58,644 nt of DNA, from assembly GCF_005047635.1 (NCBI RefSeq), contig NZ_SUKC01000022.1, positions 1 to 58,644 of the forward strand, read 5' to 3'. Both the position numbers and the translations under genes were made by a program. Numbering within the stretch: the first letter of the stretch is position 1; every line of letters starts with the position of its first letter. Origin of the DNA: Arthrobacter sp. CAU 1506 (GTDB lineage Bacteria > Actinomycetota > Actinomycetes > Actinomycetales > Micrococcaceae). The notes beneath the pieces were generated by a model, which was not told where the DNA came from, made no database searches, and was given only the letters and a program-made list of their open reading frames with translations. Below are positions 1 to 58,644 of this stretch, in pieces.

Positions 1-2
1 AA

Positions 3-116
3 CGCTACCGCCGGCCACCAAAAGCCACCACCGTCCAAACCCAGACCTGGATCAACAAACCCCACCCGCAAACCGGGCCGCTGACCGAGCTCGACGCCCC
101 ACAACAAGCTGCCTAA
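3..116 (+). CDS. C-terminal fragment of an unidentified protein (5' end outside window)
   Basis: One frame is open from the window edge to a TAA at 114-116 and encodes 37 residues ending TELDAPQQAA. The tail is rich in Thr, Pro and Trp (TWINKPHPQTGP), which resembles the ends of actinobacterial DUF222/HNH-type proteins or transposases, but no domain can be recognised. The other two forward frames are also open for part of the stretch, so coding status is uncertain. Confidence 0.3.
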   Translation, partial: RYRRPPKATTVQTQTWINKPHPQTGPLTELDAPQQAA

Positions 117-197
117 AAAATCTCAAACAGGTTGACAGTTACCGGTAACCCCTGACGTGGACGCCAAACCCTGTGGTCACGCCGAGCTCAGGGCCAA

Positions 198-254
198 TAA
201 CCCCTGACCTCGGGCCTAACCCCTGACCTCGAGCCTAATCCCCGACCTCCAGCC
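198..254. repeat. three tandem 19-bp repeats
   Basis: Three consecutive 19-bp units begin TAACCCCTGACCTCG or a close variant, at 198-216, 217-235 and 236-254. A more diverged related unit starts at 146. They lie in the gene-poor stretch 117-336, which holds no gene I can support; this is the region downstream of hrpA. No function is evident. Confidence 0.7.
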
Positions 255-336
255 CGGCCTTCACCGACGGACCGGACTTGGCGCCTGACCTTGAGTGAGC
301 AGACCTTGTTTCGGCAGACCCTGCGGCCAGCGTCGG

Positions 337-4371
<4,035 letters not shown>

Positions 4372-4538
4372 GATTGATCACAGTCTAACGGCTGGACCGG
4401 CGGCTCCGGCCCGTCGGACGGGGGTCCAGAGCACAAAGCGTCTGGTAGACGAAAATAACTATCCGGCGACAAAGGATTGCAATTCGTCCGGTAGGGGAGA
4501 CGTATCTCATATGGTTGTCCTGACCCCGTGGTCCTGAT

Positions 4539-4569
4539 TAGACAATGTGACTCGGTTCACATGTAAGAT
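4539..4569 (+). promoter_or_regulatory. candidate promoter with CRP/GlxR-like palindrome in the spacer
   Basis: A perfect inverted repeat ATGTGA-N6-TCACAT spans 4545-4562 and contains the classic CRP/GlxR core TGTGA-N6-TCACA. It sits exactly between a TAGACA hexamer (4539-4544) and a TAAGAT hexamer (4564-4569), spaced 19 bp. The assignment as the promoter of the ABC importer downstream is inference. A regulator bound there would be expected to block RNA polymerase, or to untwist an over-long spacer. The rest of 4372-4723 shows no gene. Confidence 0.55.
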
Positions 4570-4723
4570 CTTCAGGACGCTTTCCGCAGGGATCGCCTGC
4601 CACATCTCCGGCGCCGAGGACGATGCCGTGTGTGGCGGACCGCAACGGCTGCGCCGGGGAGGGGCAGCGAGGCGGGAAATGTGCCGGACTACCGGTACGT
4701 GATGCACATTCGAAAGGAACACC

Positions 4724-5731
4724 GTGAAGAAACGTTCGACCATGTTTGGCTTGGGTGCAGGCCTGCTGGCCACCACCCTGCTGGTTTCCGCGTGCGGCAG
4801 CTCGGCATCGTCCGAAGGCAACGCCGCCGAAGGGGCTCCCGAATCCGTAGAAATCGGCATCAGCCAGATCGTCTCGCATCCGTCCCTGGATGCGGCCCGC
4901 GAAGGCTTCAAGAAGGCACTGGCCGACAACGGCTACGTCGACGGCGAGACCGTGACTTACGACGAGCAGAACGCCCAGGGCGACCAGGCTACCGCTACCT
5001 CCATCGCCGGCAAGTTCGCCAGTGACAAGAAGGACCTCGTCCTGGCCATTGCCACGCCGACCGCACAGGCGGCCGTCCAGGCCATCGTGGACGCCCCGAT
5101 CTTGTTCACCGCCGTCACCGACCCGGAGTCGGCTGACCTGGTGGAAAGCATGGATGCACCGGGCTCCAACGTCACCGGCACCTCCGACCGCAACCCGGTG
5201 GAAGAACAGCTGGCCCTGGTCAAGGAGTTGAACCCTGACGCGAAGTCCGTCGGCATCGTCTACTCCTCCGGTGAGGTCAACTCCGGCGTCCAGGTCGAAT
5301 GGGCCAAGGAAGCCGGCAAGAAACTGGGTCTGGAAATCAAGGAAAAGGCCATCTCCACTTCGGGTGAGGTCCAGCAGGCCGCCGAGTCCATGGACGTCGA
5401 CGCGTTCTACGTGCCGACCGACAACAACGTGGTGTCCGCCCTGGAATCGCTGATCCAGGTGGCCGAGTCGAAGAAGATCCTCACCATCGCCGCTGAGGGC
5501 GATTCGGTGGAACGTGGCACGGTGGCCACCTACGGCATCAACTACGAAAAGCTGGGCTACCAGACCGGCGAAATGGCAGTGAAGATCCTCAAGGGCGAGG
5601 CCGATCCGGCATCGATGCCGGTGGAGACCCAGTCCGAGCTGGAGCTGTACGTCAACACGGCCGCTGCCAAGCGCATGGGCGTCACGCTGCCCGACGGTTA
5701 CGCAGACAAGGCTGACCACGTCTTCGAGTAA
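4724..5731 (+). CDS. ABC importer substrate-binding lipoprotein (TrpX/PF04392-like)
   Basis: The 335-residue protein starts at a GTG preceded by AAAGGA. It opens with a lipoprotein signal peptide whose lipobox LVSAC ends at Cys24. The mature part, with ISQIVSHPSLDAAREGFKKAL near its start, fits the PF04392 periplasmic-binding family, whose streptococcal member TrpX has been linked to aromatic amino acid uptake. The substrate here is unknown. It would be anchored outside the membrane and feed the permease and ATPase encoded just downstream. The operon probably starts at the promoter near 4539-4569. Confidence 0.88.
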   Translation: MKKRSTMFGLGAGLLATTLLVSACGSSASSEGNAAEGAPESVEIGISQIVSHPSLDAAREGFKKALADNGYVDGETVTYDEQNAQGDQATATSIAGKFASDKKDLVLAIATPTAQAAVQAIVDAPILFTAVTDPESADLVESMDAPGSNVTGTSDRNPVEEQLALVKELNPDAKSVGIVYSSGEVNSGVQVEWAKEAGKKLGLEIKEKAISTSGEVQQAAESMDVDAFYVPTDNNVVSALESLIQVAESKKILTIAAEGDSVERGTVATYGINYEKLGYQTGEMAVKILKGEADPASMPVETQSELELYVNTAAAKRMGVTLPDGYADKADHVFE

Positions 5732-5837
5732 AACGATGGCACTTCCAGCTTGAGCTGAAGAAGTTCCGCAGTCCGTCCGGTGGCCGTCACCACGGCCGCC
5801 GGACGGACCCCCACGAGAGAACCAAGGTCCTTTACCT

Positions 5838-6737
5838 ATGATTACCGCGGTTGAGCTTGGGCTGATCTACGCGATCATGGCCCTGGGGGTCTATCTGACC
5901 TTCCGCATCCTTAATTTCCCCGACCTGACAGTCGACGGCAGCTTCACCACCGGCGCCGGCGTTGCCGCCATCAGCATCATCAACGGCATGCCGCCGGTCA
6001 TGGCCACCATCCTGGCGTTCATCGCCGGCATGGCCGCCGGCGCGGTCACCGGTCTGCTGCATACCAAGGGCAAGATCAACGGCCTGCTGGCGGGCATCCT
6101 GACCATGATCGCCCTCTATTCCATCAACCTGCGCATCATGGGCAAGTCCAATCTGCCGCTGTTGCGTGAAGAAACCCTGATCACCCCGCTGCGCGAAGCG
6201 GGCATGCTCGGTGGCATCGGCGCCATCGCCATCTTCCTGCTGGTCGCGCTGGCGGTGAAGGTGATCATGGACTGGTTCCTGCACACTGACATCGGATTGG
6301 CCATGCAGGCCACCGGCGACAACGAACAAATGATCCGCAGCTTTGGCGTCAGCACCGACAACCAGAAGATCCTTGGCCTGTCGCTGTCCAACGGACTGGT
6401 AGCACTCTGCGGCGCCTTCATCGCCCAGTACCAGGGCTTCGCCGACATCGGCATGGGCATCGGCCTGATCCTGGCCGGCCTGGCCTCGGTGATCATCGGC
6501 CAGGCGATCTTCGGAAGCCGCCTGATCTGGATCGCCTCGCTGGCCGTGGTGCTGGGTTCGGTGCTGTACCGCGTAGTCATCCAGCTGGCCCTGCAGGCCG
6601 GGCTGGAGCCCAACGATATGAAACTGGTCTCCGCCGTGCTCGTTGTGATCGCGCTGGTCCTTCCGCAGTGGAAGGTCTTCGCCCGAGTCGGTGGGCTGGG
6701 GAAGATGAAGAAGTCGCTGATGGGAGCGAAGGGCTGA
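5838..6737 (+). CDS. ABC importer permease (BPD_transp_2 / TrpY-like)
   Basis: This is a 299-residue, highly hydrophobic protein with about eight membrane segments and the family motif FPDLTVDGSFTTGA near the N-terminus. It belongs to the branched-chain/ribose-type permease family (PF02653) that pairs with PF04392 binding proteins. It lies 106 bp after the lipoprotein gene, with a purine-rich site before ATG 5838, and is followed after one base by the ATPase gene. It forms the membrane channel of the importer. Confidence 0.9.
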   Translation: MITAVELGLIYAIMALGVYLTFRILNFPDLTVDGSFTTGAGVAAISIINGMPPVMATILAFIAGMAAGAVTGLLHTKGKINGLLAGILTMIALYSINLRIMGKSNLPLLREETLITPLREAGMLGGIGAIAIFLLVALAVKVIMDWFLHTDIGLAMQATGDNEQMIRSFGVSTDNQKILGLSLSNGLVALCGAFIAQYQGFADIGMGIGLILAGLASVIIGQAIFGSRLIWIASLAVVLGSVLYRVVIQLALQAGLEPNDMKLVSAVLVVIALVLPQWKVFARVGGLGKMKKSLMGAKG

Positions 6738-6738
6738 C

Positions 6739-7527
6739 ATGCTGGATATCAAGAACGTTCACAAGACCTTCTTCGCAGGCACCGTCAACGAGCGGGTGGC
6801 CCTGCAAGAGATCAACCTGTCCTTGACCGCCGGAGAGTTCGTCACGGTCATCGGCAGCAACGGTGCCGGTAAGTCGACCATCCTGAACATCACCTCCGGC
6901 AAGCTCCGCCCGGACACCGGCACGGTCAGCATCGACGGCAAGGACGTCACCAGGCTGGTCGACCACCAGCGTGCCCGCTACATCGGCCGCGTCTTCCAGG
7001 ACCCGATGGCCGGCACCTCGCCGGAAATGACCATCGAAGAGAACCTGGCCATTGCCTATGAGCGCGGCAAGCGGCGGGGACTGCGGCCCGGTGTGACGCG
7101 CAAGAAGCGCGAGTTCTTCAAAGAGGAGCTGCGCTCCTTGGAGCTGGGCCTGGAAAACCGACTCAAGGCCAAGGTGGGGCTGCTCTCGGGCGGCCAGCGG
7201 CAGGCGCTGTCGCTGCTGATGGCCACCTTCAGCAGCCCCAAAATCCTGCTCCTGGACGAGCACACCGCCGCACTGGATCCGCAGCGTGCGGATCTGGTCA
7301 GCCGGCTGACGGCCGAGGTGGTGGATCGGCACCAGCTGACCACGCTGATGGTCACGCACAACATGGAGCAGGCGCTGCGGCTGGGCACCCGCTTGATCAT
7401 GATGCATGAGGGACGGATCATCCTGGATCTGGACCAAGAGCAGAAGCTGAAGGCCACCGTGCCGGACCTGCTGCACGAATTCGAAAAGATCAAGGGCGTG
7501 GTGGACGACCGCACCATGCTCCAATAG
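6739..7527 (+). CDS. ABC importer ATP-binding protein
   Basis: The 262-residue ATPase shows a Walker A GSNGAGKST (about 37-45), the ABC signature LSGGQRQ, a Walker B ILLLDEH and the switch histidine in MVTHNMEQA. The His after the Walker B Glu replaces the more common Pro, as in relatives of this importer type. The ATG is one base past the permease stop, so the two are translationally linked. It is the energising subunit of the importer at 4724-7527. Confidence 0.93.
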   Translation: MLDIKNVHKTFFAGTVNERVALQEINLSLTAGEFVTVIGSNGAGKSTILNITSGKLRPDTGTVSIDGKDVTRLVDHQRARYIGRVFQDPMAGTSPEMTIEENLAIAYERGKRRGLRPGVTRKKREFFKEELRSLELGLENRLKAKVGLLSGGQRQALSLLMATFSSPKILLLDEHTAALDPQRADLVSRLTAEVVDRHQLTTLMVTHNMEQALRLGTRLIMMHEGRIILDLDQEQKLKATVPDLLHEFEKIKGVVDDRTMLQ

Positions 7528-7567
7528 CAACCGGCGCTCCCGGGCAACGCCCAAACGGCAGCGCACG

Positions 7568-7607
7568 ACGGCGGCTGTCCCACCTAGGCGGGTGGGACGG
7601 CCGCCGT
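7568..7607. terminator. bidirectional terminator between ABC operon and WYL gene
   Basis: Arms ACGGCGGC-T-GTCCCACC and GGTGGGAC-G-GCCGCCGT surround a 6-base loop and are followed by TTT. The stem overlaps the last codons of the convergent WYL regulator, so one hairpin probably serves both genes. Confidence 0.75.
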
Positions 7608-8567
7608 TTCCGTACCCGCAGCCGCAGACAACCGGCCGGCGAGCTCCGCCGCTCGTTGCCGGAATTCCGCCGGTTCCAGAATCTCAAAGGCGAAACCGAC
7701 GGCGGCCAGCTGCACCAGGGGATAGTCGAGCGAATCGTAGCCGGCGCGCAGCACGGTGGCTTCGCCATCTTCGGTCAGGGTGGCAATGTTCGGCGGAATC
7801 CGCTCGGCGACGGCTTGCAGCGGAGCGTCGATCCGCACCACGACGTCGAACTGGTAGGGGGACCGGGTGATCGACTGCTGGACATAGGCGGCGAGGTCCG
7901 GCTGCGGCAGCTGCCGCGGAGAAAAGCGTTCCCGCGGCGTCGGTACCGACTCGAACCGGTCCACCCGGAAGGTGCGCCAATCCTGCCGGCCGGTATCGAA
8001 GGCCACTAAGTACCAACGACGGCCGGTGTCCACCAGACGGTAGGGTTCGGCCAGCCGGCGGGAGGATTCACCGTCCGCCTTGGCATAGCGGAAGCCGATC
8101 ACGCGCCGCTCGGCGACCGCGCTGGAAATGCCGGTCAGCACCTCGGGATCCACCGCAGCGGTCGGGCCGGCTAGCGTGACCACGGCGTTCTTCAGGGTGG
8201 AGAACTTCGGTCGCAGCCGCGAGGGCAGAACCTGCTCCAGCTTGGTCAGGGCGCGCAGCGAAGCTTCGCCGACGCCGGCCACCGGACTGGCCGTCACTGC
8301 GCTCAGGCCCAGCGCCACGGCCAGGGCCTCGTCGTCGTCCAGCAGCAGCGGCGGCAGCTGGGCCCCCGCGCCCAGCTGGTAGCCGCCGGCCACGCCGGGG
8401 GAGGCGTTGATGGGATAACCCAGGCTGCGCAGCTTGCCGATGTCCCGGCGGACCGTGCGCTCGGTGACGCTCATCCGCTCGGCCAGGGCGGAACCGGTCC
8501 ACTCCCGGCGCATCTGGAGCAGGGAAAGCAATTGGAGCAGCCGTGCGGAGGTTTCAAGCATGGGCAC
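7584..8567 (-). CDS. WYL-domain transcriptional regulator (YafY-like)
   Basis: The 327-residue protein has an N-terminal winged helix of the HTH_11 type (RLLQLLSLLQ...TERTVRRDIGKLRSLGYPI) and a C-terminal WYL domain (EPYRLVDTGRRWYLVAFD), with the WCX extension behind it. Such proteins are DNA-binding regulators that respond to ligands or single-stranded nucleic acids. The start is GTG 8567 or ATG 8561; neither has a strong Shine-Dalgarno. It is convergent with the ABC importer and divergent from the DinB-like gene, so its target is not evident from context. Confidence 0.88.
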   Translation of the reverse strand: MPMLETSARLLQLLSLLQMRREWTGSALAERMSVTERTVRRDIGKLRSLGYPINASPGVAGGYQLGAGAQLPPLLLDDDEALAVALGLSAVTASPVAGVGEASLRALTKLEQVLPSRLRPKFSTLKNAVVTLAGPTAAVDPEVLTGISSAVAERRVIGFRYAKADGESSRRLAEPYRLVDTGRRWYLVAFDTGRQDWRTFRVDRFESVPTPRERFSPRQLPQPDLAAYVQQSITRSPYQFDVVVRIDAPLQAVAERIPPNIATLTEDGEATVLRAGYDSLDYPLVQLAAVGFAFEILEPAEFRQRAAELAGRLSAAAGTETAAVPPA

Positions 8568-8792
8568 CTGTGTCTGAAGCGGTCGGCCCCGCGAATGCTC
8601 TCCGCCGCGGACCGGAGCCGGTATTTCCGGACCTAGGGCTCAATCTACCCGTGATTGCGGACGAGAGCTGTCCGTGATGCAAGGGCGGAAGGCCGGAATT
8701 CAGGCGGCGGGCACTGGGCAAGGGGGGGCCGGGCCCGCCAAGATGGACTCGAGACTCAGTGTGGCGGCGTTTGGGGTCTGATGGGAGCAGGA

Positions 8793-9350
8793 ATGTCATT
8801 CAATGCGGCAGTGGAAGTGGTGGAGCAACTGTCCTGGCACTGGGACGCCCAGGCTCGGCCCCGGCTGCACGGGCTCACGGACGAGGAGTATTTCTGGGAG
8901 CCGGCCGAGGGCTGCTGGAACGTCCGCCACCGTGGCACCAGCAGTGCACAGTTGGCGGTGGGCGCCGGGAATTTTGTCATCGAGTTCGCAGTCCCTGAGC
9001 CCAAGCCGCCGCCGGTAACAACAGTGGCCTGGCGCCTGAACCACATTTTGGTGGGGGTGCTCGGGAGTCGGAATGCTGCACACTTTGGCGGCCCGCCAGT
9101 GGGCTACGAGTCCTTCGAGTATCCGGGCACCGCCGCGGAGGCGCTGGCCCTGTTGGACGAGTACTACGCGCGCTGGCTCAAAGGTGTCCGCGCGCTCGGT
9201 CAGGATGGGCTTGGCCGGCCGTGCGGACCCGCGGAAGGCCATTTTGCCGACCACTCCATGGGCGCGTTGGTGCTGCACATCAACCGGGAACTGATTCATC
9301 ATTTGGCCGAGATTGCGCTCTTGCGCGACCTGTTCGCCCACCGCTGGTAG
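8793..9350 (+). CDS. DinB-like (DinB_2) domain protein
   Basis: This protein of about 185 residues has the four-helix DinB/YfiT pattern: an N-terminal LSWHWDAQARPRL...EEYFWEP, a central WRLNHIL and a C-terminal HHLAEIALLRDLF, which supply candidate metal-binding histidines. Family members include thiol-dependent S-transferases and many proteins of unknown function. ATG 8793 is preceded at a good distance by GGGAGCAGG; ATG 8781 is the alternative. It stands alone and ends at a strong terminator. The 8568-8792 gap holds no recognisable site. Confidence 0.75.
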   Translation: MSFNAAVEVVEQLSWHWDAQARPRLHGLTDEEYFWEPAEGCWNVRHRGTSSAQLAVGAGNFVIEFAVPEPKPPPVTTVAWRLNHILVGVLGSRNAAHFGGPPVGYESFEYPGTAAEALALLDEYYARWLKGVRALGQDGLGRPCGPAEGHFADHSMGALVLHINRELIHHLAEIALLRDLFAHRW

Positions 9351-9356
9351 CAAGCC

Positions 9357-9383
9357 AAAGCCCGGCCGGATCGGCCGGGCTTT
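9357..9383. terminator. terminator after DinB-like gene
   Basis: Perfect 12-bp arms AAAGCCCGGCCG and CGGCCGGGCTTT surround a GAT loop immediately downstream of the stop at 9350. The trailing T residues fit an intrinsic terminator. Confidence 0.85.
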
Positions 9384-9442
9384 GTTGTGGCGGTGTTAAA
9401 CAGTGGCGGAGACAGACAGTAGTGGTGTTGGACCGGTGGGCA

Positions 9443-9610
9443 CTAGGCCAGCCGGGTCACCTCGGAATAGGGGCGGCTCGGGACGGAGCCCGCGGTCCAG
9501 TCGGCGTGTGAACGTTCCGGTGGGGTTTTGCCGCGCCCGTCACGGATGACCGATCGGACGGTGGCGACGATGACGAAGAGTGCCAATGCGGTGATCAGAA
9601 GTAGTTCCAT
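9443..9610 (-). CDS. small membrane protein (55 aa), unknown function
   Basis: A short reading frame from ATG 9610 to TAG 9443-9445 encodes MELLLITALALFVIVATV followed by a basic, Pro-rich tail ending SEVTRLA. This is one N-terminal membrane helix plus a cytoplasmic tail of about 35 residues. A GAGG lies just before the start. It is divergent from the GlxA-type regulator, with an inverted repeat between them, which suggests that the regulator controls it. I do not recognise a family, and coding status rests on frame, composition and context. Confidence 0.55.
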   Translation of the reverse strand: MELLLITALALFVIVATVRSVIRDGRGKTPPERSHADWTAGSVPSRPYSEVTRLA

Positions 9611-9646
9611 GCCTCAATGGTGATCCTGATGCAGCGGAAAAAAGAG

Positions 9647-9681
9647 TGGCAGAAACGACCATAAAGCATAAAAAACTGCCA
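9647..9681. promoter_or_regulatory. candidate operator of the GlxA-type regulator
   Basis: An inverted repeat TGGCAG-N23-CTGCCA lies in the 81-bp gap between the divergent small membrane gene and the AraC-type gene. It surrounds an AT-rich stretch (CATAAAGCATAAAAAA) unlike the rest of the window. It is a plausible autoregulatory site; binding is inferred. Confidence 0.45.
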
Positions 9682-9691
9682 TACTAGTTGC

Positions 9692-10702
9692 ATGTTGAAA
9701 ACAGTGGCTGTGGTGGTGCTGCCGGGGGCCGCACCGTTCGAATTTGGCGTGGTCTGCGAAGTCTTCGGCATTGACCGGTCCGACCGGGGCACAGGGGTTC
9801 CGGCGTTCGACTTCCGCATCTGTACGACCGTGCCCGGGGAGGTCAGCAGCAAGCTGGGATTCTCCCTCAACGTCCCGCTGGGGCTGGAGGCGGCCGCCGA
9901 CGCAGACCTGGTGGTGGTTGCCCCCTACCAGCAGATGGATCAAGTCCCGGACGAACTGAAGGAAGCCCTGCATGCCGCGCATGCCCGCGGCGCCTGGGTG
10001 CTGTCCGTGTGCTCGGCGGCGTTTGTGCTGGCCGAAGCCGGGCTGCTGGACGGACGCCGTGCCACAACGCACTGGCAGTACTCCCACCAACTGGCGGCCA
10101 GCTACCCGCAGATCGACGTCGACGAAAACGTGCTGTATGTCGAGGACGACCGCATCATCACCAGTGCCGGGACGGCGGCGGGGATCGATGCCTGCCTGCA
10201 CCTGGTCCGCACCGAACTCGGAGCTTCGGTGGCAACGGCCATCGCCCGGGACATGGTTGTGCCGCCGCACCGGGCCGGAGGGCAGGCACAGTACATCGAC
10301 CGCCCAATGTCGCTGGCCGGCTGCCATACGCTCAAAGACCTGCTGGTGTGGCTGGATGAAAACCTGGCCCAGGACGTGACGGTTTCCCAGTTGGCGGACA
10401 GGGTGCACATGTCGGAGCGCACCTTCGCGCGCCGGTTCCGGGCCGAAACGGGTGCCACTCCGGCAGCCTGGATTAACGCGCAGCGGGTGCTCCGCGCACA
10501 GGAGTTGTTGGAGGAATCGGACCTGAATATCGACGAAATAGCGCGGATCACGGGATTCGGGCAGGCTGTGCTGCTGCGCCACCACTTCGCCAAGGCCGTT
10601 GGTGTGAGTCCGGCAGCCTACCGGCGCACTTTCCGGGGCAGCGGCGTCGGCAGTGGTGCAGCGGCCAAGGAACGCCAACCGGCAGTCAGCGCGGCCCGTT
10701 AG
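9692..10702 (+). CDS. GlxA/FtrA family AraC-type transcriptional regulator
   Basis: The 336-residue protein joins an N-terminal DJ-1/PfpI (class I amidotransferase-like) domain, with the nucleophile-elbow cysteine in VLSVCSAAF (about Cys107), to a C-terminal AraC/XylS double helix-turn-helix (MSERTFARRFRAETG and the second helix around IARITGFGQ). This architecture defines the GlxA/FtrA group of regulators. ATG 9692 lacks a clear Shine-Dalgarno. It is divergent from a small membrane protein gene and probably acts at the inverted repeat 9647-9681. It ends just before a strong terminator. Confidence 0.93.
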   Translation: MLKTVAVVVLPGAAPFEFGVVCEVFGIDRSDRGTGVPAFDFRICTTVPGEVSSKLGFSLNVPLGLEAAADADLVVVAPYQQMDQVPDELKEALHAAHARGAWVLSVCSAAFVLAEAGLLDGRRATTHWQYSHQLAASYPQIDVDENVLYVEDDRIITSAGTAAGIDACLHLVRTELGASVATAIARDMVVPPHRAGGQAQYIDRPMSLAGCHTLKDLLVWLDENLAQDVTVSQLADRVHMSERTFARRFRAETGATPAAWINAQRVLRAQELLEESDLNIDEIARITGFGQAVLLRHHFAKAVGVSPAAYRRTFRGSGVGSGAAAKERQPAVSAAR

Positions 10703-10717
10703 GCCGGTTAACGAAGA

Positions 10718-10743
10718 AATCCCCGGCCGTTTGGCCGGGGATT
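10718..10743. terminator. bidirectional terminator between regulator and tRNA-Arg
   Basis: Arms AATCCCCGGCC and GGCCGGGGATT with a GTTT loop lie between the stop at 10702 and the 3' end of the convergent tRNA gene. On the minus strand the stem is followed by TTCTT, so it suits both transcripts. Confidence 0.8.
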
Positions 10744-10763
10744 CCCAAGTCCTGCAGTATCAG

Positions 10764-10836
10764 TGCCCTCGATAGGATTCGAACCTACGGCCTTCTGCTC
10801 CGGAGGCAGACGCTCTATCCCCTGAGCTACGAGGGC
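10764..10836 (-). tRNA. tRNA-Arg, anticodon CCG
   Basis: The reverse strand folds into a full cloverleaf. The 7-bp acceptor is GCCCTCG/CGAGGGC, the D arm is GCTC-AGGGGATA-GAGC, and the anticodon arm is TCTGC-CTCCGGA-GCAGA with anticodon CCG at 10801-10803. The variable loop is AGGCC, and the T arm GTAGG-TTCGAAT-CCTAT has one G-T pair. The discriminator is A and CCA is not encoded. It reads CGG arginine codons and lies upstream of, and opposite to, the arginyl-tRNA synthetase gene. Confidence 0.97.
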
Positions 10837-11039
10837 GTGGCACCGGCTGTTCACCTGATGCCCTGCGGGACCTACTGAGCTTATCAGCATCCGAGCCGAC
10901 AGAAGAAATGCGCACCGCCGCGCGCCGGACGGGACCGGTGCCCGGCAGTGGCAGACCCGCCTGAACGGCCGGTGCGAGCCCCGTCACAGCAGGACCGCGG
11001 AAAGCCGGGTGGTACGGGCGATTGCCCTATGCTTGTGGG

Positions 11040-12683
11040 GTGACTCCTGAAGAACTTTCCGCTGCCATTGCCGCCTGCCTGCAGGCCGCCGTCGACGCCG
11101 GCGATTTCGCCGTCGAAATGCCGGACGAGGTCCGGGTGGAGCGACCGAAGAACCGGGAGCATGGGGACTGGGCCACGAACATTGCCATGCAGCTGGGTAA
11201 AAAGGCCGGCATGAATCCGCGTCAGTTCGCGGAGATCCTGAGTGCCCGTCTGGAGAAGATCGACGGCGTTGCCCGGGTGGAGATTGCCGGCCCCGGCTTC
11301 CTCAACATCACCGTGGATGCCGCCGCGGCCGGCGTGTTGGCCAAGAGCATCGTCGAAGCGGGCACCGGCTACGGCACCAGCGAGGAACTGGCCGGGCAGC
11401 GCATCAACCTGGAGTTCGTCTCCGCCAACCCCACCGGCCCCATTCATCTGGGCGGCACCCGCTGGGCCGCGCTCGGCGATTCGCTGGCGCGCATCCTGGT
11501 GGCGCAAGGCGCGGATGTGGCCCGCGAGTACTACTTCAACGACCACGGTTCGCAGATCGACCGCTTTGCCCGTTCCCTCCTGGCGAAGGCCAAGGGCGAG
11601 GCGGCACCCGAGGACGGCTACGGCGGAGACTACATCGCCGACATTGCCAATGCCGTGCTGGAACAGAACCCCGATGCGCTCTCCGCCGCGGACCCGCAGG
11701 AAGAGTTCCGCAGCCGCGGCGTGGAACTGATGTTCGCCGCGATCAAGAAGTCGCTGCATGAATTCGGCGTCGACTTCGACGTGTACTTCCACGAGAATTC
11801 CCTGTTCGAGGACGGTGCCGTCGAGACGTTGCTGGAAGAGCTGAAGAGTTCCGGCAGCCTCTACTACAGCGACGGCGCATGGTGGCTGAGGTCCACCGAC
11901 TTCGGCGACGACAAGGACCGCGTGGTCATCAAGTCCGACGGCAACGCCGCCTACATCGCCGGCGACATCGCCTACTTCAAGAACAAGCGGGACCGCGGAT
12001 TCGACCTGTGCATTTACATGCTCGGCGCCGACCACCACGGCTACGTCGCCCGGCTGAAGGCCGCCGCGGCGGCTATGGGCGACAGCGCCGACCGGGTGGA
12101 AGTGCTGATCGGCCAGATGGTCAACCTGGTCAAGGACGGCAAGCCGATGCGGATGTCCAAGCGCGCCGGCACCGTAGTGACCATGGAGGACCTCGTCGAC
12201 GCCGTGGGTGTGGATGCGGCCCGGTACGCCCTGACCCGCTCGCACGCGGATTCCAACATCGACATCGACCTGGACCTGCTGGTCAAGCACAGCAACGACA
12301 ACCCGGTCTACTACGTGCAGTACGCGCACGCCCGCACCTGCGCCGTCGCCCGCAATGCTGCCGCCTCCGGCGTCGACCGCAGCGCGTTCGACGCATCGCT
12401 GCTGGACCACGCCACCGAGAACGAGCTGCTGGCCGTACTGGGCGCCTACCCGTCGGTGGTCGCCATGGCGGCAAAGTTCCGCGAACCGCACCGCGTGGCC
12501 CGCCACCTGGAAGTCATCGCCGGCGCCTACCACCGCTGGTACGACGCCTGCCGCGTCACCCCGATTGGCGACGGCGAAGTGACCGACACGCACCGCACCC
12601 GGCTGTGGCTGAACACCGCCGTGACCCAGGTGCTGGCCAACGGCCTGGACCTGCTGGGCGTCAGCGCCCCGGAGAGGATGTAA
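11040..12683 (+). CDS. argS: arginyl-tRNA synthetase
   Basis: This class I synthetase of 547 residues shows the actinobacterial form of the HIGH motif in [20 protein letters not shown] and the KMSKS-equivalent in [11 protein letters not shown]. It also has the N-terminal tRNA-D-loop recognition domain and the C-terminal anticodon-binding domain (YVQYAHART onward). It charges tRNA-Arg. GTG 11040 is preferred over an in-frame ATG at 11022, because family N-termini begin [10 protein letters not shown]. Its TAA shares a base with the lysA start, so argS and lysA form one unit, as in other actinobacteria. Confidence 0.95.
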
Positions 12684-14152
12684 TGCCCGCCGCACATGAA
12701 TCCGTCGCCGCGTCCGAGCTGGCCCCGGACTGGCTGACCTTCCCGCAGGATGCCAACGTGCTGGATGCCAAACTGTGGGCCCAGGACGTGGCCCGCGGCG
12801 CGGCCGGCGAACTGGAAATCTCCGGCATCGGCGTCACCGAGCTCAAGGAGCAGTTCGGCACGCCGCTGTTTGTGGTCTCCGAGGACGACTTCCGCGCCCG
12901 GGCCCGCGCCTTCAAACAGGCATTCGACGATGCGTTCAGCTCGCTCTGCGGCGGCGTGGACGTCTACTACGCCGGCAAGGCGTTCCTGAGCGTGGAAATA
13001 GCCCGCTGGGTGGCACAGGAAGGGCTGCGGCTGGACACCTGCAGCGGCGGCGAGCTTGCCGTTGCCGCCCGCGCGGGCATCCCGGGGGAGAACCTGGGCC
13101 TTCACGGCAACAACAAGTCGGACGCCGAGATCCACCGCGCGCTGGACATGGGGCTGGGCCGCATTGTGGTGGACAGCCTGGACGAGCTGGCACGGGTCGG
13201 AGCCATCGCTGCCGCCCGCGGCGAGATGGCCAACGTCATGCTGCGGCTGACCCCCGGAGTGCACGCGCACACACACGAGTTCATTGCCACGGCGCATGAA
13301 GACCAGAAGTTCGGCCTCTCGATGGCGGGCGCGGATCCCCAGCACGACGCCGGTGCCCCGGCTCAGTCCGCCGGCTCGCCTGCCGCGCAGGCCGTGGCGG
13401 CGGCGTTGGCGCACGAGTCGATCAACCTGCTGGGCCTGCACTGCCATATCGGCTCGCAGATTTTCGAGCCCGAAGGGTTCGCGCTGGCGGCCGAGCGGCT
13501 GCTCACGTTCGTGGCGCAGGTCCGGGATGAGCATGGCGTGGACCTGCATGAACTCGATCTGGGCGGCGGCTACGGCATCGCCTACACGGAAGCAGACACC
13601 CCGCGCCCGCCGGCTGAACTCGCCCACGCGATGGCCGCCGTCGTGCGCTCCGTTACCGAACGGCTGGGCATTCCGGTGCCGCGGATCTCGATTGAGCCGG
13701 GCCGCGCGATTGCCGGACCGAGCACGTTTACGCTGTACTCGGCCGGCACCCGGAAGACCGTGCAGGTGGATCTGGCCGGTGGCGGCAGCAGTCCGCGGCG
13801 CTATGTGTCCGTGGACGGCGGCATGAGCGACAACGCCCGGCCGGTGCTCTACGACGCCGATTATTCCGCCGTCTTGGCGTCCCGTGTGACGGAAGCGGCG
13901 CCGATTATTTCCCGCGTGGTTGGCAAACACTGCGAGAGCGGTGACATTGTAGTCAGGAACGTTTACCTGCCCGAGGACATCGAGGCGGGGGACCTGCTGG
14001 CAGTGCCGGCGACCGGGGCCTATTGCTGGGCGCTCTCCAGCAACTACAACTATGTTGCCCGGCCGCCTGTGGTTGCCGTGCGCGGCGGCGAGGCGCGGTT
14101 GATCATCCGCGGCGAAACTGAAGACGACCTGCTGGCCCGCGATCTGGGCTGA
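12683..14152 (+). CDS. lysA: diaminopimelate decarboxylase
   Basis: The 489-residue enzyme converts meso-diaminopimelate to lysine and CO2, the last step of lysine synthesis. It shows the PLP lysine in YYAGKAF, the HIGSQ and GGGYG phosphate-binding motifs, EPGR, and the active-site CESGD near the C-terminus. It is longer than many homologues because of an Ala/Gln-rich insert (about residues 215-240, near GADPQHDAGAPAQ). The ATG overlaps the argS stop by one base. The homoserine dehydrogenase gene follows, placing the aspartate-family genes together. Confidence 0.95.
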   Translation: MPAAHESVAASELAPDWLTFPQDANVLDAKLWAQDVARGAAGELEISGIGVTELKEQFGTPLFVVSEDDFRARARAFKQAFDDAFSSLCGGVDVYYAGKAFLSVEIARWVAQEGLRLDTCSGGELAVAARAGIPGENLGLHGNNKSDAEIHRALDMGLGRIVVDSLDELARVGAIAAARGEMANVMLRLTPGVHAHTHEFIATAHEDQKFGLSMAGADPQHDAGAPAQSAGSPAAQAVAAALAHESINLLGLHCHIGSQIFEPEGFALAAERLLTFVAQVRDEHGVDLHELDLGGGYGIAYTEADTPRPPAELAHAMAAVVRSVTERLGIPVPRISIEPGRAIAGPSTFTLYSAGTRKTVQVDLAGGGSSPRRYVSVDGGMSDNARPVLYDADYSAVLASRVTEAAPIISRVVGKHCESGDIVVRNVYLPEDIEAGDLLAVPATGAYCWALSSNYNYVARPPVVAVRGGEARLIIRGETEDDLLARDLG

Positions 14153-14209
14153 GCCCCGGCGGGCAGCAGGCAAGGCGAGTGAGACACAAAGACTGAGAGT
14201 TTGGGCAGC

Positions 14210-15535
14210 ATGAAAACGCTGAAAGTAGCACTGTTGGGATGCGGGAATGTCGGAGCCCAGGTAGCCCGGATCCTGATTGACGACGCCGACGTGCTCGCCG
14301 CGCGTACCGGCGCGCGGCTGCAACTGGCCGGCATCGCGGTGCGCGACGTCGCCGCCAAGCGGACCGTGGAGCTGCCCGCCGAGCTGTTCACCACCGAGGC
14401 CGAGCCGCTGGTCAAGGATGCCGACATCGTGATCGAGCTGCTTGGCGGACTGGAACCGGCCCGCACACTGATCCGCAGCGCGATCGATAACGGGGCCGCC
14501 GTCGTCACCGGCAACAAGGCGCTGCTGGCGGCCGACGGCCAGGACCTGTACGCCCGCGCCGACGAAGCCGGCGTCGAGCTGTCCTTCGAAGCAGCAGTCG
14601 CCGGCGCCATTCCGCTGCTGCGGCCCATCCGCGAATCGCTGGCGGGGGACCGCATCACCAAGGTGATGGGCATCGTCAACGGCACCACCAACTACATCCT
14701 GGACCAGATGGATTCCACCGGCGCACAGTTTGCCGATGCGCTGGCCGCCGCCCAGGAACTCGGCTACGCCGAAGCGGACCCCACCGCGGACGTCGAAGGC
14801 CATGACGCCGCAGCGAAGGGCGCGATCCTCGCGGAACTGGCTTTCCACACTGCGTTCGACCTGGCTGACGTCCAGTGCCAGGGCATCAGCTCCATCTCCG
14901 CGGATGACATCGCCGCGGCCAAGGACAGCGGCTACGTGATCAAGCTGCTGTCCATCGCGGAGCGGCTGCGCGGCCTCGACGGCCGTGAAGGCGTGGCCGT
15001 CCGGGTCCACCCGACCCTGCTGCCGCGCAAGCACCCGCTGGCAGCCGTGCATGGAGCGTTCAACGCGGTCTTCGTGGAAGCCGAAAACGCCGGCGAAATG
15101 ATGTTCTACGGTCAAGGGGCCGGCGGAGCTCCCACCGCCTCCGCCGTGGTCGGCGATGTGGTCAGCGCCGCCCGCCGCATGGTCGGCGGCGGTCCGGGCC
15201 GCACTGAAACCGCCACCGTGGCGCTGCCCGCCGTCGGACTGGATTCGGTCATGACCAGCTACTACATCGGCCTGGACGTGGCCGACCAGCCGGGCGTGCT
15301 CTCCCAGATTTCCGGCATCTTCGCCGAACACGGCGTCTCCATCGAGGCCATGCGCCAGACTATCCACGCCGAAGACGCCTTGGACACTGCCCGCGACGGC
15401 GGTCAGGTGTCCGCCGAGCTGCGCATTGTCACGCACCGCGCATCCGAGGCCTCGCTGGCCGCGACGGTCGAAGCCGTGCGCGGGCTCGAAATTGTCAACG
15501 CTGTTACCTCTGTCCTGCGAGTAGAAGGAATCTAA
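14210..15535 (+). CDS. hom: homoserine dehydrogenase
   Basis: The 441-residue enzyme reduces aspartate semialdehyde to homoserine. It has an N-terminal NAD(P)-binding fold (VALLGCGNVGAQVA), the catalytic region around GIVNGTTNYIL and EADPTADVEGHDAAAK, and a C-terminal ACT domain (YYIGLDVADQPGVLSQISGI), the usual site of feedback control by threonine. ATG 14210 is chosen over a TTG three codons upstream. The thrC GTG follows its TAA immediately, indicating coupled translation. Confidence 0.95.
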   Translation: MKTLKVALLGCGNVGAQVARILIDDADVLAARTGARLQLAGIAVRDVAAKRTVELPAELFTTEAEPLVKDADIVIELLGGLEPARTLIRSAIDNGAAVVTGNKALLAADGQDLYARADEAGVELSFEAAVAGAIPLLRPIRESLAGDRITKVMGIVNGTTNYILDQMDSTGAQFADALAAAQELGYAEADPTADVEGHDAAAKGAILAELAFHTAFDLADVQCQGISSISADDIAAAKDSGYVIKLLSIAERLRGLDGREGVAVRVHPTLLPRKHPLAAVHGAFNAVFVEAENAGEMMFYGQGAGGAPTASAVVGDVVSAARRMVGGGPGRTETATVALPAVGLDSVMTSYYIGLDVADQPGVLSQISGIFAEHGVSIEAMRQTIHAEDALDTARDGGQVSAELRIVTHRASEASLAATVEAVRGLEIVNAVTSVLRVEGI

Positions 15536-16636
15536 GTGGCCCACCAATGGCGCGGCGTCATCCGTGAATACGCGGACCGGCTGCCGGTAACGGAGCAGAC
15601 CGAGATCATCACCCTCGGCGAAGGCGGCACCCCGCTGGTGCGGGCCAAGGCTCTCTCCGAGCTGACCGGCTCCGAGGTGTACCTCAAGGTGGAGGGGATG
15701 AACCCCACCGGCTCCTTCAAGGACCGCGGCATGACCATGGCCATGACGGCGGCGGTGGAGGCCGGTGCCAAGGCGGTGGTCTGCGCATCCACCGGCAACA
15801 CCTCAGCGTCCGCGGCCGCCTACGCCACCCAGGCCGGGCTGAAATGCGCCGTGTTGGTGCCGGCCGGCAAGATCGCCATGGGCAAGATGAGCCAGGCTAT
15901 CGCGCACGGCGCCGAAATCATCCAGATCAACGGCAACTTCGACAACTGCTTGGAAGTGGCCCGCAAACTCTCCGAGGCCTACCCGGTGTTCCTGGTGAAC
16001 TCGGTCAACCCGGCGCGCATCCAGGGCCAGAAGACGGCCGCCTTCGAGACCGTTGATTATCTGGGCGACGCCCCGGATATCCACGTGATGCCGGTGGGCA
16101 ACGCGGGCAACATCACCGCCTACTGGAAGGGCTACCAGGAGTACGCCGCGCCATACCAGTCGGCGACCGCCGGCATGCTGGGCCCCGTCGCTACCAAGAC
16201 CCCCACGCTGTGGGGCTTCCAGGCTGCCGGTGCTGCGCCGCTGGTGCTGGGCCACCCGGTCACCGAGCCGGAGACCATTGCCACCGCGATCCGGATCGGC
16301 AATCCGGCGTCCTGGGACACTGCCATTGCCGCGCGCGATGAATCCGGCGGACTGATCGATTCCGTGACCGACGACGAAATTCTGGCCGCGCACCGCTGGT
16401 TGTCTTCGAAGGAGGGCGTCTTCGTGGAGCCGGGCTCCGCCGCGGGCGTGGCCGGCGTGATCAAGAAGCACGCCGCCGGCGAAGTGCCGTCGGGCAAGAC
16501 CATCGTGATCACGGTTACCGGTCACGGGCTGAAGGACCCGCAGTGGGCACTGCGGACCGAGGACGGCAGCGAAGCATCGCCGATCAAGGTGGACTTCGAC
16601 GTGGTCAGCGTGGCCTCCGCTCTGGGTCTTGAGTAG
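15536..16636 (+). CDS. thrC: threonine synthase
   Basis: The 366-residue PLP enzyme converts O-phosphohomoserine to threonine. The PLP lysine lies in [10 protein letters not shown], and the phosphate-binding [13 protein letters not shown] and the glycine loop [14 protein letters not shown] are present. It starts with GTG directly after the hom stop, with AGAAGGA upstream. The length fits the short (class of about 350 residues) bacterial threonine synthases. It completes the hom-thrC-thrB threonine set. Confidence 0.96.
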
Positions 16637-16664
16637 CAGCACCTTGGCGGGGGAGGACACCGCG

Positions 16665-17615
16665 GTGGCCGGCCGCATTGCGCCCGGCCAGCGCGTCACC
16701 GTGCGGGTGCCGGCTACCAGCGCCAACCTGGGTCCGGGCTTCGACAGCCTGGGCCTGGCTTTGGCCTTCTATGACACGGTCACGGTGGAGTCGACCGACG
16801 ACGGCGTCTTCCATGCTTCCGTCACCGGCGAAGGCGCCGCCAACCTGCCCTCGGACGAATCGCACCTCATCATCCGCACGCTGCGCAGCACCCTGCGCCA
16901 AGCAGGGTACGACGCCGGCGGGCTGCGTCTGGAAGCCGAGAACCTGATCCCGCATGGCCGGGGCATGGGTTCCTCCGCCGCCGCCGTGGTGTCCGCCGTG
17001 CTGTTGGCCAACGCCCTGCTTCCCGAGCAGGACCGCCTTGACGCAGGGAAGATCCTGCAGATCTGTTCCACGCTCGAAGGCCATCCCGACAACGTGGCGC
17101 CGGCCCTCAGCGGCCAGCTGGCCATCTCCTGGGAGGAAGCCGGAGTGTTCTACAGCACCCGTGTTCCGATCTGCCAAGGCATCGTGCCGGTGGTCGCCAT
17201 ACCCTCCTACGAACTCTCCACCGAAACGGCACGCAACCTGCTGCCCGCATCGGTGCCGCACCACGTGGCTGCGGCCAACTCCGGCCGCGCCGCACTGCTG
17301 GTCCACGCACTCACCCGCGACCCGTCCCTGCTGCGGGCCGGCACCGAAGAATGGCTGCACCAACGGCACCGCGCCCCGGCCATGGAACCCAGTGCCGCGC
17401 TGATCGAATCGCTGCGCGGCCAGGGCCATGCGGCCATCGTTTCCGGCGCCGGACCCACGGTGATGACGCTGGCAGCGGACGAGGCCGAGGCAATGCAGGT
17501 GCAACGTGCCATCGCTACGCACCTGGACCAGCACGACATGCCGGGCAGCTGGCGTGTTCTGAAACTGGCAGTAGACACAGATGGTGCTAAAGTGGAAGGG
17601 CACCCCCGGGATTAA
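16665..17615 (+). CDS. thrB: homoserine kinase
   Basis: This GHMP kinase phosphorylates homoserine for threonine synthase. Motifs are VRVPATSANLGPGFDSLGLAL at the N-terminus, the ATP-binding PHGRGMGSSAAAVVSAV and the C-terminal SGAGPTVMTLA. GTG 16665 has GGGGGAGGA seven bases upstream and gives 316 residues. A TTG at 16629 overlapping the end of thrC would add 12 residues but lacks such a site. It is the last gene of the threonine group. Confidence 0.92.
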   Translation: MAGRIAPGQRVTVRVPATSANLGPGFDSLGLALAFYDTVTVESTDDGVFHASVTGEGAANLPSDESHLIIRTLRSTLRQAGYDAGGLRLEAENLIPHGRGMGSSAAAVVSAVLLANALLPEQDRLDAGKILQICSTLEGHPDNVAPALSGQLAISWEEAGVFYSTRVPICQGIVPVVAIPSYELSTETARNLLPASVPHHVAAANSGRAALLVHALTRDPSLLRAGTEEWLHQRHRAPAMEPSAALIESLRGQGHAAIVSGAGPTVMTLAADEAEAMQVQRAIATHLDQHDMPGSWRVLKLAVDTDGAKVEGHPRD

Positions 17616-17936
17616 CCGGCGAGGAACCCTGTCCGGATGCTCCGGATTACGTAAGCCGAGTAGCCGTTGAGGCAGGATCCCCGTTCCAGGTGCAGCCTTT
17701 CAGGAGCCTTCCGCGGCACTCCACGGCGTTGCTGACGGCCATCGGCCGGACAGGACCTCACTCGTTCCAGTCGGACGGCTTGTTTCAAGGCTTCATATCT
17801 GTTCACCCGGACTTTCCTCGGCACGACGCCGCAGGCAAATAACGGACCCCGGCCGGGCTTCTCATGCAACGGTCGGGTGGCAAACAACGCGGTGCGCTTC
17901 ATATGCACACCGCCCGACGAGGGGGAAGGATCCTTC
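17616..17936 (+). promoter_or_regulatory. long untranslated region before rho
   Basis: This 321-bp gap has no gene I can support. An upstream in-frame extension of rho from 17877 (MANNAVRF...) is open but lacks a ribosome binding site. The stretch should contain the rho promoter and leader; in many bacteria the rho leader is the target of Rho autoregulation. No clear promoter hexamers or terminator stem could be picked out. Confidence 0.4.
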
Positions 17937-20003
17937 GTGACCGAAACCACTGACCTGACCGCAGGTGTGGAAACAATAGACTCTCCTGCACCGAAGAGTG
18001 CGGGCCTTGCCGGCCTGAAGCTGGCCCAACTGCAGGTGCTGGCCGGACAACTCGGCATCACCGGCGGTTCCCGGATGCGCAAGGGCGACCTGGTCGCCGC
18101 GATTTCCGACCACCAGCGTGGCTCCTCGGTTGCAGACCGAGCCGCCAAGAAGGTGGACCAGCCGGCGCGCACCGAAGCTCCGGCTCCGGCCAAGGAAGAG
18201 ACCACCGGCACCGCAGGCGAGGGCGCCGGCAGCACCTCCGGCGGTGACCTCAACAAGGCCGCCGAGCGGGTTAGCCGTACCCGCAACCGCAACCGCCGCG
18301 CCAGCAGCGACGGCACCGTGGCATCTGCCGACAGCGAAGCCGCAACTGCCGACACCGCTACGGCCGCCGCGGCACCGGCCGAAGCCCCTGCCCAGGCTCC
18401 CGCAGCGGAGTCCGTACAGGGCGACGGCGAAGTCCGCCAGGAGCGCCGCGGACGCGGACGCAACCGCCGTTCCGACTCCGGCCAGCAGGACGCAGCCGAG
18501 ACCAAGGGTGAAACCCAGCAGGAAACCGCCGAAACCGGCAAGCAGGACGAGAAGAAGGACGGCCAGGACGGCGCCGGCCAGCAGCAGCAGTCCGGCCGTG
18601 GCGAAGGCCAGTCCGAGCGCCGCAACCGCGACCGGAACCGCAACCGCAACGAAGGCGACCGCGACGGCCGGGACAACCGCGACAACCGTCAGGACGACGG
18701 CGAGGACGGCGGCCGCGGACGCAACCGCAACCGCCGCAACCGCCGCGACAACGACAGCAACACCCGCTACCGCGACCGCAATGAGCGCCGTCGTGGCCGC
18801 GACCGCGGGCCGGACGTAGACGACACCGAGATCTCCGAAGACGACGTGCTGCTGCCCGTCGCCGGCATCCTGGACGTGCTGGAGAACTATGCCTTCGTGC
18901 GCACCTCCGGCTACCTGCCCGGTCCGAACGACGTTTACGTCTCGCTGGCCCAGGTCAAGAAGTACAACCTGCGCAAGGGCGACGCCGTCGTCGGCGCCAT
19001 CCGCGCCCCGCGTGACGGCGATTCCGGCGGCCAGAGCAGCCGGCAGAAGTTCAACGCGCTGGTCAAGCTCACCTCCGTCAACGGCAAGCCGGTGGAAGAC
19101 AACAAGGACCGCGTGGACTTCACCAAGCTGGTTCCGCTCTACCCGTCGGAGCGCCTGCGCCTGGAGACCGAGCCGAAGAAGATCGGCCCCCGCGTCATCG
19201 ACCTGGTGGCCCCGATTGGCAAGGGCCAGCGTGGCCTGATCGTCTCCCCGCCGAAGGCCGGTAAGACCCTGATCCTGCAGTCCATCGCCAACGCGATCAC
19301 CACCAACAACCCTGAGGTCCACCTCATGATGGTGCTGGTTGACGAACGGCCTGAAGAAGTCACCGACATGCAGCGCACGGTTAAGGGCGAGGTCATTGCC
19401 TCCACCTTCGACCGTCCCGCCGATGACCACACCACCGTGGCCGAACTGGCCATCGAGCGCGCCAAGCGCCTGGTGGAAATGGGCATGGACGTGGTGGTCC
19501 TGCTGGACTCGATGACCCGCCTGGGACGTGCCTACAACCTGGCCGCTCCGGCGTCCGGCCGTATCCTCTCCGGCGGTGTGGACTCGTCCGCGCTGTACCC
19601 GCCGAAGCGCTTCTTCGGCGCCGCCCGCAACATCGAGAACGGCGGTTCGCTGACCATCCTCGCCACCGCCCTGGTGGAGACCGGATCCAAGATGGACGAG
19701 GTTATCTTCGAGGAGTTCAAGGGCACCGGCAACATGGAACTGCGCCTGTCCCGCTCGCTGGCGGACAAGCGCATCTTCCCGGCCGTCGATGTCAACGCCT
19801 CCGGTACCCGCCGCGAGGAGAACCTGCTCTCGCCCGAAGAGGTCAAGATCATGTGGCGCCTGCGCCGCGTCCTCTCCGGTCTGGACACCCAGCAGGCGCT
19901 GGAACTGCTCACCGGCAAGATCCGGGAAACGCAGTCCAACGTTGAGTTCCTGATGCAGGTGCAGAAGACGACGCTCGGCTCGAAGGCTGAGAACGACAAG
20001 TAG
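17937..20003 (+). CDS. rho: transcription termination factor Rho (long actinobacterial form)
   Basis: The 688-residue protein is a hexameric RNA-dependent ATPase that ends transcription. The C-terminal 400 residues carry the RNA-binding fold (LENYAFVRTSGYLPGPNDVYV), the P-loop SPPKAGKT (about 438-445), the Walker B VVLLDSMTR and the terminal RLSRSLADKRIFPAVD. The first 60 or so residues form a Rho_N-like helix domain. Residues of about 90-290 form a disordered, Arg/Asn/Asp/Gln-rich insert (NRDRNRNRNEGDRDGRDNRD-like), typical of high-GC Gram-positive Rho, where it adds RNA contacts. GTG 17937 follows GGGGGAAGGA. Confidence 0.95.
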   Translation: MTETTDLTAGVETIDSPAPKSAGLAGLKLAQLQVLAGQLGITGGSRMRKGDLVAAISDHQRGSSVADRAAKKVDQPARTEAPAPAKEETTGTAGEGAGSTSGGDLNKAAERVSRTRNRNRRASSDGTVASADSEAATADTATAAAAPAEAPAQAPAAESVQGDGEVRQERRGRGRNRRSDSGQQDAAETKGETQQETAETGKQDEKKDGQDGAGQQQQSGRGEGQSERRNRDRNRNRNEGDRDGRDNRDNRQDDGEDGGRGRNRNRRNRRDNDSNTRYRDRNERRRGRDRGPDVDDTEISEDDVLLPVAGILDVLENYAFVRTSGYLPGPNDVYVSLAQVKKYNLRKGDAVVGAIRAPRDGDSGGQSSRQKFNALVKLTSVNGKPVEDNKDRVDFTKLVPLYPSERLRLETEPKKIGPRVIDLVAPIGKGQRGLIVSPPKAGKTLILQSIANAITTNNPEVHLMMVLVDERPEEVTDMQRTVKGEVIASTFDRPADDHTTVAELAIERAKRLVEMGMDVVVLLDSMTRLGRAYNLAAPASGRILSGGVDSSALYPPKRFFGAARNIENGGSLTILATALVETGSKMDEVIFEEFKGTGNMELRLSRSLADKRIFPAVDVNASGTRREENLLSPEEVKIMWRLRRVLSGLDTQQALELLTGKIRETQSNVEFLMQVQKTTLGSKAENDK

Positions 20004-20012
20004 CTGGTTTAA

Positions 20013-20129
20013 CGCTCAGAATTTTCTCCGGCCCCGCCCCTTCGCGCGGAGGCTCTCGTCCTACGGACTCGAGCCTCCGCGCTACGGCAGGCCCGATGCC
20101 ACTCCCGGGCCGGAGAAAGATTCTGAGCG
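20013..20129. repeat. nested long palindrome between rho and prfA
   Basis: Outer arms of 22-23 bases (20013-20034 and 20107-20129, CGCTCAGAAT to ATTCTGAGCG) match with a single inserted base. Inside, perfect 12-bp arms GCGCGGAGGCTC (20044-20055) and GAGCCTCCGCGC (20071-20082) flank a loop that itself contains GTCC-TAC-GGAC. It lies 10 bases after the rho stop and fills the place where rpmE sits in several relatives. It may terminate rho transcripts or be a REP-like element. It differs in sequence from the families near 50 kb. Confidence 0.8.
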
Positions 20130-20209
20130 GCTTGTCGTTTAAGGGGCCTTTCCATGCCGGTCATAGTCGTTGCTATTTAGACTTGTTGTGAGTCGAAAGA
20201 GGTTTGAAG

Positions 20210-21289
20210 ATGTTTGAGTCCGTTCAGGGGCTGCTGGATGAGCATGCCCAGCTGCAGAAGGAATTGAGCGACCCTGCTGTTTATGCCGATCAGGCGCGGG
20301 CGCGGAAGCTGGGGCGGCGGTCGGCGGAGCTGAACGGCATCGTGGAGGCGCACAAGCGCTGGTCGCACCTGTCGGATGATCTGGAAGCGGCACGTGAACT
20401 GGCCGAGGAAGATCCGGAACTGGCTGCCGAGGTTCCGGGCCTGGAGGCCGAACTCGAGACGGCGCAGGAACGGCTCCGCCGGCTGCTGATCCCGCGCGAC
20501 CCAGACGACGCACGCAATGTGATCATTGAGGTCAAGGGCGGCGAAGGCGGCGACGAGGCGGCCCTGTTCGCCGGCGACCTGCTGCGGATGTACATGCGCT
20601 ATGCGGAGTCCCGCGGCTGGAAAACCGAAATCATTTCCGCCACGGAGTCCGACCTGGGCGGCTACAAAGACGTGCAGATGGCCATCAAGGGCAATTCCAA
20701 CGACCCGGCCGAAGGCGTCTGGGCACGGCTGAAGTTCGAGGGCGGCGTGCACCGCGTGCAGCGGGTTCCGGTGACGGAATCGCAGGGCCGCATCCACACG
20801 TCCGCTGCCGGTGTGCTGGTGCTTCCCGAAGTGGACGAGCCGGAAGAAGTGGACATCCACCAGAACGACCTGAAGATCGACGTGTACCGGTCCTCCGGGC
20901 CGGGCGGTCAGTCCGTGAACACGACCGACTCGGCGGTGCGCATCACCCACTTGCCCACCGGGATCGTGGTGGCGATGCAGAACGAAAAGTCGCAGCTGCA
21001 GAACCGTGAGGCCGCCATGCGCGTGCTCCGGGCACGACTGCTGGCCCACCAGCAGGAGCAGATCGACGCGGCGAACTCCGAGACGCGCAAGTCGCAGATC
21101 CGCACCATGGACCGGTCCGAGCGCATCCGCACATACAACTTCCCGGAAAACCGGATCGCCGACCACCGCACGGGCTACAAGGCCTACAACCTGGACGCCG
21201 TGATGAACGGTGAACTGGAACCGGTGGTGCAGTCCGCCATCCAGATGGACGAAGAACACCGGCTGGCCGCCTTGGGCGAGGAGAACTAG
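20210..21289 (+). CDS. prfA: peptide chain release factor 1
   Basis: The 359-residue class I release factor reads UAA and UAG. The peptidyl-hydrolysis motif GGQ is in [17 protein letters not shown], and the codon-recognition tripeptide is PVT in [17 protein letters not shown], the RF1-type variant (RF2 would have SPF). ATG 20210 has AAGAGG seven bases upstream. Six bases separate it from prmC, which modifies the GGQ glutamine, so substrate and modifying enzyme are co-transcribed. Confidence 0.96.
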
Positions 21290-21295
21290 CCAGCG

Positions 21296-22141
21296 GTGCC
21301 CGGCTCGAATCTGGCCGAAGCCCTCGCCGCCGCGGCAGCGCGGCTGGCAGAGGCCGGCGTCCCTTCGCCGCGCGTGGACGCCGAATTGCTTGCCGCCCAC
21401 TTGCTGGGCGTTTCGCTGGGGCGGGTCCGTGCGCTGGCGCTGATGGACGCTGAATCTCCGGACGGCCTGGAGGACCTGGTGGCGGAACGCGCCACCCGGG
21501 TTCCGCTGCAGCACATTACCGGCCGGGCCTTCTTCCGGCACGTGGAACTGCAAGTGGGGCCGGGCGTCTTCGTGCCGCGGCCGGAGACCGAGACCGTCGC
21601 CCAGCATGCGATCGACCAAGCTCTGGCCCTGCCGGCTGCCAAGGTGGTGGACCTGGGCACCGGGTCCGGCGCCATCGCCGCCGCCGTCGCCAGCGAAGTG
21701 CCCACGGCCACCGTCTATGCGGTGGAGCTGAGCGACCTGGCGCATGCCTGGGCCGAACGGAACCTCGCGCCGCTGGGGGTCACCCTGCTGAGGGACGACC
21801 TGCGCACCGCACTCTCCGAGCATGACGGAACGTTCGACGTCGTGGTGTCCAATCCGCCCTACATTCCCTCCGAAGCGGTGCCGCGCGAGCCCGAAGTCGC
21901 CGAGCACGATCCGCAGATGGCGCTTTACGGCGGGGGAGCGGACGGCATGGAATTGCCGGCCGCCACGGCCGCGACCGCGGCGCGGCTGCTGAAGCCCGGA
22001 GGCTACTTCATCATGGAGCATGCCGAGGTACAGGCCGCAGCGGTGCTGTCCCTCCTGCAGGCTGCCGGATGCTGGCAGCAAGTGGCTACCGAGTACGATC
22101 TAACCGGGCGCGAGCGGGCCACGTCCGCTCGACGGTTATGA
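21296..22141 (+). CDS. prmC: release factor glutamine N5-methyltransferase
   Basis: The 281-residue SAM-dependent enzyme methylates the GGQ glutamine of release factors. It has the N-terminal helical domain, the SAM-binding VVDLGTGSGAIAAAVA and the catalytic NPPY in VVSNPPYIPSEAVPREP. It starts with GTG 21296 just after prfA. The C-terminus (TGRERATSARRL) matches the family end, so it is complete. Confidence 0.95.
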   Translation: MPGSNLAEALAAAAARLAEAGVPSPRVDAELLAAHLLGVSLGRVRALALMDAESPDGLEDLVAERATRVPLQHITGRAFFRHVELQVGPGVFVPRPETETVAQHAIDQALALPAAKVVDLGTGSGAIAAAVASEVPTATVYAVELSDLAHAWAERNLAPLGVTLLRDDLRTALSEHDGTFDVVVSNPPYIPSEAVPREPEVAEHDPQMALYGGGADGMELPAATAATAARLLKPGGYFIMEHAEVQAAAVLSLLQAAGCWQQVATEYDLTGRERATSARRL

Positions 22142-22159
22142 GAATGGAACAATGAAACT

Positions 22160-22834
22160 GTGAGCACCACTTACAACTGCACCGACGCCGCAGACCGCAG
22201 CGAGGGCCTGGCGGCTGCACAAGCCGCCCTCGCAGACCGGCAGTGTGTCGTCATGCCCACCGATACGGTCTACGGGATCGCCGCCGACGCGTTCTCACCC
22301 CAGGCGGTGGCAACCCTGCTGGCCGCCAAGGGCCGCGGCCGGAAAATGCCGCCGCCGGTCCTGGTGCCGCGGCCGCAGACCATGGACGGGCTCGCCACCG
22401 ACGTGAGTGACGAAGCCCGCGCCCTCGCCGACGCCTTCTGGCCGGGCGGCCTGACGCTGATTTTCCGTGCCCAGCCGTCGCTGACCTGGGACCTGGGCGA
22501 AACGAAGGGCACCGTGGCCCTGCGGATGCCCGACGACGAGCTTGCGCTGGAACTGCTGGCGGCCACCGGACCCTTGGCCGTATCTTCCGCCAACCGCACC
22601 GGCCAACCCTCGGCGCAGACCGCCGCGCAGGCGATGGAGCAGCTGGCCGAGTCGGTGGACGTCTACCTGGAAGACGGCTTCCGTCCTGCCGAAGGCGCGA
22701 CGGCGGTGCCCTCCACCATCGTGGACTGCACCTCCAGCCCGCTGCGGGTGGTGCGCGAAGGAACCATCAGCCTGGAAACCCTTCGCACCGTTGTCCCGGA
22801 TGTTCTTGGCCTGGGGGAGACGGTAGAAGCATGA
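22160..22834 (+). CDS. tsaC: L-threonylcarbamoyladenylate synthase (TsaC/YwlC)
   Basis: The 224-residue YrdC-fold enzyme makes threonylcarbamoyl-AMP for the t6A modification of ANN-decoding tRNAs. Family motifs are MPTDTVYGIAADAF near the N-terminus, the substrate pocket KGRGRKMPPPVLV (usually KxR...P) and PLAVSSANRTGQPSA. It uses GTG 22160 and overlaps the next gene by four bases (ATGA). The position after prmC is conserved in actinobacteria. Confidence 0.93.
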   Translation: MSTTYNCTDAADRSEGLAAAQAALADRQCVVMPTDTVYGIAADAFSPQAVATLLAAKGRGRKMPPPVLVPRPQTMDGLATDVSDEARALADAFWPGGLTLIFRAQPSLTWDLGETKGTVALRMPDDELALELLAATGPLAVSSANRTGQPSAQTAAQAMEQLAESVDVYLEDGFRPAEGATAVPSTIVDCTSSPLRVVREGTISLETLRTVVPDVLGLGETVEA

Positions 22835-24705
22835 GCCGTGTTTCCGCTCTTCCCCCCGGCAAGACCGCCAGCAGCGACCGCGCCCTGTGGCTCTGGTCGC
22901 AGATCCTGCTGGACTCCCTTGCGTGGGTCGTGGCGATTGTGCTGGCAGTTTTCCTGCGCTACGAAATGGCGCTGAGCCCTGCCAAGATCCCCGGCATCAT
23001 CCTGCTGTGCGCGCTGGCAATAGCCGCCCAGGTTGCCGTCGGCTCCGCCTTTGCGCTCTATAAGGGGCGCTACAGTTTCGGCAGCTTCCACGAGGCCAAG
23101 CTGCTGGTCATGGTGACCATCTCGGTCTCCGTGATCCTGACCGTCGGGCTGCTGACCTTTGGCATCTCGCTGGGCATCGCGCGCGGCACGGGCCTGATCG
23201 CGTTCCCGTTCGCCTGTTTGTTCATGGCGGCGGTGCGCTACCTGAAGCGCATGTATGTGGAGAGCAAAGCCAAGCCCGGCGAACAGGCCGAACGGACGCT
23301 GATCTATGGCGCCGGTTTTGTGGGCAACAACATCGTCACCCGGATGAGCAACGATCCTGCCTCGCCGTGGCTGCCGGTGGGTCTGATCGACGACGATCCG
23401 TCCAAAAAGCACCTGCGCATCGCATCCGTTCCGGTACTGGGCAGGATGGAAGACCTGCCCGAGATCGTGCACCGCACGCAGGCGACGGTCCTGCTGGTGG
23501 CGATCGCGGATATCGACTCCGTGCAGATGCGCAAGATTTCCGACACCATCGCCGGCCTGAACGTACGGGTCCTGGTGGTGCCGCCGCTGAAGGACATGCT
23601 CACCGGACGGCAGGACTTCTCCTTCCGCGAGGTAGCGATTGAAGACCTCATCGGCCGCCAGCCGGTAGACATCCACGTGGAAGAAATCGCGCACTACGTG
23701 ACCGGCCGAAGGGTGCTGGTCACCGGCGCCGGCGGATCCATCGGGTCCGAGCTGTGCCGGCAGATCCACGCCTTCCAACCGGCTGAACTGATCATGTTGG
23801 ACCGCGACGAGACCGGCTTGCAGGGCACGCAGATTTCAATCACCGGCCAGGGCCTGCTCACGGGCAAGGACACTGTGCTGGCGGACATCCGCGACGCCGC
23901 CGCACTCGAAGCCATCTTCCTGGACCGCCGGCCGGAAGTGGTGTTCCACGCTGCCGCGCTGAAGCACGTTTCGCTGCTGGAGCAGTATCCGGAAGAAGCC
24001 TGGAAGACCAATGTGCTTGGCTCGCTGAACGTGCTGCGGGCCGCCCGCGCTGCCAGGGTCGAGACTTTCGTGAACGTTTCCACCGACAAGGCGGCCAACC
24101 CCACCACCGTGCTGGGGCACTCCAAGCGGGTGGCGGAGAAGCTGACGGCGTGGGTGGCGCAGCAAACCGGGTTGAAGTATGTCTCGGTCCGGTTCGGCAA
24201 TGTGCTGGGCAGCCGCGGATCGGTGTTGCCGCTGTTCAGCGAGCAGATCCGCAAGGGCGGTCCCGTCACCGTGACCGACGCCGATGCCACCCGGTTCTTC
24301 ATGACCATCCCGGAAGCCTGCCAGCTGGTGATCCAGGCCGGCGCCATCGGCACCGGCGGCGAAGTGATGATTCTGGACATGGGCGAACCGGTGAAGATCC
24401 TGGATGTGGCCGAGCGGATGATCGCGATGTCGGGCCGGGACGTCGAGATCGTCTTCACCGGCCTGCGGCCGGGGGAGAAGCTGCACGAAGACCTGATCGG
24501 GGAGGGCGAAAGCGATTCGCGGCCGCTGCACCCCAAGATTTCGCACGCGAGCATCGACGGCCTCGACCCCGACCGGATGAGCCTGGCCGATTGGAAGAGC
24601 CGGCAGCATCTGGTCTCCGCCTCGACGGGTGCCCTGGACACTGTCCCGGTGGCGGTTGCGCCCGAGGACGACCTTGAACCCGACGGGCGGGAGCGGGCGT
24701 CGTGA
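22831..24705 (+). CDS. membrane nucleotide-sugar 4,6-dehydratase/epimerase (CapD/WbpM/PglF-like)
   Basis: The 624-residue protein has four N-terminal membrane helices (about 20-140), a first Rossmann domain (TLIYGAGFVGNNIVTR) and a C-terminal extended SDR domain with the NAD motif VTGAGGSIGSE (about 294-304). Homologues act on UDP-GlcNAc to start rare-sugar synthesis for surface glycans. The catalytic stretch reads NPTTVLGHSKR, with Leu at the position that is Tyr in most SDRs and Met in WbpM/PglF. It overlaps tsaC and wecA by four bases each, forming one translation-coupled run. Confidence 0.9.
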   Translation: MSRVSALPPGKTASSDRALWLWSQILLDSLAWVVAIVLAVFLRYEMALSPAKIPGIILLCALAIAAQVAVGSAFALYKGRYSFGSFHEAKLLVMVTISVSVILTVGLLTFGISLGIARGTGLIAFPFACLFMAAVRYLKRMYVESKAKPGEQAERTLIYGAGFVGNNIVTRMSNDPASPWLPVGLIDDDPSKKHLRIASVPVLGRMEDLPEIVHRTQATVLLVAIADIDSVQMRKISDTIAGLNVRVLVVPPLKDMLTGRQDFSFREVAIEDLIGRQPVDIHVEEIAHYVTGRRVLVTGAGGSIGSELCRQIHAFQPAELIMLDRDETGLQGTQISITGQGLLTGKDTVLADIRDAAALEAIFLDRRPEVVFHAAALKHVSLLEQYPEEAWKTNVLGSLNVLRAARAARVETFVNVSTDKAANPTTVLGHSKRVAEKLTAWVAQQTGLKYVSVRFGNVLGSRGSVLPLFSEQIRKGGPVTVTDADATRFFMTIPEACQLVIQAGAIGTGGEVMILDMGEPVKILDVAERMIAMSGRDVEIVFTGLRPGEKLHEDLIGEGESDSRPLHPKISHASIDGLDPDRMSLADWKSRQHLVSASTGALDTVPVAVAPEDDLEPDGRERAS

Positions 24706-25715
24706 CCACAGCCGTGGTGGCCGTGTTGGCGGCCCTGCTGTTGAGCCTGCTGTTGCCGTTCGCGCTGATCCCGCTGCTCAAACGGCTGGGCGTGCTTGAT
24801 GTGCCGAATGAACGGTCCTCGCATACGCGCCCGGTGGTGCGCGGCGTCGGCATCACCGTGGCGGTCGGGCTGGTGGCGGGCCTGTTGATCGCCGGGATCG
24901 GCGGTGCCACCGACTCTTCCCAGTTGCTGCTGGCGGTTGCCGCAGTGGCGACGGCCGCAGCGCTGCTGGGCTGGGTCGAGGACTTCCGCGGGCTGTCCAT
25001 CCGCGGCCGGGCTGCGCTGCAGCTGGGCATCGGCACCGGCGGAACCGCACTGGCGATAGCACTCACCGACCAGACCTGGTGGTGGCTGCCGCTGGGCGCC
25101 TTGGCCTTGGCCGCCTACATTAACATCGCCAACTTCATGGACGGCGTGAACGGCATCTCCGGACTGCACGGCACCGCGGTCGGCTTGATGTTCGCCGCCG
25201 CCGGCGCAGTCACCGGACATGGCTGGTTGGTGGTTGGTGGGGCCGTCGTGGCTGCCGCTTTCGTTGCGTTCCTGCCCTGGAACCTCGGCCGGGGCAACGT
25301 CTTCCTGGGCGACGTCGGCAGCTACCTGTTGGGGGCCTCCCTGGCCATGCTGGGCCTGACCGCTTTCCTCGACGGAGTCCCCGCCGAATACCTGTTGGGG
25401 CCGGTTGCCATCTACCTGGCGGACACTCTCGCCACGCTGCTGCGCAGGATCAGTGCGGGGGAGCGGTGGTACGCGCCGCACCGCACCCACGCCTACCAGC
25501 GGCTCACCGACGTCGGCTTCAGCCACCTGCAATCGGCGCTGCTGGTCACCGGCTGCTCGCTGCTGACCGGATTCTGCGGCTATCTCGCCGCCGAATCGGA
25601 CCTGATGGGCAAAGCCGCAGCGATCGTCGCGGGCGCCGCCGTCGTTATTTTCTATCTGCGTTCGCCGGTGATCTTCAGCCGGCGGTCATCTAACGCTGCA
25701 GGACCCGCAGCGTAA
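24702..25715 (+). CDS. wecA: polyprenyl-phosphate GlcNAc-1-phosphate transferase-like protein
   Basis: The 337-residue protein has about ten membrane helices and belongs to the PF00953 family (WecA/MraY/TagO). Visible motifs are the substrate-binding NFMDGVNG, GDVGSYLLG and the cytoplasmic HRTHAYQRL. The family moves a sugar-1-phosphate from a UDP-sugar to undecaprenyl or decaprenyl phosphate, the first membrane step of wall glycan synthesis. M. tuberculosis WecA (Rv1302) occupies the same place before the atp operon. The exact sugar is uncertain. GTG 24702 overlaps the preceding stop. Confidence 0.85.
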   Translation: MTTAVVAVLAALLLSLLLPFALIPLLKRLGVLDVPNERSSHTRPVVRGVGITVAVGLVAGLLIAGIGGATDSSQLLLAVAAVATAAALLGWVEDFRGLSIRGRAALQLGIGTGGTALAIALTDQTWWWLPLGALALAAYINIANFMDGVNGISGLHGTAVGLMFAAAGAVTGHGWLVVGGAVVAAAFVAFLPWNLGRGNVFLGDVGSYLLGASLAMLGLTAFLDGVPAEYLLGPVAIYLADTLATLLRRISAGERWYAPHRTHAYQRLTDVGFSHLQSALLVTGCSLLTGFCGYLAAESDLMGKAAAIVAGAAVVIFYLRSPVIFSRRSSNAAGPAA

Positions 25716-25810
25716 CAGCGGGTCGTGGCTCGTCGGCCAGTTCTATCTCATGTAGAATTATTCCGGCCGGTTCCGGCCAGCTCACGACGACTGCGACCGA
25801 ACGGACTCCC
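25716..25810 (+). promoter_or_regulatory. candidate promoter region of the atp operon
   Basis: The gap after wecA contains TGTAGAAT at 25751-25758, a good -10-like hexamer (TAGAAT) in otherwise GC-rich DNA, about 50 bases before the first accessory gene. No convincing -35 is visible at the expected distance. A small GGCCGG-TT-CCGGCC hairpin follows. Confidence 0.35.
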
Positions 25811-26317
25811 ATGCGCGCCACCCGCCACGACGGCACACCCGCCGCCGGCGGCGCCATCGGCGCATCCGGGCCGACCCGGTCCCCGTGGCTGAAGATCCTT
25901 CGCGCTTCCTTGGCAGCAAGCGGCACAGCAGCCGCACTGATCACCGTGGCGGCAGCCATCTCAGCCGGAGCGGCCGGTGCGGTCAGCGCCCTGCTCGGCG
26001 CGGTGCTGGTGATGTTGTTCTTCGCCATCAGCCTGCTGGTGGGCCATTTCGTCGGTCGGTCGAATCCGTCCGGTGCCATCGGCGCCTTCATTGCCACTTA
26101 CATCATCAAAGTGGTGGGATTCGGTGCCGCATTGTTCGTCATCGGCACACCGGACTGGTTGGAACGGACCTGGTTCTTCATCGCGGCGGTAGCAGCCGTC
26201 GTCGTGTGGCAGGCCGCAGAGGTCTTCGCGTTTTCGCGCACCCGGCACCAGCTGTACGCCGACCCCGAGCCGGAAGACGGTCAGCAGCGGAACGGGGGAT
26301 CCGGCGATGGCAGCTAA
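25811..26317 (+). CDS. AtpI-like membrane protein upstream of atp operon
   Basis: The 168-residue protein has four predicted membrane helices (about 34-52, 58-80, 88-106 and 118-138) and a charged C-terminus. It resembles the ATP synthase protein I group only by size, topology and position. Such proteins are thought to help assemble the c-ring or supply Mg2+. ATG 25811 has no obvious ribosome binding site, so the start is uncertain. It overlaps the next small gene by 11 bases. Confidence 0.65.
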   Translation: MRATRHDGTPAAGGAIGASGPTRSPWLKILRASLAASGTAAALITVAAAISAGAAGAVSALLGAVLVMLFFAISLLVGHFVGRSNPSGAIGAFIATYIIKVVGFGAALFVIGTPDWLERTWFFIAAVAAVVVWQAAEVFAFSRTRHQLYADPEPEDGQQRNGGSGDGS

Positions 26318-26579
26318 CGGCTCATCGGGCCCGGCGAACAAGGATTCCGGCGACCACTCCACCTATCAGGGCGGCAACACCGTCCTGACCTATATTCTTG
26401 GCGGGATCATCGCCTGGGGTTTGATAGGCTGGGGACTGGACTATCTGCTGGATACCCGCTGGCTGATTTTCGCCGGTGCCGTTCTAGGCGCTGGAGGCGG
26501 ATATTACTTGGCCCGCAAACACAAGCTCACGCGCGGCGCTCGGCGTCGCCATGAGGGCGGCCCGGGGGACCACACCTAA
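26307..26579 (+). CDS. AtpZ/AtpI family protein
   Basis: The 90-residue protein has two membrane helices (about 26-44 and 52-67) with the family signature GWGLDYLLDT between them, followed by a basic tail (KHKLTRGARRRH). AtpZ/AtpI proteins are encoded before atpB in many bacteria and assist assembly of the rotor ring. ATG 26307 follows GGGGATCCGG inside the end of the preceding gene. Confidence 0.75.
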   Translation: MAANGSSGPANKDSGDHSTYQGGNTVLTYILGGIIAWGLIGWGLDYLLDTRWLIFAGAVLGAGGGYYLARKHKLTRGARRRHEGGPGDHT

Positions 26580-26665
26580 ATGTCAGACAACTTCATATGG
26601 TGGCCTGCCTTGACGGCGACCCACCCTGAAACGCCCAAAGATGGACACTGCAGAGAGGAAACGCG

Positions 26666-27472
26666 TTGATCGCGCTTGCGCTTCCGGCGGCCGCTAATGA
26701 AGGTGGCTTCGTCCCACCGACCCTCGAAGACATGCATCTACCGGAGATTCTTCCGTGGATGGCCCCGTACGGCGAGGGCTTCGGCAAGCAGATGCTGCTG
26801 GTCCTGCTGTCCGTCGTTCTGATTTCCTGGTTCTTCATCGTGGCGGCCCGCCGCCGCCAGCTTGTCCCCGGCAAGCTGCAGTACCTGGGCGAAATGAGCT
26901 ACAACTTCGTCCGCAACTCGGTGGGTAAGGACATCATCGGTGAGCGCGACTTCAAGCCGTTCGTACCGCTCCTGTTCGCCCTGTTCTTCTTCATCCTGGT
27001 GAACAACCTCTTCGGCTCCATCCCGTTGATCCAGATGCCGACGACGTCGCATGTGGGAACGGCATACGCCTTGGCCGGCATCGTCTACGTCACCTGGATT
27101 GTGCTCGGCATCAAGAAGCACGGCATCGGCTACTTCAAGCTGGCCGTGGTGCCTTCCGGTGTACCGAAGGCCATCCTGCCGCTGGTGGTCATCATTGAGA
27201 TCATCTCGACCTTCCTGGTTCGTCCGGTCACGCACAGCCTGCGACTCTTCGCCACCATGCTGGCCGGCCACCTGATCATCATGCTGGCCGCTGCCGGTAC
27301 CCAGTTCCTGCTGGTGGACGCCGACTTCTGGCTGAAGCCGCTGGGTATCCTCACCCTCGCCGGCGGCGTCGGCATGTACTTCTTCGAAATCCTGATCCAG
27401 GTCCTGCAGGCCTACGTGTTCGTCCTGCTGACCGCGATCTACATCCAAGGCTCCCTGGCCGAGGAACACTAA
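26666..27472 (+). CDS. atpB: ATP synthase Fo subunit a
   Basis: The 268-residue membrane protein forms the proton half-channels next to the c-ring. The essential arginine is in [17 protein letters not shown], and conserved polar residues are in the last helices. The start is TTG 26666, preceded by AGAGGAAA; no better start lies nearby. It begins the structural genes of the operon. Confidence 0.95.
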
Positions 27473-27473
27473 G

Positions 27474-27526
27474 TTTCCCCGCTGGGGAAGAACCTGAACC
27501 AACAACCTGCTCCCTCCAAGGGGAGC
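27474..27526 (+). promoter_or_regulatory. two small hairpins between atpB and atpE
   Basis: TTCCCC-GCT-GGGGAA directly after the atpB stop and GCTCCC-N6-GGGAGC at 27509-27526 lie before the strong GAAAGGA site of atpE. Subunit c is needed in many copies, and intercistronic structure of this kind could alter local mRNA stability or translation; this role is inferred. Confidence 0.4.
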
Positions 27527-27543
27527 ATCTTGAAAGGAAAAAA

Positions 27544-27747
27544 ATGGAAGGCAATATCAACCTCGTCGGTTACGGTCTCTCCGCTATCGGCGGTGCCATC
27601 GGTGTGGGCCTCGTGTTCGCTGCTTACATCAACGGCGTTGCCCGCCAGCCTGAGGCACAGCGCGTGCTTCAGCCGATCGCGTTCCTGGGCCTGGCACTGA
27701 CTGAAGCTTTGGCCATCCTCGGTCTGGTGTTCGCGTTCGTCCTCTAA
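27544..27747 (+). CDS. atpE: ATP synthase Fo subunit c
   Basis: The 67-residue, two-helix protein forms the rotor ring. It has the polar loop [10 protein letters not shown] and the proton-carrying glutamate Glu54 in [13 protein letters not shown]. The residues fit a proton-driven ring; a Na+ ligand set (Gln/Glu/Ser pattern) is not evident. It has the best ribosome binding site of the operon (GAAAGGA). Confidence 0.96.
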
Positions 27748-27792
27748 TCAAGGCAACGCGAACCATCCACACCGAATAGATAGGACGGGTGA

Positions 27793-28343
<551 letters not shown>

Positions 28344-28344
<1 letters not shown>

Positions 28345-29159
28345 TGGCCGGTGTATCGAGCGAGTCGCTGAAAGCGGCACTGCAGGAGCTGGAGGCTAAG
28401 CTTCCCACCGCTTCGCTGTCCCTGGCTGAGGAACTCTTTGGGGTCCTGGGCCTGTTGGACAGCAATGCCGGACTGCGCCGTGCCCTGACCGACCCGGCGC
28501 GCGACAGCAAAGAGAAGGCCGAACTGTTCGGCCGTCTTCTCGAGGGGAAGGTCTCGGCGGATGCCCGGGACATCGTCACCTCGCTGGCTGCTTCGCGTTG
28601 GGCCTCTGCGCGCGACATCGGGGACGCTTTGGAGACCCTGGCGGCCACCACTGCCGTCGCTGTTGCAGAGAACAAGGGCCAGGGTGTTGACGGACTCGAA
28701 GGTCTGGAGAGCGACCTGTTCGCGTTCAACCGCATTGTCGGGTCGGATCACGACCTGCAGCGCGCTTTGGTTGAGCCCCAGGCTTCTGACGAAGCCAAGA
28801 CGGCGCTGGCACTGAAGCTGGTGCCGAACGCGGGTCCGGCAGCCCAGCTGCTGATCCGGCAGGCAGTGACCGCACCGCGCGGCATCAAGCCCACGGCACT
28901 GGTAGAGCGGTTCGTCCAGCTGGTGGCCAAGCGCCAACAGCGTTGGATCGCGGAGGTCAGCGTCACCCGTCCGCTGACCAGCGAACAGGCGACCCGCCTG
29001 CAGGCCGGCCTCGACCGGCTGTACGGCCGTGGACTGAAGATGAACGTCAACGTCGATCCGAGACTGGTCGGCGGCGTGCGGGTCATGGTCGGGGACGAGG
29101 TCGTGGATGCATCCGTGATCTCCCGCCTGGCTGAACTCCGCAGGAGTCTCACGGTGTAG
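28344..29159 (+). CDS. atpH: ATP synthase F1 subunit delta
   Basis: The 271-residue subunit caps the alpha/beta hexamer and binds subunit b. It is longer than the usual 175-180 residues, as is normal for actinobacterial delta with its N-terminal extension. The conserved C-terminal segment DPRLVGGVRVMVGDEVVDASV is present. It starts on the last base of the atpF stop. Confidence 0.94.
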
Positions 29160-29174
29160 TTTCCGCAAGGAAAC
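29159..29174 (+). promoter_or_regulatory. GNRA-capped hairpin at the end of atpH
   Basis: GTTTCC-GCAA-GGAAAC begins on the last base of the atpH stop codon. The GCAA loop is a GNRA tetraloop, a very stable RNA cap. It is short and has no T-run, so it looks like an mRNA-processing or stability element and not a terminator. Confidence 0.4.
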
Positions 29175-29263
29175 TTGGACCGCAAGCCTCACACAGACTG
29201 AAATAAACACCGGTCGTCGCACACCTCGCGATGATCATAAACACAGGAGAGCAGGGACTGCAG

Positions 29264-30901
<1,638 letters not shown>

Positions 30902-30917
30902 TTCATCTTTGTTGATC

Positions 30918-30944
30918 GGGCGGGACCACACCGCGGTCCCGCCC
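30918..30944 (+). promoter_or_regulatory. strong hairpin between atpA and atpG
   Basis: Perfect 10-bp arms GGGCGGGACC and GGTCCCGCCC enclose a 7-base loop in the 71-bp gap. No T-run follows, and the operon clearly continues, so an attenuating, processing or stability role is more likely than full termination. Confidence 0.45.
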
Positions 30945-30972
30945 GGCCGCCGAAGACGAGGAAAGGAAGAGT

Positions 30973-31866
30973 ATGGGAGCCCAGATTCGGGTCTACCGCC
31001 AGAAGATCGCATCGACTTCGTCGCTGCGGAAAATCTTCAAGGCGATGGAGCTGATCGCCGCCTCACGCATTGGCAAGGCCCGCAGCCGTGTCGCGGCTTC
31101 GATGCCGTACGCCAATGCGATCACCCGTGCCGTTTCTGCTGTGGCTTCGCAGTCCGAGATCGACCACCCGCTGACCACCGAGCCGGAGCAGATCCGCCGG
31201 GCCGCCGTGCTCGTGCTGACCTCCGACCGCGGTCTGGCGGGGTCGTACTCCGCGTCCGTGCTGAAGCAGGCCCAGTCCCTGACCGAGCTGCTTCACGGAG
31301 AAGGCAAGGAAGTCCGCCACTACCTGGTCGGCCGCAAGGCGCAGGCCTACTTCGACTTCCGGAACATCCAGTACCAGCAGGTCTGGACGGGCGGCACTGA
31401 CTCTCCGGAGTTCAGCACCGCCCGCGAGATCGGCGAAGAACTGCTCTCCGACTTCAACACGCCGTTCGAGGATGGTGGCGTGGACGAGATTCACATCGTC
31501 TACACCCGCTTCAAGTCCATGGTTGTCCAGGAGCCCGCGGTCATCCGACTGCTGCCGCTGGAGGTTGTGGAAGAAGAGGCCACCGCGGAGACCGACCTGC
31601 TGCCGCTGTACGAGTACGAGCCGGAACCCGAACAGGTTCTGAACGCACTGCTGCCGCGTTACATCGAATCGCGCATCTTCGCAGCGTTGCTGCAGGCTGC
31701 TGCCAGCGAGCTGGCAGCCCGCCAGCGAGCGATGAAGTCCGCCAGCGACAACGCCACGGACCTGATCGAGAAGTACACGCGTCTTCGGAACAATGCGCGT
31801 CAGGCAGAGATTACGCAGGAACTCACCGAAATTGTCGGTGGCGCGGACGCCCTGGCAGCGTCCTGA
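30973..31866 (+). CDS. atpG: ATP synthase F1 subunit gamma
   Basis: The 297-residue central shaft has the N-terminal helix [29 protein letters not shown] (positions 1-29), the conserved [10 protein letters not shown] and the C-terminal helix [20 protein letters not shown]. It couples c-ring rotation to catalysis in beta. An acidic stretch (EEEATAETD) near residue 200 lies in the region where mycobacterial gamma has a loop insert. AGGAAAGGA precedes the ATG. Confidence 0.95.
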
Positions 31867-31913
31867 TCAGTCCCTGCAGCAACAGCACACATAAACCACG
31901 CCATCGAAACTGA

Positions 31914-33389
<1,476 letters not shown>

Positions 33390-33394
33390 GGCCT

Positions 33395-33688
33395 GTGGCT
33401 AATAATTCTGCTGAACTGGAAGTTGAGATTGTTGCCGCGGACCACTTCGTGTGGTCCGGCCAGGCAACAATGGTCAAGGCGCGGACCAGCGACGGCGAAA
33501 TCGGGATCCTGCCGGGCCATACCCCGGTCCTGGCAGTCCTGGCAGCCGGCGAGCTGGCCATCCAGCCGGTGTCTGGAGACCGCATCACCGTGAATGTCGA
33601 CGGCGGATTCTTCTCCGTGGACAGCAACCGTGTTGTCATCGTTGCAGACAATGCGACGGTTGGCGACGAGGCCACGGCGACCCGCTAG
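33395..33688 (+). CDS. atpC: ATP synthase F1 subunit epsilon
   Basis: The 97-residue subunit is the short form, with the N-terminal beta-sandwich (EIVAADHFVWSGQATMV...GEIGILPGHTP) and almost none of the C-terminal two-helix domain that inhibits ATP hydrolysis in longer homologues. GTG 33395 gives the family N-terminus. It is the last ATP synthase gene; DUF2550 follows after six bases. Confidence 0.93.
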   Translation: MANNSAELEVEIVAADHFVWSGQATMVKARTSDGEIGILPGHTPVLAVLAAGELAIQPVSGDRITVNVDGGFFSVDSNRVVIVADNATVGDEATATR

Positions 33689-33694
33689 CCGCCG

Positions 33695-34126
33695 GTGAAC
33701 GGTCTCGACATCACGTTCGCCATCCTGGCCGCAGTGTTCCTGCTGCTGGTGTTGGCACTGATTGCCTTCGGAGTGCGCCGCTATCAACTGCGGCGCACTC
33801 TGGGCACCTTCGACGCCTCCATTGCCATGCTGCCCGGCAGCTGGCAGATGGGGGTTTGTCGTTATACGGACACCCATTTGGAATGGTTGCGACTGCTGTC
33901 GTTAAGTCCTAAGCCGCGCTACAAGTTCCGACGCAGCTCGCTGGAACTACAGGGCTGGCGGCAACCGACCGAAGCCGAACGGGCAAAGATCCAGCCCGGT
34001 GCGATCGTCGTGATGCTCACGCATGAAAGACACGATCTGACGATGGCGATGACGTTCGACGTCTACGCAGGTCTGTCGTCCTGGCTTGAAGCCGGACCGG
34101 TGATCGGCATCGGCACTTGGCGCTAG
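33695..34126 (+). CDS. DUF2550 family membrane-anchored protein
   Basis: The 143-residue protein has one N-terminal membrane helix (about 7-27) and a soluble domain containing SWQMGVCRYTDTHLEWLRLLSLS. The family is restricted to actinobacteria and regularly lies between atpC and murA (Rv1312 in M. tuberculosis). Its function is unknown; the position suggests a link with the membrane or wall. GTG 33695 is the likely start. Confidence 0.85.
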   Translation: MNGLDITFAILAAVFLLLVLALIAFGVRRYQLRRTLGTFDASIAMLPGSWQMGVCRYTDTHLEWLRLLSLSPKPRYKFRRSSLELQGWRQPTEAERAKIQPGAIVVMLTHERHDLTMAMTFDVYAGLSSWLEAGPVIGIGTWR

Positions 34127-34136
34127 GTCTGGTCAT

Positions 34137-34168
34137 GACGGCGCGGTTCCCCCGGGAGCCGCGCCGTC
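34137..34168 (+). terminator. terminator after atp operon/DUF2550
   Basis: Arms GACGGCGCGG and CCGCGCCGTC enclose a 12-base loop, 10 bases past the DUF2550 stop; GGCCGTTT follows. It overlaps the start of the 29-bp direct repeats. Confidence 0.65.
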
Positions 34169-34223
34169 GGCCGTTTAACCAGCACAGCCGCGCCGTCAGC
34201 CGTTTGACCAGCACAGCCGCGCC
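34158..34223. repeat. 29-bp direct repeats, 2.3 copies
   Basis: Two 29-bp units (34158-34186 and 34187-34215), each starting GCCGCGCCGTC and ending CCAGCACA, differ at two positions and are followed by eight bases of a third (34216-34223). They duplicate the right arm of the terminator and its T-rich tail, between DUF2550 and murA. Confidence 0.85.
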
Positions 34224-34243
34224 ACAACCGTAGGATGGATTGC

Positions 34244-35524
34244 ATGGATGAGGTGATCGTGGTGCGCGGGCCCAGCACGCTCAACGGGCGGGTGGAGGTC
34301 TCGGGCGCAAAGAACAGTGTCTTGAAGCTGATGGCGGCAGTGCTGCTGGCGGAGGGCCGGTCCACGATCACCAATGTGCCGGACATCCAGGACGTCTGGA
34401 TCATGTCGGAACTGCTGCGCCGCCTTGGCTGCGTGGTGGACTACGACGTGGACGCTGCCAGCGTCGATATTGACGTCCCGTCCGCACCGGCGCACCAGGC
34501 CGACTACGACCTCGTCCGCGCCATGCGGGCGTCGATCTCCGTGCTGGGCCCGCTGGTGGCCCGTTGCCACCAGGCCGAAGTGGCGTTGCCCGGGGGAGAC
34601 GCCATCGGCAGCCGCGGACTGGATATGCACCGGGCCGGGCTGGAGCAGATGGGTGCGCAGATCAGCATCGACCACGGCTATCTGGTGGCCAAGGCGCCGA
34701 ACGGGCTTCACGGCGCCCACCACCGGCTGCCCTATCCGTCGGTCGGCGCCACGGAAAACCTGATGATGGCGGCCACGCTGGCCAGGGGAGTGACGGTGAT
34801 CGACAACGCCGCGCGGGAACCGGAGATCACCGACATCGCCGACCTGCTGGTCTCGATGGGCGCGCAGATCGAAGGGATCGGCTCTCCCACCTTGGTGGTT
34901 ACCGGCGTCGAAAGCCTGCACCCGGTGCGCCACAGCACAGTGCCGGACCGGATTGTAGCCGGAACCTGGGCCTTTGCCGCTGCGATCACGGGCGGAACCG
35001 TGGACGTCGCCAAGTCGAATCCCGGCCATTTGACCGTGGTGCTGGACAAGCTGGCGCAGGCCGGTTGCCGGATAACCCGCCGGGACGACGGCTTCACGGT
35101 GGAAGGGCCGCAGCGTCCGGAGCCGATCAACGTGTCCACCCTGCCGTACCCCGGCTTTCCCACGGACCTGCAGCCGTTCGTTGTGGCCTTGAACGCCGTG
35201 GCCAACGGGCACGGAATGGTGACTGAGAACGTCTTCGAAGCTCGCTGGGGATTCACCGCCGAATTGTCCCGGCTGGGTGCGGTGGTGCGGTTGGACGGGC
35301 ACCACGCACTGATCAAGGGCGTCTCGCAGCTCTCCGGCGCTCCGGTCGAAGCCAACGACATTCGTGCCGGTGCCGCGCTGGTGATCGCGGGGCTCGTCGC
35401 GGAGGGGACAACCGAGGTCCACGGCGTGGAGCACATCGACCGGGGCTACGAGCGGTTCGACGAGCGGCTGCGGGCGCTGGGCGGGGACGCGGTCCGGCTG
35501 GGGCCACCGAAGCTGCCGGCCTGA
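34244..35524 (+). CDS. murA: UDP-N-acetylglucosamine 1-carboxyvinyltransferase MurA (Asp active-site form)
   Basis: The 426-residue enzyme transfers enolpyruvate from PEP to UDP-GlcNAc, the first committed step of peptidoglycan synthesis. It has the N-terminal [14 protein letters not shown] and the PEP-binding region. The active-site loop reads [11 protein letters not shown], so the usual catalytic cysteine (Cys115 in E. coli) is Asp119 here (codon GAC at 34598-34600). The same Cys-to-Asp change is found in mycobacteria and prevents covalent attack by fosfomycin. ATG 34244 has AGGA upstream; ATG 34235 is the alternative. Confidence 0.95.
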
Positions 35525-35533
35525 CAGCGCAAA

Positions 35534-35573
35534 CAGCAGAACCCCTCCGGAAACGTCCGGAAGGGTTCTGCTG
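35534..35573. terminator. bidirectional terminator between murA and cspA
   Basis: Arms of 17 bases (CAGCAGAACCC... and ...GGGTTCTGCTG) with one C-A mismatch surround a 6-base AAACGT loop. It lies between the convergent murA and cspA genes. Confidence 0.75.
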
Positions 35574-35613
35574 GCGGTGCGCTGCCGTGGGCCGCGCGGT
35601 GCTGAAGCCGAAG

Positions 35614-35817
35614 CTAGATGACAGTGACGCCGGTGGCCTGCGGGCCCTTGGCGCCCTGGCCGATCTCGAAGCTCACGCGCTGGTTTTCATCGAGCGTCTT
35701 GAAGCCGCCCGACTGGATCTCGGAGTAGTGAACGAACACATCTCCGTCAGCCTCGTCCGGAGTGATGAAGCCGAAGCCCTTTTCCGCGTTGAACCACTTG
35801 ACGGTCCCCTGTGCCAT
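35614..35817 (-). CDS. cspA: cold-shock protein CspA family
   Basis: The 67-residue single cold-shock domain binds single-stranded RNA and DNA. Both RNA-binding motifs are present: RNP1 KGFGFI and RNP2 VFVHY. The N-terminus [18 protein letters not shown] is typical. ATG 35817 has GAGGAGA seven bases upstream; an earlier in-frame start at 35847 is not needed. It has its own long leader and a terminator shared with murA. Confidence 0.95.
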
Positions 35818-36078
35818 GTAAATCTCCTCATCGTGGAACAGAATCAAGCCGGTACACTTCGTACCAACCCGGTTACTCCGTGGAAGATCCGCACAACTGG
35901 GCCATCGGCCGGTCGCTGAGGAGCTTCACACTCGCAACATGTCTTGCGAGCATGAAAAACTCACCTACACAAAGACTGAGTTAAGCATCACATAAGCCAC
36001 ATGGGCGGTCAACGGTACAAAGGGCGATTCAATCTAAAATTAAGCAAGAGTTCGATTCGTGACTTTAACGCCGTCCGG
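35818..36078 (-). promoter_or_regulatory. cspA leader and promoter region
   Basis: The 261 bp between nagA and cspA contain no gene. The stretch is AT-richer than its surroundings near 36000-36060 and holds a perfect small hairpin CTCGCAA-N6-TTGCGAG (35931-35950). Long structured leaders that refold in the cold are well known for cspA-type mRNAs; that this one behaves so is inference. Promoter hexamers are not clear. Confidence 0.45.
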
Positions 36079-37308
36079 CTAGCGCGGCGGCGGGTCGAGC
36101 CAGCGGCCCCCGCGCATCACAGCGGTCAAGGCCAAGCCTGCGGTGGTGACCAGCAGGTCGGCCCTGAAACCGCGGGACAGCGCGCCGGCTTCCTCCGCCA
36201 GCCCCAGCACCGCGGCCGGAACGGCGGAGGCGGAGGACACAGCGGTCTCCAGTGGCACCCCGGCGGCAACCGCACAACGCACCACGTCCAGGAGCGTCGC
36301 CGTGCCGCCCGCCAAGGCTCCGCTGGCAGCCACCCTCGCCACACCGCCCCTGACGCTCACGTCGTTGGCGCCCAGCACATACCCGCCGTCGCCCAGGCCG
36401 GTGGCCGCCATCCCGTCGGAGACCAACAAGATGTTGGCACCGCCCACCAGTTCGTACACGGTCAGCACGGTCTCCGGGTCCAGATGGATTCCGTCGGCAA
36501 TGAGTTCGACGGCGGCGCGTCCGCCCGCGGCAGCGCGCAGGCAGGCTGCCGCGGCACCGGGGGAACGGTGGTGCAGCGGCCGCATGGCGTTGAACAAGTG
36601 CGTGACGAGCGGCCGTCGCCGGTCCCGACCGGAGCCGGCCTGTGCCAAACCAGCCGCCGCGCGGACCAGCGACGCTGCGGCGGTCGCGGCATCGGCGTCG
36701 GTATGCCCGAGGGACGGCGTTACGCCCGACGCCGCAAGGAGGTCAACGAGTTCGTCGGCACCGTCCAACTCCGGTGCATAGGTCATCGAGACCAGGTGCC
36801 CGCCGGCCGCCTCGACCAGCCCGGCGGCGAGACCGGTGTCCGGAGCGAGCAGATAGTCGGTGCTTTGCGCGCCACAGCGCGCCGGGGAAAGAAACGGCCC
36901 CTCCGCGTGGACGCCAGCGAGCAAACCCTCACCGGTCAGTTTGCCCAGCAGCTGCACGGACTGCAGCATGTTCTCCCGGGGGCCTGCCATGGTGCTGGCC
37001 ACCACGGTGGTGGTTCCGCTGCGGTGCAGGTACCCGGCGGCCTGCCGGGCGCCCGTCTCATCGGCGGAGGAGAAGTCGCCGCCGTAGGCGCCGTGGCAGT
37101 GGGTGTCGATCAGCCCCGGCAGCAACAGGCTGTCCGCCGGGAGGTCCACGTGCTGCCAGCCCGCCGGGTCGAAGTGCGAGGCGGGGCCGGCATACCGGAT
37201 GCGGTCGCCCTCACAGGCGACGACACCGTCGTCGAGCGTGGTCCCTGATGAGACGATCCTGCCGCGGACGTACTGCCGTGTTGGACCGTCCTGCCCGGGG
37301 GAACTCAT
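36079..37308 (-). CDS. nagA: N-acetylglucosamine-6-phosphate deacetylase
   Basis: The 409-residue amidohydrolase removes acetate from GlcNAc-6-phosphate during amino-sugar recycling. Metal and substrate motifs are DTHCHGAYGGDF, the glutamate ligand in HAEGPFLSP, GHTDAD, THLFNAMRPLHHR and the catalytic aspartate in LLVSDGMAATG. The length is normal (380-410). It lies alone on the minus strand between nucS and cspA, without nagB or a transporter nearby. Confidence 0.92.
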   Translation of the reverse strand: MSSPGQDGPTRQYVRGRIVSSGTTLDDGVVACEGDRIRYAGPASHFDPAGWQHVDLPADSLLLPGLIDTHCHGAYGGDFSSADETGARQAAGYLHRSGTTTVVASTMAGPRENMLQSVQLLGKLTGEGLLAGVHAEGPFLSPARCGAQSTDYLLAPDTGLAAGLVEAAGGHLVSMTYAPELDGADELVDLLAASGVTPSLGHTDADAATAAASLVRAAAGLAQAGSGRDRRRPLVTHLFNAMRPLHHRSPGAAAACLRAAAGGRAAVELIADGIHLDPETVLTVYELVGGANILLVSDGMAATGLGDGGYVLGANDVSVRGGVARVAASGALAGGTATLLDVVRCAVAAGVPLETAVSSASAVPAAVLGLAEEAGALSRGFRADLLVTTAGLALTAVMRGGRWLDPPPR

Positions 37309-37360
37309 GGTCCGATTCTAGGCCGGGTACCGTCCGGCAGCTGGTGGCGGGGCCGCTGGC

Positions 37361-38056
37361 TCAGAACAGGCGGGATTCGGCGTCGTCCACGCCGCGCATC
37401 TCGTCGTAGTCCAGGGTCAGGCAGTCGATGCCGCGGTCCGTGGCAAGCACCCGCGCCTGCGGCTTGATTTGCTGCGCCGCGAATATCCCCTTGACCGGGG
37501 CCAGCAGCGGATCACGGTTGAGCAGCTCCAGGTAGCGGGTCAGCTGTTCCACGCCGTCGATGTCGCCGCGGCGCTTGAGCTCGACGGCCACGGTGCCGCC
37601 GTCGGCATTGCGGGCGAGGATGTCCACCGGGCCGATCGCGGTCATGTATTCGCGCCGTACCAGCGTGTGGCCCGGTCCGAGGCGGTGGATTTGTTCAGCC
37701 AGCAGGCGCTGCAGATCGGCCTCCACTCCGTCTTTGACCAGCCCCGGGTCCACGCCTAAGTCGTGGCTGTATTCATGCAGATGCTCGTGGATGCTGATCA
37801 CCAGGCGGTCGTCACTCTTGGCGTGCTGCACGTGCCAGACCTCCTGGACGCCGGACTCGGCGTCGTCGGCCTCCGGATCGGCTACGCGCAGCGTGGCCGG
37901 CGGGCTCATCCAGTTCAGCGGCTTGTAGGAGCCGCCGTCGGAATGGATCAGGACGGAACCGTCCGCTTTCACCATCAACAGGCGGGTGGCCAGCGGAAGG
38001 TGGGCGCGGAGGCGGCCGATGTAGTCAACGGAGCAACGGGCAATGACAAGACGCAC
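37361..38056 (-). CDS. nucS: mismatch-specific endonuclease NucS/EndoMS
   Basis: The 231-residue enzyme cleaves both strands at mismatches and replaces MutS/MutL repair in actinobacteria. The N-terminal DNA-binding and dimer domain is followed by the RecB-like nuclease core [23 protein letters not shown] and the downstream [10 protein letters not shown]. The C-terminus ends ESRLF, fitting the short beta-clamp-binding tail known for the family. The start is GTG 38056. The same gene is Rv1321 in the syntenic mycobacterial region. Confidence 0.95.
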
Positions 38057-38127
38057 AGTAGGCCACTTTACCTTCTGCCGGGAGGCAGGTTCGGCCGGGG
38101 CCGCGGCGGTGGGGCAGAATGGATGAC

Positions 38128-38454
38128 ATGCCCCGATCCAACCGTCCGCGCCGCCGATCGGGGACGGGCAGCAGCAAATGGACGCGGGAAAGCGACTTGA
38201 ACCTGGACCGTGCCCGCGCGGGCATCCCCGAACGCCAGAACGCGCCCGACGGCGAATGGAACGTCCGGCGCATCACCGGATCCAACGCCGCCAAGGACTA
38301 CACCTGCCCGGGCTGCAACCGCACCATCGGCCCCGGAATCGAGCACCTGGTGGCCTGGCGCGCCGACTCGCTGTTCGGCGGCGAAACGGCGCTGGGCGAG
38401 CGGCGGCACTGGCACCCGCGGTGCTGGCAGACCCGCAGTTTCCGTTACCGCTGA
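38128..38454 (+). CDS. small zinc-motif protein of unknown function
   Basis: This basic protein of about 108 residues has a disordered Arg/Ser-rich start ([12 protein letters not shown]), a CPGC pair in [17 protein letters not shown] and a late HWHPRCW, together a plausible zinc site (Cys-X2-Cys...His-X-His-X2-Cys). Homologues are common next to nucS in actinobacteria and are often labelled ATP/GTP-binding without visible basis. ATG 38128 or 38119 may be the start. It converges with the AI-2E family gene after seven bases. Confidence 0.7.
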
Positions 38455-38461
38455 GCTTCGG

Positions 38462-39766
38462 TCAGGCGCGGTCCTGCCGCACGATGAAGACGTCCTTGAG
38501 CAGCAGCATCACCGATGCCGCCACAGGAATCGCCATCAGCGCGCCCAGCACACCCAGCAGCGAGCCGCCGGCAATCACGGCGATCACCGCCACGGCCCCC
38601 GGCACCGCAACAGCCCGCTGCATCACGCGCGGCGACACGAAATAGGCCTCGATTTGCAGGTAGGCAAAGTATATGACGGCGAACAGTGCGGCCGTCTGCC
38701 AGCTCACGGTCAGGGCCACCAGCGAGACGAGCGCACCGGCGATCACCGCACCGATCAGCGGGATGAAGGCCAGCAAAGCGACGACGAACGTCAGCAAGGC
38801 GGTGAACGGTACCTGGGCGATGGTCATGGCGATGAAGGCGACCGACGCGTTGATCAGCGCCACGCAGGCCTGGCCGATCACATAGCTGCCAACGCTGCTG
38901 CTGATTTCTTCGGACAGACGCTGCACCTGCCGGCGCTTGGAGCGCGGAGCCAGCCGGTAGGCCCAGATCTTCAGCGCCGGAAGCGACGCCAGGAAGTACA
39001 ACGTGAGCACCAGCACGATCAGTGCCCCGAACGCACCTTGGAGCACGGCCCCGCCGACGCCAAGGACACCGCCGAAAATACCGGTGACGTTCTCCGAATT
39101 GGCAAAGAACTTCGCCAGTTCCACGTCAATGCGCTCCCGGACCTGGAACTGCTCGTCCACGGACTGGAAGAAGGCCGAATTCAGGAAGTCGTCAACATAG
39201 CGCGGGGCGTTGGCCACGATCTGCGTGGTCTGGTTGACGATGGTCGGGATCAGCGTGGAGATGAAGGCGGCGACCAGCCCGGCCAGGATCAGCACCACAA
39301 TGATGACGCCGGCCGGCCGGGGGAGTCCCTTGCGTTCCAGCCAGCGGACAATCGGATCGAGCCCCAGGGCAATGAAGAGCGCGGCCGCAATCCACGCCAG
39401 CAGCGCGCCGACGTTGATGAGCACAAAGTAGAGCAGCAGCGCGAAACCGACGCCCACCGTCGCCATGAATCCGAAATGGATCGGATGCCGCGCGGGGGAC
39501 ATGTCGGGGCCGGAGAGGCCGGTGGAGGCAGCGGGCGGATCGACTTCGGGCGGCATCTCGAACCGGACGCGGGGCCGGGCGCGGGGCATGGAAGCTCCGA
39601 TGCGCCCGAGCGCGCCCAGGACCGCACGCTGGCGTGCTGCCGTCACAGGCGGGGAGGCCGCTGGTTCGGCTGAAGATTCGGCCGGTGAATCGGCGGCAGC
39701 CCGGTGGTCGTCGGCATCCGGTCCGTTACCGGAGCCGGGTACCGGACCGTCCCGATGTTCGTTCAC
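38462..39766 (-). CDS. AI-2E (PerM/YdiK) family transporter
   Basis: This 434-residue membrane protein has a disordered, Ala/Pro-rich cytoplasmic N-terminus of about 90 residues and then about eight helices in the PF01594 pattern. The central amphipathic segment is NAPRYVDDFLNSAFFQSVDEQ, and the conserved loop is FIPLIGAVIAGALVSLVAL. Family members have been assigned as AI-2 exporters, Na+/H+ antiporters or transporters of unknown cargo. GTG 39766 with GAGAGGA upstream is the likely start; a longer frame to 39961 lacks support. Confidence 0.85.
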   Translation of the reverse strand: MNEHRDGPVPGSGNGPDADDHRAAADSPAESSAEPAASPPVTAARQRAVLGALGRIGASMPRARPRVRFEMPPEVDPPAASTGLSGPDMSPARHPIHFGFMATVGVGFALLLYFVLINVGALLAWIAAALFIALGLDPIVRWLERKGLPRPAGVIIVVLILAGLVAAFISTLIPTIVNQTTQIVANAPRYVDDFLNSAFFQSVDEQFQVRERIDVELAKFFANSENVTGIFGGVLGVGGAVLQGAFGALIVLVLTLYFLASLPALKIWAYRLAPRSKRRQVQRLSEEISSSVGSYVIGQACVALINASVAFIAMTIAQVPFTALLTFVVALLAFIPLIGAVIAGALVSLVALTVSWQTAALFAVIYFAYLQIEAYFVSPRVMQRAVAVPGAVAVIAVIAGGSLLGVLGALMAIPVAASVMLLLKDVFIVRQDRA

Positions 39767-40080
39767 GCAGCATCCTCTCTTCCGCCTGCAGCCGCTGAAG
39801 CTGCGGGCGGGCGCTTCTGTCGCGCGGTAGGCAGCAACGGCGCAGGACGCGGTCAATTCTGAGCGAAAGACTACCAGTACGGCCCGCCGCTGCAGCGGAT
39901 GACACCGGTCGCGGGGGCTCCCTGCGCCCGCGTGCGGAATCCGGTCCTGCGCGGACTGCAAGACGGTTCGTTACCATAGGGTTATAAAGTTTAACCGACG
40001 CCGGGCAGCCGCCCCGGCCCTGAACGCCAGGGGCGGACCTGCGGCCCTGCCTTCCTGCACGATCGACGATTGGTATTTTT
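39767..40080. other. divergent intergenic region without recognised genes
   Basis: This 314-bp stretch separates the divergent AI-2E gene and the three-helix protein gene. It should hold both promoters. ACCATAGGGTTATAAAGTTT at 39973-39992 is the only AT-rich patch and could supply a -10 (TATAAA) for the plus-strand gene about 90 bases downstream. No RNA gene was recognised. Confidence 0.35.
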
Positions 40081-41868
40081 GTGCGTTTCAAGATTTCCGT
40101 GGCCCTGATGGTGATCGGGCTGTTGGCCATCGCGCTGGGCATCGCCCAGCGCACCGTCTGGGCCCCGCCCGAGCGGGCATCTGCCAGCTACACGGCGGAG
40201 GGTACCGCTCCGGTGACCGTGATTGAACCGGAAGTCTTCGGCGTCCACGAGGAAGAAGTGGATGTTTCGGTGGAGGCCGACGGCGAATTCCTGATGGCCA
40301 TCGGCCGTGCCGGCGACGTCGACGCCTGGGTAGGGGAGGCAGCGCACACTTCCCTGACCGGCATCGAGGACGGCCAACTGCAGGGGACCGTGACCGAGGG
40401 GGAGGCCAAAGTGCCGAATCCCGCCGGATCCGACCTCTGGGTCAGCGAGGAGCAGGGAGAGGGCAGCATGGAGCACCGTTGGGTGGCTCCGGCCGACGGC
40501 GAGTGGTCCATTCTGCTGGCCTCCGACGGCGATGCCCCGGCCCCGACCAACGTGACCGTCACCTGGCCGAACGACACGTCCATCCCGTGGTCGCTCGCCC
40601 TGATCATCCTGGGGGCCTTGCTGGTGGTGCTCGGCGTGGCGATGGCAGTGGTGTCCCGCCGTCCGAACCGCCAGACGCCGGACAACGACTCGCCGGGCAC
40701 CGGATCCGGCCCCGGCGGTGGCACCGGCAGACAGACCGTAGCCGGCCCGGCGACCGCGCCGCTGGCCGCTACCGACGCCGCAAAGCCCGGCCGCGCTGAC
40801 GAAGCCACAACTGCAGGTACTGGTGTCGAGAATCCGGAAGAGGGTTCCCGTCCCTCCGGCCGCCGTTCCCTGATGGTCCGCCCCGCGCTAGGCCTGCGTG
40901 CTGCGGCCGCCGCGGGCACCGCCGTCGTGCTGGCCGCCGGCGCAACGATGCCGGCGCAGGCGGCTCCGTCCCAGGAAGCCGAGGAAGCCGCAGGTTTCCC
41001 GGTCGTGCAGGAGAGCCAACTGACTCGGATTATGGATTCGGTAGCGGCGTCAGTGTCCGAAGCCGACAAGGCAAGGGACGCCGGCAAGCTGAAGCCGCGC
41101 GTCGGCGGGGCGGCCCTGACGGTCCGCGAGGCCAACTACACGGTGCGGGCCGAAAACGGCAAGGCGCAGGCTCCGGTTCCGGTGGCAGCCGGACCGATCC
41201 TGACCTCGATGGTCAGCACCAGCGAGGAGTGGCCGCGGACCGTGGTGACGGTGACCGAGGGCGAAGACAACCCGGTGCCGCAGGTCATTGTGCTGACGCA
41301 GCAGGATCCCCGATCGAACTACCGGATGGTGGGCGCGATGCAGATGCTGCCGGGAACCACCTTCCCGCAGGTCTCCACCGAGGGCGGCGGGACACCTGCT
41401 GTTCCGCTGGATGCCGAGGACGGCCTGCTCTACTCGCCGCAGGCAGCGGTGAAGATGGTGGCCGAGAACCTGGACAGCGGCAAGCACCAGGGCAAGATCG
41501 GCAAGAACACCTTCTCCGACCAGATCCAGAAGATCCAGAAGGACCAGGTCAAGTCCAACAAGAGCGCGGATATCTCCTTCCGCCGCAGCGTCGACAACAA
41601 GTCGTTGAGCGCGCTGCGCACGGCCGACGGCGGCGCCGTGGTGTTCGGCCACATCAAGTCTGTGACCAGGAGCGTGCCGGCCGAATCCGGTGCCACCGTG
41701 GAACTCTCGCCGGAGTTTGCCGCGCTGGCCGGTGACGACTCGACCACCGAAGGCGTGGACGTGACGTACAGCGAAGCCGTCTTCCTGTACGTGCCGCCGG
41801 CCGAGTCCGACGAGACGGTCAATCTGGTCGGGGTGGCCCAGGGCCTGGTGGACGCCAAGCTGAAGTAG
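40081..41868 (+). CDS. membrane protein with two extracytoplasmic domains, unknown function
   Basis: The 595-residue protein has membrane helices at about 5-23, 169-192 and 270-289. Residues of about 24-168 form a beta-rich outside domain (ending in a WTVAP/LLASDG-like pattern), 193-268 are a disordered cytoplasmic linker (Pro/Gly/Thr-rich), and 297-595 form a large outside domain with an Ala-rich, signal-like start. It resembles conserved Micrococcaceae proteins sometimes labelled glycosyltransferase, but no transferase motif is visible. GTG 40081 is the start. It precedes the CnoX-like gene by 87 bases. Confidence 0.75.
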   Translation: MRFKISVALMVIGLLAIALGIAQRTVWAPPERASASYTAEGTAPVTVIEPEVFGVHEEEVDVSVEADGEFLMAIGRAGDVDAWVGEAAHTSLTGIEDGQLQGTVTEGEAKVPNPAGSDLWVSEEQGEGSMEHRWVAPADGEWSILLASDGDAPAPTNVTVTWPNDTSIPWSLALIILGALLVVLGVAMAVVSRRPNRQTPDNDSPGTGSGPGGGTGRQTVAGPATAPLAATDAAKPGRADEATTAGTGVENPEEGSRPSGRRSLMVRPALGLRAAAAAGTAVVLAAGATMPAQAAPSQEAEEAAGFPVVQESQLTRIMDSVAASVSEADKARDAGKLKPRVGGAALTVREANYTVRAENGKAQAPVPVAAGPILTSMVSTSEEWPRTVVTVTEGEDNPVPQVIVLTQQDPRSNYRMVGAMQMLPGTTFPQVSTEGGGTPAVPLDAEDGLLYSPQAAVKMVAENLDSGKHQGKIGKNTFSDQIQKIQKDQVKSNKSADISFRRSVDNKSLSALRTADGGAVVFGHIKSVTRSVPAESGATVELSPEFAALAGDDSTTEGVDVTYSEAVFLYVPPAESDETVNLVGVAQGLVDAKLK

Positions 41869-41955
41869 CGCCGGCCCGGCCGGGCAACCGGCCGGGCAGC
41901 CTCGCCTGCCGCCGCGTAATTCCGGACCCCCGCCGAGACGTATTAGTGTGATGTC

Positions 41956-42915
41956 ATGACCACTCCAACTCCAGAGCAGGGCCCCGGGCCGTCTTCCGTC
42001 AGCCTGCGCGGCGCCGTTGACCTGTCGGCGCTGAAAAAGCCGCAGCAACCGGCTTCAGGTGCTCCGGCCGCGGCAGCCGGGGCACCGGGCAACGGCGACA
42101 CCGCAAGCTACATCGTCGAGGTCAACGAGCAGAGTTTCCAGGCGCTCGTACAACTCTCCGCGCAGGTTCCCGTGATCGTGGAGCTGACCGCAGCGTGGAG
42201 CGAGCAGGCCCAGCAGTTGGCCTCCGCGATGGCCGAGGTGACCAACGAGTTCGCCGGCCGGTTTGTCCTGGCGCGGGTGGACGTCGACGCCAGCCCGGGC
42301 ATCGCCCAGGCCTTCCAGCTGCAGAGCGTGCCCGCCGCCGTCGCGCTGTTGAAGGGCCAGCCGATCCCGCTGTTCCAAGGCGCGGCGTCGGCCGACGAGC
42401 TGCGGCAGTTCGTCAACGAGTTGCTGAAGGTTGCCCAGGCCAACGGCGTGACCGGCACGGCCCCCGGCGCGGCTGAGGCTCCGGCCGAGGAGGAGAAGCC
42501 GCTGCCGCCGCTGCATCAGGAAGCATTCGACGCCATCGAGGCCGGCGACTACGCCCGGGCCGCGGCGGCGTACCAGAAGGCGCTGGCCGAACAGCCGGCC
42601 GACAACGAGGCCCGCACCGGGCTCTACCAGGTGCAGCTGCTGGAGCGGCTGCAAGGAGCCGATGCCAACGAGCTGCGCAGGGCCGCCGCCGACCAGAGCG
42701 ACGACCTGCAGGCCCAGCTGGCCGTAGCCGACTTGGACGTGTCCGGCGGCCATGTCGAGGACGCGTTCGCGCGGCTGGTCGGCTTCATTAGCCGGCATGC
42801 CGGAGACGAACGGGAAACGGCCCGGGCGCGGCTGGTGGAGCTGTTCGATGTGGTGGGCAGCTCCGACCCACGGGTCTCCAAGGCACGCCAGGCTCTGGCC
42901 CGGGCGCTCTTCTAA
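41956..42915 (+). CDS. thioredoxin-fold/TPR co-chaperone (CnoX/YbbN-like), lacking active-site cysteines
   Basis: The 319-residue protein has a disordered start, a thioredoxin domain (about 50-160) and TPR-like helical repeats (about 185-319, LHQEAFDAIEAGDYARAAAAYQ). At the place of WCGPC it reads WSEQ (81-84), and no cysteine is present, so it cannot act as a thioredoxin. CnoX/YbbN proteins with altered motifs hold unfolded clients for chaperonins. Rv1324 is the syntenic mycobacterial gene. Its stop abuts the ATG of the next gene. Confidence 0.85.
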   Translation: MTTPTPEQGPGPSSVSLRGAVDLSALKKPQQPASGAPAAAAGAPGNGDTASYIVEVNEQSFQALVQLSAQVPVIVELTAAWSEQAQQLASAMAEVTNEFAGRFVLARVDVDASPGIAQAFQLQSVPAAVALLKGQPIPLFQGAASADELRQFVNELLKVAQANGVTGTAPGAAEAPAEEEKPLPPLHQEAFDAIEAGDYARAAAAYQKALAEQPADNEARTGLYQVQLLERLQGADANELRRAAADQSDDLQAQLAVADLDVSGGHVEDAFARLVGFISRHAGDERETARARLVELFDVVGSSDPRVSKARQALARALF

Positions 42916-44028
42916 ATGGCGCAGAGTCCGGTTGGCGGCCTGTTTGAGCCGATCAAGCTGCGCGGAATGCCGTTGGCCCACCGCGGCTGGGTGGCGCCCA
43001 TGTGCCAGTACTCGGTTCGCCGGGACGATGCGCCCGGCACGCCGAACGACTGGCACCTGATGCATCTGGGCCAGTTCGCCGCCGGCGGCGCGGCACTGAT
43101 CCTGACCGAGGCGACCGCGGTCAACGCCATTGGCCGGATCAGTCCGCAGGACACCGGCATCTGGACCGACGCCCAGGCACAGACCTGGAGCCGGATCATC
43201 GAGTTCGTGCACCGCTACGGTTCGGCGGACACCAAGATCGGCATCCAGCTGGCCCATGCCGGGCGCAAGGCCTCGACCTACCCGCCCTTTGCCCGGGAAT
43301 CCGGATCCGTGCCGCACGACGAGGGCGGCTGGCGGGCCGTTGCTCCGACCACCGGCGCCTTCGGCCGCTACGGGGCGCCGGCGGCGCTGGACGAGGCAGG
43401 CATCCGGCAGATTGTCTGCGATTTCCGCGACGCCGCGGCCCGCGCGGTCTGGGCCGGGTTCGACACCATCGAGATCCACGGCGCCCACGGCTATCTGCTG
43501 CACCAGTTCCTGTCCCCGCTGATCAACACCCGCACCGATGAGTGGGGCGGCTCGGCGGACAATCGTGCGCGCCTGCTGCTGGAAGTAGTGGACGCGGTCC
43601 GCGGCGTGATGCCGGATGCCATGCCGCTGCTGCTGCGCGTTTCCGCCAGCGACTGGGCGGATGGCGGACTGGATCCGGAAGCGGTGGCCGACGTTGTCTC
43701 CCAGGCTGCCGCCCGCGGCGTGGACCTGGTGGATGTGTCCAGCGGCGGCGCGGTACACGGCGTGAACATTCCGCTGGGCCCGGGCTACCAGGTGCCCTTC
43801 GCTGCCGCTATCCGCCGCCAGACCGGCGTCCCGACCGGCGCCGTCGGGCTCATCACGACGCCTGCGCAGGCCGACACCGTTGTCAGGGACGGCTCGGCCG
43901 ACGCCGTACTGCTGGCCCGGGCCGCGCTGCGCGACCCGCACTGGTGGCAGCGCGCCGCCGTCGAACTGGGGCATGACTTGGCGTGGGCACCGCAGTACGA
44001 GCGTGCCGCCGAGACGGAGAATTTTTAG
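42916..44028 (+). CDS. old yellow enzyme family NADPH:flavin oxidoreductase (YqjM/NamA type)
   Basis: The 370-residue TIM-barrel flavoenzyme reduces activated alkenes with NADPH. It has the YqjM-type cysteine in VAPMCQYS (about Cys30), the FMN-region HAGRKAST, the substrate-binding histidine pair (ligand region IHGAHGYLLHQFLSP) and TRTDEWGGSADNRARLLLEV. No spacer separates it from the CnoX-like gene, so the two are translated together. The natural substrate is unknown. Confidence 0.92.
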   Translation: MAQSPVGGLFEPIKLRGMPLAHRGWVAPMCQYSVRRDDAPGTPNDWHLMHLGQFAAGGAALILTEATAVNAIGRISPQDTGIWTDAQAQTWSRIIEFVHRYGSADTKIGIQLAHAGRKASTYPPFARESGSVPHDEGGWRAVAPTTGAFGRYGAPAALDEAGIRQIVCDFRDAAARAVWAGFDTIEIHGAHGYLLHQFLSPLINTRTDEWGGSADNRARLLLEVVDAVRGVMPDAMPLLLRVSASDWADGGLDPEAVADVVSQAAARGVDLVDVSSGGAVHGVNIPLGPGYQVPFAAAIRRQTGVPTGAVGLITTPAQADTVVRDGSADAVLLARAALRDPHWWQRAAVELGHDLAWAPQYERAAETENF

Positions 44029-44076
44029 TCCTTGCGGATGATGCCCGCGCGGACGCCGCGTTGTTAGCGTGGCGGT

Positions 44077-44966
<890 letters not shown>

Positions 44967-44985
<19 letters not shown>

Positions 44986-46538
44986 GGCTGAAGCTGACGC
45001 TGCTGCGCAACGGCTTCAAACGCAGCCCGTGGCAGCTGGTCGGCGTGATCCTCGGCGGCCTCTACGCTGTCGGCGTGTTGGCACTGCTGATCGCCGGACT
45101 GTTCTTCCTCAGCTACACCGAGCCGGAGATGGCTCGCATGGTGGTGGTGCTGGGCGGATCCGCCGCGTTCCTGGGTTGGGCGCTGATCCCGATGATGGCC
45201 ACCGGCGTGGACATGACACTGGACCCGGCCCGCTTCGTCACCTTTGCCGTGCCCATGCGGCAGCTGCTGCTGGGACTCGCCATCGGAGGCCTGGTGGGCA
45301 TCCCGGGCGTGGTCACGCTGGTGGCAGCGCTGGGGCATGCGGCCGCCTGGTGGCAGCATCCCGTGGCGCTCGTGGCCGCGGTGCTGTGCGCGGGAATCGC
45401 CACGCTGACCTGCGTGGTGCTCTCCCGCGTGACCACCTCGGCCTCCACTACGTTGGCCAGTTCGCGCCGGTTCAAGGACCTCAGCGGGGTCATCGGCATC
45501 ATTCCGCTGGTGCTGCTGGGCCCGATCACGCTCGGCATCACCGAAGGGTTCCGCAGCTCGCAGGACTTCCTGCCATCGCTGACCGAGGGCCTGGCCTGGT
45601 CGCCGCTGGGTGCTGTCTGGGCCGTCCCGGGCGACCTGGCGCTGGGCAACTGGGGTGCCGCCGCGGCCCGGCTGCTCATCGCGGTGGCCTTCCTCGCGGT
45701 GATGGCCTGGCTGTGGAAGCTGAGCCTGGCCCGCGCCCTGGTGACTCCGCCGTACAACGCGGTGTCCCGGAAGGCCGGCGGCAAGCTGGGCTGGTTCTCC
45801 CGGATGCCCGGCACCCCGGCGGGTGCGGTGGCGGCACGGGCACTGATCTACTGGTTCAAGGATCCGCGTTACGGCGCATCGCTGGTGTCCATTCCGCTGA
45901 TTCCGGTGGCCGTCTTCTTCGGCCTCTCGCAGGCCGGCGACTTCACCTTCATGCTCTGGCTGGGCCCGATGATCGCCTTCCTGCTCTCCTTCGCTATTTC
46001 CGCCGACATCGCGTACGACAACACGGCCTTCGCGCTGCACGTCACCACCGGCGTGAGCGGCCGGGCCGACCGGATCGGGCGTGTCGTGGCCTGTGCGGTG
46101 ATCGCGCTGCCGGCCACCGTGCTGCTCACCGTGCTGCCGTTCGTCTTCATCGGGGAATGGCACTTGCTGGCCCCCGTCTCCGGCGTCGCGCTCGGAATCC
46201 TGTTGACCGGATTGGGCCTGTCCAGTGTGGTTTCGGCCCGTTACACCTACAACGTGCCGCTGCCGGGGGAAAGCCCGTTCAAGACCCCGCCCGGGTCGAC
46301 CGCCCGGATGATGCTGGTTCAGCTCGGTGGCCTCGGCGTGCTGGGTCTGCTCGCGCTGCCCGAGATCGTGTTGGCGCTGATCGGCGTGTTCACCGGCGAG
46401 CCGCTGTGGGGCTGGCTGGCCCTGGTGGTCGGCGTCGTGCTCGGCGCTGTGCTGCTGGTGGTTGGCATTGTGCTGGGCGGCCGCTGGTATGACAGCCGCA
46501 CGCCGGAACTCCTCCAGGCTGTGGCTAAAAACAAATAG
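44967..46538 (+). CDS. ABC-2 type permease, unknown cargo
   Basis: The 523-residue protein has about 12 predicted membrane helices arranged in two blocks around a cytoplasmic loop (about 245-300). It is coded from GTG 44967, inside the ATPase gene, with AGGCGGAGGGG just upstream. It forms a two-gene exporter with 44077-44985 and ends at a very strong terminator. No close functional relative is recognised. Confidence 0.85.
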
Positions 46539-46566
46539 TCGGCCAACTCAGCTGCGGTGGCAGGCG

Positions 46567-46601
46567 AGGACGACGGCGGAGGCTGCCTCCGCCGTCGTCC
46601 T
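46567..46601 (+). terminator. strong intrinsic terminator after ABC exporter
   Basis: Perfect 16-bp arms AGGACGACGGCGGAGG and CCTCCGCCGTCGTCCT with a CTG loop are followed by TCCTTTTT. It lies only 20 bases before the DUF3039 start, so that gene must be transcribed from inside the preceding sequence, or by readthrough. Confidence 0.92.
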
Positions 46602-46620
46602 TCCTTTTTCAGGGGTTAAG

Positions 46621-46938
46621 ATGGTTGGCATGAGTCTTCCCCCGGATCCTTTCGAAAACGACCCCCGCGCGCCGCAGACCCCGGGCGGCTCCACCGCGAC
46701 GATCGAGCGTGAAGAACTCCGCGAAGAGCTTGAGCCAGGCGACCGCGAACGCTTTGCGCACTATGTCCGCAAGGAAAAGATCATGGAGTCGGCACTGTCC
46801 GGCGAACCGGTGATCGCCCTGTGCGGTAAGGTCTGGGTGCCTGGTCGCGACCCGAACAAGTTCCCCGTCTGCCCCGACTGCAAGGCCATTTATGATGGCC
46901 TGCGCCCCGGCGGCGACGATTCCGGCAAGAAGAAGTAG
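46621..46938 (+). CDS. DUF3039 family protein
   Basis: The protein of about 105 residues is acidic at the start (EREELREELEPGDRERFAHYV) and has a zinc-knuckle-like CGKVWVPGRDPNKFPVCPDCK (Cys-X15-Cys-X2-Cys). The family is confined to actinobacteria and has no established function. ATG 46621 has AGGGG five bases upstream; ATG 46630 is the other choice. Because a terminator ends at 46601, its promoter is hard to place. Confidence 0.8.
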   Translation: MVGMSLPPDPFENDPRAPQTPGGSTATIEREELREELEPGDRERFAHYVRKEKIMESALSGEPVIALCGKVWVPGRDPNKFPVCPDCKAIYDGLRPGGDDSGKKK

Positions 46939-47022
46939 CGCTCCTACCCACCTGAAGCGGGCGCGTCCGGCGTCCGCTTACGCTGCCCCCTGCCTGCAAA
47001 GAAAGCTAGCCCTGGTTCCTTG

Positions 47023-48453
47023 ATGACCGAATCCACTGCCGTCCGCGCGCCCGGCGCCATGTCGGCTGCCTACCGGCCGCTGACGCTGGGTCTGCTGGCA
47101 GTGATTACGCTGGCGGCCTTCGAGGCAGTGGCGGTGGCGACGGCGATGCCCGTGGTGGCGGCCGACCTGGAAGGAAAGTCTGCCTACGGGCTGGCCTTCT
47201 CCATGTTCCTGACGGCCTCGCTGCTGGCCAGTGTGGTGGCCGGTGTATGGTGCGACGCCAAGGGGCCGCGCCCGGCGCTTGGTGCAGGGCTGGTGCTGAT
47301 GGTGGCCGGACTGGTGCTGTCCGGGGTGGCCGGGGAGTTCTGGATTTTCACCGCCGGCCGGGCCGTGGCCGGGCTGGGCGGCGGCTTCGCCATCGTGGCT
47401 GTCTATGTGATCATCGGGCAGGTCTATCCGCAGCGGATGCAGCCGGTGGTTTTCGGCTGGCTGGCAGCAGCCTGGGTGGTTCCCTCGCTGGTGGGGCCGC
47501 TGGCCGCCGGCGTGGTGGCGGAGTACATTTCCTGGCGACTGGTGTTCTACGGCGTGGCGCCAATCTTCCTGCTGGCCGTGCTGGTGATCTGGCCGCGGAC
47601 ACGCAGCGTGGGCGCACCGGAAAACCCGACGACAGACCGGCGCGCCGGACGCCTGCAGGCGGTGCGCGGCCTGATGCTGGCCGGCGGCGTGTTCCTGGCC
47701 CAGTGGGCACTGTTTGAAGCGGTCGCCGGCGGGACCGCCTGGCAGTTGGTCCTGTTGTATGCGCTGGCCGCTGGGGGAGTGGTGCTGGCGCTGGTGGCGC
47801 TGCCCAAGCTCATGCCGGCCGGGACCATGCGGCTGCGCCGTGGACTGCCCAGCGTGATCGCCACCCGGGGACTGATCAACCTGGCGTTCTTCGGCGCCGA
47901 GGCTTTCATTCCGCTGATGCTGGTGGCGGCGCACGGGATCTCGCCCGCCACCGCGGGCCTGGCCCTGACGGCTGGCGCGGTGGGCTGGAGCATCGGCTCC
48001 TGGCTGCAGGCACGCGTGCAGACCGCACGGCACCTGATGCTGGTGGGCGGCGCCGGTATCCTGACCGTCTGCATGGGGCTGATGGCGCTGGTCTCGGCGC
48101 CGTCCGTGCCGCTGTGGACGCTTATTTTGGTCTGGGCGCTGGCCGGGTTCTCCATGGGAGTGGCGTTGTCCACCACCTCGGTGCTGGTGCTGAAGATGTC
48201 CGCTCCCGAAGAGCGCGGACGCAACTCGGCGTCACTGCAGCTGGCCGACCAGCTGGGCGGCGTCGTGGGAACCGCGGGCGCGGGAGCGCTGTTTTCGCTG
48301 CTGCGCGATCCGGACAACCCCGGCGCGATCGGCGTCTACGTGGTGATGTGGCTGGTGCTGGCTGCGGTGGCTGCCGGCGGAATCGCCACCGGGTGGCGCA
48401 GCGCGGACCAGACGCAAGACAGACAGGAACAACGGGAGGAGGCCACCGAATGA
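47023..48453 (+). CDS. major facilitator superfamily transporter
   Basis: The 476-residue protein has 12 or more membrane helices and the MFS loop motif DAKGPRPALGAGLVLM between helices 2 and 3, in a form common in drug/metabolite exporters. Family position suggests a drug:H+ antiporter-like carrier; the cargo is unknown. ATG 47023 is chosen over an adjacent TTG. It overlaps the helicase gene by four bases (ATGA), an odd pairing of transporter and helicase that is nevertheless translationally coupled. Confidence 0.85.
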   Translation: MTESTAVRAPGAMSAAYRPLTLGLLAVITLAAFEAVAVATAMPVVAADLEGKSAYGLAFSMFLTASLLASVVAGVWCDAKGPRPALGAGLVLMVAGLVLSGVAGEFWIFTAGRAVAGLGGGFAIVAVYVIIGQVYPQRMQPVVFGWLAAAWVVPSLVGPLAAGVVAEYISWRLVFYGVAPIFLLAVLVIWPRTRSVGAPENPTTDRRAGRLQAVRGLMLAGGVFLAQWALFEAVAGGTAWQLVLLYALAAGGVVLALVALPKLMPAGTMRLRRGLPSVIATRGLINLAFFGAEAFIPLMLVAAHGISPATAGLALTAGAVGWSIGSWLQARVQTARHLMLVGGAGILTVCMGLMALVSAPSVPLWTLILVWALAGFSMGVALSTTSVLVLKMSAPEERGRNSASLQLADQLGGVVGTAGAGALFSLLRDPDNPGAIGVYVVMWLVLAAVAAGGIATGWRSADQTQDRQEQREEATE

Positions 48454-50237
48454 GCAATGACACACTATTTGGCGCGGGACCGGTGCTGCCGCCGGCATAC
48501 CCGGAGCGGGCCGCATGGGGAACGGCGCCCAAGCTACGCCAGTGGCAGGCCGAGGCCCTGCAAAAGTACTTCGAGATGGCGCCGCAGGACTTCCTCGCCG
48601 TGGCTACGCCCGGCGCCGGCAAGACAACCTTCGCGCTGCGCGTGGCCACCGAACTGGTGGATCGCGGCCTCGTCAACCGGATCACCATCGTGGCCCCGAC
48701 CGACCACCTCAAGCGGCAGTGGGCGGATGCCGCCGCCCGGGTAGGCCTCTCCATCGACCCGAACTTCAAGAACTCCGACGGTTCGCACGGCCGCGACTTC
48801 ATCGGCGTCGCCGTCACCTATGCGCAGGTGGCGATGAAACCGCTGCTGCACCGGGCCAAGACCGAAGCCGCGAAAACACTGGTGATCCTGGACGAAATCC
48901 ACCACGGCGGCGACGCGCTCAGCTGGGGCGACGGCATCCGCGAGGCCTTCGAACCGGCCGTCCGGCGGCTGGCGCTGACCGGCACCCCGTTCCGTTCCGA
49001 CACCGCGGCCATTCCCTTCGTGGAGTACGCCGAAGACAAGGACGGCATCCGCCGCTCGCGGGCCGATTACACCTACGGCTACGGCAGCGCGCTGCGCGAC
49101 CACGTGGTGCGCCCGGTGATGTTCATGGCCTACTCCGGCGAAATGCGGTGGCGGACCAGCTCGGGGGACGAGTACGCAGCATCGCTCGGCGAAGCCGCGG
49201 TGACCAAGGACATCACGGCGCAGGCGTGGCGGACGGCGTTGAACCCGCAAGGCCAGTGGATTCCCGCTGTGCTCGCCGCCGCCGACAAGCGGCTCACCGA
49301 GGTCCGCCGGGCCGTCCCCGACGCCGGCGGGCTGGTGATCGCCACCGACCACGACGACGCCCGTGCCTACGCCGGCCAGCTGAAGAAAATCACCGGCGAA
49401 TCCGCCACGATCATCCTCTCCGACGACGCCGGTGCCTCCGAGAAGATCGAGTCGTTCTCCGCCGGCGACAGCCGCTGGATGGTCGCCGTGCGGATGGTCT
49501 CCGAAGGCGTGGACGTCCCGCGGCTTTCGGTGGGTGTCTACGCCACCTCCACGGCCACGCCGCTGTTCTTCGCGCAGGCCGTGGGCCGTTTTGTGCGGGC
49601 CCGGAAGCGCGGCGAAACGGCGTCGGTCTTCCTGCCGTCGGTACCCAACCTGATGGAACTGGCCAACCAGATGGAACTGGAACGCGACCACGCGCTGGAC
49701 CGTCCGGACAAGGACAACGACGAAGGCTTCATTCCGGAAGAAGCGCTGATGGAGCAGGCCAACCGGGAAGACAAGGCCTCTGACGAGCTGACCAAGCAGA
49801 AGTTCGAGGCGCTGGACTCCCAGGCCTCCTTCGACCGCGTGCTGTTCGACGGCGCAGAGTTCGGCACCGGCGGCGAGATCGGCAGTGAAGACGAACTGGA
49901 CTTCCTGGGCATCCCCGGCCTGCTGGACGCCGAGCAGGTGGGCGTGCTGCTGCGGCAGCGCCAGCAGGAGCAGCAGACCCGTAAGCGGCAGCGGGCCGGA
50001 GGAGCGGCCGCGGTTGAGCCTGCGCCCGCCGTGGTGGACCACCGACAGCTGACCGAGTTGCGCAACCAGCTGGCCAAAAACGTCTCAGCGTGGTCGGCCC
50101 GCTCCGGCATGCCGCACGGCGTGGTCCACTCCGAGCTGCGCCGCGTCTGCGGCGGTCCCGCCGTGGCCCAGGCCAACGAAGAGCAGCTGAACAAGCGGCT
50201 GAAGAAACTCCAAGACTGGTTCATCGGCCGCAAATAA
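48450..50237 (+). CDS. superfamily 2 DEAD/DEAH-type helicase
   Basis: The 595-residue protein has motif I TPGAGKTTFALRVA, motif II DEIH in LVILDEIHHGG, motif III TGTPFR and motif VI QAVGRFVRARKR, typical of ResIII/UvrB-like SF2 translocases. The C-terminal 150 residues are a charged, Glu/Gln-rich helical region (RQRQQEQQTRKRQ). GGGAGGAGG precedes ATG 48450. The downstream repeats start nine bases after the stop. Confidence 0.9.
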   Translation: MSNDTLFGAGPVLPPAYPERAAWGTAPKLRQWQAEALQKYFEMAPQDFLAVATPGAGKTTFALRVATELVDRGLVNRITIVAPTDHLKRQWADAAARVGLSIDPNFKNSDGSHGRDFIGVAVTYAQVAMKPLLHRAKTEAAKTLVILDEIHHGGDALSWGDGIREAFEPAVRRLALTGTPFRSDTAAIPFVEYAEDKDGIRRSRADYTYGYGSALRDHVVRPVMFMAYSGEMRWRTSSGDEYAASLGEAAVTKDITAQAWRTALNPQGQWIPAVLAAADKRLTEVRRAVPDAGGLVIATDHDDARAYAGQLKKITGESATIILSDDAGASEKIESFSAGDSRWMVAVRMVSEGVDVPRLSVGVYATSTATPLFFAQAVGRFVRARKRGETASVFLPSVPNLMELANQMELERDHALDRPDKDNDEGFIPEEALMEQANREDKASDELTKQKFEALDSQASFDRVLFDGAEFGTGGEIGSEDELDFLGIPGLLDAEQVGVLLRQRQQEQQTRKRQRAGGAAAVEPAPAVVDHRQLTELRNQLAKNVSAWSARSGMPHGVVHSELRRVCGGPAVAQANEEQLNKRLKKLQDWFIGRK

Positions 50238-50245
50238 CGCTCCTC

Positions 50246-50284
50246 GGTGATCGACCAAGGCCGCTCGCGGCCGCGTGGAGATCC
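50246..50284 (+). repeat. palindromic repeat family A, copy 1 of the array
   Basis: The 39-bp element has left arm GGTGATCGACCAA, core GGCCGC-TC-GCGGCC and right arm GCGTGGAGATCC. It is repeated at 50344-50382 and 50512-50550, inverted at 50976-51014, and twice within hrpA. The core forms a tight 6-bp hairpin. Confidence 0.92.
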
Positions 50285-50335
50285 GCCCTGCGTGGAGATC
50301 CGCCCTGCGTGGAGATCCGCCCTGCGTGGAGATCC
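50285..50335 (+). repeat. three tandem 17-bp copies of the family A right arm
   Basis: GCCCTGCGTGGAGATCC occurs three times without change (50285-50301, 50302-50318, 50319-50335). Each repeats the right end of family A, so the array appears to have grown by duplication of that arm. Confidence 0.92.
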
Positions 50336-50343
50336 GCCCGCCC

Positions 50344-50382
50344 GGTGATCGACCAAGGCCGCTCGCGGCCGCGTGGAGATCC
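50344..50382 (+). repeat. palindromic repeat family A, copy 2
   Basis: This copy is identical to copy 1 over the 38-39 bp element, in the same orientation. A left-arm-only fragment (GGTGATCGACCAAA) follows at 50483-50496. Confidence 0.92.
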
Positions 50383-50396
50383 CGACGCGTAAAGGC

Positions 50397-50476
50397 CCGC
50401 GGTCGGAATTGCACGCGCTTAGACACCTCGCTCGTTCCTCGCTCGGCGATGCGCCGCTTAGCAATTCCGACCGCGG
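50397..50476 (+). repeat. long palindrome family B, copy 1
   Basis: Perfect 16-bp arms CCGCGGTCGGAATTGC and GCAATTCCGACCGCGG enclose a 48-base segment containing CTTAGACACCTCGCTCG and GGCGATGCGCCGCTTA. The same inner segment recurs inverted at 51068-51136 with one base different. It lies on the far side of the GIY-YIG gene from copy 2. Confidence 0.92.
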
Positions 50477-50511
50477 TACCCCGGTGATCGACCAAAAGCG
50501 ATTGCATCCCC

Positions 50512-50550
50512 GGTGATCGACCAAGGCCGCTCGCGGCCGCGTGGAGATCC
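50512..50550 (+). repeat. palindromic repeat family A, copy 3
   Basis: This is a third full copy in the same orientation, 46 bases downstream of the GIY-YIG stop codon (the gene is on the opposite strand). The rest of 50238-50595 holds only these repeats and no gene. Confidence 0.92.
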
Positions 50551-50595
50551 AAGCCTGTCGCTGCTCCGACAACCCGACGGTCAGCTGCCGTCGGC

Positions 50596-50865
50596 CTACT
50601 TCATATCGCTCTTGATCTCGTCCACTCTGCCCTCAATCAGGGCAATTCGTTTGGCACGGCTCCAGTTCTGAACCTGCTTCTCACGTACAAACGCGTCTTC
50701 TACCCGGCTGAATTCTTCGCAGTACACAAGACGCACGGGCCTGCGGCGGGCGGTATAGGCAGCGCCTTCACCGGATCCGTGCTCGCTGATCCGCCGTTCC
50801 AGGTCCCACGTACTCCCAACGTAAAAGCTGCCGTCCGCGCACTGCAGGATGTACATGTATGGCAT
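50596..50865 (-). CDS. small GIY-YIG nuclease domain protein, flanked by inverted repeats
   Basis: The 89-residue protein is a single GIY-YIG domain of the UPF0213/YhbQ-like type. MYILQCADGSFYVGST supplies the two tyrosine motifs, DLERRISEH the catalytic arginine helix, and EDAFVREKQVQNWSRAKR the metal-binding glutamate. ATG 50865 has GGGAGG at a good distance. Relatives include structure-specific nucleases and proteins without proven activity. It stands alone, with family A and B palindromes on both sides, which suggests that it acts on or spreads them; this is inference. Confidence 0.88.
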   Translation of the reverse strand: MPYMYILQCADGSFYVGSTWDLERRISEHGSGEGAAYTARRRPVRLVYCEEFSRVEDAFVREKQVQNWSRAKRIALIEGRVDEIKSDMK

Positions 50866-50975
50866 GCCGCCTCCCGTCCGGAGGACCAGTGTGCCAAAAA
50901 GTTGCGGTCTCGGCAGGCTGTTTCCACAGGGCACCGGCGAGCGGGATCTGCCCGCGGCCGGATCTCCACGCAGGC

Positions 50976-51014
50976 GGATCTCCACGCGGCCGCAAGCGGC
51001 CTTGGTCGATCACC
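50976..51014 (-). repeat. palindromic repeat family A, inverted copy 4
   Basis: The inverted 39-bp element has a TT loop in place of TC in the core (GGCCGC-TT-GCGGCC). Partial arms surround it: GATCTCCACG at 50961-50970, GCGATCACCGG near 51021 and TTTGGTCGATCACC near 51043. Confidence 0.9.
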
Positions 51015-51067
51015 GGAGGGGCGATCACCGGGCGCGGGGGCCTTTGGTCGATCACCGGGGCCGGAGG

Positions 51068-51136
51068 CCGGAATCGCTAAGCGGCGCATCGCCGAGCGAG
51101 GAACGAGCGAGGTGTCTAAGCCGCGTGCGATTCCGG
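51068..51136 (-). repeat. long palindrome family B, inverted copy 2
   Basis: Arms CCGGAATCGC and GCGATTCCGG (10 bp, perfect) enclose the same inner segment as copy 1, reversed. Another arm (GCGATTCCGG) appears at 51149-51158. With copy 1 it brackets 740 bp that contain only the GIY-YIG gene and repeats. The 50866-51157 gap holds nothing else recognisable. Confidence 0.9.
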
Positions 51137-51157
51137 CGCAGGCCCGGGCGATTCCGG

Positions 51158-51775
51158 CTACTTGATGACGTCGATGCCGTTGTCGCGGAATTCGGCCAGC
51201 GTTCTTTCTACGCGTTCCGCGTTGATGCCGGCCGACAGCGCCAGGTGCACTGACGTGGCGTAACCGGCTTGTGCGGCATCCAGCGCCGTCTGGCGGACGC
51301 AGTAGTCGGTTGCCAGCCCGGCCACCACCACTTCATCCACCTCGTGTTCCTGCAGCCAGTCGTCCAGGCTGGGCATCTCGGTGTCTTCTTCTTCCTCGTC
51401 GCCGTCGCGCTCGCCGGTGGCGACTTCGTCAGCCGGTGCCAGCAGGCCGTCGAAGCCGGAATAGCCGGCGTCGTACTGGCCCTTGCGGAAGTAGGCGTCG
51501 ATCCGGTCGGTGTCCAGATCGGGGTGCAAGTCCGCCCCGCGCGTGCCGGCCACGCAGTGCCGCGGCCAGCTGTCCACGAAGTCCGGTTCGTCGGCGAAGT
51601 GGCCGCCCGGATCCACATGCCAGTCCTGGGTGGCCACCACGACGTCGTATTCATCAGGCCGGGTGTCCAAGTGCTCGCTGATGTCCGCGGCGGTCTTCGC
51701 GCCGCCGTCGACCGCCAAGGTGCCTCCTTCGCAGAAGTCGTTCTGGACGTCGACAATGATCAGTGCCCGGGTCAT
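51158..51775 (-). CDS. pncA: nicotinamidase
   Basis: The 205-residue isochorismatase-fold enzyme converts nicotinamide to nicotinate for NAD salvage; homologues also activate pyrazinamide. The catalytic triad is the Asp in IVDVQNDFCEGG, the Lys in YFRKGQYDAGYSGF and the Cys in GLATDYCVRQTALDA. Metal ligands are in DWHVDPGGHF. An acidic insert (ERDGDEEEEDTE) precedes the last helices. Its ATG overlaps the pncB stop (ATGA), linking both steps of the pathway. Confidence 0.95.
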   Translation of the reverse strand: MTRALIIVDVQNDFCEGGTLAVDGGAKTAADISEHLDTRPDEYDVVVATQDWHVDPGGHFADEPDFVDSWPRHCVAGTRGADLHPDLDTDRIDAYFRKGQYDAGYSGFDGLLAPADEVATGERDGDEEEEDTEMPSLDDWLQEHEVDEVVVAGLATDYCVRQTALDAAQAGYATSVHLALSAGINAERVERTLAEFRDNGIDVIK

Positions 51776-53109
51776 GACTGCTCCTCGAACTCGGTGGGAA
51801 TGGCGGCCTCGCCGCGCTGCAACCGGTGTACCGCGCCGGGCAGCTCGGCCATGGAAGCGGCGTGGCGTTCAGCGGCGCGGCGGACGCCTTCGGCGCCGGT
51901 CCAGCCGTCCGCCAGCTTGCCGTTGGCGATGAATTGTTGCAACAGCGGCCGGTCGTTGCCGTCGTCGAAAGGCTGGCGGCCAATGCCGATCACCTCGGCC
52001 GTGGCGGCGCCCCGCTGGTTCAGCCGGCGCAGCGCATACTTTCGTCCGCCCACGGAAATCTTGTTCTTCGATGCCTTCGCCACCGAAACCTGTTCGCCGT
52101 CCGCGCCCTCGCGGCTGACCAGCTTGTAGACCATGCTGGCGGTGGGCGCGCCGGACCCGGTGACCAGGGCGGTGCCGACGCCGTAGGAGTCCACCGGCGC
52201 CGAGGCCAGCGCGGCGATGGCGTATTCGTCCAGATCGGAGGTGACGGTGATGCGGGTGTGGTGGTTGCCCAGATCATCCAGCAACTTGCGCACCCATTGC
52301 GCCTGGGCGATCAGATCGCCGGAATCCAGCCGCACTCCGCCCAACTCGGGACCAGCCAAGTCCACCGCCGTACGGACGGCGGTCTCGACGTCGTACGTGT
52401 CTGCCAGCAGGGTGGTCCCCACGCCCAGCGAAGCCAGCTGCGCTTCGAACGCCTTCTGCTCGCTGTCATGCAGCAAGGTGAAGGAATGGGCGGCCGTGCC
52501 CACCGTCTTGACGCCGTAGCGGTACCCGGCTTCCAAGTTGGAGGTGCTGGAGAAGCCGCCGATCACGGCGGCACGGGCAGCAGCCACGGCCGATTCCTCA
52601 TGCGTGCGCCTGGACCCCATCTCGATGCAGGGCCGGCCGCCCGCCGCGCCCGTCATCCGGGACGCTGCCGACGCGATGGCGCTGTCATGGTTCAGCACGG
52701 ACAGGATGAACGTCTCCAGCACGCATGCTTCGGCGAAACTGGACTCCACAATCAGGATCGGCGAGTAGGGGAAGTAAGCCTCGCCCTCGGCATAGCCGTA
52801 GATGTCGCCGGAAAAACGGAAGTTGGCCAGCCAGTCGATGGTCTTCGCGTCCACCACGTCGGTGCGGGCCAGGAAGTCGAGCTGGTCTTCGGTGAAGGTG
52901 AAGTGTTCAATCCCTTCCAGGACGCGACCGGTGCCGGCCACCACTCCGTACCGCCGCCCCTCGGGCAGCCGCCGGGCGAAGGCCTCGAAGACGGAGCGCC
53001 GGTGGGCTGCGCCGGAATGCAGGGCGGCCTGCAGCATGGTCAGCTCATAGTGGTCGGTGTACAGGGAGGTGCTGGGGTGCTTCCAGCCGGCTGCAGTGTT
53101 CACATCCAC
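51772..53109 (-). CDS. pncB: nicotinate phosphoribosyltransferase
   Basis: The 445-residue enzyme joins nicotinate and PRPP to give nicotinate mononucleotide. Motifs are TSLYTDHYELTMLQAAL at the N-terminus, the phosphorylated-His region around MGSRRTHEESAV and the PRPP-binding VRLDSGDLIAQA and TSDLDEYAI. GTG 53109 has AGGA upstream and gives the family N-terminus; a frame extending to 53568 is open but would run through the clpS region. It is divergent from clpS, as in other actinobacteria. Confidence 0.94.
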   Translation of the reverse strand: MDVNTAAGWKHPSTSLYTDHYELTMLQAALHSGAAHRRSVFEAFARRLPEGRRYGVVAGTGRVLEGIEHFTFTEDQLDFLARTDVVDAKTIDWLANFRFSGDIYGYAEGEAYFPYSPILIVESSFAEACVLETFILSVLNHDSAIASAASRMTGAAGGRPCIEMGSRRTHEESAVAAARAAVIGGFSSTSNLEAGYRYGVKTVGTAAHSFTLLHDSEQKAFEAQLASLGVGTTLLADTYDVETAVRTAVDLAGPELGGVRLDSGDLIAQAQWVRKLLDDLGNHHTRITVTSDLDEYAIAALASAPVDSYGVGTALVTGSGAPTASMVYKLVSREGADGEQVSVAKASKNKISVGGRKYALRRLNQRGAATAEVIGIGRQPFDDGNDRPLLQQFIANGKLADGWTGAEGVRRAAERHAASMAELPGAVHRLQRGEAAIPTEFEEQS

Positions 53110-53190
53110 GACTCTAATCCTGTGTTCGCCGTCTGAGTACTTCGGGGCTTCCGGCGGGCCCCGAAGCGGCGCCTGCCTACAATGGAAGCC

Positions 53191-53523
53191 ATGACCGTGA
53201 GCATGCTTCCCTCCTGCACAACTGTGCTGGACGCGGATATTGAGACCTCCCGCCGCACGGAATCCTCCGAACTCACGGCCAAAGACGTCCCGTGGGTCGT
53301 CATCGTGTGGAACGATCCAGTCAACCTGATGAGCTACGTCAGCTATGTCTTTCAGAGCTACTTCGGCTACTCGGAGGGCAAGGCGCACAAACTGATGCTC
53401 GAAGTGCACCAGCTGGGCAAATCCGTGGTGGCCACCGGTAGCCGCGAGCAAGCCGAGCGGGACACGGTGGCGATGCACTCGTTTGGCCTGTGGGCCACCT
53501 ACCAGAAGGCGGACCAGGCGTAG
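53191..53523 (+). CDS. clpS: ATP-dependent Clp protease adaptor ClpS
   Basis: The adaptor of about 110 residues delivers N-degron substrates to ClpAP or ClpCP. It has a disordered N-terminus and the core VVIVWNDPVNLMSYVSYVFQ, whose Asn-Asp pair binds the N-terminal residue of the substrate, followed by KLMLEVHQLGKSVVATGSRE. ATG 53191 fits family starts; ATG 53182 is possible. The stop is directly followed by the DUF2017 ATG. Confidence 0.93.
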   Translation: MTVSMLPSCTTVLDADIETSRRTESSELTAKDVPWVVIVWNDPVNLMSYVSYVFQSYFGYSEGKAHKLMLEVHQLGKSVVATGSREQAERDTVAMHSFGLWATYQKADQA

Positions 53524-54099
53524 ATGGCCAAGGCATTCAAGCGCACCCGCAAGGGGATCACCGGGCACCTTGAGCCCGCCGAGCGCGAACTGATCGGAAA
53601 GCTGTTTGGGGACGTCATCTCCATGCTGGAGATAGACCGGAAAGACGAGGATCCGCTGGCGGCGATGGTGGGCCTGGACCTCGACGCCGCCAAGCCCCAG
53701 GACGCGGCGCTGCTGCGGCTACTGCCTGACGCAGTGGAGCACGACGACGGCGAGGCGCTGGAGTTCCGCAGGCTCACCGAACGCTCACTGCGCGAGGACA
53801 AGCTCGGGGCGCTGCGCGCCAGCGCGCTGCTGCTGGAACACACGCCGTTGCAGCTGACCGACGAGCAGGCCCGGCTCTTCGCGCGCGCCACCAACGACGT
53901 GCGGCTGGTGCTGGCCGAGCGGCTGGACATCCGCACCGACGAGGACGCGCAGGCGCTGCATGAGATCGACGACTGGTCCCAGGCCGAGGACCTGGAGACC
54001 TACCTGGCGCTGGTCTACAACTTCATGACCTGGCTTCAGGAAACGCTCATGCAGGCTCTGCTGGACGGGTTGGAACGCCACTCCGGCCGCGAGGGCTGA
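53524..54099 (+). CDS. DUF2017 family protein
   Basis: The 191-residue, largely helical and acidic protein has the family opening [20 protein letters not shown] and a closing helix [20 protein letters not shown]. The family always lies next to clpS in actinobacteria (Rv1332 in M. tuberculosis), which suggests a role with the Clp system, but none is shown. It begins on the base after the clpS stop. Confidence 0.88.
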
Positions 54100-54232
54100 G
54101 CTCCGCGGCGCCGCGGACAGCGGCAGTTTGGACGCCGGCAGGGCTGTGAGATGGCTTACAGAAGCCGCCCAGAAGTTCGCCCAACCGGCCATCGGCGTCT
54201 TATCCTCTAGTGAATATGAGCCCGGAAAGGCA

Positions 54233-55201
54233 GTGACACGGAAGATGTTGATCCAACCCGCAGCTCCGATCGGCATTTTCGATTCCGGGGTGGGCGGGCT
54301 GACTGTTGCCCGGTCGGTCATCGACCAGCTGCCGAATGAGTCCATTCTGTACGTGGGGGACACGGCCAACGGCCCCTACGGTCCGCTGCCGATCGCCGAA
54401 GTGCGCGCTAATGCGCTGGGCGTGATGGATGAACTGGTCGACGCCGGCGTCAAGCTCCTGGTCATTGCCTGCAACTCAGCCTCCGCCGCGGTGCTGCGGG
54501 ACGCCCGGGAGCGGTACACCGCGCGCTACGGCATTCCGGTGATCGAGGTAATCCAGCCGGCTGTCCGCCGCGCTGTCGCCTCCACCCGCAGCGGCCGGAT
54601 CGGCGTGATCGGCACGTCGGCCACGGTCGGTTCCCGCGCCTACGAGGACACCTTCGCCGCCGCGCCACATCTGGACGTGACCTCCGTGGCCTGTCCCCGG
54701 TTTGTGGAGTACGTGGAAGCCGGCGTGACCGCTGGGCAGGAGCTGCTGTCCACCGCCGAGGAGTATCTGGAGCCGCTCAAGCGGGCAGACGTTGACACCC
54801 TGGTGCTGGGCTGCACCCACTATCCGCTGCTGACCGGCGTCATCTCCTACGTCATGGGCGACGGCGTCACGCTGGTGTCCAGTGCGGAAGAGACCGCCAA
54901 GGACGTCTACCGTGCACTGGTTTCGCACGATCTGCTGCGACCGGAAGGAACACCGGGCCAGCACCACTTTGTGGCCACCGGCGATGCCGAGTCCTTCGAG
55001 GTGCTGGCGCGCCGGTTCCTGGGGCCGGAAGTAATCGCCGTGGAGCATGTGGACCACGTGGCCGCACAATATCCCACCGGCAGCATGGCGCGGATTACTC
55101 CGGAAATGATTGCCGCTGCACGCGCCGGTGCCCCATCCGCACCCAGGATCTCGCCGTTTGCCGCCACGGCATCGGAGCCCCATCAGGGGGAGCGGGCATG
55201 A
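54233..55201 (+). CDS. murI: glutamate racemase
   Basis: This enzyme of about 322 residues makes D-glutamate for peptidoglycan. The two catalytic cysteines are in IACNSASAA and [11 protein letters not shown], and the Asp of [11 protein letters not shown] is conserved. It has a C-terminal extension of about 40 residues (Ala/Pro-rich) beyond the usual 270-280. GTG 54233 follows GGAAAGG closely; ATG 54245 is the alternative. It overlaps the next gene by four bases. Confidence 0.93.
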
Positions 55202-55992
55202 ACCTGACCATCATCGGCTGCAGCGGCTCGTTTCCCGGCCCACAGTCACCGGCGTCGTGCTATTTAGTCAGTGCCTACGACGGCGAACGCACCTGGCGCA
55301 TCCTGCTGGACCTGGGCAACGGAGCCTTGGGGACCGCGCAACGGTATATGGAGCTGGAGGATATCGACGCGATCTTCCTGAGCCACCTGCACCCGGACCA
55401 CTGCATGGACCTGTGCGGACTCCATGTGGCGGTGCGCTGGAATCCCGACGGCTGGACCAAGGGCCGCATTCCGGTCTGGGGGCCGGCGGCCACCGCCGAT
55501 CGGATGGCCACCGCCTACGGACTCGAGCTCGATCCCGGCATGACCGAGGAGTTCGACTTCCACCACTGGTCGGAACGGGAACCGGTCAAGCTGGGTCCGT
55601 TCAGCATCACTCCCTACCCGGTGCGCCATCCGGTGGATGAGGCGTACGCCATCCGGGTTGAGGCGACCGAACCCACCCCCGACGGGCCGGTGACGCGCGT
55701 ACTGACCTACTCCGGTGACACCGACAGCTGTCCCGAACTGGTGGAAGCAGCCACCGGCGCTGACATGTTCCTCTGTGAGGCCGCCTTCCACGAAGGCCGC
55801 GACGACGCGGTCGACGGCGTGCACCTCACCGGGAAGCGCGCCGGCGCAACCGCCACCGAAGCGCAGGTCCGCCGGCTGCTGCTGACCCACCTGCCGGTCT
55901 GGAACGATTCGGTGCGGACCGTCAACGAGGCCCGCGAAACCTACCACGGCGATTTGGCCGTGGCGGTGGCCGGGGTCAGCTACGTCATCTGA
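55198..55992 (+). CDS. MBL-fold hydrolase (RNase Z-like; Rv1339-type phosphodiesterase candidate)
   Basis: The 264-residue metallo-beta-lactamase-fold protein has the metal motif SHLHPDHC, a third ligand in [12 protein letters not shown] and an Asp in [13 protein letters not shown]. It resembles RNase Z but lacks the exosite. Its place between murI and rph matches Rv1339 of M. tuberculosis, which has been reported to be an atypical cAMP phosphodiesterase. The same activity here is inference from synteny and family. Confidence 0.85.
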
Positions 55993-56028
55993 CCCGCGGC
56001 GGCCGGTGCGAGCCGATAGGCTGGTGCC

Positions 56029-56817
56029 ATGACTGATGTTGATTCCAGCTCCGCCCTGCCCGCCGTCACCGCCCGAGCCGACGGCCGGACGCCGGAGCAG
56101 CTGCGCCCGATCAGCATCACCCGCGGCTGGTCCAACCAAGCCGAAGGCTCCGCGCTGATTGAATTCGGCAACACCCGCGTGCTGTGCACCGCGTCGTTGA
56201 CCGCGGGCGTGCCCCGCTGGCTGAAGGGCGAGGGGCGCGGCTGGGTCACCGCCGAATATGCCATGCTTCCCCGGGCCACCAACACCCGTTCCGACCGCGA
56301 ATCCGTCAAGGGGAAAATCGGCGGCCGCACGCACGAAATTTCCCGGCTGATCGGCCGCTCGCTGCGCTCGGTGATCGACACCAAGGCACTGGGGGAGAAC
56401 ACCATCGTGCTGGACTGCGATGTGCTGCAGGCTGACGGCGGCACCCGCACCGCGGCCATCACCGGCGCCTTCGTGGCTCTCGCCGATTCACTGCACTGGG
56501 CCAAGGAACAGAAACTCATTGCCCGTTCGGCCCGGCCCCTGACCGACACCGTGGCCGCCGTCAGCGTCGGAATCATCGACGGCGTGCCCATGCTGGACCT
56601 GCCGTATGTCGAAGACGTTCGCGCGGAAACCGACATGAACGTGGTGGTGACCGGATCCGGCCAGTTCGTGGAAGTCCAGGGCACCGCCGAAGGCGCGCCG
56701 TTCGACCGCGCAGAGCTCGACGCCCTGCTGGACCTGGCGCTCGCAGGCACGGCCCAGCTCTCCCAGATCCAGCGCGAGACGCTGTCGGAGACGCTTGGAG
56801 AAGTCATCCGTGGCTAA
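56029..56817 (+). CDS. rph: ribonuclease PH
   Basis: The 262-residue phosphorolytic exoribonuclease trims tRNA 3' ends. It shows [19 protein letters not shown], the phosphate-binding RNRSDRES-like stretch [23 protein letters not shown], and the catalytic [20 protein letters not shown]. The length is normal (about 240-260). The rdgB gene starts inside its last codons, as in most bacteria. Confidence 0.96.
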
Positions 56818-57430
56818 CGGCGAACCCCGGCTGGTGCTGGCCACTCATAACCAAGGCAAGCTGCGCGAGCTGCGCGAACTGCTGCGAGGTCAGATTCCCG
56901 GGCTCGATGTGGACACGCAGGTGATCGACGCCGCTGCGGCCGGTGCGCCGGACGTCCCCGAAACCGGCCTGACCTTCGCCGAAAATTCCCTGCTGAAGGC
57001 GCACGCCGTGGCCGAAGCCACCGGCCTGGTTGCGGTGGCTGACGACTCCGGCTTGGCCGTGGACGTGCTCGGCGGTGCACCCGGTATTTTTTCCGCACGC
57101 TGGGCTGGGAAACACGGCGACGACGAGGCGAACCTCCGGCTCCTGCTGGCCCAGCTGGCCGACATAGCGCCCGAGCATCGCGGTGCCGCATTCGTCTGTG
57201 CGGCAAGCATTGTGTCGCCGCGGCTGGAGGCCGTCGAGGAAGGCCGACTGGCCGGCGTCCTCCTGACCGAACCCCGCGGCTCCGGAGGATTCGGGTACGA
57301 CCCGATCCTGCAGCCGGCCGGCATGGACCGCAGCTGCGCGGAACTGCAGCCGGAGGAAAAGAACGCCATCAGCCACCGCGGCCAAGCATTCCGCGCACTG
57401 CTGCCGCACCTGGTGAAGGCGCTGAGCTAG
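56810..57430 (+). CDS. rdgB: XTP/dITP diphosphatase (RdgB/Ham1)
   Basis: The 206-residue Ham1-family enzyme removes non-canonical purine nucleotides (XTP, dITP). Motifs are [41 protein letters not shown] and the late [11 protein letters not shown] 56810 has GGAGAAG upstream and overlaps the rph stop. Confidence 0.95.
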
Positions 57431-57764
57431 GACAAGCTGCATCCGACGGCGAAGCAATACGCGAGCTTCCTGCATCGATTCGTTCCGCTTCTCAGGCCGT
57501 CGGCGACCGTGCCGCTCGGTCTGCCCAGATGATCCTTTTCTATCTGGTCCCCGGGCTTCTGGGTCATCCAACGATGGGCCGAAACTATCGGTTGGCATGA
57601 CTTCCTCTCACCGTTTCAGAGCGCTCGCCCACGTGAGCAATATGGACCGGTCGAACAGGTTGGTCGACTGCAAGTATTGGGAATCTCCGCGCTTCATCTA
57701 ATCCACCCCCAATCGCGGCCGTCGCCTAGCCAAAAAGCGTCCGAACAGGCCCATCGTCTGTTGT
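57431..57764. other. gene-poor stretch after rdgB
   Basis: No reading frame here resembles a protein and no RNA gene was recognised. Codon statistics and GC fall below those of the neighbours. It leads into the ABC ATPase remnant and probably marks old decayed sequence. Confidence 0.4.
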
Positions 57765-57923
57765 GCCGAGGGCCGCACCGTGTTCCTCTCCTCCCACTTG
57801 ATGAGGGATGTGGCGCTAACGGCGTACCAACTGATTGTGATCAGCCGCGGCCGGATCATCGCCGATGCGCCGATCCAGGACATCCGTTCGATTCCAGTCA
57901 AAAGTGTCAGACCCGGCTTATAG
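57765..57923 (+). pseudogene. C-terminal remnant of an ABC transporter ATPase
   Basis: The frame from 57765 to the TAG at 57921-57923 reads EGRTVFLSSHLMRDVALTA and then LIVISRGRIIADAPIQDI. This is the switch-histidine and C-terminal end of an ABC-2-type ATPase (compare SSHLMxEMALTADxLVVIGRGR). Nothing upstream in any frame supplies the Walker motifs, so only the last quarter of the gene survives. Confidence 0.75.
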
Positions 57924-57958
57924 GCTGTTTTCAGTAGTAGTTCAGTACCAAACGTTGG

Positions 57959-57983
57959 CCACCAGGTTGGGGGTTCCTGGTGG
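57959..57983. terminator. hairpin after the ABC ATPase remnant
   Basis: Perfect 8-bp arms CCACCAGG and CCTGGTGG with a 9-base loop are followed by CGTTTG. AACG before and CGTT after can extend the stem across a four-base bulge. It could end transcripts from the decayed gene. Confidence 0.5.
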
Positions 57984-58061
57984 CGTTTGCGGGCTTTGTT
58001 TCGCGACCGTTCGTAGTCGATGCCGTGCCCGAGTGGGCATGCTGAAGATTGAGACGCAGTC

Positions 58062-58644
58062 ATGTTTGATCCGCCAGTACCTGAACCGCCTGGCGCGGCG
58101 GAGGCCTCCGCACCGTCCGACACAGTCTCGTCCGGTGGCGCGCCTGCTGGTGCGGTGTCTGCTGGCGCGGCACCTGCGTCCGCACCCCCGGTCGGATCGG
58201 TTCCCGCTGGCTCCATTCCTCCGGCCGCACCATCAGTCAGCGGAGCTTCGCCGGCGTCACCCCCGGTCGGCGTTGTCCCTCCGGCGGAAGCCGCGGCTGT
58301 TGGCGGCGGGGTTCCGGCGGTTGGGCTGCCCGCGGGCAACGGGTCCGGGGTGTGGTTGCCGCCGGTGGATCTGGGGGCGTCGGCGGCGGTGTTGGTGGAT
58401 CAGATCACCGCGCGGGAGAACGCGAAGGACGCGATCGCGGCGGAGCAGGCCCAGCTCATCGTCGCCTTGGAGCAGCAGATGCTGGCCGAGCGGGCCGCCA
58501 AGGGCGTGCCCGCTGCCCGATGGGGTGAAGGGATCGCCAAGCAGGTCGGGTTGGCGCGCCGGGAGTCCCCGAACTGCGGCGCTTTGCTGCTGGGCCGGGC
58601 CAGGGTCCTGGTCACCGAGATGCCGCACACGCTCAAAGCGCTCG
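58062..58644 (+). CDS. DUF222/HNH-endonuclease-type protein, N-terminal part (continues beyond window)
   Basis: One frame is open from ATG 58062 to the window edge (194 codons). It begins with about 100 Pro/Ala/Gly/Ser-rich residues (MFDPPVPEPPGAAEASAPSD). It then turns helical with VLVDQITARENAKDAIAAEQ, LEQQMLAERAAKG and VGLARRESPNCGALLLGRAR, the opening pattern of actinobacterial DUF222 proteins that usually end in an HNH nuclease domain. Many copies occur per genome in this group. The HNH part is outside the window. Confidence 0.75.
   Translation, partial: MFDPPVPEPPGAAEASAPSDTVSSGGAPAGAVSAGAAPASAPPVGSVPAGSIPPAAPSVSGASPASPPVGVVPPAEAAAVGGGVPAVGLPAGNGSGVWLPPVDLGASAAVLVDQITARENAKDAIAAEQAQLIVALEQQMLAERAAKGVPAARWGEGIAKQVGLARRESPNCGALLLGRARVLVTEMPHTLKAL

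Follow-up and report, generated by a model that had tools for sequence, protein, structure and literature searches.

A stand-alone GIY-YIG nuclease gene of Arthrobacter sp. CAU 1506 and its association with hairpin repeats in Micrococcaceae and beyond

Genomic setting of the nuclease gene

The window, i.e., the whole stretch of 58,644 nucleotides analyzed from contig NZ_SUKC01000022.1 of Arthrobacter sp. CAU 1506, contains a block of 920 bp (50238–51157) that is occupied by repeats and a single nuclease gene and thus exceeds the 740-bp unit of the original prediction. The block is located between the genes for a DEAD/ResIII-type helicase (48450–50237, plus strand) and an isochorismatase-family, nicotinamidase-like protein (51158–51775, minus strand). 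In nine genomes of the same genus the corresponding interval measures only 0, 13, 26, 27, 27, 33, 33, 49 and 84 bp. Nuclease (none detected at E 0.001) and repeat block are jointly absent from these nine genomes, such that the gene occurs in only one of the ten (that of the window, G000).

Eight of the 14 gene carriers in the family, belonging to three genera, harbour the gene in this common helicase–nicotinamidase slot (window, L096, L098, L099, L101, L102, L106 and L108). Its orientation relative to the helicase gene is one way in six of them and opposite in two (L096, L108), for which inversion between the inverted flanking arrays is the simplest account. Occupation of a common slot by eight of 14 carriers fits long residence accompanied by loss and inversion better than free jumping. 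The proposal of a non-autonomous or self-moving unit is therefore only partly borne out: the block is indeed missing as a unit from the nine relatives, but this concentration in one slot points to old residence with frequent loss rather than free jumping. Signs of decay, i.e., broken frames or absent parts, are visible in the nuclease copies of L106, L107 and L108, where some flank repeats remain, as if the nuclease–repeat pair were being lost. A clean empty site was also sought at a second repeat location (C43:37770), where the left and right matches of the relatives fell at different places.

The nuclease and its upstream region

The gene (coding region 50599–50865, minus strand; stop codon 50596–50598) encodes a stand-alone, UPF0213-like GIY-YIG nuclease of 89 amino acids, in agreement with the lone 89-residue GIY-YIG gene proposed earlier. 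The Pfam GIY-YIG match (E 3.2e-17) spans residues 1–72, and the AlphaFold model has a pLDDT of 93.2 and a pTM of 0.83. Among proteins of solved structure, the UPF0213 members 1zg2 (BH0048) and 1ywl (EF2693) are closest in sequence, with profile E-values of 2.5e-21 and 4.1e-17, respectively; similarity to 1zg2 covers residues 3–78. In an alignment of 80 nucleases, comprising that of the window and 79 of 80 relatives (L024 left out for its early stop), residues Y15, G17, E62, K63, Q66, W68 and K72 are invariant, and R25 is kept in 79 and Y5 in 78 sequences. Given the conserved catalytic-site residues, the nuclease is probably active.

A weak DnaA-box-like site, TTTCCACA (50921–50928, plus strand), is located upstream of the start of the nuclease gene, and its position is conserved in many relatives. 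Within 160 bp upstream, TNTCCACA is present at 19 of 40 actinobacterial loci compared to 6 of 1436 control segments, with no enrichment in Chloroflexi (0/19) or in a Bacteroidota-rich group (1/19). Considering the window together with the 40 actinobacterial and 11 family loci, 29 of these 52 carry TNTCCACA within 120 bp upstream as compared to a mean of 0.46 over 210 letter permutations, the runner-up permutation (20 loci) representing the identical site in shifted form. When the distance is extended to 200 bp, the motif is found at 30 of 54 loci, in 28 of them 45–80 bp before the start and in both orientations; distances are 103 bp in L107 and 110 bp in L106. The motif often reads TTATCCACA or TTGTCCACA (e.g., L016, L018, L033, L044 and L104). 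According to PMC4285127, TTGTCCACA is the high-affinity DnaA box in Mycobacterium tuberculosis and Streptomyces coelicolor. The window's own TTTCCACA is weaker. The conserved upstream site suggests replication-linked control of the nuclease via a putative DnaA box.

The first repeat

Three identical full copies (38 bp each) of a first repeat are present on the plus strand (50246–50283, 50344–50381 and 50512–50549), and a full inverted copy with one mismatch is located on the other side of the gene (50977–51014, minus strand). They are accompanied by three tandem 3′-half copies with a 17-bp period (50290–50334, starting at 50290, 50307 and 50324, plus strand), a 5′-half copy at 50483–50494 (plus strand), a 3′-half copy at 50961–50971 (minus strand) and a 5′-half copy at 51045–51056 (minus strand). 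Three direct left copies and one inverted right copy had been predicted as such; the supposed 39-bp palindrome turned out to be imperfect, with full copies of 38 bp. Elsewhere in the window, full copies lie at 1340–1377 (plus) and 3018–3055 (minus) and half copies at 6956, 32750 and 54316. Read on the opposite strand, the repeat has the layout GATCTCCACGC-stem-loop-TTGGTCGATCACC, as in the flank cores of other relatives.

Allowing up to three mismatches, the first repeat was found at 10 places in the 4.24-Mb genome (none for the reversed control pattern), and the looser pattern GATCGACCA-N5-35-TGGAGATC yielded 15 matches, two of which overlap, versus none for the control. A strict pattern matched 19 times in G000, once each in two congeners and never in the other seven; the two single matches are near-identical in sequence and probably represent one conserved site. 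This strict pattern misses copies ending TGGAGAYC, and a looser pattern was used for the family counts given below. When the best 40 candidates per genome were scored, a 1.1-kb piece containing two repeats was recovered from at least 54 places in its own genome, while its repeat part gave a single 35-base match (in G005) among the nine congeners. Of 20 stretches sampled from the own genome, 16 had all their repeat halves on one strand.

A lone copy of the first repeat folds no better than shuffled sequences (z −0.22) and forms an imperfect hairpin, yet 14 distinct copies covary. For this set of 35-base copies (40-base and 36-base types left out), 95.8 % of the hairpin cells are paired versus 83.9 % in shuffles (0/500), and the stem covariation score amounts to 0.330 versus 0.127 (0/500). 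A slid alignment of the copies reached at most 43.5 % pairing and a covariation of 0.067. Two of five covariation measures do not exceed the shuffles, namely pairs changed on both sides (5 versus 3.5; 61/500) and further pair types (5 versus 7.1; 493/500). Taken together, the stem of the first repeat stays paired while its letters change.

The second hairpin repeat

A second repeat, with a conserved loop and a stem of its own, brackets the gene at 50397–50476 (plus strand) and 51068–51136 (minus strand). The predicted inverted pair of longer palindromes is real: its members lie in opposite orientation, share 91 % identity over 65 nt and both form strong hairpins (z −5.15 and −3.70). The exact 24-base core occurs in four copies in the own genome, all of them within hairpins whose outer stems vary by place and nevertheless pair well, and it is absent from 295 other genomes of the class; looser forms were searched within the own genome. 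A widespread family, as judged from the exact core among these 296 genomes, was thus rejected. Membership of this palindrome in the nuclease system, as implied by the original prediction, finds no support, and position is the one tie between the two. The core appears to be bounded by short TAAGCG-like direct repeats. This hairpin family, with its conserved core in locus-specific complementary stems, was also noticed at L013 and L014.

Repeat number and gene presence in the family

The nuclease is encoded in 14 of 295 family genomes, distributed over 6 of 32 genera. The loose first-repeat pattern matched 83 (own genome), 71, 48, 45, 8, 9, 169, 6, 20, 42, 57, 25, 6 and 30 times in these carriers, corresponding to a median of 36 versus 4 in the 281 non-carriers (maximum 22; Mann–Whitney p 9e-8, a rank test that ignores shared descent). 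At least 25 matches were obtained for 9 of the 14 carriers and for none of the 281 non-carriers. The repeats are hence not equally abundant in genomes devoid of the gene, which supports the proposed coupling of nuclease and first repeat. Altogether, 280 genomes had a match with the loose pattern; reversed control patterns gave 0–3 matches per strand, and the matches in non-carriers are probably largely due to chance. Within one genus (g24), the first pattern likewise yields higher counts in 7 carriers than in 15 non-carriers (p 2e-4, shared descent being ignored by the rank test).

Three of the five carriers with low counts possess a variant repeat of their own: around the gene of G109, G138 and G164 a different consensus is found (GGTTGAG...TCGAAACC). 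A variant pattern, chosen after inspection of the flanks of the low carriers, was applied to 41 chosen genomes including all those of genera g7 and g9. In g7, where the first pattern fails to separate the carriers (G109 with 8 and G138 with 9 matches versus 22 in the non-carrier G175), the variant pattern gave 27 and 57 matches in the carriers versus 0–11 in 13 non-carriers (p 0.0095, ignoring shared descent). In g9, the carriers G164 and G288 had 21 and 37 matches versus 0–10 in 21 non-carriers (p 0.004, with the same neglect of descent). Low counts by both the first and the variant pattern (6 and 3, respectively) were obtained for G276, the nuclease copy of which looks decayed, as do those of G181 and G084 (shorter matches; sequence). 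Five genomes in which no nuclease was detected (G090, G125, G206, G234 and G017) contain 7–11 variant repeats each, possibly remnants after gene loss.

Variant copies cluster around the gene in G109, where 24 of 27 are no more than 40 kb away from it (0.5 expected under uniform distribution), and in G164, where this applies to 15 of 21 for a distance of 60 kb (0.6 expected). The listed copies of G138 (11 of 57) are all more than 1.6 Mb away from the gene, so the local pile-up may not be general.

Relatives beyond the family and their flanks

A genome scan yielded 98 relatives, 80 of which were kept: 40 from Actinobacteria, 19 from Chloroflexi, 20 from a Bacteroidota-rich rest (also spanning Ignavibacteria, Spirochaetes, Neomarinimicrobiota and Cloacimonadota) and one more. 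For most loci the gene end was fixed at position 5260, so the flanks as counted may take in some tens of coding bases. In 68 of the 80 relatives the 450-base flanks were richer in repeated 14-mers than each of the 4 to 20 positions that served as controls for a given locus, meaning that orthologues lacking flanking repeats, which would have contradicted the proposed coupling, are not the rule. The other 12 did not surpass their controls, and L042, L059 and L068 were devoid of any repeat by the 14-mer measure; L042 nonetheless holds the Chloroflexi core motif. When the 13 family loci were added (93 loci in total, two apparently duplicating L017 and L022), the flanks shared at least 30 bases of 12-mers at 65 loci versus 7 of 919 control positions.

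Core motifs recur in these flanks. TCTCGATAC and TACTCGACC were both present in 19 of 19 Chloroflexi flanks (5 and 4 of 107 controls, respectively) as well as in 9 and 10, respectively, of the 40 actinobacterial flanks (1 and 4 of 260 controls), and CCTCGATAC was found in 6 of 20 flanks of the Bacteroidota-rich group (1 of 119 controls). A strict rule of inverted flanks had to be rejected, with 37 of the 93 loci more inverted, 44 more direct and 12 equal. Outside the Micrococcaceae (77 loci), shared flank repeats were direct at 43 and inverted at 23 loci. Among the Micrococcaceae loci L096–L108, flanks were inverted in 12 of 13, those of L106 sharing no repeats, and the flank repeats of L016, also from this family, are direct.

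An origin from phages or plasmids was rejected, because viral and plasmid relatives are few and the nuclease matches no PHROGs or PADLOC family. The viral scan returned three distant relatives (41 %), and 13 of 72,556 plasmid records matched at E 1e-8, all with less than 60 % identity. Eight of these 13 were checked for flank repeats: four surpassed their 9 controls, and no flank repeats were found for the gene from Acidiphilium or for the three from Firmicutes, two of which are of the yazA type, so that flanking repeats mark only part of the wider family. On plasmid p1 of Planktothrix agardhii (L168), a distant GIY-YIG relative has an MmeI-type restriction enzyme on one side and DISARM drmA on the other, its flanks being strongly repeated (446 of 900 bases).

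Comparison with known systems

Small GIY-YIG enzymes termed Ssn cut their many-copy genomic repeat as single strands, and the repeats around the ssn gene are believed to be part of the Ssn system. Reportedly, Ssn were described by Chenal et al. in Nat Commun 2025 as site-specific ssDNA nucleases with NTS repeats. The window resembles this system in having a stand-alone GIY-YIG protein (as judged from Pfam, profile match and AlphaFold model) and a cognate repeat in many genomic copies, which would serve as the enzyme's target. By this likeness, the nuclease–repeat pair probably belongs to the Ssn kind, and the earlier statement that no system of this kind had been described is not supported. 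Among the matches listed in a literature search, no paper linked GIY-YIG enzymes with REPs, and most dealt with fungal mitochondria.

A further likeness exists to the RAYT/REP systems, in which, according to PMC2817692 and PMC3733652, the gene of a DNA-cutting enzyme is flanked by inverted REPs with genome-wide copies and preserved palindromicity. Correspondingly, inverted repeats flank the gene in the window and at the family loci named above (direct ones being commoner outside the family), and repeat number is associated with gene presence in the family genomes. The local pile-up in G109 and G164 resembles the accumulation of REPs near the gene of some RAYTs that is reported in PMC2817692. 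However, only a GIY-YIG domain is present here instead of the HUH/Y1 tyrosine transposase (Transposase_17) of RAYTs, the window's repeats carry no GTAG tag, and the repeat halves mostly run along one strand as described above. Since the enzyme class differs, the system of the window is no RAYT. CGTC-tagged REPs, according to PMC3733652 short palindromic repeats apparently without a dedicated transposase, are also short palindromes, but their tag differs from the repeats of the window. UPF0213 proteins (1zg2, 1ywl; YazA of Bacillus) share the sequence family of the window's nuclease, but the two yazA-type genes examined (L169, L171) are located in a holB-yabA-rsmI row and have no flank repeats.

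Proposed function and alternatives

We favour, as the rather probable interpretation, that the GIY-YIG nuclease recognises hairpin repeats, most likely in single-stranded form, the number of which depends on the nuclease. The enzyme would act on the repeats around its own gene as well as on those scattered over the genome, and its activity would keep and probably multiply them, as is thought for RAYT transposases acting on REPs. Hairpins exposed during replication or DNA uptake may be nicked, and repair copying after nicking would then generate new repeat copies near and far. The single-stranded substrate, the cleavage and the seeding of copies are what we infer from the stem covariation, the gene-dependence of repeat number and the RAYT analogy.

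The repeats may instead be marks by which the nuclease cuts incoming or exposed ssDNA, thereby tuning transformation and genome exchange, with no spreading element involved and repeat number growing by selection and recombination. Ssn of Neisseria is said to have a role in tuning transformation. The identical anatomy and the same dependence of the repeats on the gene agree with such a function, and the scarcity of relatives in viruses and plasmids is as expected for a chromosomal function; the clustering of copies around the gene of G109 and G164 and the wide spread of copy numbers (6 to 169) rather resemble the outcome of amplification from a source, so that we regard it as unlikely, though worth serious consideration. 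That the gene is a mere passenger in repeat-rich intergenic DNA, the repeats having spread by other means, is suggested by the convergent orientation of the genes framing the block, a setting in which repeats of this sort often accumulate, and by the control positions of the flank test with 80 relatives, which are probably mostly coding. Contrasting this, carriers differ from non-carriers in the family and within genera, flank repeats recur in several phyla, and Chloroflexi as well as some of the Actinobacteria have matching core motifs beside the gene, rendering a passenger role very improbable. An equally remote explanation takes the arrays as terminators or attenuators that insulate the nuclease gene and were multiplied by recombination; the strength of the second-family hairpins would agree with it, but dozens of distant copies tracking gene presence would be left unexplained.

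As an extension of the favoured nuclease–repeat interpretation, one may speculate that hairpin repeats in several phyla are generated and spread by GIY-YIG nucleases rather than by HUH transposases, with cutting timed to replication via the upstream DnaA box in many Actinobacteria, and that these nucleases are candidate partners of orphan REP families; we put this forward tentatively, as a possibility that we would not yet call probable. REP-like repeats are common in bacteria, one whole class apparently being without a dedicated transposase according to PMC3733652. The gene–repeat association over 295 genomes, the clean empty site and the DnaA-box-like site make it directly testable whether, and when in the cell cycle, a GIY-YIG nuclease makes repeats. 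If true, REP biology would involve GIY-YIG nucleases as a second class of enzymes, and site-specific nucleases with readable cognate sites may provide a toolbox.
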